A stretch of 64,000 nt of DNA from Lysobacteraceae bacterium. GTDB taxonomy: Bacteria > Pseudomonadota > Gammaproteobacteria > Xanthomonadales > Ahniellaceae. Of this stretch, positions 1 to 64,000 are shown piece by piece. How positions within the stretch are numbered: the first letter of the stretch is position 1; every line of letters begins with the position of its first letter. Position numbers and translations under genes: made by a program. The stretch covers positions 1-64,000 of the forward strand of contig JAJTHZ010000056.1 in the NCBI GenBank assembly GCA_021299185.1. Direction: 5' to 3'. The notes under the pieces are model-generated. The model had not been told where the DNA came from, searched no databases, and saw only the letters and a list, made by a program, of their open reading frames with translations.

Positions 1-121
1 CAAACGCAGGGCACGTGGATTCACCCGCCTGTCCACGATCCGAACCGTCATTTTCCTGATCGCCGGAAAGCTCGACTTCTACTCGGTCAACCCGCATGTC
101 GCTCGCCCGGCATAACCCACT

Positions 122-304
122 TGAATTTCAACAGACCCATATCTCAACGGTGACCTCAAGCGAGCCGTGCACAGCGATGTCCCACCCAAGGACTCCGGAG
201 AACTCAAGCGCACCGTTCGCAAACACCTCCGCGCCATTCAGCGATCGCGGTCGCGGGTGAGGAGCTACTTTCAACATCCGAAGATCCGCTACGCGGCAGC
301 GTGA
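122..304 (+). pseudogene. IS630-type transposase remnant (C-terminal end)
   Basis: The frame ending at the TGA of 302-304 reads YLNGDLKRAVHS, a stretch typical of the region after the last acidic residue of IS630-family DDE transposases, followed by a basic tail ending in YFQHPKIRYAA. Upstream in the same frame there are stops at 113-115 and 122-124 exactly where the conserved 'PELNPDE' segment should be, and the degenerate sequence still resembles it. There is no intact transposase in the window, so this is a decayed fragment that may run off the left edge. The family assignment rests on the tail motif only. Confidence 0.55.
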
Positions 305-388
305 ACTTCAGATACAAAGACACCGGGTTGATAAGTGATGCTGCTGTGTTAGCTTCACTGGAGTGCACCATGCCAAGGAGGGGCGGCG

Positions 389-754
389 ATGCCCACGACC
401 CAACTCCCGACCCGCATACGCCTGGCGAGGCGAAATGCGAAGCTGACCCAAGCTGGCGTTGCTCGGCTCTTGGCTGTTCAGCCAAGCGCAGTTGCGCAGT
501 GGGAAAATCCTTCGGGGACCTTGCCCACCGGGAAGCACATGGCAGAGATTGCCGTGGCAACCGGCGTTAGTTTCGATTGGCTGGCGACTGGGCGGGGCTC
601 AATGGCGTCCCCTCTCTCGGAGCCGGCCGTTCTAACCGCCGATTCCATCGCAATGGACGAGATCGAAGAGCGGGTGCTTAGGCTGCTGCGAACTGTGCCA
701 CCGAGCGCACGCTCTGTCGTCGTGAAGATGCTCGAAGGGCTCGCAAGGTGCTGA
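389..754 (+). CDS. XRE/Cro-type helix-turn-helix regulator
   Basis: This encodes a 121-residue protein with an N-terminal helix-turn-helix of the XRE family (about residues 8-62; RIRLARRNAKLTQAGVARLL, then SAVAQWENPSG). A short C-terminal helical tail (about 85-120) has no recognisable effector domain. Such proteins bind operators as dimers and usually act as repressors in phage, plasmid or toxin-antitoxin settings. The start is supported by a strong AAGGAGG at 375-381, seven bases before the ATG. Base composition looks lower in GC than the core genes to the right, and a transposase remnant lies just upstream, so acquisition by transfer is likely. No toxin or phage gene is seen beside it, and the target is unknown. 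Confidence 0.8.
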   Translation: MPTTQLPTRIRLARRNAKLTQAGVARLLAVQPSAVAQWENPSGTLPTGKHMAEIAVATGVSFDWLATGRGSMASPLSEPAVLTADSIAMDEIEERVLRLLRTVPPSARSVVVKMLEGLARC

Positions 755-1025
755 AGGATTTGTAGCGGACGCGTCATGCCCAGACGCGGCTTCCCCGTTG
801 GGTGCGGCGCGGTCAAGGCGATCCGCGGCGAGGCGAAGAAGCAGGCTGACGAACGGAAAGGTAGCGCGTGGTCAAGGTGCCTGCATCCCCGCGCGCTGCG
901 TCGGACCGCTAAGGTTAAGGCCAATGCCAGCCCTCGCGGGCTGCTCGCACGAATACGCTTTTGTTGCGATAGGCAACGTAGGCCGGAGATTCCACGAGTT
1001 GGATGGTGGTTAATCCTGCATCGAG
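755..1025. other. Gene-free junction between the accessory edge and ntrY
   Basis: No convincing gene is visible on either strand. Two small hairpins occur, CAGCCC-TCGC-GGGCTG (928-943) and GTTGC-GATAG-GCAAC (963-977). No tRNA or clear attachment-site repeat is seen. In relatives the response-regulator gene ntrX would begin here, reading leftward, but no trace of a receiver domain is found in any frame. Confidence 0.5.
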
Positions 1026-3188
1026 TCACGTTGTTGCGCCCGGTCGCCGAGATTCACGTCCCCGCGGAAAACACACCGTGAACACCGCGCCACCGCCCTC
1101 GCGGTCGGCGGCGGCGACGCGCGCGGCGTGTTCATCGGCGACCTTGCGCACGATCGCGAGGCCGAGGCCGCTGCCGCGGGGTTTTCCGGTTCGATAGGGT
1201 TCGAACCAGGTGTCGTCGAAGCCCGGCGGCAGGCCGCTGCCGCGGTCGGCCACGCTGAGCGCGACCTCGGCGCGACCGGCGTCGTCGACGCAGCGGGTGG
1301 CCAGTTCGATCTCCGCGCCGCCGGCCGAGGCCTCGATCGCGTTCTTGACCAGGTTGTGCAGCAACTGGCGCAGGCGGCCGGCGTCGGCGCGGATCCAGGG
1401 GTCGGCGGGGTCGAGGGTGCGCAGTACGCGCAGCTTCGGGTCCTGCTCGTAAAGGTCCAGGACCTGCGCGACGAGCGCGTTCAGCGACAGGCGTTCGAGC
1501 TTCAATTGCGGTGGCCGCGCATAGTCACCGAAGGCGTTGACCAGGGTCTTGAGCGCCTCGACCTGGGCCACGATGGTGCCGGTGGCCTTGTCCAGCACCT
1601 GCGCGTCGGCAGGCTCCAGCTTGCCGCCGAGGCGCAGCTTGAGGCGCTCGGCGCTCAACTGGATCGGGGTCAGCGGGTTCTTGACCTCGTGCGCGAGGCG
1701 GCGCGCGACCTCGCTCCACGCGGCCTCGCGCTGCGCCTGGTTGAGCACGGTCTCGTCGTCGATCACCGCCACGTGGCCCTCTTCGCCCGCCGGCAACATG
1801 GCGCCGCGCAGGACCAGCACCTGGGCGGACTCGCCGGCGGAATCGCGCGGCAACTGCAGTTCCTGCCGCCACTCGCGAACGCCTTCGGCGCTGCGCGCGG
1901 ACAGCGCGTCGACGAACAGGCGCAGCGCCGGCTCGGCGGCGGCGAGGTCGGCCAGCGGGCGGCCGACGAAGGGCGACAGTTCGACCCCGAGGATGCGCGC
2001 GGCGGCCTCGTTGGCGGTGCGCAGCGCGCCGTCCGTGCCCCAGGTCAGCACGCCGCTGGACAGGCGCGCCAGCACGGTGCCGAGGTAAGCGCGCTGGCGC
2101 TCGGTCTGCGCCTGCGATTCTCGCGCGGCGGCGCTGGTGGCGGCCAGTTCGCGACTCATGCGGTTGAACGAATCGCTGAGGAAGCCGAGTTCGTCGTCGC
2201 CACCGGCCGGGACTTCGGTGCCGTACTCGCCGCGCGCGATCGCGCCGGTGGCCGCAGCCAGCCGCGCCACCGGCGCGACCTGGCGCCGCGCCACGCGCAA
2301 GGCGGCGAACACCGCCAGCAGCAGCGACAGCAGCAGGGCCAGCGTCAGCACCAGGGTGAAGGTCAGTTTCAGCGAGTCGCGCAGGAACGACAGCCGCTGC
2401 CAGTCGGCCCAGGTGGCTTCGATGTTGCGCGCCAGCGGCTGCACCTCGGCCGGCAGCGGCCACAGCGCGAGCAGCACGCCGTCGGGCGGGGCCGCACGCA
2501 GCACGCGCACCACGAGATCGTCGCCGAGCGGCTGGCTGGACGCCTCGATCGCGCCGTCGCGCACGCGCAGCACCTCGGTGGGATCGGGTGGCGCGGGCAG
2601 CAGCAGGCGCGGATCGGCGGCGGCCGCGGCGCGCAGTTCGCCGCCCGGGCCGTACAGCGCGAACTGCAGGGCGCGACTGCGATCGAGTTCCTCCTCCAGC
2701 GCGGCCTGCACGTCGGGCGCGGCGGCGAGCCGCTCGACCAGCGCGGCGCTGTCGGCGCGCGCGCGCGCCACCTCGCCGTCCAGCCACAGCCGGCCCAGCG
2801 ACAGCGCGTCGTCGAGGCCGGCTTCCACGCGCACGTTGAGCCAGGAGTCGACGGTGGCGTGCAGGAAGCGCAGCGCGAAGCCGTACACCAGCAGTAGCGG
2901 CGGCACCGCCAGCAGCACCAGCGCCACCGTCCAGCGCGCCGCCAGGCGCGCCCCGGGCCGGCCTTCGCGGCGCGCGCGCAAGAGGTCGAGCACGCGGCCG
3001 CCGATCGCGCCCAGCACCAGCGCCACCGACGCCGCGGCACCGCCGAAGGCCCACAGCCACCAGCGCCCGAGCCACGCGGTGTCGGCCTCGGCGTCGCCGG
3101 CCAGCAGCAGGACGAAGGCCAGCAGGGCCGCCAGCGCCAGCGCCGGCAGCAGGCCGAAGGCGATGCGGATCAGGCGCCGGCGGTCCAT
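1026..3188 (-). CDS. ntrY: NtrY-type membrane sensor histidine kinase
   Basis: This 720-residue kinase has the NtrY layout: three N-terminal membrane segments (about 8-30, 43-62, 85-106), a periplasmic region, a fourth segment (about 275-297), HAMP (about 300-350), PAS (about 365-480), HisKA with H500 in RRLAHEVKNPLTP, and an HATPase domain with GSGLGLAIV near the end. NtrY kinases respond to nitrogen or envelope and redox conditions and phosphorylate NtrX. The ATG at 3188 was chosen because everything upstream in frame is low-complexity shadow of the preceding gene. It overlaps the 3' end of the DUF4390 gene, implying one operon. The partner ntrX is absent downstream. The C-terminal tail after VFTVCFP is basic and may be altered by the junction. 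Confidence 0.85.
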   Translation of the reverse strand: MDRRRLIRIAFGLLPALALAALLAFVLLLAGDAEADTAWLGRWWLWAFGGAAASVALVLGAIGGRVLDLLRARREGRPGARLAARWTVALVLLAVPPLLLVYGFALRFLHATVDSWLNVRVEAGLDDALSLGRLWLDGEVARARADSAALVERLAAAPDVQAALEEELDRSRALQFALYGPGGELRAAAAADPRLLLPAPPDPTEVLRVRDGAIEASSQPLGDDLVVRVLRAAPPDGVLLALWPLPAEVQPLARNIEATWADWQRLSFLRDSLKLTFTLVLTLALLLSLLLAVFAALRVARRQVAPVARLAAATGAIARGEYGTEVPAGGDDELGFLSDSFNRMSRELAATSAAARESQAQTERQRAYLGTVLARLSSGVLTWGTDGALRTANEAAARILGVELSPFVGRPLADLAAAEPALRLFVDALSARSAEGVREWRQELQLPRDSAGESAQVLVLRGAMLPAGEEGHVAVIDDETVLNQAQREAAWSEVARRLAHEVKNPLTPIQLSAERLKLRLGGKLEPADAQVLDKATGTIVAQVEALKTLVNAFGDYARPPQLKLERLSLNALVAQVLDLYEQDPKLRVLRTLDPADPWIRADAGRLRQLLHNLVKNAIEASAGGAEIELATRCVDDAGRAEVALSVADRGSGLPPGFDDTWFEPYRTGKPRGSGLGLAIVRKVADEHAARVAAADREGGGAVFTVCFPRGRESRRPGATT

Positions 3189-3682
3189 GCGTGCTCCGGC
3201 AGGTCGAGCCGCCAGCGCGGCGAGAACAGCGCCGGCAGGCGCAGCGGCGGCGGCAGTGCGTCGACGTCCAGCGACAGCGACAGCGCGAGCCGGGTGCCGG
3301 GCGGCAGCCCGGACCAGTCGGCGGGCAGCGGCAGGCGCACTCGGTCGAGCGCGGCCAGCAGCAGCGAGCGACGGGCGAAGGTGCGGACGGCCCCGCTGTC
3401 GAGGTCGGTCCAGGCGTAGCGCTGGGCCAGCGGCAGGTAGCGCAGTTCGATGCGGCGCACCGCGCGCAGGTGGCGCGCGCCGTCCGCGGCGAGGTCGAGG
3501 CGCAGCACCAGCGGCACGCCGCGGTCGAGCGCGGCCAGCAGATCGGCGGTCGGTTGCAGGCGCAGGCGCGCGTCGATCGCCGGCGCCGCGCCGTCGTCGA
3601 TGCGCGCCGATTCGATCGCCCCGCCGCCGTGGCAGGCGCACAGCAGCGCGGCGAACGCGAGCAGCGCGAGCCGTCGCGCCAC
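3170..3682 (-). CDS. DUF4390-family lipoprotein
   Basis: About 170 residues. The N-terminus RRLALLAFAALLCACHGG looks like a lipoprotein signal with a lipobox ending at C17 or nearby, so the product probably sits in the envelope. The rest is a beta-rich domain matching DUF4390 in layout (RRIELRYLPLAQRYAW, SLSLDVDALPPPLRLPALFSPRWRL). DUF4390 genes typically lie between rsmB and ntrY in gammaproteobacteria, as here, but their function is not known. I chose GTG at 3682, four bases after the rsmB stop. Longer in-frame extensions only read through rsmB. The gene overlaps the ntrY start by 19 bases, consistent with translational coupling. Confidence 0.75.
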   Translation of the reverse strand: MARRLALLAFAALLCACHGGGAIESARIDDGAAPAIDARLRLQPTADLLAALDRGVPLVLRLDLAADGARHLRAVRRIELRYLPLAQRYAWTDLDSGAVRTFARRSLLLAALDRVRLPLPADWSGLPPGTRLALSLSLDVDALPPPLRLPALFSPRWRLDLPEHAWTAGA

Positions 3683-3686
3683 GCGC

Positions 3687-5003
3687 TCAGTCGCGCGCCA
3701 GCACCGCGTAGTAGAAACCGTCGAGCCCGTCGTCGCCGGGGAAGTGCTGGCGCCCGGCGCCGCTGGCGACGCCGAACCAGGCCGGCACCGCATCGCGGGG
3801 GCGGGCATCGGGCGTGCGGGCCAGGAAGGCAGCGATCCGGCGTGCGTTCTCATCGGCCAGCACCGAGCAGGTCGCATAGACTAGCCGCCCCCCGGGGGCC
3901 AGCAAAGGCCACAGCGCGTTCAGCAGGCGGTCCTGGGTCGCGCACAGCGCGGCGACATCGCCGGCGCGGCGCAGGCGGCGGATGTCGGGATGGCGCCGGA
4001 TCACGCCGCTGCCGCTGCAGGGTGCGTCGACCAGGATGCGATCGAAGGGCCGGCCATCCCACCACCCCGCGGGCGCGGTGGCGTCGGCCACGCGCACCAC
4101 GCCGGCCAGCCCGAGGCGGGCGAACCCGGCCTCGATGCGCGCCGCGCGCGGCGCCGACTCGTCGAGCGCCAGCAGGTCGATGGCGGGTTCGCGTTCCAGC
4201 AGGTGCGCCGCCTTGCCGCCGGGCGCGGCGCAGGCATCGAGCACGCGCAGTCCGGGCCGCAGGTCCATCAGGTCCGCGGCGAGCTGCGCGGCGCCGTCCT
4301 GCACCGACAGCGCGCCGGCATCGAAGCCGGGCAGTGCGTGCACGTCGACCGGCTCGGCCAGCACGATCGCATCGGGCAGGTGCGGATGCGCGGTGGCCGC
4401 GAGGCCGGCGGCGGCGAGCGCCGCCAGCGCCGCGTCGCGGCCGCCGCGGCGCCGGGAGGCGCGCAGCAGCATCGGCGCCGGCGCATTGTTGGCCGCCAGG
4501 ATGCGCGCGACGTCGGCCGGCCAGTCGCGCGCCAGCGCGTCGACCAGCCAGCGCGAATGCTGGTGGCGCTGCACGGGATCGTCCGGCAGCGCGGCGAGCA
4601 GCGCCTCGCGCTCGCGCAGGAAGCGGCGCAGCACCGCGTTGGCCAGCGCCGCCAGGCGCGGCCGGCCGAGCGCGCGCACCGCGGCGACCGTGCCCGAGAC
4701 CGCGGCATACGGTGGCGCGATGCCCGCGTCGAGCTGCGCCAGACCGGCCAGCAGGGCCGCTCGCACCAGGCGGTCGAGCTTCGCGCCGTCGCGCGCGAGC
4801 AGCGCGTCGAGCAGCGCCTCGTAGCGCCACGGCGCGCGCAGGGTCGCGAAGCAGATCGCACGCAGCAGGCCGCGGTCGCGCGGGTCCGAAAGCGCGGCAT
4901 CGGCGGCCGGCAGCGCGGCATCCAGCGCGTGGCCGCGCCAGACGTGCGCGAGCACCCGCGCGGCCTGTTCGCGCGCTGCCGCGCCGTCGTCGCCGGCGTT
5001 CAC
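3687..5003 (-). CDS. rsmB: 16S rRNA m5C967 methyltransferase RsmB
   Basis: A 438-residue protein with an N-terminal NusB-like RNA-binding domain (about 1-135, [12 protein letters not shown]...) and a C-terminal Rossmann methyltransferase domain. Visible motifs are [15 protein letters not shown] (SAM binding), [17 protein letters not shown] (first catalytic cysteine) and [13 protein letters not shown] (second cysteine). The enzyme methylates C967 of 16S rRNA using S-adenosylmethionine. The GTG start at 5003 overlaps the fmt TGA (sequence GTGA), the usual fmt-rsmB coupling. The much longer in-frame extension through fmt is shadow. Confidence 0.93.
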
Positions 5004-5941
5004 CGCGGCGGCCGCCGCAGCCCCGGCCGCGGGTTGAGGTAGTCGGCCGCCGACAGCACGCGCGCGCCCGGCCGCTGCACCGCGGTCAAGCGCAGCGCAC
5101 CGTCGCCGGTGGCGAGGTCGATGCCCTCGCGGCCGGCGCCGATCACGCTGCCGGGCGCGGCGGCTGCGGCGTCCACCGCCTGCGCGGCGTGCACGCGCAC
5201 GCGCTCGCCGTCGAGTTCCAGTTCCGCCACCGGCCACGGCAGGAAGGCGCGCACCTTGCGCGCCAGCGCCGCGGCGGGCTGCGCGAGGTCGAGCACCGCC
5301 TCGGCCTTGTCGATCTTGCGCGCATAGGTCACGCCCTCGGCCGACTGCGGCTGCGGCACCGGGCGGATGCCGGCGCGCAGCAGGGCGAGGCCGTCCTTGA
5401 CCACCTGCGCGCCCATCGTCGCCAGGCGGTCGTGCAGGGTCTGCGCGGTGTCGGCCTCGTCGATCGGGGTGTCCAGCGAGAGCAGCACCGGGCCGGTATC
5501 GAGGCCGGGCTCCATCTGCATCAGGCACACGCCGGTGCGTGCATCGCCGGCCTCGATCGCGCGCTGGATCGGTGCCGCACCGCGCCAGCGCGGCAGCAGC
5601 GAGGCGTGCACGTTCCAGCAACCGAAACGCGGGATGGCGAGCACGGCGCGGGGCAGGATCAGCCCGTAGGCGACCACCACCAGCAGGTCCGGCTGCAGGT
5701 CGCGCAGCGCCTGCTGCGCGGCGGTGTCCTTCAACGTCTCCGGCTGGAACACCGGCACCGCGCTGCGCAGCGCCAGCTGCTTGACCGGGCTCGCCGCCAG
5801 TTCGCGCCCACGCCCGGCCGGACGATCCGGCTGCGTCCACGCACCGACGACCTCGTGCGGCGAGTCGAGCAGCGCGGCGAGCACCGGTACGGCGAAGTCG
5901 GGCGTACCGGCGAAGGCGATTCGGAAGCGGTTGGGGGACAT
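5000..5941 (-). CDS. fmt: Methionyl-tRNA formyltransferase
   Basis: This 313-residue enzyme transfers the formyl group from 10-formyl-THF to Met-tRNAi. The N-terminal formyltransferase fold carries [12 protein letters not shown] at the start, the [16 protein letters not shown] catalytic segment (Asn and His), and LDTGPVL. The C-terminal OB-like domain contains the [10 protein letters not shown] segment. The ATG at 5941 ([10 protein letters not shown]) fits the family better than the ATG 15 bases upstream. It is followed by rsmB with overlapping stop and start. A heptamer-repeat element separates it from def, so def and fmt, often cotranscribed, are interrupted here by about 190 bases. Confidence 0.95.
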
Positions 5942-5975
5942 GGCCCTTGGCGGCATGGAGGATCGGGGAGGAACG

Positions 5976-6126
5976 AGGGCCCAGGGCCCAGGGTATAGGG
6001 CCCAGTAGAAGCCGGCGCTGCGCTGCGTGCGGCGGACCCCGCCGATCTACAGCGCGACAGCGGGCCCTGAGGCAAACGCACGATCAGCAGGCTTTTCTGG
6101 GCCCTATACCCTGGGCCCTGGGCCCT
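5976..6126. repeat. Inverted pair of AGGGCCC-heptamer arrays (element 1)
   Basis: A perfect 30-base inverted repeat. The left arm (5976-6005) reads as 7-base words AGGGCCC, AGGGCCC, AGGGTAT, AGGGCCC, AG. The right arm (6097-6126) is its exact reverse complement. About 90 bases lie between the arms. The flank next to the right arm reads (on the minus strand) AGAAAAGCC, which recurs beside the copies near 47.1 and 47.3 kb. Because the arms are complementary, a transcript through the fmt-def gap would form a long hairpin. Confidence 0.9.
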
Positions 6127-6130
6127 GCCT

Positions 6131-6679
6131 TCAGATGGTATGGCGCCGCTGCTCATCGGCATCCGCGCCACCCGCCGCGGCGCGCTCCTTGGCCGCCTTG
6201 GCCAGCCGCTTGCGCACCTGTTCGCGCTTGAACGGCGAGAGGTAGTCGACGAACACCTTGCCGTCGAGATGGTCCATCTCGTGCTGGATGCACACCGCGA
6301 GCAGGCCGTCGGCCCACATCTCGAAGGGCTGGCCGTGGCGGTCGAGCGCGCGCACCCGGATGCGGTCGGCACGATCGACGTCGGCGTAGATGCCGGGCAC
6401 CGACAGGCAGCCCTCCTGGTAGGTCTGAGCGCCCTGTTTTTCCAGGATTTCGGGGTTGATGAACACCAGCGGGGCGTTCTTCTCCTCGCTGACGTCGATC
6501 ACCATGAAGCGTCGGTGCACGTCGACCTGGGTCGCCGCCAGGCCGATGCCGGGCGCGGCGTACATGGTCTCGAACATGTCGTCGATCAGCCGCGACAGGG
6601 CATCGTCCACGCGCTCGACGGGCTGTGCGCGGGTTCGCAGTCGCGGATCGGGGAATTCAAGGATGGTGAGCATGGCCAT
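6131..6679 (-). CDS. def: Peptide deformylase
   Basis: This 182-residue metalloenzyme removes the N-formyl group from nascent proteins. All three signature motifs are present: GIGLAATQ (about 44-51), EGCLSVP with metal ligand C91, and QHEMDHLDG with H133, E134 and H137. The C-terminal tail after about residue 165 is charged and Ala-rich. Two nearby ATGs (6679 and 6673) could both be starts; the first is used. It is the first gene of the def-(repeat)-fmt-rsmB run and lies head to head with the LysM gene at 6835, sharing the intergenic region 6680-6834. Confidence 0.95.
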
Positions 6680-6834
6680 CCGCCCACGATGCGGGGGCCG
6701 CGGCCGGGATTCAAGTCCTGTCGCGGAGGCGGGGGGCGCCGGGACGCGGGAACGGGACCGGATTCGGTCGATTTGCGCCCTGCCGCCGATCGGTTACACT
6801 CAGGAAACCTTGGGGAATCAGGAATTTGGCCGTC

Positions 6835-8013
6835 ATGCTTAAGCAAATTCTTGCAGTTGTGACGGGCGTGGGGGTCGCGGTCGGCGTTTTTGCCGCCGAC
6901 GTGGCGCTCAAGGACGGGCATCCCGACACCTACACGGTGCAGAAGGGCGACACGCTCTGGGACATCGCCGGCAAGTTCCTGTCCAAGCCCTGGCTGTGGC
7001 CGGAGATCTGGCAGGCCAATCCGCAGGTCGAGAACCCGCACCTGATCTATCCGGGCGACGTGCTCAACCTGGTGTGGATCGACGGCAAGCCGCGCCTGAC
7101 CGTGGGCGAGCGGCCGCCGTTCGGCCCGCGCGTGCGCGCCGAGCCGCTGTCGGATGCCACCACCGCCGTGCCGCTGGGTCGCGTGCTGCCCTTCCTCGAG
7201 AAGATGCGCGTGGTCGACAGAGCCGAATTCGAGGGCCTGCCCTACGTGGTGGCGATCGAGGAGAACCGCCTGCGCGGCACGCCGGGCCAGGTGGTGTACG
7301 TGCGCGGCATCGATGCAGCACCCGGCACGCGGGTTCTGGTGGTGCGCGCGACCAATGACTACTACGACGTGCCCGACGCCGCGTTCTGGCAGGAGCAGCG
7401 CCGCAAGGTGGCCGCCCATTCGCTGGAGTCCGACGGAGAGTTCGAGAACCCGACCTGGCACTGGATGTGGACCCTGCGCTTCGGCAAGACCGGCCGCTCC
7501 GAGTACCTCGGCACCGAGTTGATGGAGATCGCGCAGGGCGAAGTGCTGCGCGGCGGCGACCCGGCGACCGTGCTGGTCAAGGCGGCGGACAGCGAGGTGC
7601 GCGACGGCGACCGCGTCATCGTCGGCGGCTCGATGCCCTTCGACATGACGTTCTTCCCGCGCGCGCCGAAGGCGGTGCCTGAAGGCCTGCGGGTGGTGTC
7701 GCTGACCGGCGCGTACAACGCTGCCGGCCCGAACCAGGTGATCGCGCTGTCGCGCGGCGCCCGCGACGGTCTCGAGAATGGCGAAGTGTTTTCGATTTTC
7801 AGCCCGGGCGAGACCGTGGTCGACCGCGTGAAGCACCCCGACGGCAGCCTGCAGCGCGCATTCCGCCCGGGCCGCACCGAGGTGACCTTGCCGGACGAAT
7901 TCGTCGGCCACGCGATGGTGTTCCGCACCTTCGACCGCATCAGCTACGCGCTGATCATGGACGGCATCCGCCCGGTCGAGCCCGGCGACATCCTGCGCGA
8001 GCCGGCGAACTGA
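6835..8013 (+). CDS. LysM-domain secreted protein
   Basis: A 392-residue protein with an N-terminal signal peptide (about 1-20, KQILAVVTGVGVAVGVFAA) and a LysM domain (about 32-80: TYTVQKGDTLWDIAGKFL ... NPHLIYPGDVLNL) that binds peptidoglycan. The remaining 300 residues have no named catalytic motif. This gene is commonly found upstream of dprA in gammaproteobacteria and is transcribed divergently from def, as here. The ATG at 6835 was preferred to the upstream TTG because AGGAA at 6820-6824 is then at a workable distance. A terminator-like hairpin follows at 8020. Confidence 0.85.
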   Translation: MLKQILAVVTGVGVAVGVFAADVALKDGHPDTYTVQKGDTLWDIAGKFLSKPWLWPEIWQANPQVENPHLIYPGDVLNLVWIDGKPRLTVGERPPFGPRVRAEPLSDATTAVPLGRVLPFLEKMRVVDRAEFEGLPYVVAIEENRLRGTPGQVVYVRGIDAAPGTRVLVVRATNDYYDVPDAAFWQEQRRKVAAHSLESDGEFENPTWHWMWTLRFGKTGRSEYLGTELMEIAQGEVLRGGDPATVLVKAADSEVRDGDRVIVGGSMPFDMTFFPRAPKAVPEGLRVVSLTGAYNAAGPNQVIALSRGARDGLENGEVFSIFSPGETVVDRVKHPDGSLQRAFRPGRTEVTLPDEFVGHAMVFRTFDRISYALIMDGIRPVEPGDILREPAN

Positions 8014-8019
8014 TCCGCG

Positions 8020-8041
8020 CGCCGCCACGACGCGGCGTTTT
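8020..8041 (+). terminator. Candidate intrinsic terminator after the LysM gene
   Basis: The stem CGCCGC (8020-8025) pairs with GCGGCG (8032-8037) around a six-base loop and is followed directly by TTTT (8038-8041). It lies seven bases after the LysM stop codon and ahead of dprA. The stem is short, so termination may be partial. Confidence 0.55.
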
Positions 8042-8081
8042 CCTACAGAAGGCGATGCACCGCGGCGGCTAGACTGCCGCG

Positions 8082-9218
8082 GTGCCACTGCCCGACCTGC
8101 CCGATCGCGAACTCACTGCCTGGCTCGCCCTGCTGGCCGCCCCAAGGCTGTCCGCGCGCGCGCTCCGCGACGGCCTCGCACGGCACCGCGACGCCGCCAC
8201 CCTGCTGTCCGCAGGCCCGACGGCCTGGCGCGCGCTGGGCATCGACCCGGCCAACGACGAGCATCTGCTGAAGCCGCCGCCGGGGATCACGCAGCGGCGC
8301 TGGCTGGAGGCCCCCGCGCACCACCTGGTGCGCTTCGGCAGCGCCGACTACCCGCCGCTGCTCGCGCGCGCGCCCGATCCACCGGCCGCGCTGTGGGTCG
8401 ACGGCGATCCGACCGTGCTGTGGCTGCCGCAACTGGCGATCGTCGGCTCGCGCAGCGCGACCAGCGGCGGGCTGGCCCATGCGCGCGACTTCGCCGCCAC
8501 CTTCGCGCGCGGCGGGCTCACCGTCACCAGCGGGCTCGCCGAGGGCGTGGATGCCGCCGCGCACGAGGCCACGCTGGCCGCCGGCGGCACCACCATCGCG
8601 GTGTTCGGCACCGGCATCGACCAGGTGTTCCCGCGCCGGCACGCCGATCTCGCCGCGCGAATCGCGGGCCAGGGCGCGCTGGTGTCGGAGTTCCCGCTCG
8701 GCACCGACGGCCTGCCACCGCACTTCCCGCGCCGCAACCGCATCATCGCCGGGCTGTCGCTGGGCACCCTGGTGGTGGAAGCCGGCCTGCGCTCGGGCAC
8801 CCTGATCACCGCCCGTTGCGCATCCGAGGCCGGGCGCGAGGTGTTCGCCATCCCCGGCTCGATCCACAACCCGCTCGCGCGCGGCTGCCACCGGCTGATC
8901 CGCGACGGCGCCAAGCTGGTCGAAAGCGCACAGGACGTGCTCGACGAACTGGCCCCGCTGGCGCAGGAACTCGGCGCCGAGCTGGCCGGCGCGCTGGCCG
9001 CGCACGATGCGACCGAAGCGGGCGCACCCGCCTCGCGACGCGACGATCCGGACTACGCGCGCCTGCTGGACGCGCTCGGCCATGACCCGCAGGCGGTCGA
9101 CGTGCTGGCGGCCCGCACCGGGTTGACCGTGGCCGCCCTATCCAGCATGCTGCTGATGCTGGAACTCGAAGGGATTGTGGCTGCGCAGCCCGGTGGCTAC
9201 TACGCCTTGTGTCCCTGA
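8082..9218 (+). CDS. dprA: DNA-processing protein DprA
   Basis: A 378-residue DprA/Smf protein, which loads RecA onto incoming single-stranded DNA during natural transformation. The central Rossmann-like domain shows LAIVGSRSATSGG, TSGLAEGVDAAAHE, TIAVFGTGIDQVFPRRH, FPRRNRIIAGLS and SGTLITARCASEAGREVFAIPG. An N-terminal helical region (1-75) and a C-terminal winged-helix (DprA_WH, about 320-378) complete the usual three-part layout. The GTG start at 8082 gives the family-like N-terminus. No other competence gene is in the window. smg follows about 140 bases later. Confidence 0.95.
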   Translation: MPLPDLPDRELTAWLALLAAPRLSARALRDGLARHRDAATLLSAGPTAWRALGIDPANDEHLLKPPPGITQRRWLEAPAHHLVRFGSADYPPLLARAPDPPAALWVDGDPTVLWLPQLAIVGSRSATSGGLAHARDFAATFARGGLTVTSGLAEGVDAAAHEATLAAGGTTIAVFGTGIDQVFPRRHADLAARIAGQGALVSEFPLGTDGLPPHFPRRNRIIAGLSLGTLVVEAGLRSGTLITARCASEAGREVFAIPGSIHNPLARGCHRLIRDGAKLVESAQDVLDELAPLAQELGAELAGALAAHDATEAGAPASRRDDPDYARLLDALGHDPQAVDVLAARTGLTVAALSSMLLMLELEGIVAAQPGGYYALCP

Positions 9219-9355
9219 TCCCGACCGCCGGGGTCCAGCACGTGGGGGGAACCGGGCCGCGACCGCCCGGACCAAGGCCCGGACCGGATCGTCGCGATCC
9301 GCCACCGGCCGCGCCAGCACGCCGCGGGCCACTGCGCCCCGCGCGGGACGGGATG

Positions 9356-9832
9356 ATGAAAGAGAACGTACTGGACGTCCTGGTCTACCTCTTCGAGCAC
9401 TTCATCTACGCCGAGGACGAAACCGCCGGCGACCGCGACCAGTTGCGCGAGGAACTGCAGCAGGCCGGTTTTTCCAATGGCGGCATCCAGCAGGCCTTCG
9501 ACTGGCTGGAGGAACTCGAGCGCCGCCGCCCGCAGGCCGCCGAGGTGCCCGCGCAGACCGGCCCGGTGCGCCTCTACGCGCCCGAGGAGCAGGCCCGCCT
9601 GGACGGCGCCTGCCGCGGCTTCCTGATGTACCTCGAGCAGCAGGGCGTGCTGGACGCCGCGCGCCGCGAACTGGTGCTGGACCGCCTGATGGCGCTCGAG
9701 CACGACGAACTCGGGGTCGAGGACGTCAAGTGGGTGGTGCTGATGGTGCTGTTCAACCAGCCCGGCCAGGAAGCGGCGTTCGCCTGGATGGAAAACCACT
9801 TGCTCGAGGACGAGGGCGACCCCGTCCACTGA
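9356..9832 (+). CDS. smg: Smg family protein (DUF494)
   Basis: A 158-residue protein beginning KENVLDVLVYLFEHFI, the characteristic start of the Smg/DUF494 family, with the family's acidic, helical body and the C-terminal WMENHLLEDE. Length matches the usual ~157 residues. Its molecular role is not established; it is recognised mainly by its place between dprA/smf and topA. An ATG three bases upstream (9353) is equally possible. Longer in-frame starts in the dprA-smg gap produce only Pro/Arg-rich shadow sequence. Confidence 0.88.
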   Translation: MKENVLDVLVYLFEHFIYAEDETAGDRDQLREELQQAGFSNGGIQQAFDWLEELERRRPQAAEVPAQTGPVRLYAPEEQARLDGACRGFLMYLEQQGVLDAARRELVLDRLMALEHDELGVEDVKWVVLMVLFNQPGQEAAFAWMENHLLEDEGDPVH

Positions 9833-9866
9833 GCCTTCCGCGCCGGCGGTCGGCCGCGACGACCCC

Positions 9867-9936
9867 TGTGGGAGCCGCTTCAGCGGCGACTGCGGCGATC
9901 GGGAAAGGTCCGAGTCGCCGCTGAAGCGGCTCCCGC
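9867..9936. repeat. Inverted REP pair (GCCGCTTCAGCGGC family)
   Basis: A REP-type palindrome TGTGGGAGCCGCTTCAGCGG starts at 9867, and its inverted partner (CCGCTGAAGCGGCTCCC) ends at 9936, giving a head-to-head pair about 70 bases long. It lies between smg and topA. It belongs to the same family as the pair at 15022-15093. Confidence 0.85.
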
Positions 9937-10085
9937 GCCACCCCGGCGTCAGGCCCCGCCCGACCCCCTCGGCTTGACAGCGGCGCCGGCCGCGTGTCCC
10001 CATGGAAAAAGGAACGGGCCCGCGGCCCGCCCGCGTCGCCGCCCGCGCGACGCCCTCCCCGCGCCCGGACGGACCGCCCTGCCCC

Positions 10086-12647
10086 ATGCCCAAGAACCTC
10101 CTCATCGTCGAGTCGCCCGCCAAGGCGAAGACGATCAACAAGTACCTCGGCAAGGACTTCACGGTCCTGGCCAGCTACGGCCACGTGCGCGACCTCGTGC
10201 CGCGCGAGGGTGCGGTCGACCCCGAGCGCGGCTTCGCCATGCGCTACGAGCTGATCGAGAAGAACGAAAAGCACGTCGACGCCATCGCCCGCGCCGCGAA
10301 GTCCGCGCAGTCGCTCTACCTCGCCACCGACTTGGACCGCGAGGGCGAGGCGATTTCCTGGCACATCGCCGAGATCCTGCGCGAACGCGGCCTGCTCGAG
10401 GGCCGCGCCCTGCACCGGGTGACCTTCAGCGAGATCACCCCCAAGGCGGTGGCGGAAGCCATCGCCCACCCGCGCCGCGTGCTGTCCGACCTGGTCAACG
10501 CGCAGCAGGCGCGGCGCGCGCTCGACTACCTGGTCGGCTTCAACCTCTCGCCGGTGCTCTGGCGCAAGGTGCAGACCGGGCTCTCGGCCGGCCGCGTGCA
10601 GTCGCCGGCGCTGCGCATGATCGTCGAGCGCGAGGAGGAGATCGAACGCTTCAAGCCGCAGGAGTACTGGACCCACGCCGCGCACTGCGCGCACGGCCAG
10701 CAGCCCTTCGAGGCGCGCCTGATCCGCTATGCCGGCGAGAAGGTCGAGAACAACGTCAAGGAAAGCCGCTTCTCCTTCCGCGACGCCGAGACCGCCGAGA
10801 AGGTGCGGCTCGACGTGCTGGAAGGCGCGCGCGCGCAATCGGCCGACCGCGCCGCGCCGGAGCTGGTCGTCTCCGGCGTCGAGAGCCGCCAGCGCCAGCG
10901 CCGTCCCGCCGCGCCCTTCATCACCTCCACCCTGCAGCAGGAGGCCGCGCGCAAGCTCGGCTTCTCGACCAGCCGCACCATGCGGGTAGCGCAGAAGCTC
11001 TACGAGGGCGTGCCGCTGGGCGACGAGGGCCAGGTGGGCCTGATCACCTACATGCGTACCGACTCGGTGAACCTCTCCAACGAGGCGATCGCCGAACTGC
11101 GGCAGATGATCCCGCAACGCTACGGCCCCAAGGCCCTGCCGGCCGCGGCGGTGATGTACCAGTCGAAGTCGAAGAACGCGCAGGAGGCCCACGAGGCGAT
11201 CCGTCCGACGTCCGCGCTGCGCACGCCCGAAAGCGTCGCGCGCTACCTCGACCCCGACCAGGCCAAGCTCTACGAACTGATCTGGAAGCGCACGGTGGCG
11301 AGCCAGATGGCCCCGGCCCTGCTCAACACCGTGTCGGTCGACCTCGCCGCGGGCGAGGGCAACACCTTCCGCGTCAGCGGCACCACGGTGGTCGAGCCCG
11401 GCTTCCTCGCGGTCTACGAGGAAGGCAAGGACGCACGCACCGAGGAGGACGAGGAGGAAGGCCGCCGCCTGCCGCCGATGCGCCAGGGCGAGCGCGTGCC
11501 GCTGTCGGCGGTGGTCGCCGAGCAGCACTTCACCGAGCCGCCGCCGCGCTACTCCGAAGCGAGCCTGGTCAAGGCACTGGAGGAGCACGGCATCGGCCGT
11601 CCGTCGACCTATGCGTCGATCATCCAGGTGCTGCTGGCGCGCGAGTACGTGGTGCTCGACAGTCGCCGCTTCCGCCCGACCGACGTCGGCCGCGTGGTGG
11701 CCAAGTTCCTGTCCGCGCACTTCGCGCAGTACGTGGACTACGACTTCACCGCCAAGCTCGAGGACGAGCTCGACGCGGTCAGCCGCGGCGAGGAGGACTG
11801 GGTCCCGCTGATGCGGAAGTTCTGGGGCCCGTTCAAGGAACAGGTCGACCACGCGATGGAGAACGTGTCCTCCGACGAGGCGCGCTCGGCGCGCGTGCTC
11901 GGCAAGGACCCGGTGAGCGGCAAGACGGTCTCGGTGCGCCTCGGCCGCTACGGGCCGTTCGCGCAGCTGGGGCTCAAGGAGGACGGCGACACGCCGAAGT
12001 ACGCCTCGCTGCGTCCGGGCCAGAGCCTGCACACGATCGCGCTGCCGGAAGCGCTGGAGCTGTTCAAGCTGCCGCGCATGCTGGGCGCCGATGCCGCCGG
12101 CGAGACGGTCACCGTCGGCGTCGGCCGCTTCGGGCCCTTCGTCAAGATCGGCGGCGCATACGCGTCGCTCAAGCCGGAGGACGATCCGTACACGATCGAG
12201 TTGCCGCGCGCGCTGGAGCTGATGCGCGAGAAGCTGGAACTGGCCGCCAACCGCGTGATCGCCTCGTTCGACGACGGCGCGATCCAGGTGCTGAACGGCC
12301 GCTACGGGCCCTACATCACCGACGGCAGCAAGAACGCCCGCATCCCCAAGGACCGCGAACCGAAGTCGCTGACCCGCGACGAATGCGCCGCCCTGCTGGA
12401 GGCCGCCCCGGCCAAGGGCGGCCGCGGCCGCTTCGGGCGCAAGGGCGCGGCGGCGAAAGCCGCCCCGGCTGCCAAGGCCGCGCCGGCGAAGAAGGCTGCC
12501 CCGCGCAAGGCGGCGGCGGCCGAGGCGGCGGCGGCGCCGAAGAAGGCCCCGGCGAAGAAAGCCGCGCCGCGCAAGGTGGCGGCGAAGAAGGCCCCGGCCC
12601 GGAAGACGCCGGCCAAGCGCGCGACGAAGACGACCGTGCCGGCCTGA
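10086..12647 (+). CDS. topA: DNA topoisomerase I (type IA) with lysine/alanine-rich tail
   Basis: An 853-residue type IA topoisomerase, which relaxes negative supercoils. The TOPRIM domain (about 1-115) has E9 in IVESPAK and the acidic triad in TDLDREGE (D82, D84, E86). The catalytic tyrosine is Y322 in LITYMRTDSVNLS. GLSAGRVQSPALR and HGIGRPSTYASI are also present. The usual four-cysteine zinc fingers are missing. Instead there are C-terminal topoisomerase repeats (GRYGPFAQLG, GRFGPFVKIG, GRYGPYITDG) and, from about residue 790, an AKKAAPRK-type histone-H1-like basic tail. The start MPKNLLIVES was chosen over an ATG 84 bases upstream that adds only Pro/Arg-rich sequence. Confidence 0.95.
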   Translation: MPKNLLIVESPAKAKTINKYLGKDFTVLASYGHVRDLVPREGAVDPERGFAMRYELIEKNEKHVDAIARAAKSAQSLYLATDLDREGEAISWHIAEILRERGLLEGRALHRVTFSEITPKAVAEAIAHPRRVLSDLVNAQQARRALDYLVGFNLSPVLWRKVQTGLSAGRVQSPALRMIVEREEEIERFKPQEYWTHAAHCAHGQQPFEARLIRYAGEKVENNVKESRFSFRDAETAEKVRLDVLEGARAQSADRAAPELVVSGVESRQRQRRPAAPFITSTLQQEAARKLGFSTSRTMRVAQKLYEGVPLGDEGQVGLITYMRTDSVNLSNEAIAELRQMIPQRYGPKALPAAAVMYQSKSKNAQEAHEAIRPTSALRTPESVARYLDPDQAKLYELIWKRTVASQMAPALLNTVSVDLAAGEGNTFRVSGTTVVEPGFLAVYEEGKDARTEEDEEEGRRLPPMRQGERVPLSAVVAEQHFTEPPPRYSEASLVKALEEHGIGRPSTYASIIQVLLAREYVVLDSRRFRPTDVGRVVAKFLSAHFAQYVDYDFTAKLEDELDAVSRGEEDWVPLMRKFWGPFKEQVDHAMENVSSDEARSARVLGKDPVSGKTVSVRLGRYGPFAQLGLKEDGDTPKYASLRPGQSLHTIALPEALELFKLPRMLGADAAGETVTVGVGRFGPFVKIGGAYASLKPEDDPYTIELPRALELMREKLELAANRVIASFDDGAIQVLNGRYGPYITDGSKNARIPKDREPKSLTRDECAALLEAAPAKGGRGRFGRKGAAAKAAPAAKAAPAKKAAPRKAAAAEAAAAPKKAPAKKAAPRKVAAKKAPARKTPAKRATKTTVPA

Positions 12648-12654
12648 GCCCTGC

Positions 12655-12976
12655 GGCAGCGGCGCGTGCGCCGCGATGCTTTTCGATCTCGCGGCAGCCC
12701 GATCGCGCTGCACGCAGCGCTCCCACATCGGCTGCGCGCGGCCGGTGCCGTTCGGCAGGGCGCGGACTTTTTGGGAGCGGCGCGTGCGCCGCGATGCTCT
12801 TCGATCTTGCGGAGACCCCGTCGCGCTGCACGCAGCGCTCCTACATTGCCTGCGCGCGGCCGTGGACGCGCGCCATGGCGAGGGGTTTGTGGGAGCGGCG
12901 CGTGCGCCGCGATGCGTTTCGATCTCGCGGCAGCCCGATCGCGCTGCACGCAGCGCTCCTACAGCGGCTGCGCGCG
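12655..12976. repeat. REP array, three copies, exact 118-base period
   Basis: The word GCGGCGCGTGCGCCGCGATG starts at 12659, 12777 and 12895, an exact 118-base spacing. Each unit also holds the inverted REP part GCGCTGCACGCAGCGCTCC(T/C)AC, so each unit carries two opposed palindromes with the GGGAGC head. The array fills the gap between topA and the convergent chorismatase gene. Related single copies lie at about 47.17 and 47.34 kb. There is no gene in it. Confidence 0.9.
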
Positions 12977-12981
12977 GCGCC

Positions 12982-13980
12982 CTATCCCAACGCGTGCACC
13001 GCCTCGATCTCGACCCGCAGTTCTCGGCGGCAGATGTCGCCGTGCAGGACCATGAAGGGCACGTGGGCGCCGAGGCGCTCGAGCAGGCGCGTCGTCACCG
13101 CGCCCGCTTCGGCGGCATCGCGCAGGTAGACGCGCAGCAGGCTCTGCGCGCCGAGGCTGGCCGACCCGCCGCCGACCCGCTGCGCGGCGCGGGCCACCAC
13201 GGCCTCGATGTTGTGCAGCGTTTCGTCGAGCTGGGCCAGGGTGTGGTCGTGCGCCGACGCGTGGCCGACCACGCTCGCCGTGCCGGAAATCAGCAGCAGC
13301 GGCGGATCGCACCAGTCGAGCAGCATCGCGCGCGAGAAGCCCGGCGCGACGGGGCCGTACTCGCGCGGGTACTCCCAGGCGCTGACCTGGCGCGGGTTCT
13401 CCACCGGCACGCCGGGCTTGCGCGCGGCGAGGAAGTGCAGGTGCAGCGCGGCGGCAGGGCCCGGAATGCCGATCGCGGTCGCCGCCGCGTAGCCGGTGGC
13501 GGGTTCGCTCGGGATCACCCGCGCGCGACCGACGCAGAACTGCCGGTAGCGCTCGCGGTCGCCCTCGCCGTCGTTGATCGCGCCCATCCAGTTCCACACC
13601 CGCAGCAGGTGCGGGAAGCCGAAGCGCGCGCAGGCGTCGGTCATCGCGCGGTAGCCGCGCTCGGCCGCGCGCATCGCACCGGTCGGCGCGTCCTCCACGC
13701 TGAGCACGCCGAACAGCACGTCTTCGGTCCAGGCCAGCGACAGGCCGGGCGTCTCGTCGCGCCGCGGCGCGCGCGGCGTGCGCCAGAACTCCGCGCGCGA
13801 GGTGCCGCCCAGCCAGGGCAACGGCAGCGGCGCCGCGTGCGCCAGCTTGGCCGCGCCCTGCGCGGTGGCGATGGCGGCGAGGTGGTCCGGTGGGTCGGGC
13901 GCCGCCCAGGTGCGCACCGCCAGCGGCCCGTGCACGGGTTCGTCGCGGGAAGAAGGCTGGGCCGCGTGGGTGGGCGTCAT
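12982..13980 (-). CDS. Chorismatase, XanB2/FkbO/Hyg5 family
   Basis: A 332-residue protein resembling chorismatases (the 'pteridine-dependent deoxygenase-like' family). Visible signatures are [22 protein letters not shown], the CVGRARVIP segment, [12 protein letters not shown] and the end [18 protein letters not shown]. In Xanthomonas the homologue XanB2 turns chorismate into 3- and 4-hydroxybenzoate, feeding xanthomonadin pigment and ubiquinone synthesis. FkbO and Hyg5 give other products, so the exact product here is open. The ATG at 13980 was chosen because the upstream in-frame sequence is shadow. It is divergent from hemF and convergent with topA. No other pigment-cluster gene is in the window. 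Confidence 0.78.
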
Positions 13981-14077
13981 CCGGGCATCCCTGGCGCCGC
14001 GCACCGTCGCGCGGGGGTCGCATAGTCTAGCCGCGCGCGCCCGGTTACGCTTGCATGACCCCGACCGTCGAGACGCC

Positions 14078-15010
14078 ATGAACGCCCTGCCCACCGAAGC
14101 CATAGGCGCCGACCGCATCGCCGCGGTCGAGGACTACCTCACCGGCCTGCAGGACCGGATCTGCGCCGCGATCGAGGGCGTGGACGGCGGCGCGCGCTTC
14201 CACGAGGACCGCTGGCAGCGCGCCGAGGGCGGCGGCGGGCGTTCCCGCGTGCTGCGCGACGGGCACGTGTTCGAGCAGGCCGGCATCGGTTTCTCGCGCG
14301 TCGAGGGCGCGCGCATGCCGGCGTCCGCCACCGCGCACCGGCCCGAACTGGCCGACAAGGCCTGGGTGGCGATGGGCGTGTCGCTGGTGTTCCACCCGCG
14401 CAACCCCTACATCCCGACCACCCACATGAACGTGCGGATGTTCATCGCGCGCGGCGCCGGCGCGCCGGTGTGGTGGTTCGGCGGCGGCTTCGACCTCACG
14501 CCCTACTACGTGTTCGAGGACGACGCGCGCCACTGGCACGAGGTCGCGCGCCGCGCCACCGCGCCGTTCGGCGAGGGCCTTTACGCCGAGCACAAGAAGT
14601 GGTGCGACGAGTACTTCTTCCTCAAGCACCGCGGCGAGACGCGCGGCGTCGGCGGGCTGTTCTTCGATGATCTCAACCGCTGGCCGTTCGAGACCTGCTT
14701 CGCCTACCAGCGCAGCGTGGGCGATCACTTCCTCGACGCCTACCTGCCGATCGTCGAGCGCCGCCGCGACCTACCCTACGGCGAGCGCGAACGTGACTTC
14801 CAGCTCTACCGCCGCGGCCGCTACGTCGAGTTCAACCTGGTCTGGGACCGCGGCACCCTGTTCGGCCTGCAGAGCGGCGGCCGCACCGAGTCGATCCTGA
14901 TGAGCCTGCCGCCACTGGTGCGCTGGGAGTACGGCTACGAACCCGCGCCCGGCAGCGCGGAGGCGAAGCTGACCGACTATCTCAAGCCGATCGACTGGCT
15001 CGGGCGATAG
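14078..15010 (+). CDS. hemF: Oxygen-dependent coproporphyrinogen III oxidase
   Basis: A 310-residue enzyme of haem synthesis that oxidatively decarboxylates coproporphyrinogen III to protoporphyrinogen IX using O2. Family signatures are clear: [59 protein letters not shown] and [28 protein letters not shown]. Length matches HemF. The ATG at 14078 (MNALPTEAI) is the first sensible start. It is divergent from the chorismatase gene. An inverted REP pair follows at 15022. Confidence 0.96.
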
Positions 15011-15021
15011 GGAACCTTCTT

Positions 15022-15093
15022 TGTGGGAGCCGCTTCAGGCGGCGATCACGACACCCGGAGACGCTGCAATCGCCGCCTGAAGCGGCTCCCACA
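15022..15093. repeat. Inverted REP pair (GCCGCTTCAGGCGGC family)
   Basis: The 25-base word beginning TGTGGGAGCCGCTTCAGGCG (15022-15046) and its perfect reverse complement (15069-15093) lie 22 bases apart between the hemF stop and the convergent DUF4126 gene. The pair could fold into a strong stem in transcripts from either side and may serve as a two-way terminator. Confidence 0.9.
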
Positions 15094-15123
15094 GGCGCGC
15101 CCCGACGCGCCGTCGAGGCAGGC

Positions 15124-15729
15124 CTAAGCCGCGGCGCGCGCGGCGAACAGGCCGCGCAGCCGCCGGAACACCGCCCGCAGTGCGCGCCAGAGCTTCGGCA
15201 GCAGCCAGGCGCACAGCAGCAGGAAGGCCAGCAGCAGACCGAGGAACAGCCACGGGTTGGCCAGCGCCAGCAGCAGCCCGCCGACCACCACGCCATCCTC
15301 GGTGAAGCTCGCGAGCCAGTTGCTGACCGGCTCCGGCGAGTGGTTGATCGCCGCCCGCGAGCCGGCCTTGGTCAAATGCGTGCCCGAGGTGATCGCGCCG
15401 CCGATCAGCGCCGCGGCCAGTTGCGCGCCGGGTCCCGCATCGTCCAGCGCACCCCACGCCAGCAGCATGCCCGCCGGCACGCGCACGAAGGTCTGCAGCG
15501 CGTCCCACAGCGAATCGAAGGCCGGCACCTTGTCGGCCACGAACTCGCCGAGGGTGAGCACGCCGGCGGTCCACAGCACCCAATCGTGTTCGACCACGGT
15601 CAGCGCAGTGGGCAGATCGACGTAGTCGAAGCGCCCCAGCAAGCCGAGCAGCAGCACGGTGGCGTAGAGGCGGATGCCGGAGGCCCAGGCGAGGCCCCCG
15701 GCGAGCGCGATCTGGGCGATCAGGTCCAT
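15124..15729 (-). CDS. DUF4126-family membrane protein
   Basis: A 201-residue hydrophobic protein with about five membrane segments (IALAGGLAWASGIRLYATVLLLGLLG at the start, the AALIGGAITSGTHLTKAGSRA segment in the middle, LLLALANPWLFLGLLLAFLLL near the end). This pattern matches DUF4126, a family of unknown function. The basic tail (ALRAVFRRLRGLFAARAAA) is probably cytoplasmic. It stands alone between hemF and the diguanylate cyclase. No operon partner is evident. Confidence 0.7.
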   Translation of the reverse strand: MDLIAQIALAGGLAWASGIRLYATVLLLGLLGRFDYVDLPTALTVVEHDWVLWTAGVLTLGEFVADKVPAFDSLWDALQTFVRVPAGMLLAWGALDDAGPGAQLAAALIGGAITSGTHLTKAGSRAAINHSPEPVSNWLASFTEDGVVVGGLLLALANPWLFLGLLLAFLLLCAWLLPKLWRALRAVFRRLRGLFAARAAA

Positions 15730-15803
15730 GCCGCGCAGGGTACGCCGCGTGGCGGCGCGCGCAAGCGGCGGGGGGCGCCCCCTTCAGCGCGCGTTGCCGA
15801 ACC

Positions 15804-16604
15804 TCAGCGCACCACCACCCGGTTACGCCCCTCGCGCTTGGCCTGGTAGAGCGCCTCGTCGGCGCGCTTGAGGGTGGCGCCCAGCGAGTCGCGGGTCTGC
15901 GGCCGGGCGGTGGCGGCGCCGACGCTGATCGTCACCCACAGCGGCGCGGGCGCGGTCTTGACCGGTGCCGCGGCCACCGCGGTGCGCAGCGCCTCGGCCA
16001 GCGCCTGCGCGATGTCGGCATCGGTGGCGGCGAGCACCACCACGAACTCCTCGCCGCCGTAGCGCGCGACCACGCCACCGAGGGTGGTGGCGTGGCGCTG
16101 CAGGCGGTTGGCGACCTCGCGCAGGCAGTCGTCGCCGGCCGCGTGGCCGTACTTGTCGTTCAACTGCTTGAAGTGGTCGATGTCGATCATCAGCAGCGAC
16201 AGCGGCTCGCGCCGCGCGCCGGCGGCCTTCCAGGCCTCCAGCAGCACCTGGTCGAGGCAGCGCCGGTTGTACAGGCCGGTCAGCGCATCGCGCAGGCTCA
16301 TGTCGCGCAGCAGGGCGTGCAGTTCCTCCAGCCGGCGGGCGGATTCGCCGAGCGCCTGCTCGCGCTCGGCGAGGCGCGCGTCGCGCGCGGCGAGCTCGCG
16401 GCGCAGCGCGGCGATGGTGCCGGCCTGGCGGCGCAGCCACCACAGCACGCCCAGCAGCAGCAGCACGCCGAGCCACAGCGCGGCCTGCACGGCGGGCGCG
16501 TCGATCGCCAGCGGCGCGGCCGTGGCGCAGGCCGGGCAGGCCGCCAGCGACCCGGCCGTGGCGCGGCGCATCCTTGCTGGCGGCACGGGGGACCAGCCCT
16601 GCAT
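15804..16604 (-). CDS. Membrane-anchored diguanylate cyclase (GGDEF), no I-site
   Basis: About 266 residues: a short N-terminal part with one strong membrane segment (ALWLGVLLLLGVLWWL), a helical linker (about 60-105) and a GGDEF domain (about 108-266) with LTGLYNRR, IDIDHFKQLND and the active-site motif ARYGGEEF. It should make cyclic di-GMP from two GTP. The inhibitory I-site (RxxD five residues before GGEEF) is absent: the equivalent positions read TLGG, so product inhibition at that site is unlikely. The ATG at 16604 was chosen for the GGAG six bases upstream; ATG at 16571 is an alternative. No sensor domain is visible. Confidence 0.85.
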   Translation of the reverse strand: MQGWSPVPPARMRRATAGSLAACPACATAAPLAIDAPAVQAALWLGVLLLLGVLWWLRRQAGTIAALRRELAARDARLAEREQALGESARRLEELHALLRDMSLRDALTGLYNRRCLDQVLLEAWKAAGARREPLSLLMIDIDHFKQLNDKYGHAAGDDCLREVANRLQRHATTLGGVVARYGGEEFVVVLAATDADIAQALAEALRTAVAAAPVKTAPAPLWVTISVGAATARPQTRDSLGATLKRADEALYQAKREGRNRVVVR

Positions 16605-16670
16605 GGCGACTCCGGAAAACCGCGCGGCGGGCGCGGCGCTGGGCATCCTAGCCCGATCCGGGGCCCGGCA

Positions 16671-17354
16671 TCAGGGGCCGGCCAGCAGCGGCTCCAGCGC
16701 CGGCCAGACGTGCTCCAGCAGGCGCGGCTGGACGGCGGCCACCGGGTGCAGGTTGTCGGCCTGGAAGGCGTCGCGCTCGCGCGCGATCGGCTCCAGCAGG
16801 AAGGGCAGCAGCGGGATGCCGTTGGCCTCGGCCAGTTCGCGGAACATGCCGCGGAACTGGGCGGTGTACTCGGGCCCGTAGTTGGGCGGCATCTCCATCC
16901 CGACCAGCAGAACCTTCGCCCCGGCCGCCTGCGCGGCGTCGATCATTTTCGACAGGTTGGCGCGCGCCTGTTCCATCGGCAGGCCACGCAGGCCGTCGTT
17001 GGCGCCGAGTTCGATCAGCACCACGTCCGGCCGGTGGGTGGCCAGCTCCGAGTCGATGCGCGCGGCCCCGCCGGCGGTGGTCTCGCCGCTGATGCTGGCG
17101 TTGACCACCCGCCAGGCCGGCTTGCGGTCCGCCAGGCGCTGGCCGAGCAGGCTCACCCAGCCCTCGTCGGCGGCCAGGTTGTAGCCGGCCGACAGCGAAT
17201 CGCCCATGACCAGCAGCACGCGCGCGGCGGGCTCCGCCGCGGCGATGTTCACGCCGGCGCAACACCACAGCAGGATCGCGACGAAAACTTCGCCCGTCCT
17301 GCGCCATGCTAGGCCCCTTGTGCGCGTCGCCGCGCGGCCCCAACGACTCGTCAT
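16671..17354 (-). CDS. tesA: Periplasmic SGNH lysophospholipase/arylesterase TesA
   Basis: A 227-residue GDSL/SGNH hydrolase: block I GDSLSAGY with the nucleophile S53, block II SISGETTAGG, block III LGANDGLRG, and block V DNLHP with the catalytic Asp/His. It is related to E. coli TesA (acyl-CoA thioesterase I, protease I, lysophospholipase L1). The N-terminus, with a positively charged stretch then EVFVAILLWCCAGVNIAAA, fits a signal peptide with an unusually long n-region. The only usable in-frame start giving this signal is ATG at 17354, which overlaps the ATG of the divergent ABC gene in the sequence TCATGA. Another ATG near 17308 is out of frame. Confidence 0.88.
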   Translation of the reverse strand: MTSRWGRAATRTRGLAWRRTGEVFVAILLWCCAGVNIAAAEPAARVLLVMGDSLSAGYNLAADEGWVSLLGQRLADRKPAWRVVNASISGETTAGGAARIDSELATHRPDVVLIELGANDGLRGLPMEQARANLSKMIDAAQAAGAKVLLVGMEMPPNYGPEYTAQFRGMFRELAEANGIPLLPFLLEPIARERDAFQADNLHPVAAVQPRLLEHVWPALEPLLAGP

Positions 17355-18060
17355 GACCATCGATCCGTCCATCCAATTGCCGCCGGCGGCCGTCGCCACC
17401 GTGCTCGAGGTGTCGCGCCTGAGCAAGCGGGTGGCGCTGCCCGACCGCGTGCTGACCATCCTCGATGCGGTGAGTTTTAGCATCGCGCGGGGTGAAACGG
17501 TCGCCATCGTCGGCGCCTCGGGCTCCGGCAAGTCGACCCTGCTGTCGCTGATGGCGGGCCTGGACACGCCGACCGAGGGCGAGGTGCGCCTCGCCGGCCA
17601 GGCGCTGTCAACCCTGGACGAGGACGGCCGCGCGCGGCTGCGCGGCGAGCACGTCGGCTTCGTGTTCCAGTCGTTCCAGCTGCTGCCGTCGCTGACCGCG
17701 CTGGAAAACGTGATGCTGCCGATGGAGCTGGCCGGTGCCGACGACGCCGAGCCGCGCGCGCGCGACATCCTCGGCCGGGTCGGCCTCGGCGAGCGCCTGG
17801 GCCACTACCCGCGGCAGTTGTCCGGCGGCGAGCAGCAGCGCGTGGCGCTGGCGCGCGCCTTCGTCGCGCGGCCCGGCGTGCTGTTCGCCGACGAGCCCAC
17901 CGGCAACCTCGACACCACCACCGGCCAGGCGGTGGTGGAACTGCTGTACGGCCTCAACCGCGAGATCGGCACCACCCTGGTGCTGGTGACCCACGACGAA
18001 CGCCTGGCCGCGCGCTGCGCGCGGCGCATCCGGCTGGCCGGCGGGAAGATGGTGGAGTGA
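17353..18060 (+). CDS. ybbA: ABC transporter ATP-binding protein, YbbA/LolD type
   Basis: A 235-residue ATPase with Walker A GASGSGKST, Q-loop FQSFQLLP, signature LSGGEQQR, Walker B VLFADEPTGNLD and the switch His in VTHDERLA. It belongs to the MacB/LolD class that pairs with FtsX-like permeases. The partner permease (YbbP type) follows in the same direction, and tesA lies divergent upstream, reproducing the tesA / ybbA-ybbP arrangement of E. coli. The substrate of YbbA-YbbP is not settled. The start codon overlaps that of tesA on the other strand. Confidence 0.92.
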   Translation: MTIDPSIQLPPAAVATVLEVSRLSKRVALPDRVLTILDAVSFSIARGETVAIVGASGSGKSTLLSLMAGLDTPTEGEVRLAGQALSTLDEDGRARLRGEHVGFVFQSFQLLPSLTALENVMLPMELAGADDAEPRARDILGRVGLGERLGHYPRQLSGGEQQRVALARAFVARPGVLFADEPTGNLDTTTGQAVVELLYGLNREIGTTLVLVTHDERLAARCARRIRLAGGKMVE

Positions 18061-18064
18061 AAGC

Positions 18065-18176
18065 GGCAAATAGCGAATGGCGAATGGCGAATGGGAAAGC
18101 AGGAACCGCTGCCACGGCGACCATCGGCTCTCCTATTTGCCATTCGCCATTCGCCATTCGCCATTCGCTGATCCCA
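18065..18176. repeat. Inverted pair of GCGAATG-heptamer arrays (element 2)
   Basis: The left arm (18065-18093) is GCAAATA then GCGAATG three times in exact 7-base phase. The right arm (18134-18168) is TATTTGC followed by CATTCGC four times, that is, the same array inverted. The arms are separated by about 40 bases. The element lies between the ATPase gene and its permease gene and would form a long stem in their common transcript. It has the same architecture (heptamer words, inverted pair) as the AGGGCCC elements but a different word. Confidence 0.9.
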
Positions 18177-18219
18177 CATTGACCCGACCCCCCGTCGCCC
18201 GAACCCGACCACGCCGCCG

Positions 18220-20730
18220 ATGACCCCAACCCCGCGCCCCCTCCGCCTCGCCTGGCGCCTGCTCAAGCGCGACCTCGCCTCGGGCGAGGTGCGCGTGCTG
18301 CTGGCCGCACTCCTGCTGGCGGTGACCGCGGTCACCACGGTCGGCTTCATCACCGATCGCGCCGAGCGCGCGCTGGGCATCGAGGCCAACCGCCTGCTCG
18401 GCGGCGATGCGGTGCTGCGCGGCGATGCGCCGATCGGCGAAGCCGCGCGCCAGCGCGCCGCCGCACCCGGCCTGCGCGCCACCGAAACCTGGTCGTTCAA
18501 CTCGATGGCGCGGGTCGGCGCCAACCTGAAGCTGGCCGACATCCGCGCGCTGGGCGAGGGCTTTCCGCTGCGCGGCAGCTTCACCCTCGCCGACCGCGAA
18601 GGCGGCGAAGGCCGGATCGCCGACGGCGTGCCCGCGCCGGGCACGGTGTGGATCTCGCGCGCCGGCGCGCAGGCGCTGGGCGCTTCGGTGGGCGACGCGG
18701 TGAACCTCGGCACGCGCGAGTTCCGCCTCGCCGCGCTGGTGCTGCAGGAGCCCGATGCGGCGCTGGACTACTTCAACACCGCGCCGAAGGTGTTCCTGAA
18801 CCTCGCCGACGTGGCCTCCACCGGCCTGGTGCAGGAAGGCAGCCGCGTCGGCTACCGCCTCGTGGTGGCGGGCGAGGCGGCGGCGGTGGAAGGCTTCGTG
18901 CGCGCCACCCGCGCCGACCTCGGCCGCGGCCAGCGGCTGGAGACGATCGACGACGCGCGGCCCGAGATCCGCAACGCGCTGTCGCGCGCGGACCGCTTCC
19001 TCGGGCTCGCCGCGCTGGTCAGCGTGGTGCTGGCGGCGGTGGCGGTGGCGATGGCCGCGCGCCGCCACACGCGGCGCCACCTCGACGGCTGCGCGGTGAT
19101 GCGCTGCCTCGGCGCCAGCCAGCGCACGATCGCCACCGTGTACATCGGCGAACTGGCGTGGCTCGGCCTGTTCGCCGGCCTCGGCGGGGTCGCGATCGCG
19201 CTCGCGCTGCAGGCGCTGGTGGCCGGCGTGCTGGGCCGGGTGCTCGGCCTCGACATCCCGCCGCCAGGCCTGCTGCCGGCGCTGCAGGGCCTCGGTGTCG
19301 GCTTCACGGTGCTGATCGCCTTCGCGGTGCCGCCGGTGCTGGCGCTGCGCCAGGTGCCCGCGCTGCGCGTGCTGCGCCGCGATGCCGGCGCGCCCGAGGC
19401 CAGCGCGTGGCTCGCGGGCGCCGCCGGGATCGGCGGGCTCGCCGCGCTGGTGTGGTGGAAGGCGGGCTCCGCGCAGCTCGGCACGGTGGTGCTCGGCGGC
19501 ATCCTCGGCACGCTGGCGGCGCTGGCGCTGCTCGCGCTCGGCCTCGTGTTCGGCGTGCGCGCGCTGCGTTCGCGCCTGCGCGGCGCGTGGCGCTATGGAC
19601 TGGCCAACGTCAGCCGCCGCGCCGGCTCCTCGGTGGCGCAGATCAGCGCGCTCGGCCTCGGCCTGATGGCGATCCTGCTGCTGACCCTGGTGCGCACCGA
19701 CCTGCTCGCCCGCTGGCAGGCCGAACTGCCGGCCGATGCACCCAACCGCTTCGTGATCAACGTGCAGCCCGAGCAGGTCGCCCCGGTGCGGGACTTCCTG
19801 CGCGAAGCGGGCGTGCGCAACCCCGAACTGTGGCCGATGGTGCGCGGCCGCCTGACCGCGGTGAACGGCGAGGCCGTCACCGGCGCCAGTTACGCCGAGC
19901 GCGGCGGCCGCGCGCGGCGCCTCGCCGAGCGCGAGTTCAACCTCAGCCAGGCGGCCTCGTTCGGCAGCGACAACACGCTGGTGGAGGGCCGCTGGTTCAC
20001 GGAGGGCGCGACGACGCCCGAGGTCAGCGTGGAAGTCGATTTTGCGCGGGAACTGGGCTGGAAGATCGGCGACCGCGTGCGCTTCGACATCGCCGGCCGG
20101 CCGTGGGAGGCCACAATCGTCGGCCTGCGCAAGGTCGACTGGGAGAGTTTCCGCCCGAACTTCTTCGTGGTCGGCTCGCCGGGTTCGCTCGACGGCTATC
20201 CGATGAGCCACATCACCTCGGTGCACGTGCCGGCCGGCAATGCGAACGCGACCAACGAACTGGTGATGCGCTTCCCCAACCTGAGCGTGATCGACATCGA
20301 AGCCGTGCTGAACCAGGTGCGCTCGACCGCGGACCAGGTCTCGAAGGCGGTGGAGTACGTGTTCTACTTCACCCTCGCGGCGGGGCTGCTGGTGCTGATC
20401 GCCGCGGTCACCGCGACCCAGGACGAGCGTCTGCTGGAAGGCGGCGTGATGCGCGTGCTCGGCGCCAACCGGCGCCAGTTGCGGCTCGCGCAACTGACCG
20501 AGTTCGCGGCGATCGGCCTGCTCGCCGGCCTGGTGGCGGCGATCGCGGCCACCCTGCTCTCGGGCGCGATCGCGACCCAGGTGTTCGACCTGCCGTGGAC
20601 GCCGGACTGGCGCCTGCCGGCGATCGGCGGCGCGCTCGGCATGCTGGCCGTCGCGGTGACCGGTATGCTGGCCACCCGCCGCGTGGTCGCCACGCCGCCG
20701 GCGCAGACCCTGCGCGCGATCGCCGGCTGA
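18220..20730 (+). CDS. ybbP: FtsX-like ABC permease, YbbP type
   Basis: An 836-residue permease. An N-terminal membrane segment (about 20-45) is followed by a large periplasmic domain, three segments near 265-370, further hydrophobic segments (about 395-450 and 480-500), a second periplasmic domain, and a final FtsX block (about 705-830, EYVFYFTLAAGLLVLIAAVTATQDERLLEGGVMR then TPAQTLRAIAG-type end). The duplicated FtsX layout is that of YbbP. It works with the upstream ATPase, presumably in mechanotransmission or export of an envelope substrate. ATG 18220 begins 44 bases after the repeat element. Confidence 0.9.
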   Translation: MTPTPRPLRLAWRLLKRDLASGEVRVLLAALLLAVTAVTTVGFITDRAERALGIEANRLLGGDAVLRGDAPIGEAARQRAAAPGLRATETWSFNSMARVGANLKLADIRALGEGFPLRGSFTLADREGGEGRIADGVPAPGTVWISRAGAQALGASVGDAVNLGTREFRLAALVLQEPDAALDYFNTAPKVFLNLADVASTGLVQEGSRVGYRLVVAGEAAAVEGFVRATRADLGRGQRLETIDDARPEIRNALSRADRFLGLAALVSVVLAAVAVAMAARRHTRRHLDGCAVMRCLGASQRTIATVYIGELAWLGLFAGLGGVAIALALQALVAGVLGRVLGLDIPPPGLLPALQGLGVGFTVLIAFAVPPVLALRQVPALRVLRRDAGAPEASAWLAGAAGIGGLAALVWWKAGSAQLGTVVLGGILGTLAALALLALGLVFGVRALRSRLRGAWRYGLANVSRRAGSSVAQISALGLGLMAILLLTLVRTDLLARWQAELPADAPNRFVINVQPEQVAPVRDFLREAGVRNPELWPMVRGRLTAVNGEAVTGASYAERGGRARRLAEREFNLSQAASFGSDNTLVEGRWFTEGATTPEVSVEVDFARELGWKIGDRVRFDIAGRPWEATIVGLRKVDWESFRPNFFVVGSPGSLDGYPMSHITSVHVPAGNANATNELVMRFPNLSVIDIEAVLNQVRSTADQVSKAVEYVFYFTLAAGLLVLIAAVTATQDERLLEGGVMRVLGANRRQLRLAQLTEFAAIGLLAGLVAAIAATLLSGAIATQVFDLPWTPDWRLPAIGGALGMLAVAVTGMLATRRVVATPPAQTLRAIAG

Positions 20731-20876
20731 TCCGGCCGGCCGGCGGAAGCGCCGGAAATGCCGACCAGCGTGGTCGGTGCGCGCGCACGTTCGTGCGAGA
20801 CTCGCCGCCGTCCCGGGCGATCCAGGCCGCACTCGCGCGCCGGCGCGCTCCCCCGGGCGGAGCGGAGAGGTGGGGC

Positions 20877-21242
20877 ATGATGCGCTGGGTGATGGTCGCG
20901 GTCGCGATGCTGGGCTTCGCGCTCGCTTTCGGCACGTCGTCGGTCGGCATGCTGGCGTTCGGCCTGCTGCTCGGCTGCGTCGGCCTGGTCGGCGCGTTCA
21001 TCGCCTTCGCCGCCGCACGCGTGGAGTCGGTCTCGCAGGCCCAGTCCACGCGCGAGCTGTCGATGATCATCGAGGCGCGCAAGCAGAAGGCGCGGCGCGG
21101 CGATGCCGCCGATTCGTCGCCAACCGCCCACCTGGCCGTGGCCAGCGGCGACGGCGGTCCGCGCGGCAAGCCCGGCGCCGATGGCGATCGCTCGCCGGAC
21201 GGCAACACCGATGGCGGGGATGGTGGCGGTGGCGGCGACTGA
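20877..21242 (+). CDS. Small two-segment membrane protein with Gly/Asp-rich tail
   Basis: About 121 residues. Two close membrane segments (about 3-20 and 24-46, VMVAVAMLGFALAFG and GMLAFGLLLGCVGLVGAFIAF) are followed by a short helical stretch (RELSMIIEARKQKARRG) and a low-complexity Gly/Asp/Ser tail ending GGDGGGGGD. GGAGAGG lies just before the double ATG at 20877/20880, supporting a real gene. I do not recognise a named family. It is probably an inner-membrane protein with the tail in the cytoplasm. Confidence 0.6.
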   Translation: MMRWVMVAVAMLGFALAFGTSSVGMLAFGLLLGCVGLVGAFIAFAAARVESVSQAQSTRELSMIIEARKQKARRGDAADSSPTAHLAVASGDGGPRGKPGADGDRSPDGNTDGGDGGGGGD

Positions 21243-21304
21243 GCCGGCCGCGGCGCCCCGGCCGCGACGCCGGCTCCGTTCGTGCGCCGTGCGCCTGCCC
21301 GGGT

Positions 21305-21598
21305 TCACGCGCTGGTGGTGTTGGCCGTGGTCGGCAGCCAGCCCTGGGTGAAGGCGAGCACGTAGAGCGCGAAGCGCAGCAGCAACAGCAGCGCGAACGC
21401 CCACCAGCCGACGTGGGCGTCGGGGATGAAGCGCGGCAGCAACGCGCGCGTGGGCACCAGCACCGGCGCCAGCACGCGGGTGAAGAAGCGATAGACGAAG
21501 TTCCCCTGCACGTTGCCGCCGGCGATCAGCCACAGCACGGCGCGGCCGACCAGGGTCCACATGAACAGCGCGATCACGAAGTTCAGGAAGGCGTACAT
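21305..21598 (-). CDS. Small hydrophobic membrane protein
   Basis: A 97-residue protein with two to three membrane segments (AFLNFVIALFMWTLVGRAVLWLIA, the RVLAPVLVPTRALLP segment and WWAFALLLLLRFALYVLAFT). The order of hydrophobic helix, amphipathic Pro/Arg stretch and second helix is reminiscent of YggT-like proteins, but I cannot confirm the family. It lies downstream of the acetate-type symporter on the same strand, behind a strong hairpin terminator, so it is probably transcribed separately. Confidence 0.6.
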   Translation of the reverse strand: MYAFLNFVIALFMWTLVGRAVLWLIAGGNVQGNFVYRFFTRVLAPVLVPTRALLPRFIPDAHVGWWAFALLLLLRFALYVLAFTQGWLPTTANTTSA

Positions 21599-21625
21599 GG
21601 GGCGACGCTAGCGCAACCGTCGATG

Positions 21626-21661
21626 CCGGAAAAGCGGACGCCGGGCGAAAGCCCGGCGTCC
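21626..21661 (-). terminator. Intrinsic terminator of the DUF4212/symporter operon
   Basis: On the minus strand GGACGCCGGGC pairs perfectly with GCCCGGCGTCC (21636-21661) around a four-base loop, followed by GCTTTTCC. It lies about 50 bases after the symporter stop codon at 21714. Confidence 0.75.
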
Positions 21662-21713
21662 GTGGTGCACAGGGGCCGGCCGCCGGGGCGGCGGCTGGCC
21701 GTGGGGAGCCCGC

Positions 21714-23564
21714 TCAGGCCTTCGACAGCCGCGGGTAACGCAGGTTTTCCACCATCGCCTTGATGTCGGGCGAGGTGTCCTTGGTCAGCAGCGAGACCAC
21801 GATCATCGTGAGCAGGCCGGCCGGCATGCCGAAGATGCCGGCGCTGATCGCGTTGATGCCGAACCAGCGGCCGTCGACGCCCGGATTGGCCGGGTTCGGC
21901 GCCGGATCGGGGAAGAACGACACGCCGAACAGGCCGTTGAAGTTCCAGCCCACGCCGCCGATGTAGTAACCCGCCAGCAGGAAGCCGACCAGCATGCCGG
22001 CGATCGCGCCGGCCTTGTTGGCACGCTTCCAGAACACGCCCAGCACCAGCGCCGGGAAGAACGCCGAGGCCGCCAGCGAGAAGGCCTGTCCGACCAGCTG
22101 CAGGATCGTGGCCGGCGCGTGGATCGTGGCGTACGCCGCGATCGCGGCGATCACGACCAGCAGGACGCGGGCGATGGTCAGGCGCTGCACGACCGAGGCG
22201 TTCGGGTTGACCACCTTGGTGTAGAAGTCGTGCGATAGCGCGTTGGACATCGTCAGCAGCAGGCCGTCGGCGGTGGACAGCGCGGCCGCGAGGCCACCGG
22301 CGGCCACCAGGCCCGAGATCACGTACGGCAGGCCGGCGATTTCCGGCGTCGCGAGCACGATCGCATCGCCGTGCAGCCACAGTTCCTTCAACTGCACGAT
22401 GCCGTCGCCGTTGCCGGCCGCGGTGCAGCCCTTGATGGTGGTGGCCGCATCGACCGCGTCGCACACCGCGACCACGCCGATCTTGCCCCAGTAGGCGACC
22501 CACTGCGGCAACTGGTCCAGGCCCTTGCCGATGACGTCGGTATACACCGCGTACTTGGCGAACACCGCATACGCCGGCGCGGTGAAGTAGAGCAGGAAGA
22601 TGAACAGCAGCGCCCAGCCGACCGAGGTGCGGGCTTCCTTCACCGATGGCACGGTGTAGAAGCGCATCAGCACGTGCGGCAGTCCGGCGGTGCCGACCAT
22701 CAGGCAGAAGGTCAGGGCGAGGAAGTTGGCCATGTCGGTGCGCGCGAACGGCACCACGTGGCCGGCCGCCACTCCGAACTGCTGCTCCAGCTCGCCGATC
22801 TTCTCCAGCACGCCGCCGTAGGCGAACTGCGGGAGGGGATTGCCGGTGACCTTGATCGACAGCCAGACCACCGGGATCAGGTAGGCGATGATCAGCACGA
22901 TGTACTGCGCCACCTGGGTCCAGGTCACCGCGCGCATGCCGCCGAGCATCGAGCACACCAGCACGCCACCGAGTGCCGCGATGATGCCCCACATCATCTC
23001 GATGCCGAGGAAGCGGCTCATGATCAGGCCGGCGCCCGACAGCTGCGCCATCAGGTACACGAACGACACCACGATCGCGCACACCACGCCGATCAGGCGG
23101 ATGGTGTTGCCGCCGTAGCGCGCGCCGAGGAAGTCCGGGATCGTGTACTGGCCGAACTTGCGCAGGTAGGGCGCGATCAGCAGCGCCACCAGCACGTAGC
23201 CGCCGGTCCAGCCCATGATGAAGGCCAGCCCGTCGTAGCCCTGCACGTACAGCGTGCCGGCCATGCCGATGAAGGACGCCGCGCTCATCCAGTCGGACGC
23301 GGTCGCCATGCCGTTGAACACGGCCGGCACGCGGCGGCCCGCGACGTAGTACTCGTCGGAGCTCGCCGTGCGGCTCATCACGCCGATCAGCGCGTACAGG
23401 CCGATCGTGGCCGCGAGGAACACGTAGCCGATCGTCTTGTCGGACAGGTTGAAGAAGTGCTCGGCGAGGGCGAGCACGACCAGGAAGGCGAGGAAGCCTC
23501 CCGTGTACATGCCGTAGATCCTCGGAAGGCGGGAAACGAAGTCACCACCGGCTGCAGCGGCCAT
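21714..23564 (-). CDS. Sodium:solute symporter, VC_2705 subfamily (acetate-type)
   Basis: A 616-residue SSS (SLC5) transporter with about 13 membrane segments. SSS features are the SDEYYVAGRRVPAVFNGMATASDWMSAASFIG segment near the N-terminus, GGMRAVTWTQVAQYI, and MVGTAGLPHVLMRFYTVP. It resembles the VC_2705 subfamily, whose genes sit next to DUF4212 proteins and acetate regulators. The likely substrate is acetate or another short monocarboxylate taken up with Na+. A roughly 70-residue extramembrane insert lies between two segments (about 365-405, DQLPQWVAYWG...). It is cotranscribed with the DUF4212 gene, three bases after its stop. Confidence 0.88.
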   Translation of the reverse strand: MAAAAGGDFVSRLPRIYGMYTGGFLAFLVVLALAEHFFNLSDKTIGYVFLAATIGLYALIGVMSRTASSDEYYVAGRRVPAVFNGMATASDWMSAASFIGMAGTLYVQGYDGLAFIMGWTGGYVLVALLIAPYLRKFGQYTIPDFLGARYGGNTIRLIGVVCAIVVSFVYLMAQLSGAGLIMSRFLGIEMMWGIIAALGGVLVCSMLGGMRAVTWTQVAQYIVLIIAYLIPVVWLSIKVTGNPLPQFAYGGVLEKIGELEQQFGVAAGHVVPFARTDMANFLALTFCLMVGTAGLPHVLMRFYTVPSVKEARTSVGWALLFIFLLYFTAPAYAVFAKYAVYTDVIGKGLDQLPQWVAYWGKIGVVAVCDAVDAATTIKGCTAAGNGDGIVQLKELWLHGDAIVLATPEIAGLPYVISGLVAAGGLAAALSTADGLLLTMSNALSHDFYTKVVNPNASVVQRLTIARVLLVVIAAIAAYATIHAPATILQLVGQAFSLAASAFFPALVLGVFWKRANKAGAIAGMLVGFLLAGYYIGGVGWNFNGLFGVSFFPDPAPNPANPGVDGRWFGINAISAGIFGMPAGLLTMIVVSLLTKDTSPDIKAMVENLRYPRLSKA

Positions 23565-23567
23565 GGG

Positions 23568-23843
23568 TCAGTCCTCCTCCGCCACGCCGAACTCTTTGTC
23601 GAGCCGGTTCATGTAGCGTGCGTAGTAGAAGATGATCCCGAGATAGATCACCAGCGAGCCCTGCGCCCCCATGTAGAAGGCGAACGGGAAGCCGAAGAAC
23701 GAGAACTCGTTCAGCGGTTTCGCGAAGAAGGCCACCACGTAGGTGACCACGAACCAGATCGCGAGCAGTACCGCGGTGACCGTCACGGTCCGCCGCCAGT
23801 ACTCGGCCCGCCGGGCGTCGCCGCCCTCGCTGCCTGTTGCCAT
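23568..23843 (-). CDS. DUF4212 small membrane subunit
   Basis: A 91-residue protein with two membrane segments (VTAVLLAIWFVVTYVVAFF and FYMGAQGSLVIYLGIIFYYARYMNRLDKEFG), the typical DUF4212 layout. DUF4212 genes almost always precede a VC_2705-type symporter, as here, and are thought to be accessory subunits by analogy to DUF485/YjcH with ActP. The ATG at 23843 has GGGAGGAAGG just upstream. An in-frame start 63 bases further up adds an unlikely Cys/His-rich stretch. Confidence 0.88.
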   Translation of the reverse strand: MATGSEGGDARRAEYWRRTVTVTAVLLAIWFVVTYVVAFFAKPLNEFSFFGFPFAFYMGAQGSLVIYLGIIFYYARYMNRLDKEFGVAEED

Positions 23844-24124
23844 GAGCCTTCCTCCCAAGGTGTGTGACGTGCCGTGTGCGGCGCACGACGCATGCCGCAA
23901 CCCCACGGCACCGCGTGTCCCGATGCTGTGCTGCGGCCCGCGGCGCCGCCATTCGACTTTCGACTAGCGCGCGTGGTGCATCGCAGCACGGGCGCCTTCC
24001 GCTCACGCCCGCTTCACGCCTGCTGGCTAAATTGGCGCCGTCGGCGGGCCCCTCTGGCAGCGTGCAACGCGCTGCGATGTCGTCGACCCCAATCTCGACA
24101 CCCAAGGCTCAAAGGGGGCCCGTC
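23844..24124. promoter_or_regulatory. Divergent intergenic region between the DUF4212 and terC genes
   Basis: This 281-base gap must hold promoters for both directions. I see no clear -35/-10 pair, no CRP-type palindrome, and no yybP-ykoY riboswitch signature ahead of terC. Nothing else is recognisable. Confidence 0.35.
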
Positions 24125-25186
24125 ATGGAATTCGTTTCCACGTTCCTGCTTGCCGACTTCATGGGCAAGGCCACCTGGCTGTGGCTGATGTTCATCGGCA
24201 TCGTGATCGCGCTGCTGGTGTTCGACCTCGGCGTGCTCAACCGCAAGGACCACGAGATCGGGGTGCGCGAGTCGCTGTGGCTCAGTGCCGGCTACATCGC
24301 GATCGCGATCGGCTACGGGGCCTGGATCTGGTGGTACATCGGCGCCCAGTCCGGCACCGAATACTTCACCGGCTTCCTGATCGAGAAGTCGCTGGCGATG
24401 GACAACGTGTTCGTCATCGCGCTGATCTTCTCCTACTTCGCGATCCCGCGCCTGTACCAGCACCGCGTGCTGTTCTGGGGCATCCTCGGCGTGATCGTGC
24501 TGCGCGCGATCATGATCGGGCTGGGCGCGACCCTGGTCGAGCAGTTCAACTGGATCCTCTACATCTTCGGCGCGTTCCTGATCATCACCGGCATCAAGAT
24601 GCTGTGGATGGTCGACAACATGCCGGACATCGGCAACAACCCGCTGCTGCGCTTCCTGCGCAAGCGCTTCCGGGTCACCGACGAGGTGCATGGCAACGCC
24701 TTCACCGTGCTCAAGCCCGATCCCGCGACCGGCAGGATGGTGCGCTACGGCACCCCGCTGCTGCTGGCCCTGGTCCTGGTCGAGTTCGCCGACCTGATCT
24801 TCGCGGTCGACTCGGTGCCGGCGATCTTCGCCATCACCCAGGACCCGTTCATCGTCTACACCAGCAACATCTTCGCCATCCTCGGCCTGCGCGCGCTGTA
24901 CTTCGCGCTGGCCGCGATCATCCACCGCTTCAAGTACTTGAAGTACGCGCTGTCGGCGGTGCTGGTGTTCATCGGCCTGAAGATCTTCTACAACCAGATC
25001 TGGGGCAAGATGGACCCGATGATCTCGCTGTCGGTGACCTTCGGCCTGCTGGCAGTCGGCGTGATCGTCTCGCTGTGGAAGACCCGCAACGAACCGGCGC
25101 CGCCGCTGGATGCGCAGCACATCGGCGAAGCGGTGGGCGACCGCCACTTCGTCGGCAAGGGCAAGGCGCCGGGCGGCGGCGCCTGA
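24125..25186 (+). CDS. TerC/Alx-family integral membrane protein
   Basis: A 353-residue TerC-family protein with about nine membrane segments. Family signatures are the acidic motifs in SLAMDNVFVIALIFSYF and LVLVEFADLIFAVDSVPAIFAIT. The family includes Alx, linked to manganese export and homeostasis, and TerC of tellurite-resistance clusters. Length and sequence favour the Alx-like chromosomal group. The C-terminal 40 residues are hydrophilic (EAVGDRHFVGKGKAPGGGA). The ATG at 24125 is preceded by AAAGGGGG. It is followed by the AbgT gene 63 bases later, possibly cotranscribed. Confidence 0.9.
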   Translation: MEFVSTFLLADFMGKATWLWLMFIGIVIALLVFDLGVLNRKDHEIGVRESLWLSAGYIAIAIGYGAWIWWYIGAQSGTEYFTGFLIEKSLAMDNVFVIALIFSYFAIPRLYQHRVLFWGILGVIVLRAIMIGLGATLVEQFNWILYIFGAFLIITGIKMLWMVDNMPDIGNNPLLRFLRKRFRVTDEVHGNAFTVLKPDPATGRMVRYGTPLLLALVLVEFADLIFAVDSVPAIFAITQDPFIVYTSNIFAILGLRALYFALAAIIHRFKYLKYALSAVLVFIGLKIFYNQIWGKMDPMISLSVTFGLLAVGVIVSLWKTRNEPAPPLDAQHIGEAVGDRHFVGKGKAPGGGA

Positions 25187-25249
25187 GTCACGGGCGGGCG
25201 CGGGCGCGGGAGTCCGCGCGGGCGCCCGCCACACACCGGGGGAACGGCG

Positions 25250-27010
25250 ATGGACACCCCACAGTCTCGCCCACGCTCCGCGCTCGACTGGATCGAGTGG
25301 CTGGGCAACAAGCTGCCCGAGCCGGCGATCCTGTTCGCGCTGCTGGCGCTGGTCGTGGTGCTGGTGTCGGCACTGGGCAGCGCGCTCGACTGGCAGGTGC
25401 AGCCGGTGCGGCCGGTGGTGGTCGATGCGCCGGCCGAGACGACCGTCGCGGCGGGCGAGGAGGCGGGCCGGCCGACGCTGGCCCTGGTCGCGTCCGGCGC
25501 GCCGATCGAACCGCGCAGCCTGCTGTCGGCCGACGGCATCTACTGGATGCTGTCTTCGGCGCTGCGCAACTTCACCACCCAGCCCGCGCTGGGGCTGATC
25601 TTCGTCGCCGTGCTGGGCATCGGCATCGCGGAGAAGCTCGGCTTCTTCGCCGCGCTGATGCGCTTCCTCGCCTTCCTCACCCCGCGCCGCTGGCTGACCC
25701 CGATGGTGGTGTTCATCGGCGCCAACTCGGCGGTGGCCAGCGACGCCGGCTACATCATCCTGCCGCCGCTGGCCGCGGCGCTGTTCCTCGCGATGGGGCG
25801 CCACCCGGTGGCGGGCCTGGCGGCGGCGTTCTGCGGCGTGGCGGGCGGCTTCGGCGGCGGCGTGTTCCCGGCCGGCAGCGACGGCGCGCTGGCCGGCTTC
25901 GCGCAGGACGCGGCGCGCATGCTCGACCCGCAGTACACGGTCAACATCCTGCACAACTGGTACTTCAAGGCCGCCTCCGCGCTGCTGGTGACGGCGGTCG
26001 GCTGGTTCGTCACCGACCGCATCGTCGAGCCGCGCCTGCAGCGCACGGCCCCGCGCGACGGCGCCGGCGAGGCGGCGGCCGACATGCGGCTGGATGCGCG
26101 CGAGCGGCGCGCGCTGGGCGGCGCGCTGGCGGCGATGGCCGTGGTCGGCGCGCTGCTGGCGGCGATGATCCTGCTGCCGTCGATGCCCCTGCACGGGCCC
26201 GGCCAGCCGCGCCTGCCCAACGACCGCGTGCTGGCCCACATCCCGGTCGAGGTGGCGCCCGAAGGCAGTCCGATCGAAGCGCCCGCGCACGACGTGCTGG
26301 CGCGCGAGCCGCTGCTGGTGACCGAGACCCCGCAGGCCGGGCGCCTGGTCGAGAACCCGGGCCCGCGCTGGTCGCACGTCATCGTGCCGCTGATCTTCCT
26401 GCTGTTCGCGGTGCCCGGCGTGGTCTACGGCGCGATGACCGGCGCGCTGCGCGGGCAGAAGGACCTCAACGAGGCGCTCAACCACGGCATCCGCACGCTG
26501 GCGCCGGTGCTGGTGATGCTGTTCTTCCTCGCCCAGTTCACCAGCTACTTCGCCTACTCGCACCTCGACCGCATGATGGCCTATGCCGGCGGCGCGCTGC
26601 TGGTGGCCGCCGACCTGCCGGTGGCGGTGCTGCTGGTGGCCTTCGTCGCGGTGGTGATCGGCGGCGACTTCGCGATGAGCGGGCTGATCAGCAAGTTCGG
26701 CGTGCTGGCGCCGATCTTCGTGCCGATGTTCATGCTGGTCGGGATCAGCCCGGAACTGACCACCGCGGCCTATCGCATCGGCGACTCGGTGGTGAACATC
26801 GTCACCCCGCTCAACAACTACCTGCCGATCATCCTCGCGGTGCTGCTGAAGTACCGGCAGGGCGCCGGCATCGGCACCCTGATCGCGCTGATGGTGCCGT
26901 ACTCGCTGGCGCTGGGCGTGGCGTGGACCGCCTTCCTGCTGGGCTGGGTCGCGCTCGACCTGCCGCTCGGTCCGGGCGGCCCGCTGTGGTTCGTGCCGGG
27001 CTCGCCGTGA
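25250..27010 (+). CDS. AbgT-family transporter
   Basis: A 586-residue AbgT-family membrane transporter (p-aminobenzoyl-glutamate and peptide type; some members export sulfonamides). Visible features are LDWIEWLGNKLPEPAILFALL at the start, the GANSAVASDAGYIILPPLAAALF and FGGGVFPAGSDGALAGFAQD motifs in the middle and HLDRMMAYAGGALL towards the end. It is longer than E. coli AbgT because of two extramembrane insertions (about 45-95 and 255-370). The amidohydrolase partners AbgA/AbgB are absent, so a broader substrate range or an export role is possible. A shared two-way terminator follows. Confidence 0.9.
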   Translation: MDTPQSRPRSALDWIEWLGNKLPEPAILFALLALVVVLVSALGSALDWQVQPVRPVVVDAPAETTVAAGEEAGRPTLALVASGAPIEPRSLLSADGIYWMLSSALRNFTTQPALGLIFVAVLGIGIAEKLGFFAALMRFLAFLTPRRWLTPMVVFIGANSAVASDAGYIILPPLAAALFLAMGRHPVAGLAAAFCGVAGGFGGGVFPAGSDGALAGFAQDAARMLDPQYTVNILHNWYFKAASALLVTAVGWFVTDRIVEPRLQRTAPRDGAGEAAADMRLDARERRALGGALAAMAVVGALLAAMILLPSMPLHGPGQPRLPNDRVLAHIPVEVAPEGSPIEAPAHDVLAREPLLVTETPQAGRLVENPGPRWSHVIVPLIFLLFAVPGVVYGAMTGALRGQKDLNEALNHGIRTLAPVLVMLFFLAQFTSYFAYSHLDRMMAYAGGALLVAADLPVAVLLVAFVAVVIGGDFAMSGLISKFGVLAPIFVPMFMLVGISPELTTAAYRIGDSVVNIVTPLNNYLPIILAVLLKYRQGAGIGTLIALMVPYSLALGVAWTAFLLGWVALDLPLGPGGPLWFVPGSP

Positions 27011-27048
27011 GGCACGGCGCCCGCGCGGGCGCCGCCTGAGGACCGCAT

Positions 27049-27082
27049 CCCGCCGCCGGCCGCGCGAGCGGCCGACGGCGGG
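27049..27082. terminator. Bidirectional terminator hairpin between abgT and porin
   Basis: Fifteen-base arms (CCCGCCGCCGGCCGC at 27049-27063 and GCGGCCGACGGCGGG at 27068-27082) pair with one mismatch around a GCGA loop. The hairpin sits between two convergent genes that stop at 27010 and 27094. There is no T-run, so its terminator role is inferred from structure and position. Confidence 0.6.
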
Positions 27083-27093
27083 CGGGGCGTCGA

Positions 27094-28431
27094 TCAGAAC
27101 GAGTAGCGCGCGACCAGGTGCAGGCGGGTCAGATCGCCGTCGGCACCGCTTTCCAGTTCGCGGTTGGCGAAGCGCAGCTCCGCACCCAGGTCGAGTCTCG
27201 GCGTCGGGGTGTGGAAGATGTTGAACGACAGCGAGTCGACCGACTCGGTCACCGCGTTGCCGGTCAGGTTGACGTCGTTGTCGTAGCTCGACGTCGCGTA
27301 GTAGATGTTGAACCGGGTCTTCGGGGTGAACGCGTGGCGCAGGCCGACGAAGCCGACCAGGCCGTCGATCGCCTCCAGGTCGCCCGTGGCATCGAGCACC
27401 GCGTCGCTGGCCACGCCGAGGCCGATGTAGCGGCCGATCGCCTGGCCGCCGTACAGCGCGAAGCGCAGGTCGGTGCTGGGGCTGAAGTTGTAGCGGCCCG
27501 ACACCGTGCCGGCGAAGGCCATCTGGGTGTCGTCGATCGCACCGGTGCCGGTGGTCTCGTAGGCGAGCTGGCGCAGGATCACGCCGGCCGTGAGGTGGCC
27601 CCAGGGCTGGGTCCAGCGGTAGCGCGCGGTCAGGTCGGGCAGGCTGTTGTCGTCGGACTGGATGCGCGTGCCGCCGCGGAACGGGGTGATCGTGGTCTCC
27701 GGGTTCTCCAGCGAGAACGACCAGTTGCCCGAGGTGTAGCGGATCATCGGCTGGCGCGCGAACACCGTGCCCTCGGTCGGGCCGACCAGGTCGACCGCCT
27801 CCGGCAGGGCGGCCGGGTCCATGAAGTTGGACCAGGTCTGGCCGAACAGCCAGTTGTTCCACGAGAACCAGGCATGGCGCACGGCCAGCCCGTAGGTGTT
27901 GGTCGCCACCTGGGTGCCCAGCGCGCCACCGAACACGTCGCCTTCGAGGCGCGCGGACAGCTTGTCGCCGGCATCCGTGGTGTGGTCGACGCCGAAGATG
28001 TAGCGGCTGAACTTGATGTGGGTGTTCAGGTCGGTGCCCTCGTCGGCGCCACCGACCGGAATGCCACCCGGCACGTACAGGTCGCGGCCGGCGCTGGAAT
28101 CCGGGATTTCGCCGCCGTCGGTGTTGGTGGCCAGCGCCTCGGTGCGCATGAAGCCGGAGAAGAAGAATCGCGTGCCCGGATTGGCGTTGGGCGTGATGGT
28201 GGTGACCTGGATCGGCGGCGGCGGCGGCGGCGTGCCCGGTGCGGGCGGCGGCGGCGGCGCGTTCTTGGCCTTGAGTTCGGCCATCAGGTCGTTGAGCTGC
28301 TTCTCCAGCTGGGCGATGCGGCTTTCCAGTTCCTGCTCTTTCGCGGTCTGCGCCGACACGGGCGCGGCGGCGAGGCCGGCAGTGATGGCGAGCGCGAGCA
28401 GGCAGTGCCGGAGTTTCGGGGTCGGGGCCAT
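27094..28431 (-). CDS. DcaP-like outer-membrane porin
   Basis: A 445-residue protein with a signal peptide (about 1-27, ALAITAGLAAAPVSAQ), a short coiled coil (KEQELESRIAQLEKQLNDLMAELK), a proline-rich linker with two runs of prolines (about 58-75), and a beta-barrel domain ending in an aromatic residue (LVARYSF), the usual C-terminal sorting signal. The coiled-coil plus barrel layout matches DcaP-type porins, which form trimers and pass small carboxylates. The ATG at 28431 has AAAGGAGAA upstream. It is divergent from acs, so it may supply acetate or dicarboxylates to the adjacent permeases. Confidence 0.85.
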   Translation of the reverse strand: MAPTPKLRHCLLALAITAGLAAAPVSAQTAKEQELESRIAQLEKQLNDLMAELKAKNAPPPPPAPGTPPPPPPIQVTTITPNANPGTRFFFSGFMRTEALATNTDGGEIPDSSAGRDLYVPGGIPVGGADEGTDLNTHIKFSRYIFGVDHTTDAGDKLSARLEGDVFGGALGTQVATNTYGLAVRHAWFSWNNWLFGQTWSNFMDPAALPEAVDLVGPTEGTVFARQPMIRYTSGNWSFSLENPETTITPFRGGTRIQSDDNSLPDLTARYRWTQPWGHLTAGVILRQLAYETTGTGAIDDTQMAFAGTVSGRYNFSPSTDLRFALYGGQAIGRYIGLGVASDAVLDATGDLEAIDGLVGFVGLRHAFTPKTRFNIYYATSSYDNDVNLTGNAVTESVDSLSFNIFHTPTPRLDLGAELRFANRELESGADGDLTRLHLVARYSF

Positions 28432-28728
28432 GCAGTTCTCCTTTGATCGGGCGCAACGGGATGCCGCGCCACCCGGAGTGGCACGGCCTGTTCCCAGGTC
28501 AGCCGGGATGGGGCAACGGCACGGCGCGCCCTGAAAGGCCCCGCGGCACGCCCCTCCCCGAGCGTGGGTGCGGACGGTTTCGCACGCGATGCCTGGGGCT
28601 GCCATTCTTCTTTGGTCGTAAGCTCACGCGGCGTTGACTAAAGTCGGGTTGCGGCAGCGCATCAATCGAAGCAAATTCCAGACCGCGCGGCGCGCGACGT
28701 GCCGCCGTCATCCCTGGGAGGGGACGCC
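28432..28728. promoter_or_regulatory. Shared divergent regulatory region of porin and acs
   Basis: This 297-base gene-free gap separates the porin and acs starts. TTGACT occurs at about 28634 but has no good -10 at the right distance. It is less GC-rich around 28590-28690. By analogy to acs in Vibrio and Pseudomonas it should carry the CrbR-responsive promoter, but I cannot identify a specific operator. Confidence 0.4.
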
Positions 28729-30669
<1,941 letters not shown>

Positions 30670-30814
30670 ACCCCCGGGCGCCGGGGCGCCGGCGCCCTCC
30701 GACCAAAGCCGGATGGCGGGCCACGGTGGCGCGGCCCACCATGGATGCATGTCGCATCTCGCTCCCGGCCTCGAACGCGGGTACGCTCCGTCCGACGTCG
30801 TGAGCAGCCGCGCC

Positions 30815-31486
30815 ATGAGCGAAATCCTGATCGCCGACGACCACCCGCTGTTCCGCGAAGCGCTCAAGGGCGCGGTCGCCTCGGCCCTGCCCGGCGCCGA
30901 GATCCGCGAGGCGCAGGACGTCGGCAGCCTGCTCGCGCTGGCCGACGCTTACCCGCAGGCTGAACTGCTGCTGCTGGACCTGAACATGCCCGGCGCCAAC
31001 GGCTTCTCGGCGCTGGTCCACGTGCGCGCCGCGCACCCCGGCCTGCCGGTGGTGGTGGTCAGCGCGCGCGAGGACGGCGACACCGTGCGCCGCGCGCTGG
31101 CGCACGGCGCGACCGGCTTCATCCCCAAGAGCGCCGACGTACCGACCCTGGTCGGCGCGCTGCGCGCCGTGCTCGACGGCGAAACCTGGGCCCCGCCCGA
31201 CACCGGTCGCGCCGGTGCGCTGGAACCGGAAGAGGCCGCGCTCGCGCGCCGCCTGGCCGAACTCACGCCACAGCAGTTCCGCGTGCTCGGCATGGTCTGC
31301 GCCGGCCTGCTCAACAAGCAGATCGCCTACGAACTGCAGGTCAGCGAGGCGACGGTCAAGGCGCACATGACCGCGATCCTGCGCAAGCTCGGCGTGCACA
31401 CGCGCACCCAGGCCGTGATGCTGGCCGGCAAGCTCGCCCTCGACCAGGCCTCGGTCCGCCCGCCACCGGAAGACGACGACGCCTGA
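30815..31486 (+). CDS. crbR: LuxR/FixJ-type response regulator, CrbR/ErdR-like
   Basis: A 223-residue two-domain regulator: receiver (about 1-120) with the acidic pair DDH at 8-10, phospho-acceptor D55 in LLLLDLNMPG and the conserved lysine in FIPKSA; then a LuxR-type HTH (about 150-210; LTPQQFRVLGMVCAGLLNKQIAYELQVSEATVKAHMT). Directly after acs, and paired through a REP array with a SSS-fused hybrid kinase, it matches CrbR of Vibrio and MxtR/ErdR-type regulators of Pseudomonas, which activate acs. The start MSEILIADD fits the receiver fold; upstream in-frame starts add only shadow. Confidence 0.82.
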   Translation: MSEILIADDHPLFREALKGAVASALPGAEIREAQDVGSLLALADAYPQAELLLLDLNMPGANGFSALVHVRAAHPGLPVVVVSAREDGDTVRRALAHGATGFIPKSADVPTLVGALRAVLDGETWAPPDTGRAGALEPEEAALARRLAELTPQQFRVLGMVCAGLLNKQIAYELQVSEATVKAHMTAILRKLGVHTRTQAVMLAGKLALDQASVRPPPEDDDA

Positions 31487-31533
31487 GGCGTGCAGCGTGC
31501 AGCGCGGACGTCGGCCGCGACACGCGATGCAGC

Positions 31534-31867
31534 GGTCGCCCGCAAGCGGGCTCCTACACCATCGCACCCGCCCCCGTAGGAGCGCGCTTGCGCGCGATCG
31601 CACCCTCACACGCCGTCGCAAGACCCCGATGCCGCGGTCGCCCGCAAGCGGGCTCCTACAACATCGCATCCACCCATGTAGGAGCGCGCTTGCGCGCGAT
31701 CGCACCCTCACCCGCCGTCGCAAGGCCCCGATGCCGCGGTCGCCCGCAAGCGGGCTCCTACAACATCGCATCCACCATCGTAGGAGCGCGCTTGCGCGCG
31801 ATCGCACCCTCACCCGCCGTCGCAAGACCCCGATGCCGCGGTCGCCCGCAAGCGGGCTCCTACGGCA
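31534..31867. repeat. REP array, exact 102-base period
   Basis: Two opposed REP types alternate. GTAGGAGCGCGCTTGCGCGC begins at 31576, 31678 and 31780, and GGTCGCCCGCAAGCGGGCTC begins at 31534, 31636, 31738 and 31840, both at exactly 102-base spacing. The heads read GTAGGAGC (direct) or GCTCCTAC (inverted). The array fills the 424-base gap between the convergent crbR and crbS genes. Because 102 is divisible by three, it makes spurious open frames with a 34-residue repeat, which I do not treat as a gene. Confidence 0.92.
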
Positions 31868-31910
31868 TCGCAACCGCGCAAGGTCGCGGCGACGCGGGTT
31901 GGACCTTCAC

Positions 31911-34900
31911 TCAGCCCGCCGCCACCTCGCGCTGCTGCGCCAGTGCCGCCAGGAGGGCGCGCAGCGCGGCCGGCTTGACGGGCTTGCGCAGCAGCGCGTA
32001 GCCGCGCTCGCGCGCGGCCGCGGCCAGCGTGTCGGAGGCATCGGCGGTGATCAGCGCGCCAGGCACGTCGGCGATCGCGCGCAGCTCGTCCAGCGCATCG
32101 AGGCCCTCGACGCGGCCGTGCAGGTGGTAGTCGGCGAGGATCGCGTCGGGCACGCGCTCGCGCACCCGCGCCAGTGCTTCGTCGATGGTGGTGGCCGCGA
32201 CCACCTCCACGCCCCAGCGCTCGAGCAGGGCGCGCATGCCGTCGAGGATGTCGCGATCGTTGTCGAGGCACAGCACGCGCATCGGCGGCAGGCTCGCCGC
32301 GGTGGCGGCGGCCGGCGTCGCCGGGGTGGCCTGGCGCGAGTCGCCGAGCGGCACGTCGATCGAGAAGCAGGACCCGGTGCCGGGTCGCGAGCGCAGACCC
32401 AGCCGGTGCCCGAGCAGGCGCGCGATGCGCTCGCAGATCGACAGGCCCAGCCCGAGGCCCTTCTCGCCCCACGGCGAGGCCTGGTCGAGGCGCTGGAACT
32501 CCTCGAAGATGCGCTGCTGGTGCTCGCTGGCGATGCCCGGCCCCGAATCCCAGACCTCGAAGCGCACGACACCGCCGCGCCGCCGCGCCGCCAGCAGCAC
32601 GCCGCCGCTCTGCGTGTAGCGCAGGGCGTTGGACACGAGGTTCTGCAGCACGCGGCGCAGCAGGCGGCGGTCGGAGCGCACGTGCAGCGGCAGGCCGCGG
32701 ATGCGTAGCGCCAGCCCGCGCGCGCCGGCCAGCCCGCCGAACTGCGCGCGCAGGGTGTCGAACAGTTCGGCCACCGGGAACACCTCGATCTGCACGCGCT
32801 GCGCGCCGGCGTCGAGGCGCGAGATGTCGAGCAGGCCGTCGAGCAGTTCCTCGGCGGCGCGCAGCGCGGTGTCGATGCGCTCGCCGAGCGCGCTCGGTTC
32901 GGGGTCGATGCCGGGCCGCGCGCGCAGCGCGGAAGCGAACAGTCGCGCGGCATTGAGCGGCTGCAGCAGGTCGTGGCTGGCGGCGGCGACGAAGCGCGTC
33001 TTCGACTGGTTGGCCGCCTCGGCCGCGAGCTGCGCGACCTTCTGCGCGCCGAGCGCGTTGGACAGCTCGCGCGTGCGCTCGGCCACCCGGTGTTCGAGCC
33101 GTTCGGTGGCCTCGCGCAGTTCGTGTTCGACGCGCTTGTAGTCGGTGACGTCGGTGAAGGTCATCAGGTACCCGCCGTCGGGCAGCGGCGTGCCGCGGCT
33201 TTCGATCACCCGCCCATCGGGCCGCTCGCGCAGGAACACGTGCGGGCGGCCCATGCGCAGGTGCCACACCCGGCGTTGCACCAGGTCCTCGACATCGCCC
33301 GGCCCGAGCAGGCCGCGTTCAGCGTTGAAGCGGACCAGGTCGGCCACCGGGCGGCCGATATAGAGCAGGTCTGCGGGATAGTCGAACAGTTCGGCGTAGC
33401 GGCGGTTCCACGCGACCAGGCGCTGCTCGCGGTCGACCACCGACAGGCCCTGCGCCATGTGCTCGAAGGTGGATGCCAGCAGGCCGCGCGAGAAGCGCAG
33501 CTCCTGCGAGGCCTCATCGAGCAGCGAGGCCACCTCGTCGAGCTCCATGCCGCTGCCGCGCAGCGCCGAGGTCAGCACCAGGCGCGCCGAGGACGCGCCG
33601 ATCGCGCCGGCCAGCACGCGTTCGACGTGCTGCAGCAGGCCACGGTCGGCGGTGGCCTCGCGGGTCATCGGGCGCCCGTGCACGCGCGCATATTCGTCGA
33701 ACGCGCGCAGCGCGGCGTCCTCGCCGAGGATGCGCGCGGCGAGATCCAGCAGGTCGCCGACCGAAGCGCGGCCGGCCAGCCGCGCATCGGGGTTGGGCGG
33801 CGCGCTGCCCGGCACCAGGAAGGCGCGCGCGCGGAAGCGCTCGCTGACCGACGGCCGCCGCCAGCGCGAGACCAGCGCGAACGCGACCACGTTCGCGAGC
33901 AGCGACCACAGGGTGCCGTGGGTCACCGGATCGAGCGCATCGAGGCCGAACAGCGCGTGCGGGCGCAGCCAGTGGAGCCCGAACGGACCGTCGACCAGCC
34001 AGGCCGCCGGCAGCAGGCCGATACCGGCCAGGGTCGGCAGGAACAGCGCGTACAGCCACACGCCGAAGCCGGCCAGCAGGCCCGCCTTGGCGCCGGCGGC
34101 CGAGGCGTTGCGGATGTACAGGCCGGCCACGATCGCCGGCATGAACTGCGCCACCGCCACGAAGGCCAGCAGGCCGACCGAGGCGAGGTTGGGGAACGCA
34201 TCCGACATCCGGTAGTAGCCGAACGCCGCCAGCATCAGGCCGAGGATCGCGAGCCGGCGCACCCACAGCACCAGCCGCGACAGGTCGCCGCGCTGGGCCA
34301 GCCGGATCCCGCGCACGCGCGACAGGGTCGGCATCACCAGTTCGTTGGACACCATCGTCGCCAGCGCCACGCTCTCGACGATGATCATGCCGGTGGCGGC
34401 GGAGAAGCCGCCGAGGAAAGCGAACAGGGCCAGCAGTTCGGCGCCCTGCGACAGCGGCAGCCACAGCACGAAGCGGTCCGGGTGCACGTCGGCCGGCGCC
34501 AGCGCCAGCCCGGCGCTGGCGATCGGGATCACCAGCAGGCTGAACACCGCGAGGTAGCCCGGGAAGGCCCAGCGCGCGATGCCGACGTCGGCGACGTTCT
34601 CGCACTCCACCGCGCCGACCTGGAACTGCCGCGGCAGGCACAGCGCGGCGGTGAAGGCGAGCAGGGTCTGGCTGAGGAAGGCCAGGGTCAGCATCTCGTT
34701 GCCGTCGATCGGCAGCACGCGTCCCGGCGGCGGCGGCGGTGCGTCGCGCAGCAGCATCCAGGCGAACAGTCCCACCGCGACGAAGGCCAGCAGCTTGACC
34801 AGCGATTCCAGCGCGATGGCCAGCATCAGCCCGTGGTGGTGTTCGGTCACGTCGACCACCCGGGTGCCGAACAGGATCGCGAACAGGGCCAGCACCAGGG

Positions 34901-35396
34901 CCACGTAGAAGGTGCCGTCGGCGATCCACGCCCCGCCGCCCACCGCGGTTGAACCTGCCATCACCTCCAGGCTCATCGCCACCGCCTTGAACTGCAGCGC
35001 CACGTAGGGCACGGCGGCGGTCAGCGCGATCAGGGTCACCAGCGCGGCGAGGTGCTGGCTCTTGCCGTAGCGCGAGGCGATGAAGTCCGCGATCGAGGTG
35101 ATGTTGCGGTCGTGGGTGATGGTCACCACGCGGCGGAACAGGCCGCCGAAGGCGATGAACAGCAGCGCCGGACCGAGGTAGATCGCGAGGTAGTTGATGC
35201 CGGAGGTGGCCGCGCTGCCCACCGCGCCGTAGAAGGTCCACGACGTGCAGTACACCGCCAGCGCCAGCGCATAGACCTGCGGGCGCAGCCAGTGGTGGGT
35301 CGGATACAGCGGCCGACGGTCGCCCGCCCAGGCGACCAGGAACAGCACGCCCAGGTAGGCCACGCAGACCGCGATGAGCGTCAAGCCGCTGAACAT
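31911..35396 (-). CDS. crbS: SSS-transporter-fused hybrid histidine kinase, CrbS/CbrA-like
   Basis: An 1161-residue protein. Residues about 1-500 are a sodium:solute-symporter domain with some 13 membrane segments; then a linker, a PAS domain (about 660-770, FSRGLLASTFEHMAQGLSVVD), HisKA with H808 in AAASHDLLQPLN, HATPase with GLGLGLSI (about 980), and a C-terminal receiver with D1089 in DAILADYHL. This is the CrbS/MxtR/CbrA architecture, in which a transporter-like domain senses a solute. With acs, the LuxR regulator and acetate permeases adjacent, CrbS (acetate switch) is the best guess over CbrA (histidine/carbon balance). GGAGGGAAG precedes the ATG at 35396. Confidence 0.85.
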   Translation of the reverse strand: MFSGLTLIAVCVAYLGVLFLVAWAGDRRPLYPTHHWLRPQVYALALAVYCTSWTFYGAVGSAATSGINYLAIYLGPALLFIAFGGLFRRVVTITHDRNITSIADFIASRYGKSQHLAALVTLIALTAAVPYVALQFKAVAMSLEVMAGSTAVGGGAWIADGTFYVALVLALFAILFGTRVVDVTEHHHGLMLAIALESLVKLLAFVAVGLFAWMLLRDAPPPPPGRVLPIDGNEMLTLAFLSQTLLAFTAALCLPRQFQVGAVECENVADVGIARWAFPGYLAVFSLLVIPIASAGLALAPADVHPDRFVLWLPLSQGAELLALFAFLGGFSAATGMIIVESVALATMVSNELVMPTLSRVRGIRLAQRGDLSRLVLWVRRLAILGLMLAAFGYYRMSDAFPNLASVGLLAFVAVAQFMPAIVAGLYIRNASAAGAKAGLLAGFGVWLYALFLPTLAGIGLLPAAWLVDGPFGLHWLRPHALFGLDALDPVTHGTLWSLLANVVAFALVSRWRRPSVSERFRARAFLVPGSAPPNPDARLAGRASVGDLLDLAARILGEDAALRAFDEYARVHGRPMTREATADRGLLQHVERVLAGAIGASSARLVLTSALRGSGMELDEVASLLDEASQELRFSRGLLASTFEHMAQGLSVVDREQRLVAWNRRYAELFDYPADLLYIGRPVADLVRFNAERGLLGPGDVEDLVQRRVWHLRMGRPHVFLRERPDGRVIESRGTPLPDGGYLMTFTDVTDYKRVEHELREATERLEHRVAERTRELSNALGAQKVAQLAAEAANQSKTRFVAAASHDLLQPLNAARLFASALRARPGIDPEPSALGERIDTALRAAEELLDGLLDISRLDAGAQRVQIEVFPVAELFDTLRAQFGGLAGARGLALRIRGLPLHVRSDRRLLRRVLQNLVSNALRYTQSGGVLLAARRRGGVVRFEVWDSGPGIASEHQQRIFEEFQRLDQASPWGEKGLGLGLSICERIARLLGHRLGLRSRPGTGSCFSIDVPLGDSRQATPATPAAATAASLPPMRVLCLDNDRDILDGMRALLERWGVEVVAATTIDEALARVRERVPDAILADYHLHGRVEGLDALDELRAIADVPGALITADASDTLAAAARERGYALLRKPVKPAALRALLAALAQQREVAAG

Positions 35397-35563
35397 GTCG
35401 GCTTCCCTCCCCACCGCCAGCCTAGCATCCGGCCGGCGTTCGACCTCCGTCGCACGACCAAGCGCCAATTGTGCAGGCGATGTGAAGAGACGACAGTGGC
35501 TGTGGGTGACCGCGGCGCAGGCGATCTCCCATCCACCGTCGCTGCGCGCTGGGAGGATCGGAG

Positions 35564-35902
35564 ATGGACATGCGAGCCAAGACCGTCGACTGGGCGGCAG
35601 TGAACGCCGACCCGCGCTTCCGCGACCTGCACCGCCGGAAGAGCCGCTTCCTATGGGGCCTGATGGCGTTTTCGGTGGCGTACTACTTCCTGCTGCCGCT
35701 GGGCGCGGCCTACGCCAGCGACCTGTTCAGGGTGAAACTCTGGGGCCCGGTCAACGTGGGCCTGGTGTTCGCCTGGTCGGAGTTCCTGGTCGCCTGGGGC
35801 ATCGCCTTCGTCTATGCGCGGCGCGCGAACCGCGAGTTCGACGCACTCGCCGCCGAGATCAACCGCGACGCGCTGGCCCAGGCCGCGGCGGTGACGCCAT
35901 GA
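35564..35902 (+). CDS. yjcH: DUF485 membrane protein, YjcH-like
   Basis: A 112-residue protein with two membrane segments (FLWGLMAFSVAYYFLLPLGAAY and VGLVFAWSEFLVAWGIAFVYARRANREFD), the DUF485 pattern. It is the small partner encoded ahead of ActP in many bacteria. The ATG at 35564 has GGGAGG seven bases upstream; a second ATG at 35570 is less well placed. Its stop overlaps the actP start (ATGA at 35899-35902), so the two are translationally coupled. It is divergent from crbS. Confidence 0.9.
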   Translation: MDMRAKTVDWAAVNADPRFRDLHRRKSRFLWGLMAFSVAYYFLLPLGAAYASDLFRVKLWGPVNVGLVFAWSEFLVAWGIAFVYARRANREFDALAAEINRDALAQAAAVTP

Positions 35903-37806
35903 ACGCGCACATCCTTCCGCGCCTCGGCGCCGCCGCACTGCTGCTCGGCCCCGCTTGCGCCTTCGCGCAGTCCGCCGGCGCGGTGGCGCCGGAGTACCGC
36001 TGGCTGACCTTCGCGGTGTTCGGCCTGATCATCGCCGGCACCCTGTGCGTGACCTGGCTCGCAGCAAGACGGGTCAAGGACGCCTCGTCGTTCTACGCCG
36101 CCGGGCGCTCGGTGTCCGGCATCCAGAACGGCTGGGCGATCGCCGGCGATTACCTGTCGGCCGCGTCGTTCCTCGGCATCGCGGGCCTGATCAGCCTCTA
36201 CGGCTACGACGGGTTCATGTATTCGGTCGGCTGGCTGGTGGCCTACATCACCGTGCTGCTGCTGATCGCCGAGCCCTGCCGCAACATTGGCAAGTACACG
36301 CTGGGCGACATCCTCGCCTTCCGCAACGACCCCAAGAAAGCCAAGACGATCGCCGCGATCAGCACCATCACGGTCTCGATCTTCTACCTGACCGCGCAGA
36401 TGGTCGGCGGCGGCGTGCTGGTCAAGACCCTGATCGGCATCGACTACGAGGTCAGCGTGATCGCGGTCGGCGTGCTGATGCTGGCCTACGTGATCTTCGG
36501 CGGCATGGTGGCCACCACCTGGGTGCAGATCATCAAGGCGGTGCTGCTGGTCGCCGCGTCCCTGCTGCTGGTGTTCTTCACCTGGCTGCCCTACGGCTTC
36601 TCGCTGCCGGGCTTCCTGCAGGCGGCGGTGGCGGACCCGAAGATCCAGATGCAGGTCGCCAAGCTGCTCGGCGATCCGGCCACCCAGATGAGCGCGGCCG
36701 AGCTCGGCCAGCGCTTCCTCGAGCCCGGCCTGTACCTGAAGAACCCGATCGACCAGATCTCGCTCGGCATGGCGCTGGTGCTGGGCACCGCCGGCATGCC
36801 GCACATCCTGATGCGCTTCTTCACCGTGCCGACCGCCAAGGACGCGCGCACCTCGGTGCTGTGGGCGATGGGCATCATCGGCGGCTTCTACGTGCTGACC
36901 CTGTTCCTCGGCCTCGGTGCGGCGATCAACGTCGGCGCGGGCAAGATCAGCGCGATCGACGCCGGCGGCAACATGGCGGGCCCGCTGCTCGCGCAGTACA
37001 TCGGCGGCGGCGCGGACTCGATCCTGGGCAACCTGTTCCTCGCCTTCGTGGCGGCGGTGGCCTTCGCCACCATCGTGGCGGTGGTGGCGGGCCTGGTGCT
37101 GGCCTCGGCGTCCGCGATGAGCCACGACATCTGGGTCGGCGTGGTCAAGGGCGAACGCGCCACGCCGCAGGAAGAAGTCCGCGCGGCGCGCATCTCCTCG
37201 CTGATCGTGGGCCTGGTGGCGATCGTGATCGGCATCGCGGCCAAGGGCCAGAACGTGGCGCACCTGGTGGCGCTGGCGTTCGCAGTGGCGGCCTCGTCCA
37301 ACCTGCCGGCGGTGCTGCTGACCCTGTACTGGAAGAAGTGCAACACCGGCGGCGTGGTGCTGGGCATGACGGTGGGCGCACTGTCGGCGATCGCGCTGGT
37401 GATGGTCAGCCCCAACATGACCTACCCGAACGCGGTTCGCGCGCAGAACGAACCGGTGATCGCCGCCGCGCCCGCGAAGATCGCCGCCGCCGAAGCCACG
37501 CTGGCTGCCGCGGCCACCGAGGCCGACCGCGCGACCGCACAGAAGGCGCTCGACAACGCGAAGGCGGCGCTCGCCGGCGCCGAGGCCAAGGTCGCCTCGG
37601 TGGCCGGCCAGACCACCAGCATGGTGGGCCTGGAAGCCCCGCTGGTCACGCTCAAGAACCCCGGCATCATCTCGATCCCGCTCGGCTTCCTGTGCGTGTT
37701 CCTGGGCTCGCTGCTGTACCGCGACAAGCGCGCCGAGGATGCGTGGGAGGAACTCTACGTGCGGCAGAACACCGGCATCCATGCGGAGGGGGCCGTCGCG
37801 CATTGA
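35899..37806 (+). CDS. actP: Cation/acetate symporter ActP
   Basis: A 635-residue SSS-family acetate permease. It has a signal-like first segment (LGAAALLLGPACAFAQ), then about 13 further segments with DASSFYAAGRSVSGIQNGWAIAGDYLSAASFLG, GGMVATTWVQIIKAV and LGTAGMPHILMRFFTVPTAKDARTS. Between the last two segments lies an unusual insertion of about 60 residues (about 515-575) rich in Ala, Lys and Glu (KIAAAEATLAAAATEADRAT), predicted to be a long helix or coiled coil. Coupled to the DUF485 gene upstream. It probably imports acetate for the nearby Acs. Confidence 0.93.
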   Translation: MNAHILPRLGAAALLLGPACAFAQSAGAVAPEYRWLTFAVFGLIIAGTLCVTWLAARRVKDASSFYAAGRSVSGIQNGWAIAGDYLSAASFLGIAGLISLYGYDGFMYSVGWLVAYITVLLLIAEPCRNIGKYTLGDILAFRNDPKKAKTIAAISTITVSIFYLTAQMVGGGVLVKTLIGIDYEVSVIAVGVLMLAYVIFGGMVATTWVQIIKAVLLVAASLLLVFFTWLPYGFSLPGFLQAAVADPKIQMQVAKLLGDPATQMSAAELGQRFLEPGLYLKNPIDQISLGMALVLGTAGMPHILMRFFTVPTAKDARTSVLWAMGIIGGFYVLTLFLGLGAAINVGAGKISAIDAGGNMAGPLLAQYIGGGADSILGNLFLAFVAAVAFATIVAVVAGLVLASASAMSHDIWVGVVKGERATPQEEVRAARISSLIVGLVAIVIGIAAKGQNVAHLVALAFAVAASSNLPAVLLTLYWKKCNTGGVVLGMTVGALSAIALVMVSPNMTYPNAVRAQNEPVIAAAPAKIAAAEATLAAAATEADRATAQKALDNAKAALAGAEAKVASVAGQTTSMVGLEAPLVTLKNPGIISIPLGFLCVFLGSLLYRDKRAEDAWEELYVRQNTGIHAEGAVAH

Positions 37807-37836
37807 AGCGGCGCGGGGTTGCTGTTGATGGTCGCT

Positions 37837-38096
37837 AGGGCCCAGGGCCCAGCCGACGGTAGCGAGGCGGATCGCGGTGGGGTATCGGACAGGAACCGCC
37901 GCATCGCGCGTCGAAGCTTCAGGGTACAGGGCCCAGGGTATAGACCGACGGTAGGCCGGGCATCGCGGTGCGGTGGGCGACAGGGACCACCGCTTCGCGT
38001 CCGGTCCACGGGCCAGCAAATCGTCGCCCCCCGCGTCGCAACGGAGCGTCGGTCACCGCCTCACTTCCGGGCCCTGGGCCCTGGGCCCTGTACCCT
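37837..38096. repeat. AGGGCCC-heptamer element 3 (inverted, decayed)
   Basis: Three heptamer runs occur in the 310-base gap between actP and the convergent exonuclease gene. 37837-37852 is AGGGCCC twice plus AG. 37921-37943 is AGGGTAC, AGGGCCC, AGGGTAT, AG. The inverted run at 38069-38096 reads on the minus strand AGGGTAC then AGGGCCC three times. Between the runs a GACGGTAG...GCGGTG segment is loosely repeated (about 37855-37890 and 37945-37980). No gene is seen in the gap. Confidence 0.85.
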
Positions 38097-38116
38097 TCTC
38101 TTCAATCGAGGCCTCA

Positions 38117-38728
38117 CTACCTCACGCCACCATGCGTGAACCGCACCCACGCCAGCGCGGTCGTCGCCGCGTCGCCGAGCGCGGTATGGCGTCCGAGCAC
38201 CGGCACGCCGGCGGCGGCCATGATCGATTCGTAGCGGAGGTCCGGCTCGGCCTGCTCGGGATGCGCGAGCCGCCACGCGTCGCGGTAGACGTCGCGCAGT
38301 TCGATCACGCGGTTGGGCAGGCGGAAGCCGTGGCGCGCCTCGACCAGGCGATCCAGCACCGCGATGTCGAAGGCGATCGCGTAACCGAGGATCGGCCGGT
38401 TGCCGAGGTGGCGCAGCAGGGCGTCGAGCGCGGCGTCGAGCTCGGCGCCGCCTTCGATGTCCTGCGGCCGCAGCCGGTGGTGGCGCATGGCCTCGATGCG
38501 GAAGTCGGTGGCGCCGCGCACGGTCAGCGACAGCGCCTGCGACAGGCGCACCACGCGGCCGTCGACCGGCACCGCGGCCAGCGAGAGCACCGCGTCCCTG
38601 CGCGTGTCGAGGCCGGTGGTCTCGAGGTCCAGCGCCACGCAGCCCTCGCCGCGGAAGCGCTCGAACATCGCCGCATGCGGGCCGCCGCGCGCGCGGCGGG
38701 CGTCGAACAGGCGGCGGATGATCGTCAC
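38117..38728 (-). CDS. DnaQ-fold 3'-5' exonuclease (DEDDh)
   Basis: A 203-residue exonuclease-domain protein. Exo I is VALDLETTGLD (D and E ligands), Exo II is in GYAIAFDIAVLDRLV, and Exo III is HTALGDAATTALA (His and Asp), so it is of DEDDh type. It is shorter than the polymerase epsilon subunit, and stands next to the cNMP/CBS/DUF294 gene, a pairing often seen beside actP genes in proteobacteria. The role of the pair is not established; a DNA- or RNA-trimming function is likely from the fold. It starts 10 bases after the DUF294 stop and so is the second gene of that operon. Confidence 0.85.
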   Translation of the reverse strand: MTIIRRLFDARRARGGPHAAMFERFRGEGCVALDLETTGLDTRRDAVLSLAAVPVDGRVVRLSQALSLTVRGATDFRIEAMRHHRLRPQDIEGGAELDAALDALLRHLGNRPILGYAIAFDIAVLDRLVEARHGFRLPNRVIELRDVYRDAWRLAHPEQAEPDLRYESIMAAAGVPVLGRHTALGDAATTALAWVRFTHGGVR

Positions 38729-38738
38729 GGTCGCGCAC

Positions 38739-40553
38739 TCACTCCAGGCTGAAGCGCGCCTTCAGCCAGCCCTTGAACTCGCCGGCCACGCGCAGCGCGT
38801 CGCGCAGCAGGTCGCGGTCGAGGCGGCGCAGTTCGCCGGCCACGATGCGGTTGTCGGCCGCGGCGCCCTGCTTGAGATGCTTGATCTGCTCGGCGAGGCG
38901 CAGCCGGATGAACACCGCCAGCGACTGCATCAGGTCGCGGCCGAAGCGTGGCTCCAGCGCGCCGGCGGCGATCAGCGCCTCGGCGCGGTCGAAGGAGTTG
39001 CGCGCCTCGACGTGGTGCTTGAGCGCCAGCACGCGCAGGCCGTGCACGATCGGGAAGATGCCGCCCTTCTTCACGTCCGCGCCCTCGGCGCCGCCGCGGA
39101 TGCCGCCGAACAGGGTCAGCGGGCTGTGGAAGTCGACCGCCGGCTGGGCGAAGCCGCGCAGCGCGATCTCGTCGTCGGCGATCGCGAACATCGCCTGCCG
39201 CACGGGCTCGAACAGCGCCGGATCGCCGGCGACGACGTGGCCGTCGAACAGGATCGCGAGGTTCATCATCGCATCGGGGCCGGGCCGGCGCGTCCACTCG
39301 CGCACCTGCGCGACCCAGGCCGACTGCGTGCGTCGCCATGCGGCGTTGCGCACCATCACGCCGCCGGGGCATGGCGGCCAGCCCATCGCGGTGAGGCGCT
39401 CGGAGTAGGCCGCGGCCACGCGCTCGGCGTCCGGCCAGTCGAGGTCGTCGGCCAGCACCAGGGCGTTGTCCTGGTCGGTCTTGAGGATCTGCTCGCGGCG
39501 ACCTTCGCTGCCGAGCACCAGCAGGCAGACCTTGCCGCGCACGTGCGCCGGCACCAGCAGGTCGAACAGCTTGCCCATCAGGCGCGCGTTCAGTGCGCTG
39601 ATCAGTTCCATCAGGAACGACATCTTGGCGCCCTGCGCCGACAGCGTGCGCACCAGGTCGGTGAGGTCGCGCGCGGCGCCTTCGAGTTCGTCCACCGTCT
39701 TCGCGCGGGCCAGCCGGAACGAGATCACGTGGCTCTTGCTGGAGAAGTGCGAGAGCACCTCCATCAGGCCCAGGGTGCCTGCCACGACGCCGGCGCGGGT
39801 CACCACCACGCGGTGGATGTGGCGCTGGGTCATGGTGACCAGGGCCTGGAACAGCAGTTCGCCCTCGTCCAGCGCCAGCGCCGGGAAGGTGGCGTGCGGT
39901 CCGACCGGGTCGGCGGGCGTCGCCCCCTCGAGCGCCAGCGCGTCGAGCAGGTCGGTGCGGGTGGCGATGCCGAGGCGCGCGTCGTCGCGCACCAGCACGC
40001 AGTCGGTGTGGTGGCGGCGCATCAGGTCGACCGCCTCGCGGATCGGCGTCGCGGGCGCGACGTCGGCGGCGTCCACCACCAACGCGTCGCGGATGCGCGT
40101 GAGCATCAGTTCGGCGAGGTCGGACGGCTGGTCGCGCTCGGCCAGCAGGCGCCGCTTCACGGCCAGGGATTCGTGGAAGTAGGCGGCGAAGCGCGGGTTC
40201 TCGGCGGTGAGCGCGATGAACAGCGGCGCCGGGATCGCGTAGCAGAGCGTGTCCTCCAGCGCGCTGTAGGTGTGGCGCGCGCGGCCGGCGATGACCGCGA
40301 AGGCGCCGAACAGCTCACCGGCTTCGTATTCGGCGAAGGTCTCCGCCTTGCCGCCGCGATCATCGGAGGCGAGCACGCGGCCCTTGAGGATGACGTACAC
40401 CGCGGGCGAGGGTTCGCCGGCGCCGATCAGCCGCTCACCGGTCTTGAACCACGCGATGTCGGTGGCGGCCTGCACGCGCCGCGCCTGCGCGGCATCGAGC
40501 AGGTCGAACGGTGGCTGGCTGACGTCGAGCCCGACGTCGGTGGCGCTGGCCAT
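38739..40553 (-). CDS. cNMP-binding / CBS-pair / DUF294 nucleotidyltransferase-like protein
   Basis: A 604-residue soluble regulator-like protein: a cyclic-nucleotide-binding domain (about 15-130, YVILKGRVLASDD and AGELFGAFAVI), two CBS domains (about 150-280, with MRRHHTDCVLVRDD and MTQRHIHRVVVT), a DUF294 nucleotidyltransferase-like domain (LVLGSEGRREQILKTDQDNALV, about 350) and a DUF294 C-terminal helical domain (about 460-600). The GSEGRxE and DxD-like motifs are kept, suggesting nucleotidyl transfer as in GlnD-like enzymes, but the target is unknown. Operon with the DnaQ-type exonuclease. Confidence 0.88.
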   Translation of the reverse strand: MASATDVGLDVSQPPFDLLDAAQARRVQAATDIAWFKTGERLIGAGEPSPAVYVILKGRVLASDDRGGKAETFAEYEAGELFGAFAVIAGRARHTYSALEDTLCYAIPAPLFIALTAENPRFAAYFHESLAVKRRLLAERDQPSDLAELMLTRIRDALVVDAADVAPATPIREAVDLMRRHHTDCVLVRDDARLGIATRTDLLDALALEGATPADPVGPHATFPALALDEGELLFQALVTMTQRHIHRVVVTRAGVVAGTLGLMEVLSHFSSKSHVISFRLARAKTVDELEGAARDLTDLVRTLSAQGAKMSFLMELISALNARLMGKLFDLLVPAHVRGKVCLLVLGSEGRREQILKTDQDNALVLADDLDWPDAERVAAAYSERLTAMGWPPCPGGVMVRNAAWRRTQSAWVAQVREWTRRPGPDAMMNLAILFDGHVVAGDPALFEPVRQAMFAIADDEIALRGFAQPAVDFHSPLTLFGGIRGGAEGADVKKGGIFPIVHGLRVLALKHHVEARNSFDRAEALIAAGALEPRFGRDLMQSLAVFIRLRLAEQIKHLKQGAAADNRIVAGELRRLDRDLLRDALRVAGEFKGWLKARFSLE

Positions 40554-40677
40554 GCAGGTCCTCCGCGCGGATCAGCGACAGCCTAGCGGGCGCGGGCCCG
40601 GCTGCGAATCCGACTTCGGTCGCGGCGTGCTGCAGCGCGGCGCGTGGCGAGGCTGGCGCGCCCGCGCCGGCTTGGCT

Positions 40678-41358
40678 ATGGTGGATCGACCTGCCCTGGA
40701 TGGTCCCGTGATCGATTCCATTGCGCCCGCCACGCCCTGGATCGAGCGCTGCCCGCGCGGCCTGCCGCCGTCGCCGCTGGCGGCCGACGACCCGACCGTG
40801 CATTTGTGGCTGCTGCGCGGCGGGCGCGACGACCCGCGCCTGCGCGCGCTGGTCGCGGCCTACGCGGGCCTGGCCGTCGATGCGCTGCCGCTGGCCGTGG
40901 GTCCGCACGGCAAGCCCTACCTCGACGGCCATCCGCTGCGCTTCAACCTGTCGCACAGCGGCGACTGGAGCGTGCTGGCGCTGGCGGCCGGCACCGAGCT
41001 CGGGATCGACCTCGAGCACGCGCGGCGGGTGAAGCGGCGCACCGCGCTGCTGGAACGCTCGTTCACCGACGGCGAACGGCAGCGCCTCGCCGGCGGCGGC
41101 GACGCGGCGTTCCTGCGCTACTGGGCGGCCAAGGAAGCGCTGGTCAAGGCGATCGGGCGCGGCATCGCCTACGGGCTGAAGCAGATCGAGATCGACGAGC
41201 AGGCCGACGGCGCGCTCGCGGTGCGCGCGCTCGGTGGCCCGGCGGCACCGGCCGGGCGCTGGCGCGTGCACGGCTTCGATCCCGGCGAGGACGGCTTCGC
41301 CGTGCTGGCCTACGAAGGCCCGGAACGCCCGCTGGCTTTCTTCCGCGCGCCGGACTGA
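40678..41358 (+). CDS. 4'-phosphopantetheinyl transferase, Sfp type
   Basis: About 226 residues. Sfp-family motifs are LRFNLSHSGDWSVLAL, ELGIDLEHARRV (Mg2+-binding Asp and Glu) and FLRYWAAKEALVKAIGRG (WxxKEA). The enzyme moves phosphopantetheine from CoA to carrier proteins for fatty-acid, polyketide or peptide synthesis; no carrier-protein gene is nearby. The start is uncertain: ATG 40678 lacks a ribosome site, and GTG 40708, with GGATGG just upstream, is a good alternative. Its 3' end overlaps the convergent DUF2256 gene by about 50 bases. Confidence 0.88.
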   Translation: MVDRPALDGPVIDSIAPATPWIERCPRGLPPSPLAADDPTVHLWLLRGGRDDPRLRALVAAYAGLAVDALPLAVGPHGKPYLDGHPLRFNLSHSGDWSVLALAAGTELGIDLEHARRVKRRTALLERSFTDGERQRLAGGGDAAFLRYWAAKEALVKAIGRGIAYGLKQIEIDEQADGALAVRALGGPAAPAGRWRVHGFDPGEDGFAVLAYEGPERPLAFFRAPD

Positions 41359-41504
41359 AGCGGCGCGCCGCGCGGCGTGCCGCGGCGGCAGGCATCGGAG
41401 CAGTACTTCACCTGCTCCCAGTTGAGCGCCCACTTGCGGCGCCAGGCCATCGGCCGCCCGCACACCACGCAGTCCTTGCTCGGCAGGTCGCCCTTGCGGC
41501 TCAT
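41310..41504 (-). CDS. DUF2256 zinc-ribbon-like small protein
   Basis: A 64-residue protein with [30 protein letters not shown], the four-cysteine DUF2256 pattern that probably binds zinc. DUF2256 genes are usually next to cryptochrome/photolyase genes; here the start overlaps the photolyase stop (ATGA, 41501-41504). The last 30 residues (Gly/Ser/Arg-rich) overlap the convergent transferase gene and may be an extension beyond the conserved domain. Function is unknown. Confidence 0.85.
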
Positions 41505-43048
41505 GGCGGCGTGCCGAACAGGTCGGCCTGCGGCGGTGGCGCCGGCGGCGCCGCGATGCGTCGCTTGCGGCTGCCGTGCCGCGCGAGCACCGCGCGGCTG
41601 CGCTCGCCCATGCCGGGCCGGCGACGCCACTCGGTGAGGCGGGCCTTGGCCTCGCGCGCGGCCTGCTCGTGGTCGACGAGCGGCGCGGGGTAGTCGCGGC
41701 CGATGCAGCAGCCATGCGCGGCCTGCATGGCCGGCGGCATCTTCCACGGCTCGTGGATCCACGTCGCCGGCACCTGTGCCAGCGCCGGCAGCCAGCGGCG
41801 GATGAAGTCGCCGTCGGGGTCCTGGTCGCGCGACTGCTTCACCGGGTTGTAGATGCGCGGGATGTTGATGCCGGTGGTGCCGGACTGCATCTGCATCTGC
41901 GGCCAGTGGATGCCGGGCTCGTAGTCGGTGAAGCGCCGCGCCAGCACCTGCCCGCTGTCGCGCCACGGCAGCCACAAATGCCAGGAGGCCACCGCGACCA
42001 GCATCGCGCGCATGCGGAAGTTGATCCAGCCGGTGGCCTCCAGCATGCGCATGCAGGCATCGACCAGCGGCCAGCCGGTCTCGCCCGCGGCCCAGGCCGC
42101 GAGCCGCACGGGATCGGCCGCTGCCGGGCGCAGGCCCTCAAAGCCGCGGTGCATGCAGGCGTGCTCGATGCGCGGTTCGCTTTCGAGTTTCTGCATGAAG
42201 TGGCAGTGCCAGTGCAGGCGCGACTCGAAGGCGACCAGGGCGCGGCGCTGCACGGCGGCGCCCGGTGCATCGGCATCGGCCAGCGCATCGCGCGCGCCGC
42301 GCACCGCGGCCACCAGCTCGCGCAGGCCGAGACTGCCGGCGGCGAGGTGCGGCGACAGCCGCGAGCAGGCGCGGTGCGCGGTGCGCGGGCTCGACATCTG
42401 CCGGTGGTAGCGCGCCCCGCGGCCGCCGGGCGCGACGAAGGACGCCAGCAGGTCCAGCGCCAGCGCGCGGCCGCCGCGCTGGCGGCGCGGACACGGGTCG
42501 GGCGGCAGGCCGAGTCCGGCGGCGTCGGGCAGCGGCGTGTCGTCGACCCCGGCCAGGCCGGCCCGCGCGCCTTCCAGCGGCGGCGCGGGTTCGCGCACGA
42601 AGCGCTCCCACTGCGCGGCCCAGCCGTTGCGCAGGCGCAGGCCGCGCAGCACGCCGAACGGGCGCGGTTCGTGCCAGGCCACGCCGCGGGCGCGCAGCAG
42701 GGCACCGACCGCGCGGTCGCGGTCGAAGGTCCAGCCGTTGCCGGTTTCCTGGTGCGACCACACGGCCGCGACCCGGTGGCGCTGCAGCAGGTCCTCGAAG
42801 GTCGCCACGGCGTCACCGATGCGGACCACCAGCGGCAGTCCGCGCGCGGCCAGCGCGGCGCGCAGGTCTTCCACGCACTCACGGTGGAAGGCGTACTGGC
42901 GGGCCGCGGCGTCGGGCTGGCGCCAGAGCGCGGGTTCGACGACGTACAGCGGCAGCACGGGGCCCGCGCGCGCGGCCAGCGCCAGCGGGGCGTGGTCATC
43001 CACCCGCAGGTCGCGCTTGAACCAGACGATCTGCAGCGGCTCGGCCAT
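41501..43048 (-). CDS. Cryptochrome/photolyase family protein
   Basis: A 515-residue flavoprotein. The N-terminal antenna domain begins [16 protein letters not shown]. The C-terminal FAD domain has [61 protein letters not shown] and [14 protein letters not shown]. It should repair UV pyrimidine dimers using light, although some members of this DUF2256-linked group might have a signalling or other repair role. The tail (about 475-515) ends QADLFGTPP. The ATG at 43048 starts [10 protein letters not shown]. It is divergent from an ECF sigma gene with a 117-base shared gap. Confidence 0.88.
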
Positions 43049-43165
43049 CGGCCACAGTCTGCGGGTCCGCGGTGAGGCGGCGGTGAACCGGCCTTGCGGG
43101 CGCCGCGCGGGCGGTCCAGCATGGTTGCGACGGGACGCCGCGGCAGCGCGTCCTCCGGACAACGA

Positions 43166-43768
43166 ATGGCCGACGCCCGCCCGCCCGTGCAGGATGCGTT
43201 CTTCCAGGTGCTGGAGCCGCCGCGGCTGGCCGGTCTGCGGCGCGGTGAGCGGGCGGCGCTGGCGGCGGTGTTCGAGCGTTATCAGCGCGCGGCCTACAAC
43301 CTCGCACTGCGCATGCTCGGCGACGGGCCGGCGGCCGAGGACGTGGTGCAGGACGTGTTCCTGCGCCTGCCGGGCGCGGCGGCGCGGTTTCGCGGCGAGG
43401 CGCCGTTCGGGGCCTGGCTGCGGCGTCTGGTCGCGAACGGCTGCATCGATGAAATCCGGCGCCGGCAGTGGCTGGACCGCGACGCGCCGCCGGAGGACCG
43501 GGTCGATCCGGCCACCGGCGCGGGCCTCGCCGAGGCGCAGGCCGAGGCCTGGGCCTTGCTGCAGGGCCTGCCGCCGAAGGTGCGCGCGGTGCTGGTGTTG
43601 AACGTGGTGGAAGGCTGGACGCATGCCGAGATCGGCGCGCAGTTCGGGCAGAGCGAAAGTTGGTCGAAGTCGATCCTGTCGCGTGCGCTGCGCCGCCTGC
43701 AGCCGCGCGATCCGACGGGGGAGGAAGCCGCTCATGAACGTCGTGCCACTCGATCCGGTCCTGCCTGA
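43166..43768 (+). CDS. ECF-type RNA polymerase sigma factor
   Basis: A 200-residue sigma-70-family protein with region 2 (about 28-95; [31 protein letters not shown]) and region 4 (about 125-185; [48 protein letters not shown]). It directs transcription of a stress or envelope regulon. The ATG at 43166 was chosen over several in-frame upstream starts with Gly/Arg-rich sequence. The next gene overlaps its 3' end by 35 bases, as expected for a sigma/anti-sigma pair, and the photolyase gene is divergent. Confidence 0.9.
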
Positions 43769-44213
43769 GGACCTGCGGCGCCGCCTCGGCGCGCTGCCCG
43801 ATTTCGCGCCGCCGCCGGCGCTGCGCGAGCGCGTGGCGGCGCGCTCGTGGAACCGCGCGGCGTCGCGCCGGCCGTGGTTCGCCGCCGCGGCCGCGACGCT
43901 GCTGGCCGCGGTCGGCGCGGCGTGGATGATGCGCACGCTGCCGTCGCCGGTGGAACCGACGCCCGACCCGGGTACCGCGCGGATGGCGCTGCTGGAGCAG
44001 GACGTGCATGCACTGCGGGTCGCCGCGCGCGCCATCCCGCCCGCTGCGGCGACGCTGGAGGGCGAACTGGCGCGCATCGACCGCTCGCTGGCGGCCTCGT
44101 TCGCCGCCGGCGCGCCGGACAGCACGCGCGCCGCGCTGTGGCGCGACCGCGAGGCGGTGCTGGCCGGCCTGCATCGTGCCTATCGCCAACCCGATCGACT
44201 GATCCGAATCTGA
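43734..44213 (+). CDS. Single-pass membrane protein, probable anti-sigma partner
   Basis: A 159-residue protein with an N-terminal cytoplasmic part (1-45), one membrane segment (about 48-66, [19 protein letters not shown]) and a periplasmic helical part (about 80-159, [28 protein letters not shown]). It overlaps the ECF sigma gene and is followed by the PDZ gene 16 bases later. Topology and position suggest an anti-sigma factor, but I see no named zinc-binding anti-sigma motif (no HxxxCxxC), so the role is inference. Confidence 0.65.
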
Positions 44214-44229
44214 CGCCGAGGTCGCTGCC

Positions 44230-45159
44230 ATGAAACGTTCGTTCCCGCTCGTGCTGGCCCTGCTCGCCGCAGGCTCCGTCGATGCCGCACCCACGCCGGA
44301 GGAGATCCTGCGCGCGGAACTGCGCGACACCGTGGCGCGGGTGCTCGCCAGCGAGGCCTTCGCCGGACGCGATGCCGGTGCACTCGGGCTCACGCTGAGC
44401 GTGCCGGCCGAGCGCTACCTCGACCTCGGCCTGCTGCTCGATCCGCGCGATCCGGCACCGCAGGGCCTGCAGGTGCTCGGCACCACGCCCGGCGGCACCG
44501 CGCAGGCGCTCGGTTTGCGCGCGGGCGATCGCATCCTCGCGGTGGGCGAACAGCCGCTGGTCGGACTCGGGCTCGACGACGACGGTCGCTCGCAGGCAGT
44601 GGCGCGCCTGCGCGCGGTGCTGGCCGGGCTTCCGGATGGCGGTCGACTCGCGCTGGCGGTCGAGCGCGAGGGCCGCCGCGTCGCGATCGACGGCGCGGTG
44701 ACGGTGCGCTACCTGCCGCCGCTGCGGCTCGAACTGGGCGAGGGCAATCTCGTGACCTCGACCGGCGCGGCCGCGGCGACGAGCGTACCCGCGGCGGCGA
44801 TGGCGCAGGCGGATGCCGGCTGCGGCCGCATCAGCACCTTCCACGTCGCCCCGCGCAGCCAGCGCCTCTACGCCGCACGCGTGCTGTCGATCGACGGCCA
44901 GATCCCCGGGCCCACCGACCAGGACACCTGGCGCCTGCCCCCGGGCACGCACACCGTCGAAGTCGCGGAGTCGATCGACGCGCAGGACCTGCCAGCGTCG
45001 TTCTCGCGGCGGCGCGCGACGCTGGGCCGCAAGACCTTCGAGGTGGTGGTCGAGCCCGGCACCACGCACCTGGTGGCGGCGCGGCTGGTCGACACCCTGG
45101 GCGGGCGCGACTATTGGGAGCCGGTGGTCTGGAAGACGCTGTCCGAGCCCTGCCGCTGA
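44230..45159 (+). CDS. Secreted PDZ-domain protein
   Basis: A 309-residue protein with a signal peptide (about 1-19, KRSFPLVLALLAAGSVDAA) and a PDZ-like domain (about 75-155: LQVLGTTPGGTAQALGLRAGDRILAVGEQPL). There is no protease domain. The second half (about 190-309) is beta-rich with FEVVVEPGTTHLVAARL, reminiscent of small periplasmic sensors. As third gene of the sigma / membrane partner / PDZ set, it could sense envelope substrates and act on the anti-sigma protein. This is inference from gene order. Confidence 0.75.
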   Translation: MKRSFPLVLALLAAGSVDAAPTPEEILRAELRDTVARVLASEAFAGRDAGALGLTLSVPAERYLDLGLLLDPRDPAPQGLQVLGTTPGGTAQALGLRAGDRILAVGEQPLVGLGLDDDGRSQAVARLRAVLAGLPDGGRLALAVEREGRRVAIDGAVTVRYLPPLRLELGEGNLVTSTGAAAATSVPAAAMAQADAGCGRISTFHVAPRSQRLYAARVLSIDGQIPGPTDQDTWRLPPGTHTVEVAESIDAQDLPASFSRRRATLGRKTFEVVVEPGTTHLVAARLVDTLGGRDYWEPVVWKTLSEPCR

Positions 45160-45262
45160 GGCCCTGCGCACGGATCGCCGCGCCGCGGGCACGGCCTGCG
45201 CGGTCCGCTTTGCGGCGGCCGCATCCGGGCTACCATGCGCGCTTTGGCGTTCGGGATCTCGG

Positions 45263-45772
45263 ATGAAGCTGGACCTTGGCTGCGGGCGGGCGAAGAAGCC
45301 CGGATTCACCGGCGTCGACGTGACGCCCGACTGCGACGCCGACGTGGTGCACGACCTCACGGTGGTGCCGTGGCCGTTCGCCGAAGCGTCGGTCGACGAG
45401 GTGTGGTGCGCGCAGTTCTTCGAGCACCTCACCGGCGCGCAGCGCATCGATTTCATGCACGAGCTGTATCGCGTGATGAAGCCCGGCGCGCAGGCGACGC
45501 TGATCACGCCGTACTGGACCTCGGGCCGCGCGGTGCAGGACCCGACCCACCAGTGGCCACCGCTGCTGGAGGCGTCCTACCTCTACTTCAACCGCGACTG
45601 GCGCGAGCGCAACGGCCTCGGCCACTACGGCATCCACTGCGACTTCGATTTCCGCTTCGCATTCGCCTACACCGATGCCTGGGCGCAGAAATCACCGGAG
45701 GAAAAGGCGTTCGCGCGCCTGCACTACTTCAACGTGGTGACCGACCTGCACGTGTTCCTGACCCGCCGCTGA
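45263..45772 (+). CDS. SAM-dependent methyltransferase (class I)
   Basis: A 169-residue protein with the SAM-binding start [19 protein letters not shown] (GxGxxxxPG and acidic D19-type residue), then [29 protein letters not shown] and a C-terminal beta strand LHVFLTRR. This is a small class I methyltransferase of the Methyltransf_11 type; substrate unknown. The true start is ATG 45263; the longer frame upstream is shadow. pdxJ follows 10 bases after its stop, so the two are probably cotranscribed. Confidence 0.82.
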
Positions 45773-45782
45773 GGCTTTGCGC

Positions 45783-46535
45783 ATGACCGTGCTCAGCGTC
45801 AACCTCAACAAGATCGCCGTGCTGCGCAATTCGCGCGGCGAAGACCTGCCCAGCGTCGAGGCCGCGGCGCGCGCCTGCATCGCAGCCGGCTGCGGCGGCA
45901 TCACCGTGCACCCGCGCCCGGACCAGCGCCACATCCGCCCGGCCGACGTGGATGCGCTGGCCGCGTGGCTGCCGGTGGAGTTCAACATCGAGGGCAATCC
46001 GTTCGCCGGCCCCACGCCGCGCGGCTACCCGGGATTCCTCGCCCTCGTCGAGCGCGCGCGCCCCGTGCAGTGCACCCTGGTGCCCGACAGCGACGGCCAG
46101 ATCACCTCCGACCACGGTTTCGACCTCGCGCAGGCCGCGGGGCGGCTGCGGCCGGTGATCGCGCGCCTGAAGGGGTGGGGCTGCCGGGTCAGCCTGTTCA
46201 TGGATGCGGGCGCGGTCGACGTGGAACGCGCGGCGGAACTCGGCGCGGACCGGATCGAGATCTACACCGGGCCGTTCGCCAAGGCCTTCGCGGCGGGCGA
46301 TGCGGGCCGGGCGTTGGAGGCTTGCGCGCGCACCGCCGAGCGCGCGCAGGCGGCCGGGCTCGGGGTGAACGCGGGACACGACCTCAACGAGGCCAACCTC
46401 GGCGTGTTCCTGCGCACGGTGCCGAAGGTGCTGGAAGTTTCGATCGGGCACGCCCTGATCGGCGAGGCGCTGTACGACGGGCTGTTGCCGACGGTGCGGC
46501 GCTACCTCGAGGTGATCGCGGCCGCGACGCCGTAG
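45783..46535 (+). CDS. pdxJ: Pyridoxine 5'-phosphate synthase
   Basis: A 250-residue TIM-barrel enzyme that condenses 3-amino-1-hydroxyacetone phosphate with deoxyxylulose 5-phosphate in vitamin B6 synthesis. Family signatures: [72 protein letters not shown] and [13 protein letters not shown]. In Xanthomonas pdxJ lies next to tonB-exbB-exbD1-exbD2, as here, but on the opposite strand. It is convergent with the third exbD-like gene. Confidence 0.95.
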
Positions 46536-46590
46536 CGGGCCGCGTGCGCGCGGCAGCATAGGCCGCGCGGCGCGTTCGAGCTGCCGGCGA

Positions 46591-46986
46591 TCAAGGCGCG
46601 TCGAGGAACCCCACCGAGCGCATCCCGGCGCCCTGCGCGATCGCCAGCACGCCGGTGACCTCCTCGAACCGGGCGTTGGCGGCGACGTCGAGGGCCACGA
46701 TCGGTTGCGGCGTCCGCCGCGCTTCGAACGCGAACTGCGGCGCCAGCGCCGCGGCGGGCAACGCCACGCCGTTCCAAAGCAGTCGGCCGTCGGCCGCGAC
46801 CGTCAGCACGATGCGCTCGGGCGGCTCGGGGGGCGGTGGCGTGTCCTGCGGCAGCGCGACATCGACGCGATTCAGCAGCGGCGGCGTCGCGAGCAGGAAG
46901 ACCACCAGCAGGACCAGCAGGACGTCGATCAGCGGCGTCACGTTCAGGTCGCGAATCGCCGGGCTCTCACGCAGGGCATAAGCCAT
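46591..46986 (-). CDS. ExbD/TolR-family protein (third copy)
   Basis: A 131-residue protein with the ExbD/TolR plan: short cytoplasmic start, one membrane segment (about 16-36) with the key acid in IRDLNVTPLIDVLLVLLVVFLL, and a periplasmic domain (ALPQDTPPPPEPPERIVLTVAADG, ending GMRSVGFLDAP). The proton-relay aspartate in PLIDVLL is kept. GGAGAGCC precedes ATG 46986. It is separated from exbD2 by a 530-base repeat region and a terminator, so it likely has its own promoter. It may replace or modulate the other ExbD proteins. Confidence 0.88.
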   Translation of the reverse strand: MAYALRESPAIRDLNVTPLIDVLLVLLVVFLLATPPLLNRVDVALPQDTPPPPEPPERIVLTVAADGRLLWNGVALPAAALAPQFAFEARRTPQPIVALDVAANARFEEVTGVLAIAQGAGMRSVGFLDAP

Positions 46987-47459
46987 GGGGGCTCTCCGTC
47001 GCTGAAGGAACGGCTGGATGCATGTCATCGCAGGCCATCGAGGGGCGCAAGGGGCAGCCGATGAGCGGCGGGGGGCCGGGGGCCAGCGACCAAGGCCCAG
47101 GGCCCAGGGCTCAGGGGCCAGAAAAGCCGGCGACGGGTCGCACGGCGGTGAACCGAGCGCAGCGGGGCAGTGCATGGCATCGCGGCGCACGCGCCGCTCC
47201 CACGCCAGCGCGACGGGCCACGGATGCAGTCGTTGCACCCAGCACCCTGCAGCTAGGGCCCAGGGCCCAGGGCCCAGAAAAGCCGGCGACGGGTTGCGCG
47301 GCGGTGAGCCGACCGCAGCGGGGCAGTGCAAGGCATCGCGGCGCACGCGCCGCTCCCACACCTGCGCGCCGGGCTGCGGACGCCGTCGCTGCACCCTGCA
47401 CCCTGCACGCTGGGCCCTGAGCCCTCAGCCCTGAGCCCTCGCTCCAAAAGCCCAGAAAC
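46987..47459. repeat. Composite repeat region: AGGGCCC heptamers plus GCGGCGCGTGCGCCGC REPs
   Basis: Heptamer runs lie at 47092-47121 (AAGGCCC, AGGGCCC, AGGGCTC, AGGGGCC, AG), 47255-47277 (AGGGCCC three times, AG) and, inverted, at 47391-47439 (seven words from GCACCCT to GAGCCCT, all ending CCCT or GCT in exact phase). The first two are each followed by GAAAAGCCGGCGACGGGT (47121 and 47277, 156 bases apart) and then by a REP palindrome GCGGCGCACGCGCCGCTCCC (about 47168 and 47339), so a 156-base unit is duplicated. No gene is seen in this gap. Confidence 0.88.
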
Positions 47460-47488
47460 AAAAACGCCGCCGGGATCTCCGGCGGCGT
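47460..47488 (-). terminator. Intrinsic terminator of the tonB-exbB-exbD operon
   Basis: On the minus strand ACGCCGCCGG pairs with CCGGCGGCGT (47464-47488) around a five-base loop and is followed by TTTTT. It lies about 30 bases after the exbD2 stop at 47519, a classic rho-independent terminator. Confidence 0.88.
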
Positions 47489-47518
47489 CAGGTCCCACGC
47501 GCGGCGATCGGCGAGCGA

Positions 47519-47926
47519 TCAGCCGTCCGGCATGTTCTTGAAGCCGATCTTCTCGATGCCCGCGCCCTTGGCGGTGGCGAGGACCTCGGCGACCAGTTCG
47601 AACTGGGTCTGGTACTCGATGTCGACCTGCAGCTCGGGCTGCGGGTTCTTGCCGGCCTCAAGCTTCAACTGCGGCTCCAGCGCCGGCTTGATCAGCGGCT
47701 GGTCGTTCCAATAGAACTCGCCGCGGGCGGTGATGCGCAACTCGATCGGCGGCGGCGGATCGACCGGCGGGGTGATCGTGCTCTTCTGCGGCAGGTCGAC
47801 CTTCACCTGGTGCACCGGCGAGGGCGCGTTGAGGATGAAGATGATCAGCAGGCACAGCATCACGTCGATCAACGGCGTGACGTTGATGTCCGACATCGGG
47901 CCCGCGGTCTTGGCGGTGAAGGCCAT
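47519..47926 (-). CDS. exbD2: ExbD-type TonB-system protein (second)
   Basis: A 135-residue ExbD/TolR protein: MSDINVTPLIDVMLCLLIIFIL contains the membrane segment (about 17-37) and the proton-path aspartate; the periplasmic domain ends AGIEKIGFKNMP. It has a proline stretch after TITPPVDPPPP. It forms the proton channel with ExbB that powers TonB. It corresponds in position to exbD2 of Xanthomonas, which there has a specialised role in addition to exbD1. Ten bases separate it from exbD1. Confidence 0.9.
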   Translation of the reverse strand: MAFTAKTAGPMSDINVTPLIDVMLCLLIIFILNAPSPVHQVKVDLPQKSTITPPVDPPPPIELRITARGEFYWNDQPLIKPALEPQLKLEAGKNPQPELQVDIEYQTQFELVAEVLATAKGAGIEKIGFKNMPDG

Positions 47927-47936
47927 CTGGGATTCC

Positions 47937-48350
47937 TCAGCGCTGCGGCGTGGTGACCACGCGCACGCTCTTCATGCCGGCGTTCTTGGCCAGCGAGAAC
48001 AGCTTGCCCGCGTCCTCCCAGGTGGTGTCGCGATCCGCGCGCAACTGGACCTGCGGCTGCGGCTCGCGGCGTGCCTCGACGCGCAACTGGGCGAAGAACG
48101 CCTCGCGGGTGATCGGCTTGTCGTCCCAGAAGATGTCGCCGTTGCTGGTCAGCGCGATGGTGATCGTGCTGAGGTCGGCGTCGTTCTTCTCCGCGGTCGC
48201 CAGCGGCAGGTCGACCTGGACCTTGTGCGACATCAGGGGCGCGGTGATCATGAAGATGATCAACAGCACCAGCATCACGTCCACGAGGGGCGTGACGTTG
48301 ATTTCCGCCATGACGGAGCCTTCTCCGCCGCCACCGGCCGACATGCCCAT
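47937..48350 (-). CDS. exbD1: ExbD-type TonB-system protein (first)
   Basis: A 137-residue ExbD with MAEINVTPLVDVMLVLLIIFMI (membrane segment about 20-42, aspartate in PLVDVML) and a periplasmic domain ending AGMKSVRVVTTPQR. It has a Gly-rich lead (GMSAGGGGEGSV) before the conserved MAEINVTP; the internal ATG there is a possible alternative start. It assembles with ExbB into the motor of the TonB system. Confidence 0.92.
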   Translation of the reverse strand: MGMSAGGGGEGSVMAEINVTPLVDVMLVLLIIFMITAPLMSHKVQVDLPLATAEKNDADLSTITIALTSNGDIFWDDKPITREAFFAQLRVEARREPQPQVQLRADRDTTWEDAGKLFSLAKNAGMKSVRVVTTPQR

Positions 48351-48433
48351 GGTCGATACCGCCTAGAGTTTGCGTGGATGGAGAGTTTCCGCGGCACTCG
48401 CCGGCCGGGTGGCCGGCGAGCCGCGGTGCGCGA

Positions 48434-49270
48434 TCAGCGGGGCTTGGGCGCCGCGCCGTCGACGCGCGCGCCAGTGGCGAAGAAGTCGTGCAGGTCGTGC
48501 GCGAACTCATCGAAACGGGCGTTGATCTTGCGGTTGCTGCGGGTGAGGAAGTTGTAGCCGAGCAGCGCCGGGATCGCGACGAACAGGCCGATCGCGGTCA
48601 TGATCAGCGCCTCGCCGATCGGGCCCGCGACGACGTCCAGCGACGCCTGGCCGGAGGCGCCGATGCGCAGCAGGGCGTGGTACATCGCCCACACCGTGCC
48701 GAGCAGGCCGATGAACGGCGCCGACGAACCCACGGTGGCAAGCATGGTCAGGCCGCCCTCGAGCTTGCTGCTCTCGCGCTGCACGGCCTGGCGCAGGGCG
48801 CGGTCGATGAACTCGGAGCGGTTGAGCGCCTCGACCAGCCGCGAGCCTTCGCTGCGCTGGTGGTGGGCGGCCGCCGAGGCGCACTCGAGCGCGATCTTCG
48901 AGAACGGCTCCGACTTCGGCTGCTCCTCCATGAAGCGCACCGCGTCAGCGGCCGACGGGGTCTGCCAGAAGGTGGCGATGACGCGCTCCATGCGCGAGGT
49001 GATCAGCGTGTTCCGGATCCCGTTCCACACGATGTAGAACCAGGAAGCGAACGACATGATGATCAGGGTGACGAACACCGTCCAGCCCACCCAGTCGAAC
49101 TGGTTGAGCATGTGGCTGAAGCCCATCTGCTGAAGGGCGGCGGCATTCGAATCGATGCCGACAGGCTCCAGTTGGCCGGTGGACGGTGCAGCCGCCACCG
49201 GAGCGGCGGCGGGGGTTTCCACCGGGGCGGCGGCGGGCGCCGGCTGGGTCGAACTCGCGTCTTGCTGCAT
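48434..49270 (-). CDS. exbB: ExbB-type TonB-system motor protein
   Basis: A 278-residue MotA/TolQ/ExbB protein: an Ala/Pro-rich N-terminus (1-45), a first membrane segment (about 62-85, WTVFVTLIIMSFASWFYIVW), a cytoplasmic loop and two further segments (LATVGSSAPFIGLLGTVWAMYHAL and EALIMTAIGLFVAIPALLGYNFL) with the conserved Thr and Glu positions for proton flow. Second gene of the tonB operon, four bases after the tonB stop region. The long N-terminal extension resembles ExbB forms with an extra periplasmic part. Confidence 0.93.
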   Translation of the reverse strand: MQQDASSTQPAPAAAPVETPAAAPVAAAPSTGQLEPVGIDSNAAALQQMGFSHMLNQFDWVGWTVFVTLIIMSFASWFYIVWNGIRNTLITSRMERVIATFWQTPSAADAVRFMEEQPKSEPFSKIALECASAAAHHQRSEGSRLVEALNRSEFIDRALRQAVQRESSKLEGGLTMLATVGSSAPFIGLLGTVWAMYHALLRIGASGQASLDVVAGPIGEALIMTAIGLFVAIPALLGYNFLTRSNRKINARFDEFAHDLHDFFATGARVDGAAPKPR

Positions 49271-49274
49271 GACC

Positions 49275-49880
49275 TTACCCTTCGTTGAGACTGAAGTTGA
49301 TGGGGACGAGGACCCAGCCCTCGATCTTGCGTCCGTTGCGGATTTCCGGATTGAACTTCCACCGCTTCACGGATTGGATGGCGGCCTGGTCGAGTTCGCG
49401 GAATCGGCTCGATTTGTCCACCTCGATTTTCAGCGGGGAGCCGTCGACACCGACCAGAACCCGAAGCATCACAACGCCTTCCATGCGACGGCGCAGTGCG
49501 GCGGGCGGATAGCGAATTGGATTCCGCTGGCGGTAGGTCGGGTCTTCGCTGGCGCCGGTGTCGCCGACCGGCGGCGCGTCGAACACCGGGCCCTCCGGCT
49601 CCGGCGGTGGCGGCGCGACGGTCGGCTTCTTCTCCTCGATCTTCTTCACCACCTTCGGCGGCTCCGGCGGCGGCGGCGGCGGCGGCGGGGGCGGCGGCGG
49701 GGGTTCGAGGAACACCACGTCGACGATGTTCTCCTCTTCCTTGGCCTGCGCCTCGGGCGGCTTCACCGGCGCGAGCAGGAACATGAACAGGCCGACGTGC
49801 AGCGACATCGCTCCCCACAGCGCGGTGATCTTGCGCCAGTTGAGGACGTCGACTTGGTCGTTGGTGGAGTATTCGCTCAT
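49275..49880 (-). CDS. tonB: TonB energy transducer
   Basis: A 201-residue protein: cytoplasmic start, one membrane anchor (about 24-42, LWGAMSLHVGLFMFLLAPV), a proline-rich spacer with an unbroken run of 13 prolines (about 60-72) and a Lys/Glu-rich part (KVVKKIEEKKPT), and a C-terminal TonB domain (about 118-201; IRYPPAALRRRMEGVVMLRVLVG to SVKRWKFNPEIRNGRKIEGWV). It couples the inner-membrane proton gradient to outer-membrane receptors. First gene of the tonB-exbB-exbD1-exbD2 operon. Confidence 0.95.
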   Translation of the reverse strand: MSEYSTNDQVDVLNWRKITALWGAMSLHVGLFMFLLAPVKPPEAQAKEEENIVDVVFLEPPPPPPPPPPPPPEPPKVVKKIEEKKPTVAPPPPEPEGPVFDAPPVGDTGASEDPTYRQRNPIRYPPAALRRRMEGVVMLRVLVGVDGSPLKIEVDKSSRFRELDQAAIQSVKRWKFNPEIRNGRKIEGWVLVPINFSLNEG

Positions 49881-50040
49881 GGGAGTCCCGTCAGGGATGT
49901 CGCGGTGCGGCGGTGTTCACGTCCCGTCGGCGCCCGCGCATGGTGCGGCTGCGTTCCGTGCGCCACACCACAGCCTTTCGGCAGTGGGCGGACGACGGTA
50001 CACCAGTTCCGCGCCGACTGACAAGGGAACTTGCGGGCGG

Positions 50041-50069
50041 CGATGCCTCCGAATGTCGCAGAGGCATCG
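50041..50069 (-). terminator. Hairpin after the TPR gene, candidate terminator
   Basis: CGATGCCTC (50041-50049) and GAGGCATCG (50061-50069) form a perfect nine-base stem in the 220-base gap between the TPR gene stop (50101) and the tonB start. No T-run follows on the minus strand, so the role is tentative. Confidence 0.45.
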
Positions 50070-50100
50070 CGCCGTGAAAAGCGGGTGCAATCGTATGCGA

Positions 50101-51399
50101 TCAGCCGCCGCGCGTGCTGCGCAGCCAGCTTTCCGCCATCGACTTGGTGTTGGGGAAGGAACGCGCCTTCTCGTAGGCGGCGATGGCGGCCTTCTGGTTG
50201 CCCAGTTCCGCCTCGGCGTTGCCGAGCAGGATGTAGGCCTCGCCCTCGCGCTTGAGGCCGCCGCGCGACAGCGCCTGGTTCATCGCGGCCTTGCCGTCGG
50301 CGAAGCGCTCCTTCTCCTGGATCAGCAGCTGCGCGCGCACGAAGTCCATCTCGCCGTCCTTCGCCAGCGGCGAAGCGCGGCCATACGCCTCGATCGCCTT
50401 GTCGAAGGCTTCCTTCTGCTGCGCGCTCTCGTCGGCGGCGAGCTGGGCGGTCAGCACCCAGGAATCCCCGAGGCCCTTCAGGGTGTCGAAGTCTTCCTTC
50501 AGGATGCCGGCGGCGAGGCCTTCGTTGATGGTGCGTGCGGCCTCGGCCGGCTTCTCGACGTAGTTGTACAGCTGGAACAGCTGGCGCAGGTCGGCGGCAT
50601 CGGTGAGCAGGCCGCGCGACTTGGCGCCCTCGAGCACCGCGATCGCCTTGTCGCCCTGCTCCATCTCGATGTAGATCGAGGCCAGCTGGCGCGCCACGGT
50701 CTTCTTGCTCGGATCCTTGGCCAGGATCGCCTCGGCCGCCTTGGCGGCTTCCGGGAAGTTCTCGGCGTCGTAGTAGGAGGCGACCAGGATCTGCTGCCAG
50801 GTGTCGGACGGATCCGGCGACATGTCGATCGCCTTCTGCATCGCGGCAGACGCCTCGGGGTAGCGCTCGAGGCGGTACAGGGCGTTGCCCTTGAGCGCCA
50901 GTGCTTCCGCCGTCTCGTTGCCGGTGAGCGCGGTCCAGCGGTCGATGGCCGCCAGCGCGCCGTCGTAGCGCTCGTCCATCAGGTTCATCTGCGCGACCTG
51001 GTAGACGAGGTTGAAGTGCGACTTGTTGTCGAGGCTGTCGAGCGCGAGCGCCTTCTCGTTGGCCTCGATCGCGCCGGCGATGTCGTCCTCGTTGTAGAGG
51101 ATCTGCGACAGGCCCTGCAGGCACAGCGCCTTCTCGTACGGGCTGGAGCGCGCGTTGTCGAGGATGCCCTGCAGGATCTCGCGCGCCTTGGCGTCCTCGC
51201 CTTCGTCGAGGAACGCATAGGCATCGTTGATCTTCTTCGAGTTCGACTCGGAGATCTTCAGCGTGCGGGGCTCGCTGCGGGTGGCGTTGGGGAATTCGTT
51301 TTCTTCCTTCTTGTTGCGCTGGGCCAGCGCATCGCCGGCGCCGAAGGCCAGCAGCAGGAAGAGGGCGAGTGCCTGGATCAAACGCGGGGCGATCTGCAT
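50101..51399 (-). CDS. Secreted tetratricopeptide-repeat protein
   Basis: A 432-residue protein with a signal peptide (about 1-26, ALALFLLLAFGAGDALAQ) and a body made of TPR-like helical repeats, for example GNALYRLERYPEASAAMQKAIDMSP and LGNAEAELGNQKAAIAAYEKARSFP near the C-terminus. The N-terminal part is charged (RNKKEENEFPNATRSEPRT). Such proteins act as periplasmic scaffolds. In Xanthomonadales a TPR protein often precedes tonB, which suggests a link with TonB-driven uptake, but no interaction motif is recognisable. Confidence 0.85.
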   Translation of the reverse strand: MQIAPRLIQALALFLLLAFGAGDALAQRNKKEENEFPNATRSEPRTLKISESNSKKINDAYAFLDEGEDAKAREILQGILDNARSSPYEKALCLQGLSQILYNEDDIAGAIEANEKALALDSLDNKSHFNLVYQVAQMNLMDERYDGALAAIDRWTALTGNETAEALALKGNALYRLERYPEASAAMQKAIDMSPDPSDTWQQILVASYYDAENFPEAAKAAEAILAKDPSKKTVARQLASIYIEMEQGDKAIAVLEGAKSRGLLTDAADLRQLFQLYNYVEKPAEAARTINEGLAAGILKEDFDTLKGLGDSWVLTAQLAADESAQQKEAFDKAIEAYGRASPLAKDGEMDFVRAQLLIQEKERFADGKAAMNQALSRGGLKREGEAYILLGNAEAELGNQKAAIAAYEKARSFPNTKSMAESWLRSTRGG

Positions 51400-51573
51400 G
51401 GGGACCTCGACGGCGGGAGTCGCGCGGGCGCTGGATGCGGCCCGCGGGCCGGCAAGGGTAGCGTCCCCTGTCCCGGCGCCTCAAGCCGCGGCGCGGCAGG
51501 CCCGCGGCCGCCACGCATGGAGTGCAACGCAACGCCGTGGCGCGCGGGGTTCCCCCGGCGCCCGGCGTTCAGG

Positions 51574-52536
51574 TCAGGTGGTCGGGAAGTGCGCGCGCGA
51601 GAACGCCACGCGCTCGGCCGGGTCGCCGGACAGGGTCCCGGCCTCCTCCAGCGCCTGGATGCGCTGCAGGCGGTGCAGCAGGCCGTTGCCGTTGGCGATC
51701 TGGATCGCGAGCCCCGGCCGCGCGTTGAGCTCCAGGATCAGCGGGCCGAGGTTCTTGTCGAGCACGATGTCGACGCCGACGTAGCCGAGCTGCGAGAGCT
51801 CATAGCAGCGCGCGGCGATCAGCAGCAGTTCGTCCCAGCGCGGGATCTGCAGGCCGACGATGCTGTGCTCGGTGTCGGGATGCTCCTTGACCGGCTCGTT
51901 GCCCCACACGCCGCGCCGGGTGAGCCCGGTGGGGATGTCGATGCCGACGCCGATCGCGCCCTGGTGCAGGTTGGCCTTGCCGTCGGACAGGCGCGTGGGC
52001 AGGCGGATCATCGCCATCACCGGATAGCCCAGGAAGACGATGATGCGGATGTCCGGCACGCCCTTGTACGAGACGTTTTCGAAGATCGGGTCGAACTGCA
52101 CGCAGTACTCGACCAGGATGTGGTCCGGCTGCCCGCCGAGGCTGAACAGCCCGCTGAGCATGTTCGACAGGTGGTGGTCGAACTCCTCGCGACTCATGAA
52201 CTGGCCGTTGGTGCGGCGGTACTTCTCGCCGCGGCGGCCGTTGATGACCAGGATGCCGTCGCCGCCGGAGCCGTGCGCGGGCTTGACCACGAACTGCTCG
52301 CGGCCGCGGATCTTGTCGTGCAGCGCGGCGATCTCGTGTTCCTCGCGCACCACGGCGTACAGCTCGGGCACCGGCAGGCCGGCGTCCAGCGCGAGGCGCT
52401 TGGTGATCAGCTTGTCGTCCACGCGCGGGTAGAACTTGCGCGGGTTGTAGCGCAGCACGTATTCGGCGTTGCGCTGGCCGATGCCCATCAGGCCCTTGCT
52501 GCGCAGGCGCTTCGCGGTCTCGATCAGGCCGAACAT
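51574..52536 (-). CDS. Alpha-L-glutamate ligase-like ATP-grasp protein
   Basis: A 320-residue protein resembling RimK-type ATP-grasp ligases. Visible parts are QFVVKPAHGSGGDGILVI (ATP-binding lysine and glycine loop), the DILVEYCVQFDPIF-type strand (HILVEYCVQF here), DIRIIVFLGYPVMAMIRLPT and the metal-binding end GVDIVLDKNLGPLILELNARPGLAIQ. It should join an amino acid or peptide to a carboxylate using ATP. It lies seven bases after the 7TM transglutaminase-like gene; the two form a known pair in peptide-modification systems. The ATG at 52536 (MFGLIETAKRLR) fits the family. Confidence 0.88.
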   Translation of the reverse strand: MFGLIETAKRLRSKGLMGIGQRNAEYVLRYNPRKFYPRVDDKLITKRLALDAGLPVPELYAVVREEHEIAALHDKIRGREQFVVKPAHGSGGDGILVINGRRGEKYRRTNGQFMSREEFDHHLSNMLSGLFSLGGQPDHILVEYCVQFDPIFENVSYKGVPDIRIIVFLGYPVMAMIRLPTRLSDGKANLHQGAIGVGIDIPTGLTRRGVWGNEPVKEHPDTEHSIVGLQIPRWDELLLIAARCYELSQLGYVGVDIVLDKNLGPLILELNARPGLAIQIANGNGLLHRLQRIQALEEAGTLSGDPAERVAFSRAHFPTT

Positions 52537-52543
52537 GGCCGCC

Positions 52544-54133
52544 CTACTCCGCCGGCTTCGACGCGGGCGCGGCATCGCCCGCGGCAGCGGGCGCCGGCGC
52601 GATCGGGTCGCGCGCCAGCGCGCGGAAGCGGAACAGCTCGGTCAGGCGGTAGCCGGAGTAGCGGCCGAGCACCAGGGTGGCGGCGAGCAGCACCAGCAGC
52701 AGTTCGGGGAACACGAAGATCAGGTGCTGCAGGTTGGCCTGCTTCATCACCAGGTAGGCCAGCGCCGCGATCACGATCGAGCCGCCGGCCTGGCTCAGCG
52801 CGTAGCCCGCGCCGCGCTCCTCCCACGCCACCGAGACGCGCTCGATGGTCATGGTCATGATGATCATCGGGAACAGCGCGACGTTGAGGCCGACCTCGAT
52901 GCCGAGCCGGTTGCTGACCACGCTGACCAGCGCCATCAGCATCACCACCACGATCAGCACCGCGGTCAGGCGCGGCACCAGCAGCAGTTTCAGGCGCTCC
53001 ATGTAGAAGCGCACCAGCAGGCCGGCGCTGATCACGGTGAAGAACAGGATCACGCCCGGCACCAGCCCGGTCCAGTTGAAGGCCAGCGCGATCAGCACCG
53101 GCATGAAGGTGCCGAAGGTCTTGATGCCGACCAGGTTGCGCAGGATCAGCATGATGAAGGCACCGACCGGCACCAGCAGCAGGATCTTGTAGACCTCCTG
53201 CGCCTGCAGCGGCAGGTCGAGCAGCGAATAGGCGATCAGGTTCTTGTCGCGCGACTCGAGGCGCTGCTTGGCGGTGTCGAGCGCATCGGCGAGGCTGCGC
53301 ACGGTGCTGAACACGACCAGCTCGTTGCGCCCGCCGGTGACGTCGACCAGCGGCGCTTCGCCGCGCTTCCACACCAGCAGGCCGCGCGGCCAGCCGACCG
53401 CACCGCTTTCGGCGTCCACCGTGTTCCACACCCGCGCGTCGGTGTCCCACACCTGCAGCCAGGTGCGCAGCGGCGCGTTGGTGGTGGAGTCGTCGAGCAG
53501 CAGGCCGTGCAGCAGGCGCGCGGCGACCTGGCGGTCGGCCAGCAGCGACACCGCCAGCCGCGCGCGCGCGTCGACGGTGGCGGCCTGCTCGGTGAGCAGC
53601 TTGACCTCTTCCGCCGGCGCCTGCGCGTTGAGCCGGCGCACCAGTTCGGCGGCGAAGGTGGTGCTGTCCACCGACTTCTCGCGCACGTCGTCGAGCAGCG
53701 CGGCGCGCGCGGTGCCGAAGGGTTCTTCCCAGGTGCCGGGCACGGGCACGGCCGGCTCGTCGGTGAACTCCGGCACGCGCTCGTCGCGGAAGATGGTGGC
53801 GCGGTAGTACAGTACCGCTTCGCCGCCGCCGGCGCGGCGGATCTGCCACTGCACCTCGCGCGCGCCGTCGATGCCGGCGAAGGCCATGCCGTAGCCGCGC
53901 GCGACGTAGCGCTCGTCGAGGATGGAATAGCCCGGCGGATCGTTGGGCAGTTGCAGCACCACGCGGCTGGGACCACGCGGTGCGTCGTACTCGACGCGCG
54001 CCTGGATCTCCCACACCTCGGTCTGCGCGACCGGCGTGACCGGGAAGTTGAGCACCTTCCACTTCCACAGGAAGCCGGCGATGCCGAGCGCGGCCAGGGC
54101 TGCGGCCAGCAGGTACAGCGTGGTCTTCTTCAT
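52544..54133 (-). CDS. Inactive-transglutaminase-like 7TM membrane protein
   Basis: A 529-residue protein: an N-terminal membrane anchor (about 4-24), a periplasmic region (about 35-300) that includes a transglutaminase-like fold (LRTWLQVWDTDARVWNTVD, LLVWKRGEAP) without a clear Cys-His-Asp triad, and seven C-terminal membrane segments (about 320-500; VPVGAFIMLILRNLVGIKTFGTFMPVLIALAF and later). This is the layout of the 'inactive transglutaminase' 7TM family encoded with RimK-like ligases and, usually, a retropepsin-like protease. The protease gene is not visible here. The substrate is unknown. Confidence 0.85.
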   Translation of the reverse strand: MKKTTLYLLAAALAALGIAGFLWKWKVLNFPVTPVAQTEVWEIQARVEYDAPRGPSRVVLQLPNDPPGYSILDERYVARGYGMAFAGIDGAREVQWQIRRAGGGEAVLYYRATIFRDERVPEFTDEPAVPVPGTWEEPFGTARAALLDDVREKSVDSTTFAAELVRRLNAQAPAEEVKLLTEQAATVDARARLAVSLLADRQVAARLLHGLLLDDSTTNAPLRTWLQVWDTDARVWNTVDAESGAVGWPRGLLVWKRGEAPLVDVTGGRNELVVFSTVRSLADALDTAKQRLESRDKNLIAYSLLDLPLQAQEVYKILLLVPVGAFIMLILRNLVGIKTFGTFMPVLIALAFNWTGLVPGVILFFTVISAGLLVRFYMERLKLLLVPRLTAVLIVVVMLMALVSVVSNRLGIEVGLNVALFPMIIMTMTIERVSVAWEERGAGYALSQAGGSIVIAALAYLVMKQANLQHLIFVFPELLLVLLAATLVLGRYSGYRLTELFRFRALARDPIAPAPAAAGDAAPASKPAE

Positions 54134-54194
54134 CGGCGCTCCCTCCCCGGGCGCTACGGCGCCCGCGGGCGCCGCGATGGTGGCCGATCGCGCC

Positions 54195-56660
<2,466 letters not shown>

Positions 56661-56668
56661 TCAATCCA

Positions 56669-57775
56669 TCACGCGGCGCCGGCGGCCGGCGGGGCGGGCC
56701 GGAGCGCGCCCTGTTCCACGTGGAACAGGCGGGCCGAGGCGGCGACCTCGGCCAGCGCCGGGCCCAGGTCCGTCGCGGTGATCAGGGCCTGGGCCCCGCT
56801 GGCGGCGAGTTCGGCCAGCAACAGGCGCTGGTGGTCGAGGTCCAGCTCGGACGGCAGGTCGTCGACCAGCAGGACCGGCCATTCGCCGGCGTGGTCGCGG
56901 TAAGCCCGGGCCTGGGCCAGGACCGCAGCCAGCGCGGTCAGCTTGGCCTGGCCGCGGGACAGTTCCTGCGGCCCGAGGCCGGCGTAGCGCGGGCGCCAGT
57001 CGGCGCGATGCGGGCCGACGGTCGTGGACTGCCGCTGGCGGTCGCGGTCGCGGACCACCCGCAACTGGGCCGCCAGCCCCACCCCCTCGCCTGCTTCCCA
57101 GCCCGGCAGGAAGCGGGTGCCCGGGTCGGTCAGCCCGGGCAGCAGCCGGCTGGCGTATTCGGCAAAGCGCGCGTGGAACGTGCGCAGGTAGCGGGCGCGG
57201 TGGTCGGTGATCAGGGTGCCCCAGCGCTCCAGCTCCAGGTCCCAGGCGTCCAGCTCGGCGTCCGAGGCATCCTGCTTGAGCAGGGCGTTGCGCTGCTTCA
57301 GCGCGCCCTGGTAGCGGCGCCACTGCCCGAGGAACTCCGGTTCCACGTGGAACACGCCCCAGTCGAGGAAGGCGCGCCGCTCCTCGGCGGGGCCAGCGAC
57401 CAGTTCGTGCGAACCCGGCTCGAAGCAGCACACGGCGCAGGCGCGGAACAGATCGGTCAGGCGCTCCAGCGACCGGTCGTCGAGCCGCCCCGACCAGGTC
57501 CCGGCGCGCCGTTCGAGGCCCAGCCGCTGCACCAGCCCACCCTCGTCATGCCGGACGCGGGCAAACACCTGCAACCCGTCGGCGCCGCGGCCGATCAAGG
57601 TCTCGCGGCTGCCGGCGCGGAAGGAGTGCCCGTGGGAGATGAGGTAGGTCGCCTCCAGCAGGGAGGTCTTGCCCGCGCCATTGGCGCCGAGCACCAGGTT
57701 CAGGCCGGCGGAGAGCTCCAGCTCGGCCTGCGCCACGCAGCGCACCCCGGCGACGCGCAGCAGTTCGATGAACAT
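56669..57775 (-). CDS. recF: DNA replication and repair protein RecF
   Basis: A 368-residue SMC-like ATPase: Walker A LGANGAGKTSLLEA (about 29-42), signature LSRGQAKLTALA-type (ELSRGQAKL) and Walker B WPVLLVDDLPSELD. RecF helps load RecA at gaps with RecOR. It begins MFIELLRVAGVRCVAQ and starts 49 bases after the dnaN stop. Standard position between dnaN and gyrB. The C-terminal 15 residues (LRPAPPAAGAA) are low-complexity. Confidence 0.96.
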   Translation of the reverse strand: MFIELLRVAGVRCVAQAELELSAGLNLVLGANGAGKTSLLEATYLISHGHSFRAGSRETLIGRGADGLQVFARVRHDEGGLVQRLGLERRAGTWSGRLDDRSLERLTDLFRACAVCCFEPGSHELVAGPAEERRAFLDWGVFHVEPEFLGQWRRYQGALKQRNALLKQDASDAELDAWDLELERWGTLITDHRARYLRTFHARFAEYASRLLPGLTDPGTRFLPGWEAGEGVGLAAQLRVVRDRDRQRQSTTVGPHRADWRPRYAGLGPQELSRGQAKLTALAAVLAQARAYRDHAGEWPVLLVDDLPSELDLDHQRLLLAELAASGAQALITATDLGPALAEVAASARLFHVEQGALRPAPPAAGAA

Positions 57776-57824
57776 CAGGGGCAGGGCCGGGGCGATGCGC
57801 CCCGGCCGGGCGGTGCGCGCCGCG

Positions 57825-58925
57825 TCAGAGACGCAGCGGCATCACCACGTGGCGCGAGCGCTCGTTGTCGGCGTCGCGCACGAGGCAGGAGGAATTGCCG
57901 TCGCGCAGGCACAGCATCACCTCGGACCCACGCAGGGCACCCAGCGCATCCAACAGGTAGTTCACGTTGAAGCCGACGCTGAGGTTGTCGACCACGGTCC
58001 GCACCTCGAGCTCCTCGACCGCCTCTTCCTGCTCCGGGTTGTGGGCCACGATCTGCAGCCGGCCGGGCGACACGTCCAGCTTCACGCCGCGGTACTTCTC
58101 GTTGGACAGGATCGCCGCGCGCTGCAGGGCGGCGCGCAGGTCGTCGCGCCCCACGGTGAGCTGCTTGTCGGCGCCGATCGGGATCACCGACTCGTAGTCC
58201 GGGAAGCGGCCGTCGATCAATTTGGTGGTGAAGGTGAAGTCCGAGCGCCGCACGCGCAGGTGGTTGCGGCCGAGTTCGATCTCGACCGTGCCGTCGCCGG
58301 CATCCAGCAGGCGCTGCAGTTCCAGCACGCCCTTGCGCGGGATGATCACCTGCCGGCGCGCCTTGCCATCCAGATCCACAGTCGTCTCGCACAGCGCGAG
58401 ACGATGCCCGTCGGTGGCCACGCAGCGCAGCGCGCCTTCGCGCACGTCGAGCAGGGTGCCGTTCAAGTAGTAACGCACGTCCTGGTGGGCCATGGCGAAG
58501 GCCGTGCGGTCGATCAGTTCCTTCAGCGTGGACTCGGACAGGGTCACCCGTTCCACGAGATCGATGTTGTCGATCTGCGGGAACTCGCTGGCCGGCAGGG
58601 TCGACAACGTGAAGCGGCTGCGACCCGCGCTCACGGTCACCCGCTCGCCGGCCTGCTTGAAGTCGATCTTGATCCCGTCCGGCAGCGCGCGGCAGATGTC
58701 GAACAATTTGCGCGCCGGGATCGTGATGTCCCCGGCCTCGATGCCGTCCGCGCTCATGCGCGCCACCATCTCGACCTCGAGGTCGGTACCGGTGAACGAC
58801 ACGCCCTCGGGTCCGGCGGAGACCAGCAGGTTCGCCAGCACCGGCAGGGTCTGGCGCCGCTCGACCACGCCGACCACCTGGCTCAGGGGCTTGAGTAGCA
58901 CCTCACGTTGAACGGCGAATCGCAT
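57825..58925 (-). CDS. dnaN: DNA polymerase III beta sliding clamp
   Basis: A 366-residue clamp with three similar domains. It starts MRFAVQREVLLKPLSQVVGVVERR and ends with the family's conserved VRDADNERSRHVVMPLRL; NGTLLDVREGALRCVATDGHRLA and FPDYESVIP are also typical. It encircles DNA and tethers polymerase III. It is separated from dnaA by 233 bases holding DnaA boxes. Confidence 0.98.
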   Translation of the reverse strand: MRFAVQREVLLKPLSQVVGVVERRQTLPVLANLLVSAGPEGVSFTGTDLEVEMVARMSADGIEAGDITIPARKLFDICRALPDGIKIDFKQAGERVTVSAGRSRFTLSTLPASEFPQIDNIDLVERVTLSESTLKELIDRTAFAMAHQDVRYYLNGTLLDVREGALRCVATDGHRLALCETTVDLDGKARRQVIIPRKGVLELQRLLDAGDGTVEIELGRNHLRVRRSDFTFTTKLIDGRFPDYESVIPIGADKQLTVGRDDLRAALQRAAILSNEKYRGVKLDVSPGRLQIVAHNPEQEEAVEELEVRTVVDNLSVGFNVNYLLDALGALRGSEVMLCLRDGNSSCLVRDADNERSRHVVMPLRL

Positions 58926-59079
58926 GGCAGTCCATCCCCATCAAGGTTCTTCTAGGAATCTGTTGATGATGATGAAGGCTGGGGACAACTGCAACGATTG
59001 GCCCCCAAGCCTTGTGGCACAAGGCCTCCAGCCACCACAACATGCTGTGGGAAGCGTGCGGTATAGCCGGTGGGTGGAT

Positions 59080-59088
59080 TGTGGATAA
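59080..59088 (-). promoter_or_regulatory. DnaA box
   Basis: Perfect TTATCCACA on the minus strand, 71 bases downstream of the dnaA stop codon. Confidence 0.8.
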
Positions 59089-59103
59089 GTCGGGGGATGG
59101 CGC

Positions 59104-59112
59104 TTATCCACA
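59104..59112 (+). promoter_or_regulatory. DnaA box
   Basis: Perfect TTATCCACA on the plus strand, in opposite orientation to the box at 59080-59088. Confidence 0.8.
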
Positions 59113-59158
59113 GCTTGTCCCACCGCCCGCGCACAGGAAGCGCCGGGCGGCGCTGCGA

Positions 59159-60502
59159 TCAGCCGGTCAGCGCGCGCAGCAGCTTGTCCCAGTCCTCGCG
59201 GGTGCGGCCGTCGGTGGCCACCAGTTCGCGCACCACGCGGCAGGCATGCAGCACCGTGGTGTGGTCGCGCCCGCCGAAGGAATCGCCGATCTCCGGCAGG
59301 CTGTGCTCGGTCAACTCCTTGGCCAGCGCCATCGCCAGTTGCCGCGGCCGCGCCAGCGAGCGCGTGCGCTTCTTCGACAGCAGGTCGGCCACGCGCAGCT
59401 GGTAGTAGTCGGCGACGATCTTCTGGATGTTGGGCAGGCTCACCGCGCGCTCCTGCACGGTCAGCAGGTCGCGCAGCGTCTCCTGCGCGAATTCGGCGGT
59501 GATGCTGCGCCCGGTGAAACCGGCGCGCGCGGCCAGCGTGTTGAGCGCGCCCTCGAGGTCGCGCACGTGGCTGCGCATGCGGCGCGCGATCAGGAACGCC
59601 ACGTCGTCGGGCAGCGCCATGCCCTTCGATTCCGCCTTCGACAGCAGGATCGCCGCGCGCGTCTCGAAGTCCGGCGGCTCGATCGCCACCGACAGACCCC
59701 AGCCCAGCCGCGAGGTCAGGCGCGGCTCCATGTTTTCCACTTCCTTCGGGTAGCGGTCGCAACTCAAGATGATCTGCTGCTTGCCCTCGAACAGCGCGTT
59801 GAAGGTGTGGAAGAACTCCTCCTGCGTGCGGTCCTTGCCGGCGAAGAACTGGATGTCGTCGATCATCAGCGCATCCACCGAGCGGTAGCGCTGCTTGAAC
59901 TCGTCGATCGCCTTGCTGCCCGCGACCTTGTTCGACAGCGCCTTGACCATCGCGGTGAAGAACTGCTCCGAGCGCTGGTACAGCACGCGCATGCCGGGGT
60001 TGTTCTGCCGCATGAGATTGCCCGCGGCGTGCATCAGATGGGTCTTGCCCAGCCCCGTGCCGCCGTACAGCAGCAGCGGGTTGTAGGTGCGCCCCGGGTT
60101 GGTCGCGACCTGGATCGCGGCCGCCTTGCCCAACTGGTTCGACTTGCCCTCGACGAAGTTCTCGAAGGTGTAGTGCGGGTCGAGGTTCGATTCGAACGCC
60201 TCCGGCTCGCGCGCCGCCGCATGGTTGTTGCGCCCGCCGGATGCCGCCGGCTTCGGCGCGGTCGCCACCGATCCGACCTCCACCCGCACCTGCCCCAGCG
60301 CGGGGTCCAGGTGTCGCGCCACCTGCTCGATCACCGGCAGCAGGCGCTCGCGCAGGGTGTCGCGCACGAAGCCGTTGGGCGCCAGCAGCACCAGGTCGTG
60401 CCCGGACTCCTGCGCCTGCAGGGGCTTCAGCCAGGTGTGGAGGTCCTCGACGCTGACCTCGGCCTCCAGGCGGTCGAGGCAGCGCTGCCAGAGCTTGCTC
60501 AT
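59159..60502 (-). CDS. dnaA: Chromosomal replication initiator DnaA
   Basis: A 447-residue initiator: domain I (about 1-90, [28 protein letters not shown]), a short linker with Asn/His (GGRNNHAAA), AAA+ domain (about 115-335) with Walker [16 protein letters not shown] and Walker [14 protein letters not shown], and domain IV DNA-binding signature [17 protein letters not shown]. It binds the TTATCCACA boxes and opens the origin. The ATG at 60502 (MSKLWQRC) fits DnaA; an in-frame ATG 30 bases upstream is less likely. Confidence 0.97.
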
Positions 60503-60605
60503 GCGGCGCGTCCAGAGTGCGGCATCCCGCACGCCACGCGCGCAGGGCCGTCCAGTCTAGCAGCGCGTCGGCGCCCGGCCCTGTTGCACCAAAGGGCGGG
60601 ACAAC

Positions 60606-60634
60606 TTGACGCAAACCCGGTCCAAGTCTATGAT
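60606..60634 (+). promoter_or_regulatory. Strong sigma-70 promoter of rpmH-rnpA
   Basis: TTGACG (60606-60611) and TATGAT (60629-60634) are separated by exactly 17 bases, close to consensus. Transcription would begin about 60641 and leave a short leader before the rpmH ATG at 60669. Strong rpmH promoters near the origin are typical. Confidence 0.85.
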
Positions 60635-60668
60635 CCGCGCCCTTTTCTCGTAACTTCCGAGTGCCGCC

Positions 60669-60803
60669 ATGAAGCGCACCTACCAGCCCGGCAAACTCAA
60701 GAAGGCTCGCACGCATGGCTTCCGCGCGCGCATGGCGACCGCCGACGGCCGCAAGATCCTGTCTGCCCGTCGCGCCAAGGGCCGCAAGCGCCTCATCCCG
60801 TAA
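60669..60803 (+). CDS. rpmH: 50S ribosomal protein L34
   Basis: A 44-residue basic protein beginning [18 protein letters not shown] and ending [11 protein letters not shown], the full L34 pattern. Too short for many gene finders but unmistakable. Directly behind the TTGACG/TATGAT promoter and followed four bases later by rnpA. Confidence 0.97.
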
Positions 60804-60807
60804 GTCC

Positions 60808-61191
60808 GTGGCGGGCCCGCTGCGTTTTCCCCGCAGTGCCCGCCTGCTCGCCAAGGCCGATTTCGATCGCGCCTTCCAGGGCGGCACGCGCCTCGGCGGC
60901 CAGTTCTTCCGACTCCTCGTGGTGATCGAGCCCGGCACGCCCGCGCGGCTCGGCGCGGCGCTCGCCAAGCGCAGCATCCCGCACGCCGTCGACCGCAATC
61001 GCATCCGCCGCCAGTTGCGCGAGGCCTTCCGCCAGCGCCAGGCCGAACTCGCCGCGCGCAGCCTCGTCTTCACCGCCAAGCCGGAAGCCGCGGCCACGCC
61101 CAATCCCGCCCTGCGCGCCGACATCGACCGCCTGCTCACGCGTGCGGCCGCGTTGCCGCTGGATCGCCCTGCCGGCACAATGTCGCGCTGA
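60808..61191 (+). CDS. rnpA: Ribonuclease P protein component
   Basis: A 127-residue basic protein that supports the RNase P RNA in 5' maturation of tRNAs. Family features: FPRSARLLAKADFDRAFQGG near the N-terminus and the RNR-motif equivalent AKRSIPHAVDRNRIRRQLREAFR. GTG at 60808 starts four bases after the rpmH stop, so the two are coupled. The longer frame through rpmH is shadow. The C-terminal tail is Ala/Arg/Pro-rich. yidD, often next, is absent. Confidence 0.93.
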   Translation: MAGPLRFPRSARLLAKADFDRAFQGGTRLGGQFFRLLVVIEPGTPARLGAALAKRSIPHAVDRNRIRRQLREAFRQRQAELAARSLVFTAKPEAAATPNPALRADIDRLLTRAAALPLDRPAGTMSR

Positions 61192-61267
61192 CTTTGCGCC
61201 GCGCCCGCGCGCCCTCCCTCACCGCCTGCCGCAGCGTCCGGCATCGAACCACGGAATCCGCAGCGCC

Positions 61268-62992
61268 ATGCCGAACATGCGCAGTTTCCTCCTGATCGCG
61301 CTCCTCGTGACCGGCTTCTTCCTGTGGGAAGCCTGGCAGCGCGACTACGGCCCCAGCGCGCCGGTGGCACCGGAAGCACCGGCCGCGCCCGCCGACCCCG
61401 CCGCGCCGGCCGCCGACGTGCCGACCGCCGCCGCGCCCGCTGCCGATACCCCGGCCGCACCGCCCGGCGCCGACGTGCCGAGCGCGCCCGTGGTCGCAGC
61501 CCCCGATGCCACCGCCGTCGCCAGCGCCGCCGAGCCCGCGCTGGACCCGATCACCGTCGAAACCGACGTGCTGCGCATCAAGATCGACGTGCGCGGCGGC
61601 AGCGTGGTCGATGCCGAACTGCTCGCGTATCCGATCACGCCGGCGGACAAGTCCAACGTCGTGCGCCTGTTCAGCAGCGACGCGTCGCGCTGGTATGTCG
61701 CGCAGAGCGGCTTCGTCGCCGCCGCCGGCGCCGCGCCCGACCATCGCAGCGTGTTCGAGGCCACGCAGCGCGAATACCGCCTGCCCGACGACGACGCCAC
61801 GCTCGAGGTGCCGCTGACCTGGACCGACGCCAGCGGCGTGCGGATCACCAAGACCTTCCGCCTCACGCGCGGCAGCTACACCATCGACGTCGCCCACCGC
61901 ATCGACAACGGCGGCAGCACGCCGTGGACCGCCAGCGAATACCGCCAGCTGCAGCGCACCTCGCCGCTGGTCGACCGCAAGTTCTCGTTCACCAATCCCG
62001 AGCAGTACGCCTTCACCGGCGTGTCCTGGTACAGCCCCGAAGAGCGCTTCCAGAAGATCCAGTTCGACGACTTTGCCGACGAGCCGCTCAACCGCGCTGT
62101 CACCGGCGGCTGGATCGCGCAGCAGCAGCACTACTTCTTCTCCGCGTGGATCCCGCCGGTCACCGAGAACGCGCAGTTCAGCACCGCGGTGGTGCCGGGC
62201 GACACCGGCCCGCGCTACCTCGTGCGCGCGGTCGCGCCCACCATCACCGTCGCCCCCGGCGCCAGCGCCGACACCAGCGCACGACTGTACGTCGGCCCGA
62301 AGCTGCAGGACTACATCGAGGACGTCGCCGACGGCCTCGTCTACACCGTCGACTACGGCATGGTGACCTTCCTCGCGAGCCCGCTGTTCTGGGCGCTGGA
62401 GCAGCTGCACAAGCTCACCGGCAACTGGGGCTGGGCGATCATCCTGATCACCATCATCATCAAGCTGCTGTTCTTCAAGCTCACCGAGGCGCAGTACAAG
62501 AGCTTCGCGCGCATGCGCAAGCTGCAGCCGCGGCTGCAGGCGCTCAAGGAGCGCTACGGCGACGATCGCCAGAAGATGAACCAGGCGATGATGGAGCTGT
62601 ACCAGAAGGAGAAGATCAACCCGCTCGGCGGCTGCCTGCCGATCCTGGTGCAGATCCCGGTCTTCATCGCGCTGTACTGGGTGCTGCTGGAATCGGTCGA
62701 GCTGCGCCAGGCGCCCTTCATCGGCTGGATCCAGAACCTGTCCGATAAGGACCCGTACTTCATCCTGCCGATCTTGAACGGCATCGCGATGTACGCCACG
62801 CAGAAACTCACGCCGACCGCCGGCATGGACCCGATGCAGGCGCGCATCATGCAGATGATGCCGGTGGTGTTCGCGATCATGTTCGCCTTCTTCCCCGCCG
62901 GCCTCGTGCTGTACTGGACCGTCAACGGCGTGCTCGGCCTGGCACAGCAGTACGTCATCACCAAGCGCATCGAGGCGGGCGAGAAGGACTGA
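61268..62992 (+). CDS. yidC: Membrane protein insertase YidC
   Basis: A 574-residue insertase: N-terminal membrane anchor (about 5-20, FLLIALLVTGFFLWEAW), an Ala/Pro-rich linker (about 30-80), the large periplasmic beta domain (about 85-370) and the C-terminal 60KD_IMP core with five membrane segments, including GNWGWAIILITIIIKLLFF, the positively charged cytoplasmic loop with KSFARMRKLQPRLQALKERYG, and VQIPVFIALYWVLLESVELR. It inserts membrane proteins with or without SecYEG. The ATG at 61268 (MPNMRSFLLIAL) was chosen over upstream shadow starts. Confidence 0.96.
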   Translation: MPNMRSFLLIALLVTGFFLWEAWQRDYGPSAPVAPEAPAAPADPAAPAADVPTAAAPAADTPAAPPGADVPSAPVVAAPDATAVASAAEPALDPITVETDVLRIKIDVRGGSVVDAELLAYPITPADKSNVVRLFSSDASRWYVAQSGFVAAAGAAPDHRSVFEATQREYRLPDDDATLEVPLTWTDASGVRITKTFRLTRGSYTIDVAHRIDNGGSTPWTASEYRQLQRTSPLVDRKFSFTNPEQYAFTGVSWYSPEERFQKIQFDDFADEPLNRAVTGGWIAQQQHYFFSAWIPPVTENAQFSTAVVPGDTGPRYLVRAVAPTITVAPGASADTSARLYVGPKLQDYIEDVADGLVYTVDYGMVTFLASPLFWALEQLHKLTGNWGWAIILITIIIKLLFFKLTEAQYKSFARMRKLQPRLQALKERYGDDRQKMNQAMMELYQKEKINPLGGCLPILVQIPVFIALYWVLLESVELRQAPFIGWIQNLSDKDPYFILPILNGIAMYATQKLTPTAGMDPMQARIMQMMPVVFAIMFAFFPAGLVLYWTVNGVLGLAQQYVITKRIEAGEKD

Positions 62993-63017
62993 TCGCCCGC
63001 TGCGTGCGGGAATGAAA

Positions 63018-63279
63018 TGTGGGAGCGAGCAACGCTCGCGACTGCAGCCTCGGGGTGCCTCACAAGGGTCGAGAATGTGGGAGCGAGCAACGCTCGCGAC
63101 TGCGACCTCGGGGTGCGTCACAAGGATCGAGACTGTGGGAGCGAGCAACGCTCGCGACTGCGACCTCGGTGTGCCTCGCAAGGATCGAGACTGTGGGAGC
63201 GAGCAACGCTCGCGACTGCGACCTCGGGGTGCCTCACAAGGGTCGAGGTGGCGGTCGCGAGCGCTGCTCGCTCCCACAA
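63018..63279. repeat. REP array, four copies, exact 58-base period, plus inverted end copy
   Basis: TGTGGGAGCGAGCAACGCTC starts at 63018, 63076, 63134 and 63192, each exactly 58 bases apart; the hairpin is GCGAGC-AAC-GCTCGC. The spacer (CTCGGGGTGCCTCACAAGG with small variations) is repeated too. The array closes with one inverted copy (GCTGCTCGCTCCCACA, ending 63279). It lies between yidC and the RAYT gene, whose substrate it probably is. Confidence 0.93.
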
Positions 63280-63373
63280 TGTGCGACCAGGTACGCGCGA
63301 ATCAGCGGATTCCTACGCAACACCGGGCGCATATCCTCTGCCCCCAAGCGCCCGAGGCAACCACGATGTCCGC

Positions 63374-63841
63374 ATGGCTCGGGATCAGGACAGGGGATAT
63401 CGTGCGCTGCGGCGCGGTCGCCACTCGGAACCGGGACGAATCTATCTCGTCAGCACGGTCTGCCATGGGCGGCGCCGCTTCTTCGCAGACTGGGACGTCG
63501 CACGCACAGTGTGCGCCCAGCACGCAGCGCCCGGTGCGTTCCTCGATGCCGAAGCGCTCGCCTGGGTCCTCATGCCTGACCACTGGCACGGTCTCATCGC
63601 GCTGAACGACAGCGCATCCCTGTCGGAGGTGATGCAGCACTTCAAGGCGCGGTCGGCGAAGGCGGCGAACCGCACGCTGGGCCGCTCGGGCGCGATCTGG
63701 CAGGGCGGATTCCACGACCGCGCCCTGCGCCAGGACGATGACCTGCGCGCCGCGGCGCGTTACCTCATCGCGAACCCGATTCGTGCGGGTCTGGTCCGCC
63801 GCGCGGGCGACTATCCCTACTGGGACTGCATCTGGCTGTAG
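63374..63841 (+). CDS. REP-associated tyrosine transposase (RAYT)
   Basis: A 155-residue Y1/HUH-type enzyme of the TnpA_REP group. The HUH metal-binding motif is LMPDHWHGLI (H70, H72) and the presumed catalytic tyrosine is Y130 in AARYLIANPIRAGLV; the family stretch GAIWQGGFHDRALR is also present. RAYTs bind and cleave REP hairpins at the GTAG/GTGG head and are thought to have spread REPs. The ATG at 63374 starts the protein; the in-frame upstream reading through the REP array is not protein. REPs lie on both sides (63018-63279 and 63911-64000), a typical RAYT setting. No IS ends or second transposase gene accompany it. Confidence 0.9.
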   Translation: MARDQDRGYRALRRGRHSEPGRIYLVSTVCHGRRRFFADWDVARTVCAQHAAPGAFLDAEALAWVLMPDHWHGLIALNDSASLSEVMQHFKARSAKAANRTLGRSGAIWQGGFHDRALRQDDDLRAAARYLIANPIRAGLVRRAGDYPYWDCIWL

Positions 63842-63910
63842 CGCCCGGCCGTCGTCGCAGGGTCCGCGCACCATAAGGCAGCGCCACGACACCGGCGCTG
63901 CGCGCCTTGT

Positions 63911-64000
63911 GATGGCAAGCAACGCCCGCAACCAAAACAACCCTGTGGGAGCCAGCAACGCCCGCCACCGAAAAAACCCTGTGGGAGCGAGCAGCGCTCG
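63911..64000 (+). repeat. REP copies downstream of the RAYT gene
   Basis: Three spaced copies on the plus strand: a decayed one (GCAAGCAACGCCCGC, about 63915), TGTGGGAGCCAGCAACGCCC at 63944, and TGTGGGAGCGAGCAGCGCTC from 63980 to the window edge. They match the 58-base array family, so the RAYT gene is flanked by its own REP type. The array may continue beyond the window. Confidence 0.85.

Follow-up and report, generated by a model that had tools for sequence, protein, structure and literature searches.

What is the perfect inverted repeat that separates def from fmt in this genome, and what might it do there? Its arms are exact inverted copies of one another, 30 nt long and made of AGGGNNN heptamers, just as the preliminary description of this 64-kb window (the whole stretch of DNA analysed, 64,000 nt) had stated. 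Both arms carry the words AGGGCCC-AGGGCCC-AGGGTAT-AGGGCCC-AG in the same order. The parts of this element, element 1, are listed here.

5976..6005, plus strand: left arm of element 1, (AGGGNNN)4 + AG, with the words CCC-CCC-TAT-CCC
6006..6096, no strand: loop or core of element 1; a sub-terminal box, AGAAGC, lies at 6007-6012 and the partner box, GCTTTT, at 6091-6096
6097..6126, minus strand: right arm of element 1, with words and order identical to the left arm

Element 1 lies between def (6131-6679, minus strand) and fmt (5000-5941, minus strand). It fills a gap of 189 nt, and the same gap measures -19 to 33 nt in most of the ~27 relatives in which def stands beside fmt; in one relative, the gap holds GGGATTC heptamers. 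As RNA, the pair is predicted to fold into a stem of -117 kcal/mol (z = -9.6 against shuffles; z = -8.7 for DNA), and no U-tract follows the hairpin.

The same construction had been reported near 37.8-38.1 and 47.1-47.4 kb, and arrays do occur there, at 37837-38096 (element 2, between an SSF symporter gene and an RNase_T gene that converge) and at 47099-47439 (element 3, between two tandem ExbD genes).

37837..37852, plus strand: outer short array of element 2, CCC-CCC
37921..37943, plus strand: left arm of element 2, TAC-CCC-TAT
38069..38096, minus strand: right arm of element 2, TAC-CCC-CCC-CCC
47099..47121, plus strand: first array of element 3, then AGAAAAGCC
47255..47277, plus strand: left arm of element 3, CCC x3, then AGAAAAGCC
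47391..47439, minus strand: right-arm arrays of element 3, TGC-TGC, then CTC-CTG-CTC-CCC

A 156-bp direct duplication starts at the first array of element 3 (47099-47254 / 47255-47410, 88%). The motif AAAAGC (AGAAAAGCC), which had been noticed next to arrays, is found directly inside arms, at 47120 and 47276 on the plus strand and at 6090-6098 on the minus strand, and corresponds to a sub-terminal ARAGC box. Across the window, AGGGNNNAGGGNNNAG occurs 19 times, with 0.05 copies expected from dinucleotide shuffles. A search of the whole window with Rfam covariance models placed no family over the heptamer elements; its sole match was a terC RNA (RF03067) at 24036-24092, scoring 41.2 bits with a gathering score of 39.9.

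The proposed genome-wide search for A-GGG-NNN runs (4.84 Mb in 270 contigs) returned 303 AGGG(NNN) x4 matches. Exact copies of the 16-mer AGGGCCCAGGGCCCAG number 192 (87+105; reversed control 0). The array counts combine ~0.94 Mb (935 kb) of genome that was read with whole-genome pattern counts; they come from draft MAGs with home-made gene calls, by an array detection that needs AGGG and at loci partly picked by pattern. The DNA read contains 153 arrays of at least two units. On 256 kb of blind contigs, there are 20 arrays of at least three units, with ~1 expected over all 935 kb under a first-order Markov model. Two contigs, C50 and C75, start within long heptamer arrays (L088 18-164 and L090 3-86). 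Arrays thus break the assembly, and there are probably more copies than were counted.

Of the tandem periods, period 7 alone is clearly over-represented, with 133 approximate runs against 12-34 for periods 4, 5, 8, 10, 11, and 13, and with 37 perfect runs against at most seven for any other period. Within this phase, a middle unit anchored by its two neighbour units only keeps A, G, G, and G at ~97-99%, and the next three positions vary. The earlier description of a strict 7-base phase in which the words vary was therefore correct: AGGG is conserved and NNN is free. CCC is the commonest word here, followed by TAT, CTC, and TAC; in a second genome, JAUIFV, the order is CCC, CTC, CAC, CTG, and CAT. 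The commonest arm has four units (47 of the 153 arrays here and 106 of 232 in JAUIFV). On blind contigs, four units make up 21 of 38 arrays in JAUIFV, and in this genome 7 of 26 arrays have four units and 8 of 26 have three. Array length is variable, with a few long arrays of up to 23 units. Neighbouring arrays are oriented '+-' in 45 cases, '++' in 8, '--' in 8, and '-+' in 1, which is inverted pairing and not the random, unpaired spread that had been named as the contrary outcome.

These figures bear on one suggested origin, strand slippage, by which replication slippage and inversion at microsatellites would have generated the arrays neutrally. Tandem arrays that vary in length, a few of them long, are consistent with it, as is the general abundance of heptamer SSRs in bacteria reported in the literature. 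However, such a process is not expected to yield mixed words in phase, a conserved AGGG beside a free NNN, or a four-unit mode, nor facing pairs, an ARAGC box, and placement at gene ends, and we regard simple slippage as quite improbable.

In a typical element, about four 7-bp units make up the first arm, which is followed by an ARAGC box and a loop of ~15-240 nt; the complementary GCTYT box then leads into a second arm, of the same class, that faces the first. In ~85-95% of arms, the two bases immediately inside are AG. The ARAGC box occurs within 16 nt inside the arm in 22% of arms in this genome and up to 35% in G043, over a background of ~1-2% and a frequency of 0-5% deeper in the loop. 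The exact identity of the two arms holds at element 1 but is the exception genome-wide: across 45 elements of this genome, word-order coupling between arms does not exceed permutation, and it is weak in JAUIFV. Such coupling would be expected if the arms were copied from each other. The arms of one element do share a vocabulary, and they anneal more strongly than after permutation (4/200 and 0/200 permutations).

Is this a described kind of repeat? The preliminary description recognised no described family, yet one kind exists, the Xanthomonas heptameric G-rich repeats GGGAATC/GGGANTN, which usually have four units, number ~185 per genome, and are intergenic (Rehm et al. 2015, PMC4692102). They form 70-75 facing pairs per genome, lie beside stop codons, and are under-represented between divergent genes (PMC4692102). 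The elements described here share with them 7-nt units in which a GGG tract is constant and other positions vary, the preference for four units, the facing pairs, the intergenic position near stop codons, and the scarcity between divergent genes. They depart from them in consensus, since the constant base stands before the G-tract (AGGG) and not after it (GGGA), in a default word, CCC, that makes the unit self-complementary, and in the families of the order that carry them. This genome and its relatives also hold GGCGAAT and ACGTTTT classes, which are unable to form a three-layer G-quadruplex. A catalogued match, named beforehand as the finding that would speak against a novel element, was thus obtained at the level of kind and not of sequence (AGGGNNN vs GGGANTN). 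The AGGGNNN elements belong to the Xanthomonas heptameric repeat kind and add a new variant of its sequence.

Other repeat systems resemble the elements less closely. The cyanobacterial heptanucleotide repeats (STRR of Calothrix; GGGGA(T/C)T of Nostoc) are likewise 7-nt tandem units, dispersed and mostly intergenic, but those of Nostoc have few paired or inverted copies (PMC4692102). The TAACTGA repeats of marine Beggiatoaceae are also intergenic heptamer arrays in many copies; they are reported as direct repeats with only one indirect case, and they have another word in another lineage (PMC4679880). REPs, BIMEs, and REPINs with their RAYT transposases are intergenic palindromic elements in facing pairs and many copies, but they carry a GTAG/GTGG head, whereas the arms here are tandem heptamers without such a head. 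In a literature search that covered few subscription journals, we found no description of the AGGGNNN variant, the G-poor classes, the shared ARAGC box, or the word swap at one site described below. Relative to the known kind, this study adds the conservation of AGGG beside a free NNN, the unrelated words GGCGAAT and ACGTTTT with the same build, and the ARAGC box in all classes.

The word is specific to lineages. AGGG(NNN) x4 is found in none of eight of the nine same-family genomes searched and five times in the ninth, and it occurs at least once in 73 of 299 genomes of the order. GGGANNN x4 is abundant in other genomes of the order (up to 618+572 in one genome) and occurs 0 times in this one. 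Heptameric G-tract arrays are spread over several families of the order. In two species of one genus, whose aligned DNA is ~80% identical, eight orthologous elements show 93% identity in AGGG, 70% in NNN, 59% in the loop, and 78% in the flank, values that are indicative because the alignment of tandem repeats favours register. At sites not selected by pattern, three elements are shared between the two species and three are missing in the partner; positional conservation between them is partly biased by the choice of loci.

The elements might be non-autonomous mobile elements, MITE- or REPIN-like, with the heptamer arms as their terminal inverted repeats. In the comparison of insertion sites with empty sites in relatives, which had been proposed, presence/absence does occur, but no clean empty site with a duplication was seen at the three 'absent' sites compared between JAUIFV and JAGRJL. 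The high copy number, the lineage-specific expansion, the near-empty def-fmt gap in many relatives, and the three sites occupied in one species only all agree with mobility, and some 42-nt loops in JAUIFV are alike in several copies. On the other hand, loops longer than 40 nt are mostly unique (27/39 in this genome), the loops that are shared here mostly consist of nested GTGGGAGC-type REPs, no target duplication was seen by eye, and arms vary freely in unit number and words. The mostly unique loops argue against a classical MITE, and a conserved internal sequence was rejected for most elements. The earlier suggestion of a mobile element is therefore disfavoured in its classical form, and mobility in general seems to us an unlikely explanation.

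Transposase genes point the same way. This genome has four Y1/RAYT-type transposase matches, none associated with arrays, and their flanks, where read, hold GTGGGAGC/GTAGGAGC REPs. No AGGG arm pair stands beside a Y1_Tnp gene in the flanks fetched for these four matches and for six more in five relatives; a two-unit CTG array lies near the match in G049. Neither the arms nor their boundaries contain a GTAG/CGTC-type or GTGG REP head. The claim that the heptamer elements are separate from REPs is thus upheld, with Y1/RAYT genes adjoining other repeats and not heptamer arrays, and an origin from RAYT/REP was rejected. REPs do occur in the window. A small Y1/RAYT-type transposase gene is preceded by 58-bp tandem copies of the TGTGGGAGCGAGCAACGCTCGCGACTGC REP, at 63018-63307 and 63509-63841; at 31525-31872, GTAGGAGC REPs that alternate in orientation form a 102-bp tandem repeat (3.4 copies); and 12658-12978 is a REP-containing 118-bp tandem repeat of 2.7 copies.

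Gene context was taken from a simple gene finder based on codon usage. By its calls, 30 pairs fall between tandem (co-directional) genes, 20 between convergent genes, 3 between divergent genes, and 1 within a gene. A heptamer pair is thus present in 19% of the gaps between convergent genes, where the elements are enriched, in 6% of those between tandem genes, and in 3% of those between divergent genes, where they are depleted. Their median distance from a stop codon is 37 bp in this genome and 12 bp in JAUIFV. The hairpins are not intrinsic terminators, because a U-tract follows none of 122 arms and two of 231; copies also occur within apparent operons. In Xanthomonas, RNA-seq found that transcripts start or stop more often at heptamer repeats (PMC4692102).

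Beyond the observed architecture, copy number, gene-end placement, and lineage-specific word, we infer a function from this placement together with the published RNA-seq. The elements would be intergenic hairpin elements at the 3' ends of genes that probably work at the transcript level, where they block or stabilise the 3' end, a reading to which we assign a probability of about one half. Once transcribed, a pair would fold into a very stable stem just behind the coding sequence. This stem would form a 3'-end boundary that shields the end of the upstream mRNA and slows or insulates read-through, and by analogy with REPs, such heptamer hairpins may stabilise mRNA. One point against a barrier comes from element 1 itself: def and fmt are co-directional, and a strong barrier between them would be costly.

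The sole published explanation we found is a different one. (GGGAATC)n forms a G-quadruplex in vitro, and this structure was proposed to account for the Xanthomonas repeats (PMC4692102), four units giving four G-tracts. Applied here, the four GGG tracts of each arm would fold into a DNA or RNA G-quadruplex that affects transcription, and the four-unit mode and the conservation of GGG beside free loops fit this idea, as does the in vitro result. In contrast, CCC makes the unit self-complementary, and a hairpin of -14.1 kcal/mol is predicted for it, with no G-quadruplex in the fold even when one is allowed. Predicted energies favour the hairpin for CCC arms and the G-quadruplex for TAT-only arms.

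Other words with the same build bear directly on this question. A generic period-7 scan of this genome brought up a GGCGAAT class, of which one element lies in the window, in an ABC-ATPase / FtsX permease operon, between those two genes.

18065..18092, plus strand: left arm of the GGCGAAT class, GGCAAAT AGCGAAT GGCGAAT GGCGAAT, 5 bp past the stop codon, then GGGAAAGC
18135..18169, minus strand: right arm of the GGCGAAT class, five GGCGAAT-type units

This class varies within its phase (GGCAAAT, AGCGAAT, GGCGAAC), and of 200 genomes of the order, only this one and a single other member of its family have it. Ten of its 15 arrays of at least three units have four, and neighbouring pairs face each other in 6/6 cases. 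A further class, ACGTTTT (CGTTTTA), belongs to a sister lineage and came to light in an orthologous gap of two species, which holds an AGGGCAC array in L168 (4941-5003) and a facing ACGTTTT pair in L282 (15740-15852). Among 151 genomes, its arrays recur within the genus of these two species and, outside it, in a single genome of the same family, with three units in 9/24 and four units in 9/24, neighbouring pairs facing in 7/7 cases, and the ARAGC box inside 67% of arms. The Xanthomonas-type GGGAWTC arrays of other families have mostly four units, neighbours that face each other in 6/7 cases, and, like the AGGG elements, ARAGC inside their arms (38%, vs 0-4% elsewhere). ARAGC is thus found inside the arms of all word classes, at 22-67% against a background of ~1-2%, and one architecture is common to at least three unrelated word classes.

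The GGCGAAT class, with its strong four-unit mode, has no GGG, and units of the CGTTTTA class contain a single G each and no G-tract. Since G-poor words also yield facing pairs of arms with about four units each, together with the ARAGC box, a G-quadruplex cannot explain the architecture and is not the whole story; it is not what fixes the build. We place the hairpin first and the G-quadruplex second, because CCC arms are predicted to form hairpins and CGTTTTA has a single G per unit, and we consider a quadruplex function doubtful. The role of the xanthomonad heptamer repeats and the upkeep of four units can now be tested by comparing word classes within one genome.

The hairpin reading leaves one feature of the arms to be accounted for, the fixed AGGG beside the free NNN, which suggests a further constraint in the AGGG class beyond pairing, either a recognising protein or the G-tracts. 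A stem acting at the RNA level would be expected to tolerate G-U and not C-A in a strand-specific way, and the difference was not significant (62 vs 45, p = 0.12). Because of this result, and because pairing alone does not explain the conservation of AGGG, a recognising protein is a serious rival. A putative protein would read A-GGG, or the lineage's own word, every 7 bp, and facing arms would let two such assemblies meet. The fixed AGGG with free NNN looks like a binding site, the word differs by lineage as it would with a co-evolving binder, and the ARAGC box is adjacent; however, two words in one genome would need two binders, and we give this possibility a fairly low probability.

A broader proposal is that all of these are one undescribed kind of intergenic element across Lysobacterales. 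Its build and not its sequence would define it, two arms of about four 7-nt units that face each other and are accompanied by an ARAGC box, and it would have a replaceable word (AGGGNNN, GGGANTN, GGCGAAT, or ACGTTTT). We offer this very tentatively, as an improbable reading. If it were true, with the word swapped even at one orthologous gap, a process would be needed that makes or maintains 7-nt units regardless of the word, and the candidates would be a hitherto unknown enzyme that advances 7 nt at a time, or a binder able to count the units.

Two further observations concern the GGGANNN arrays of other genomes. In G031, L244 15387-15608 consists of long mixed arrays (GGGACCA, GGGATTC, and GGGACTC) in one orientation only, and its congener G022 has 1190 exact four-unit GGGANNN matches.
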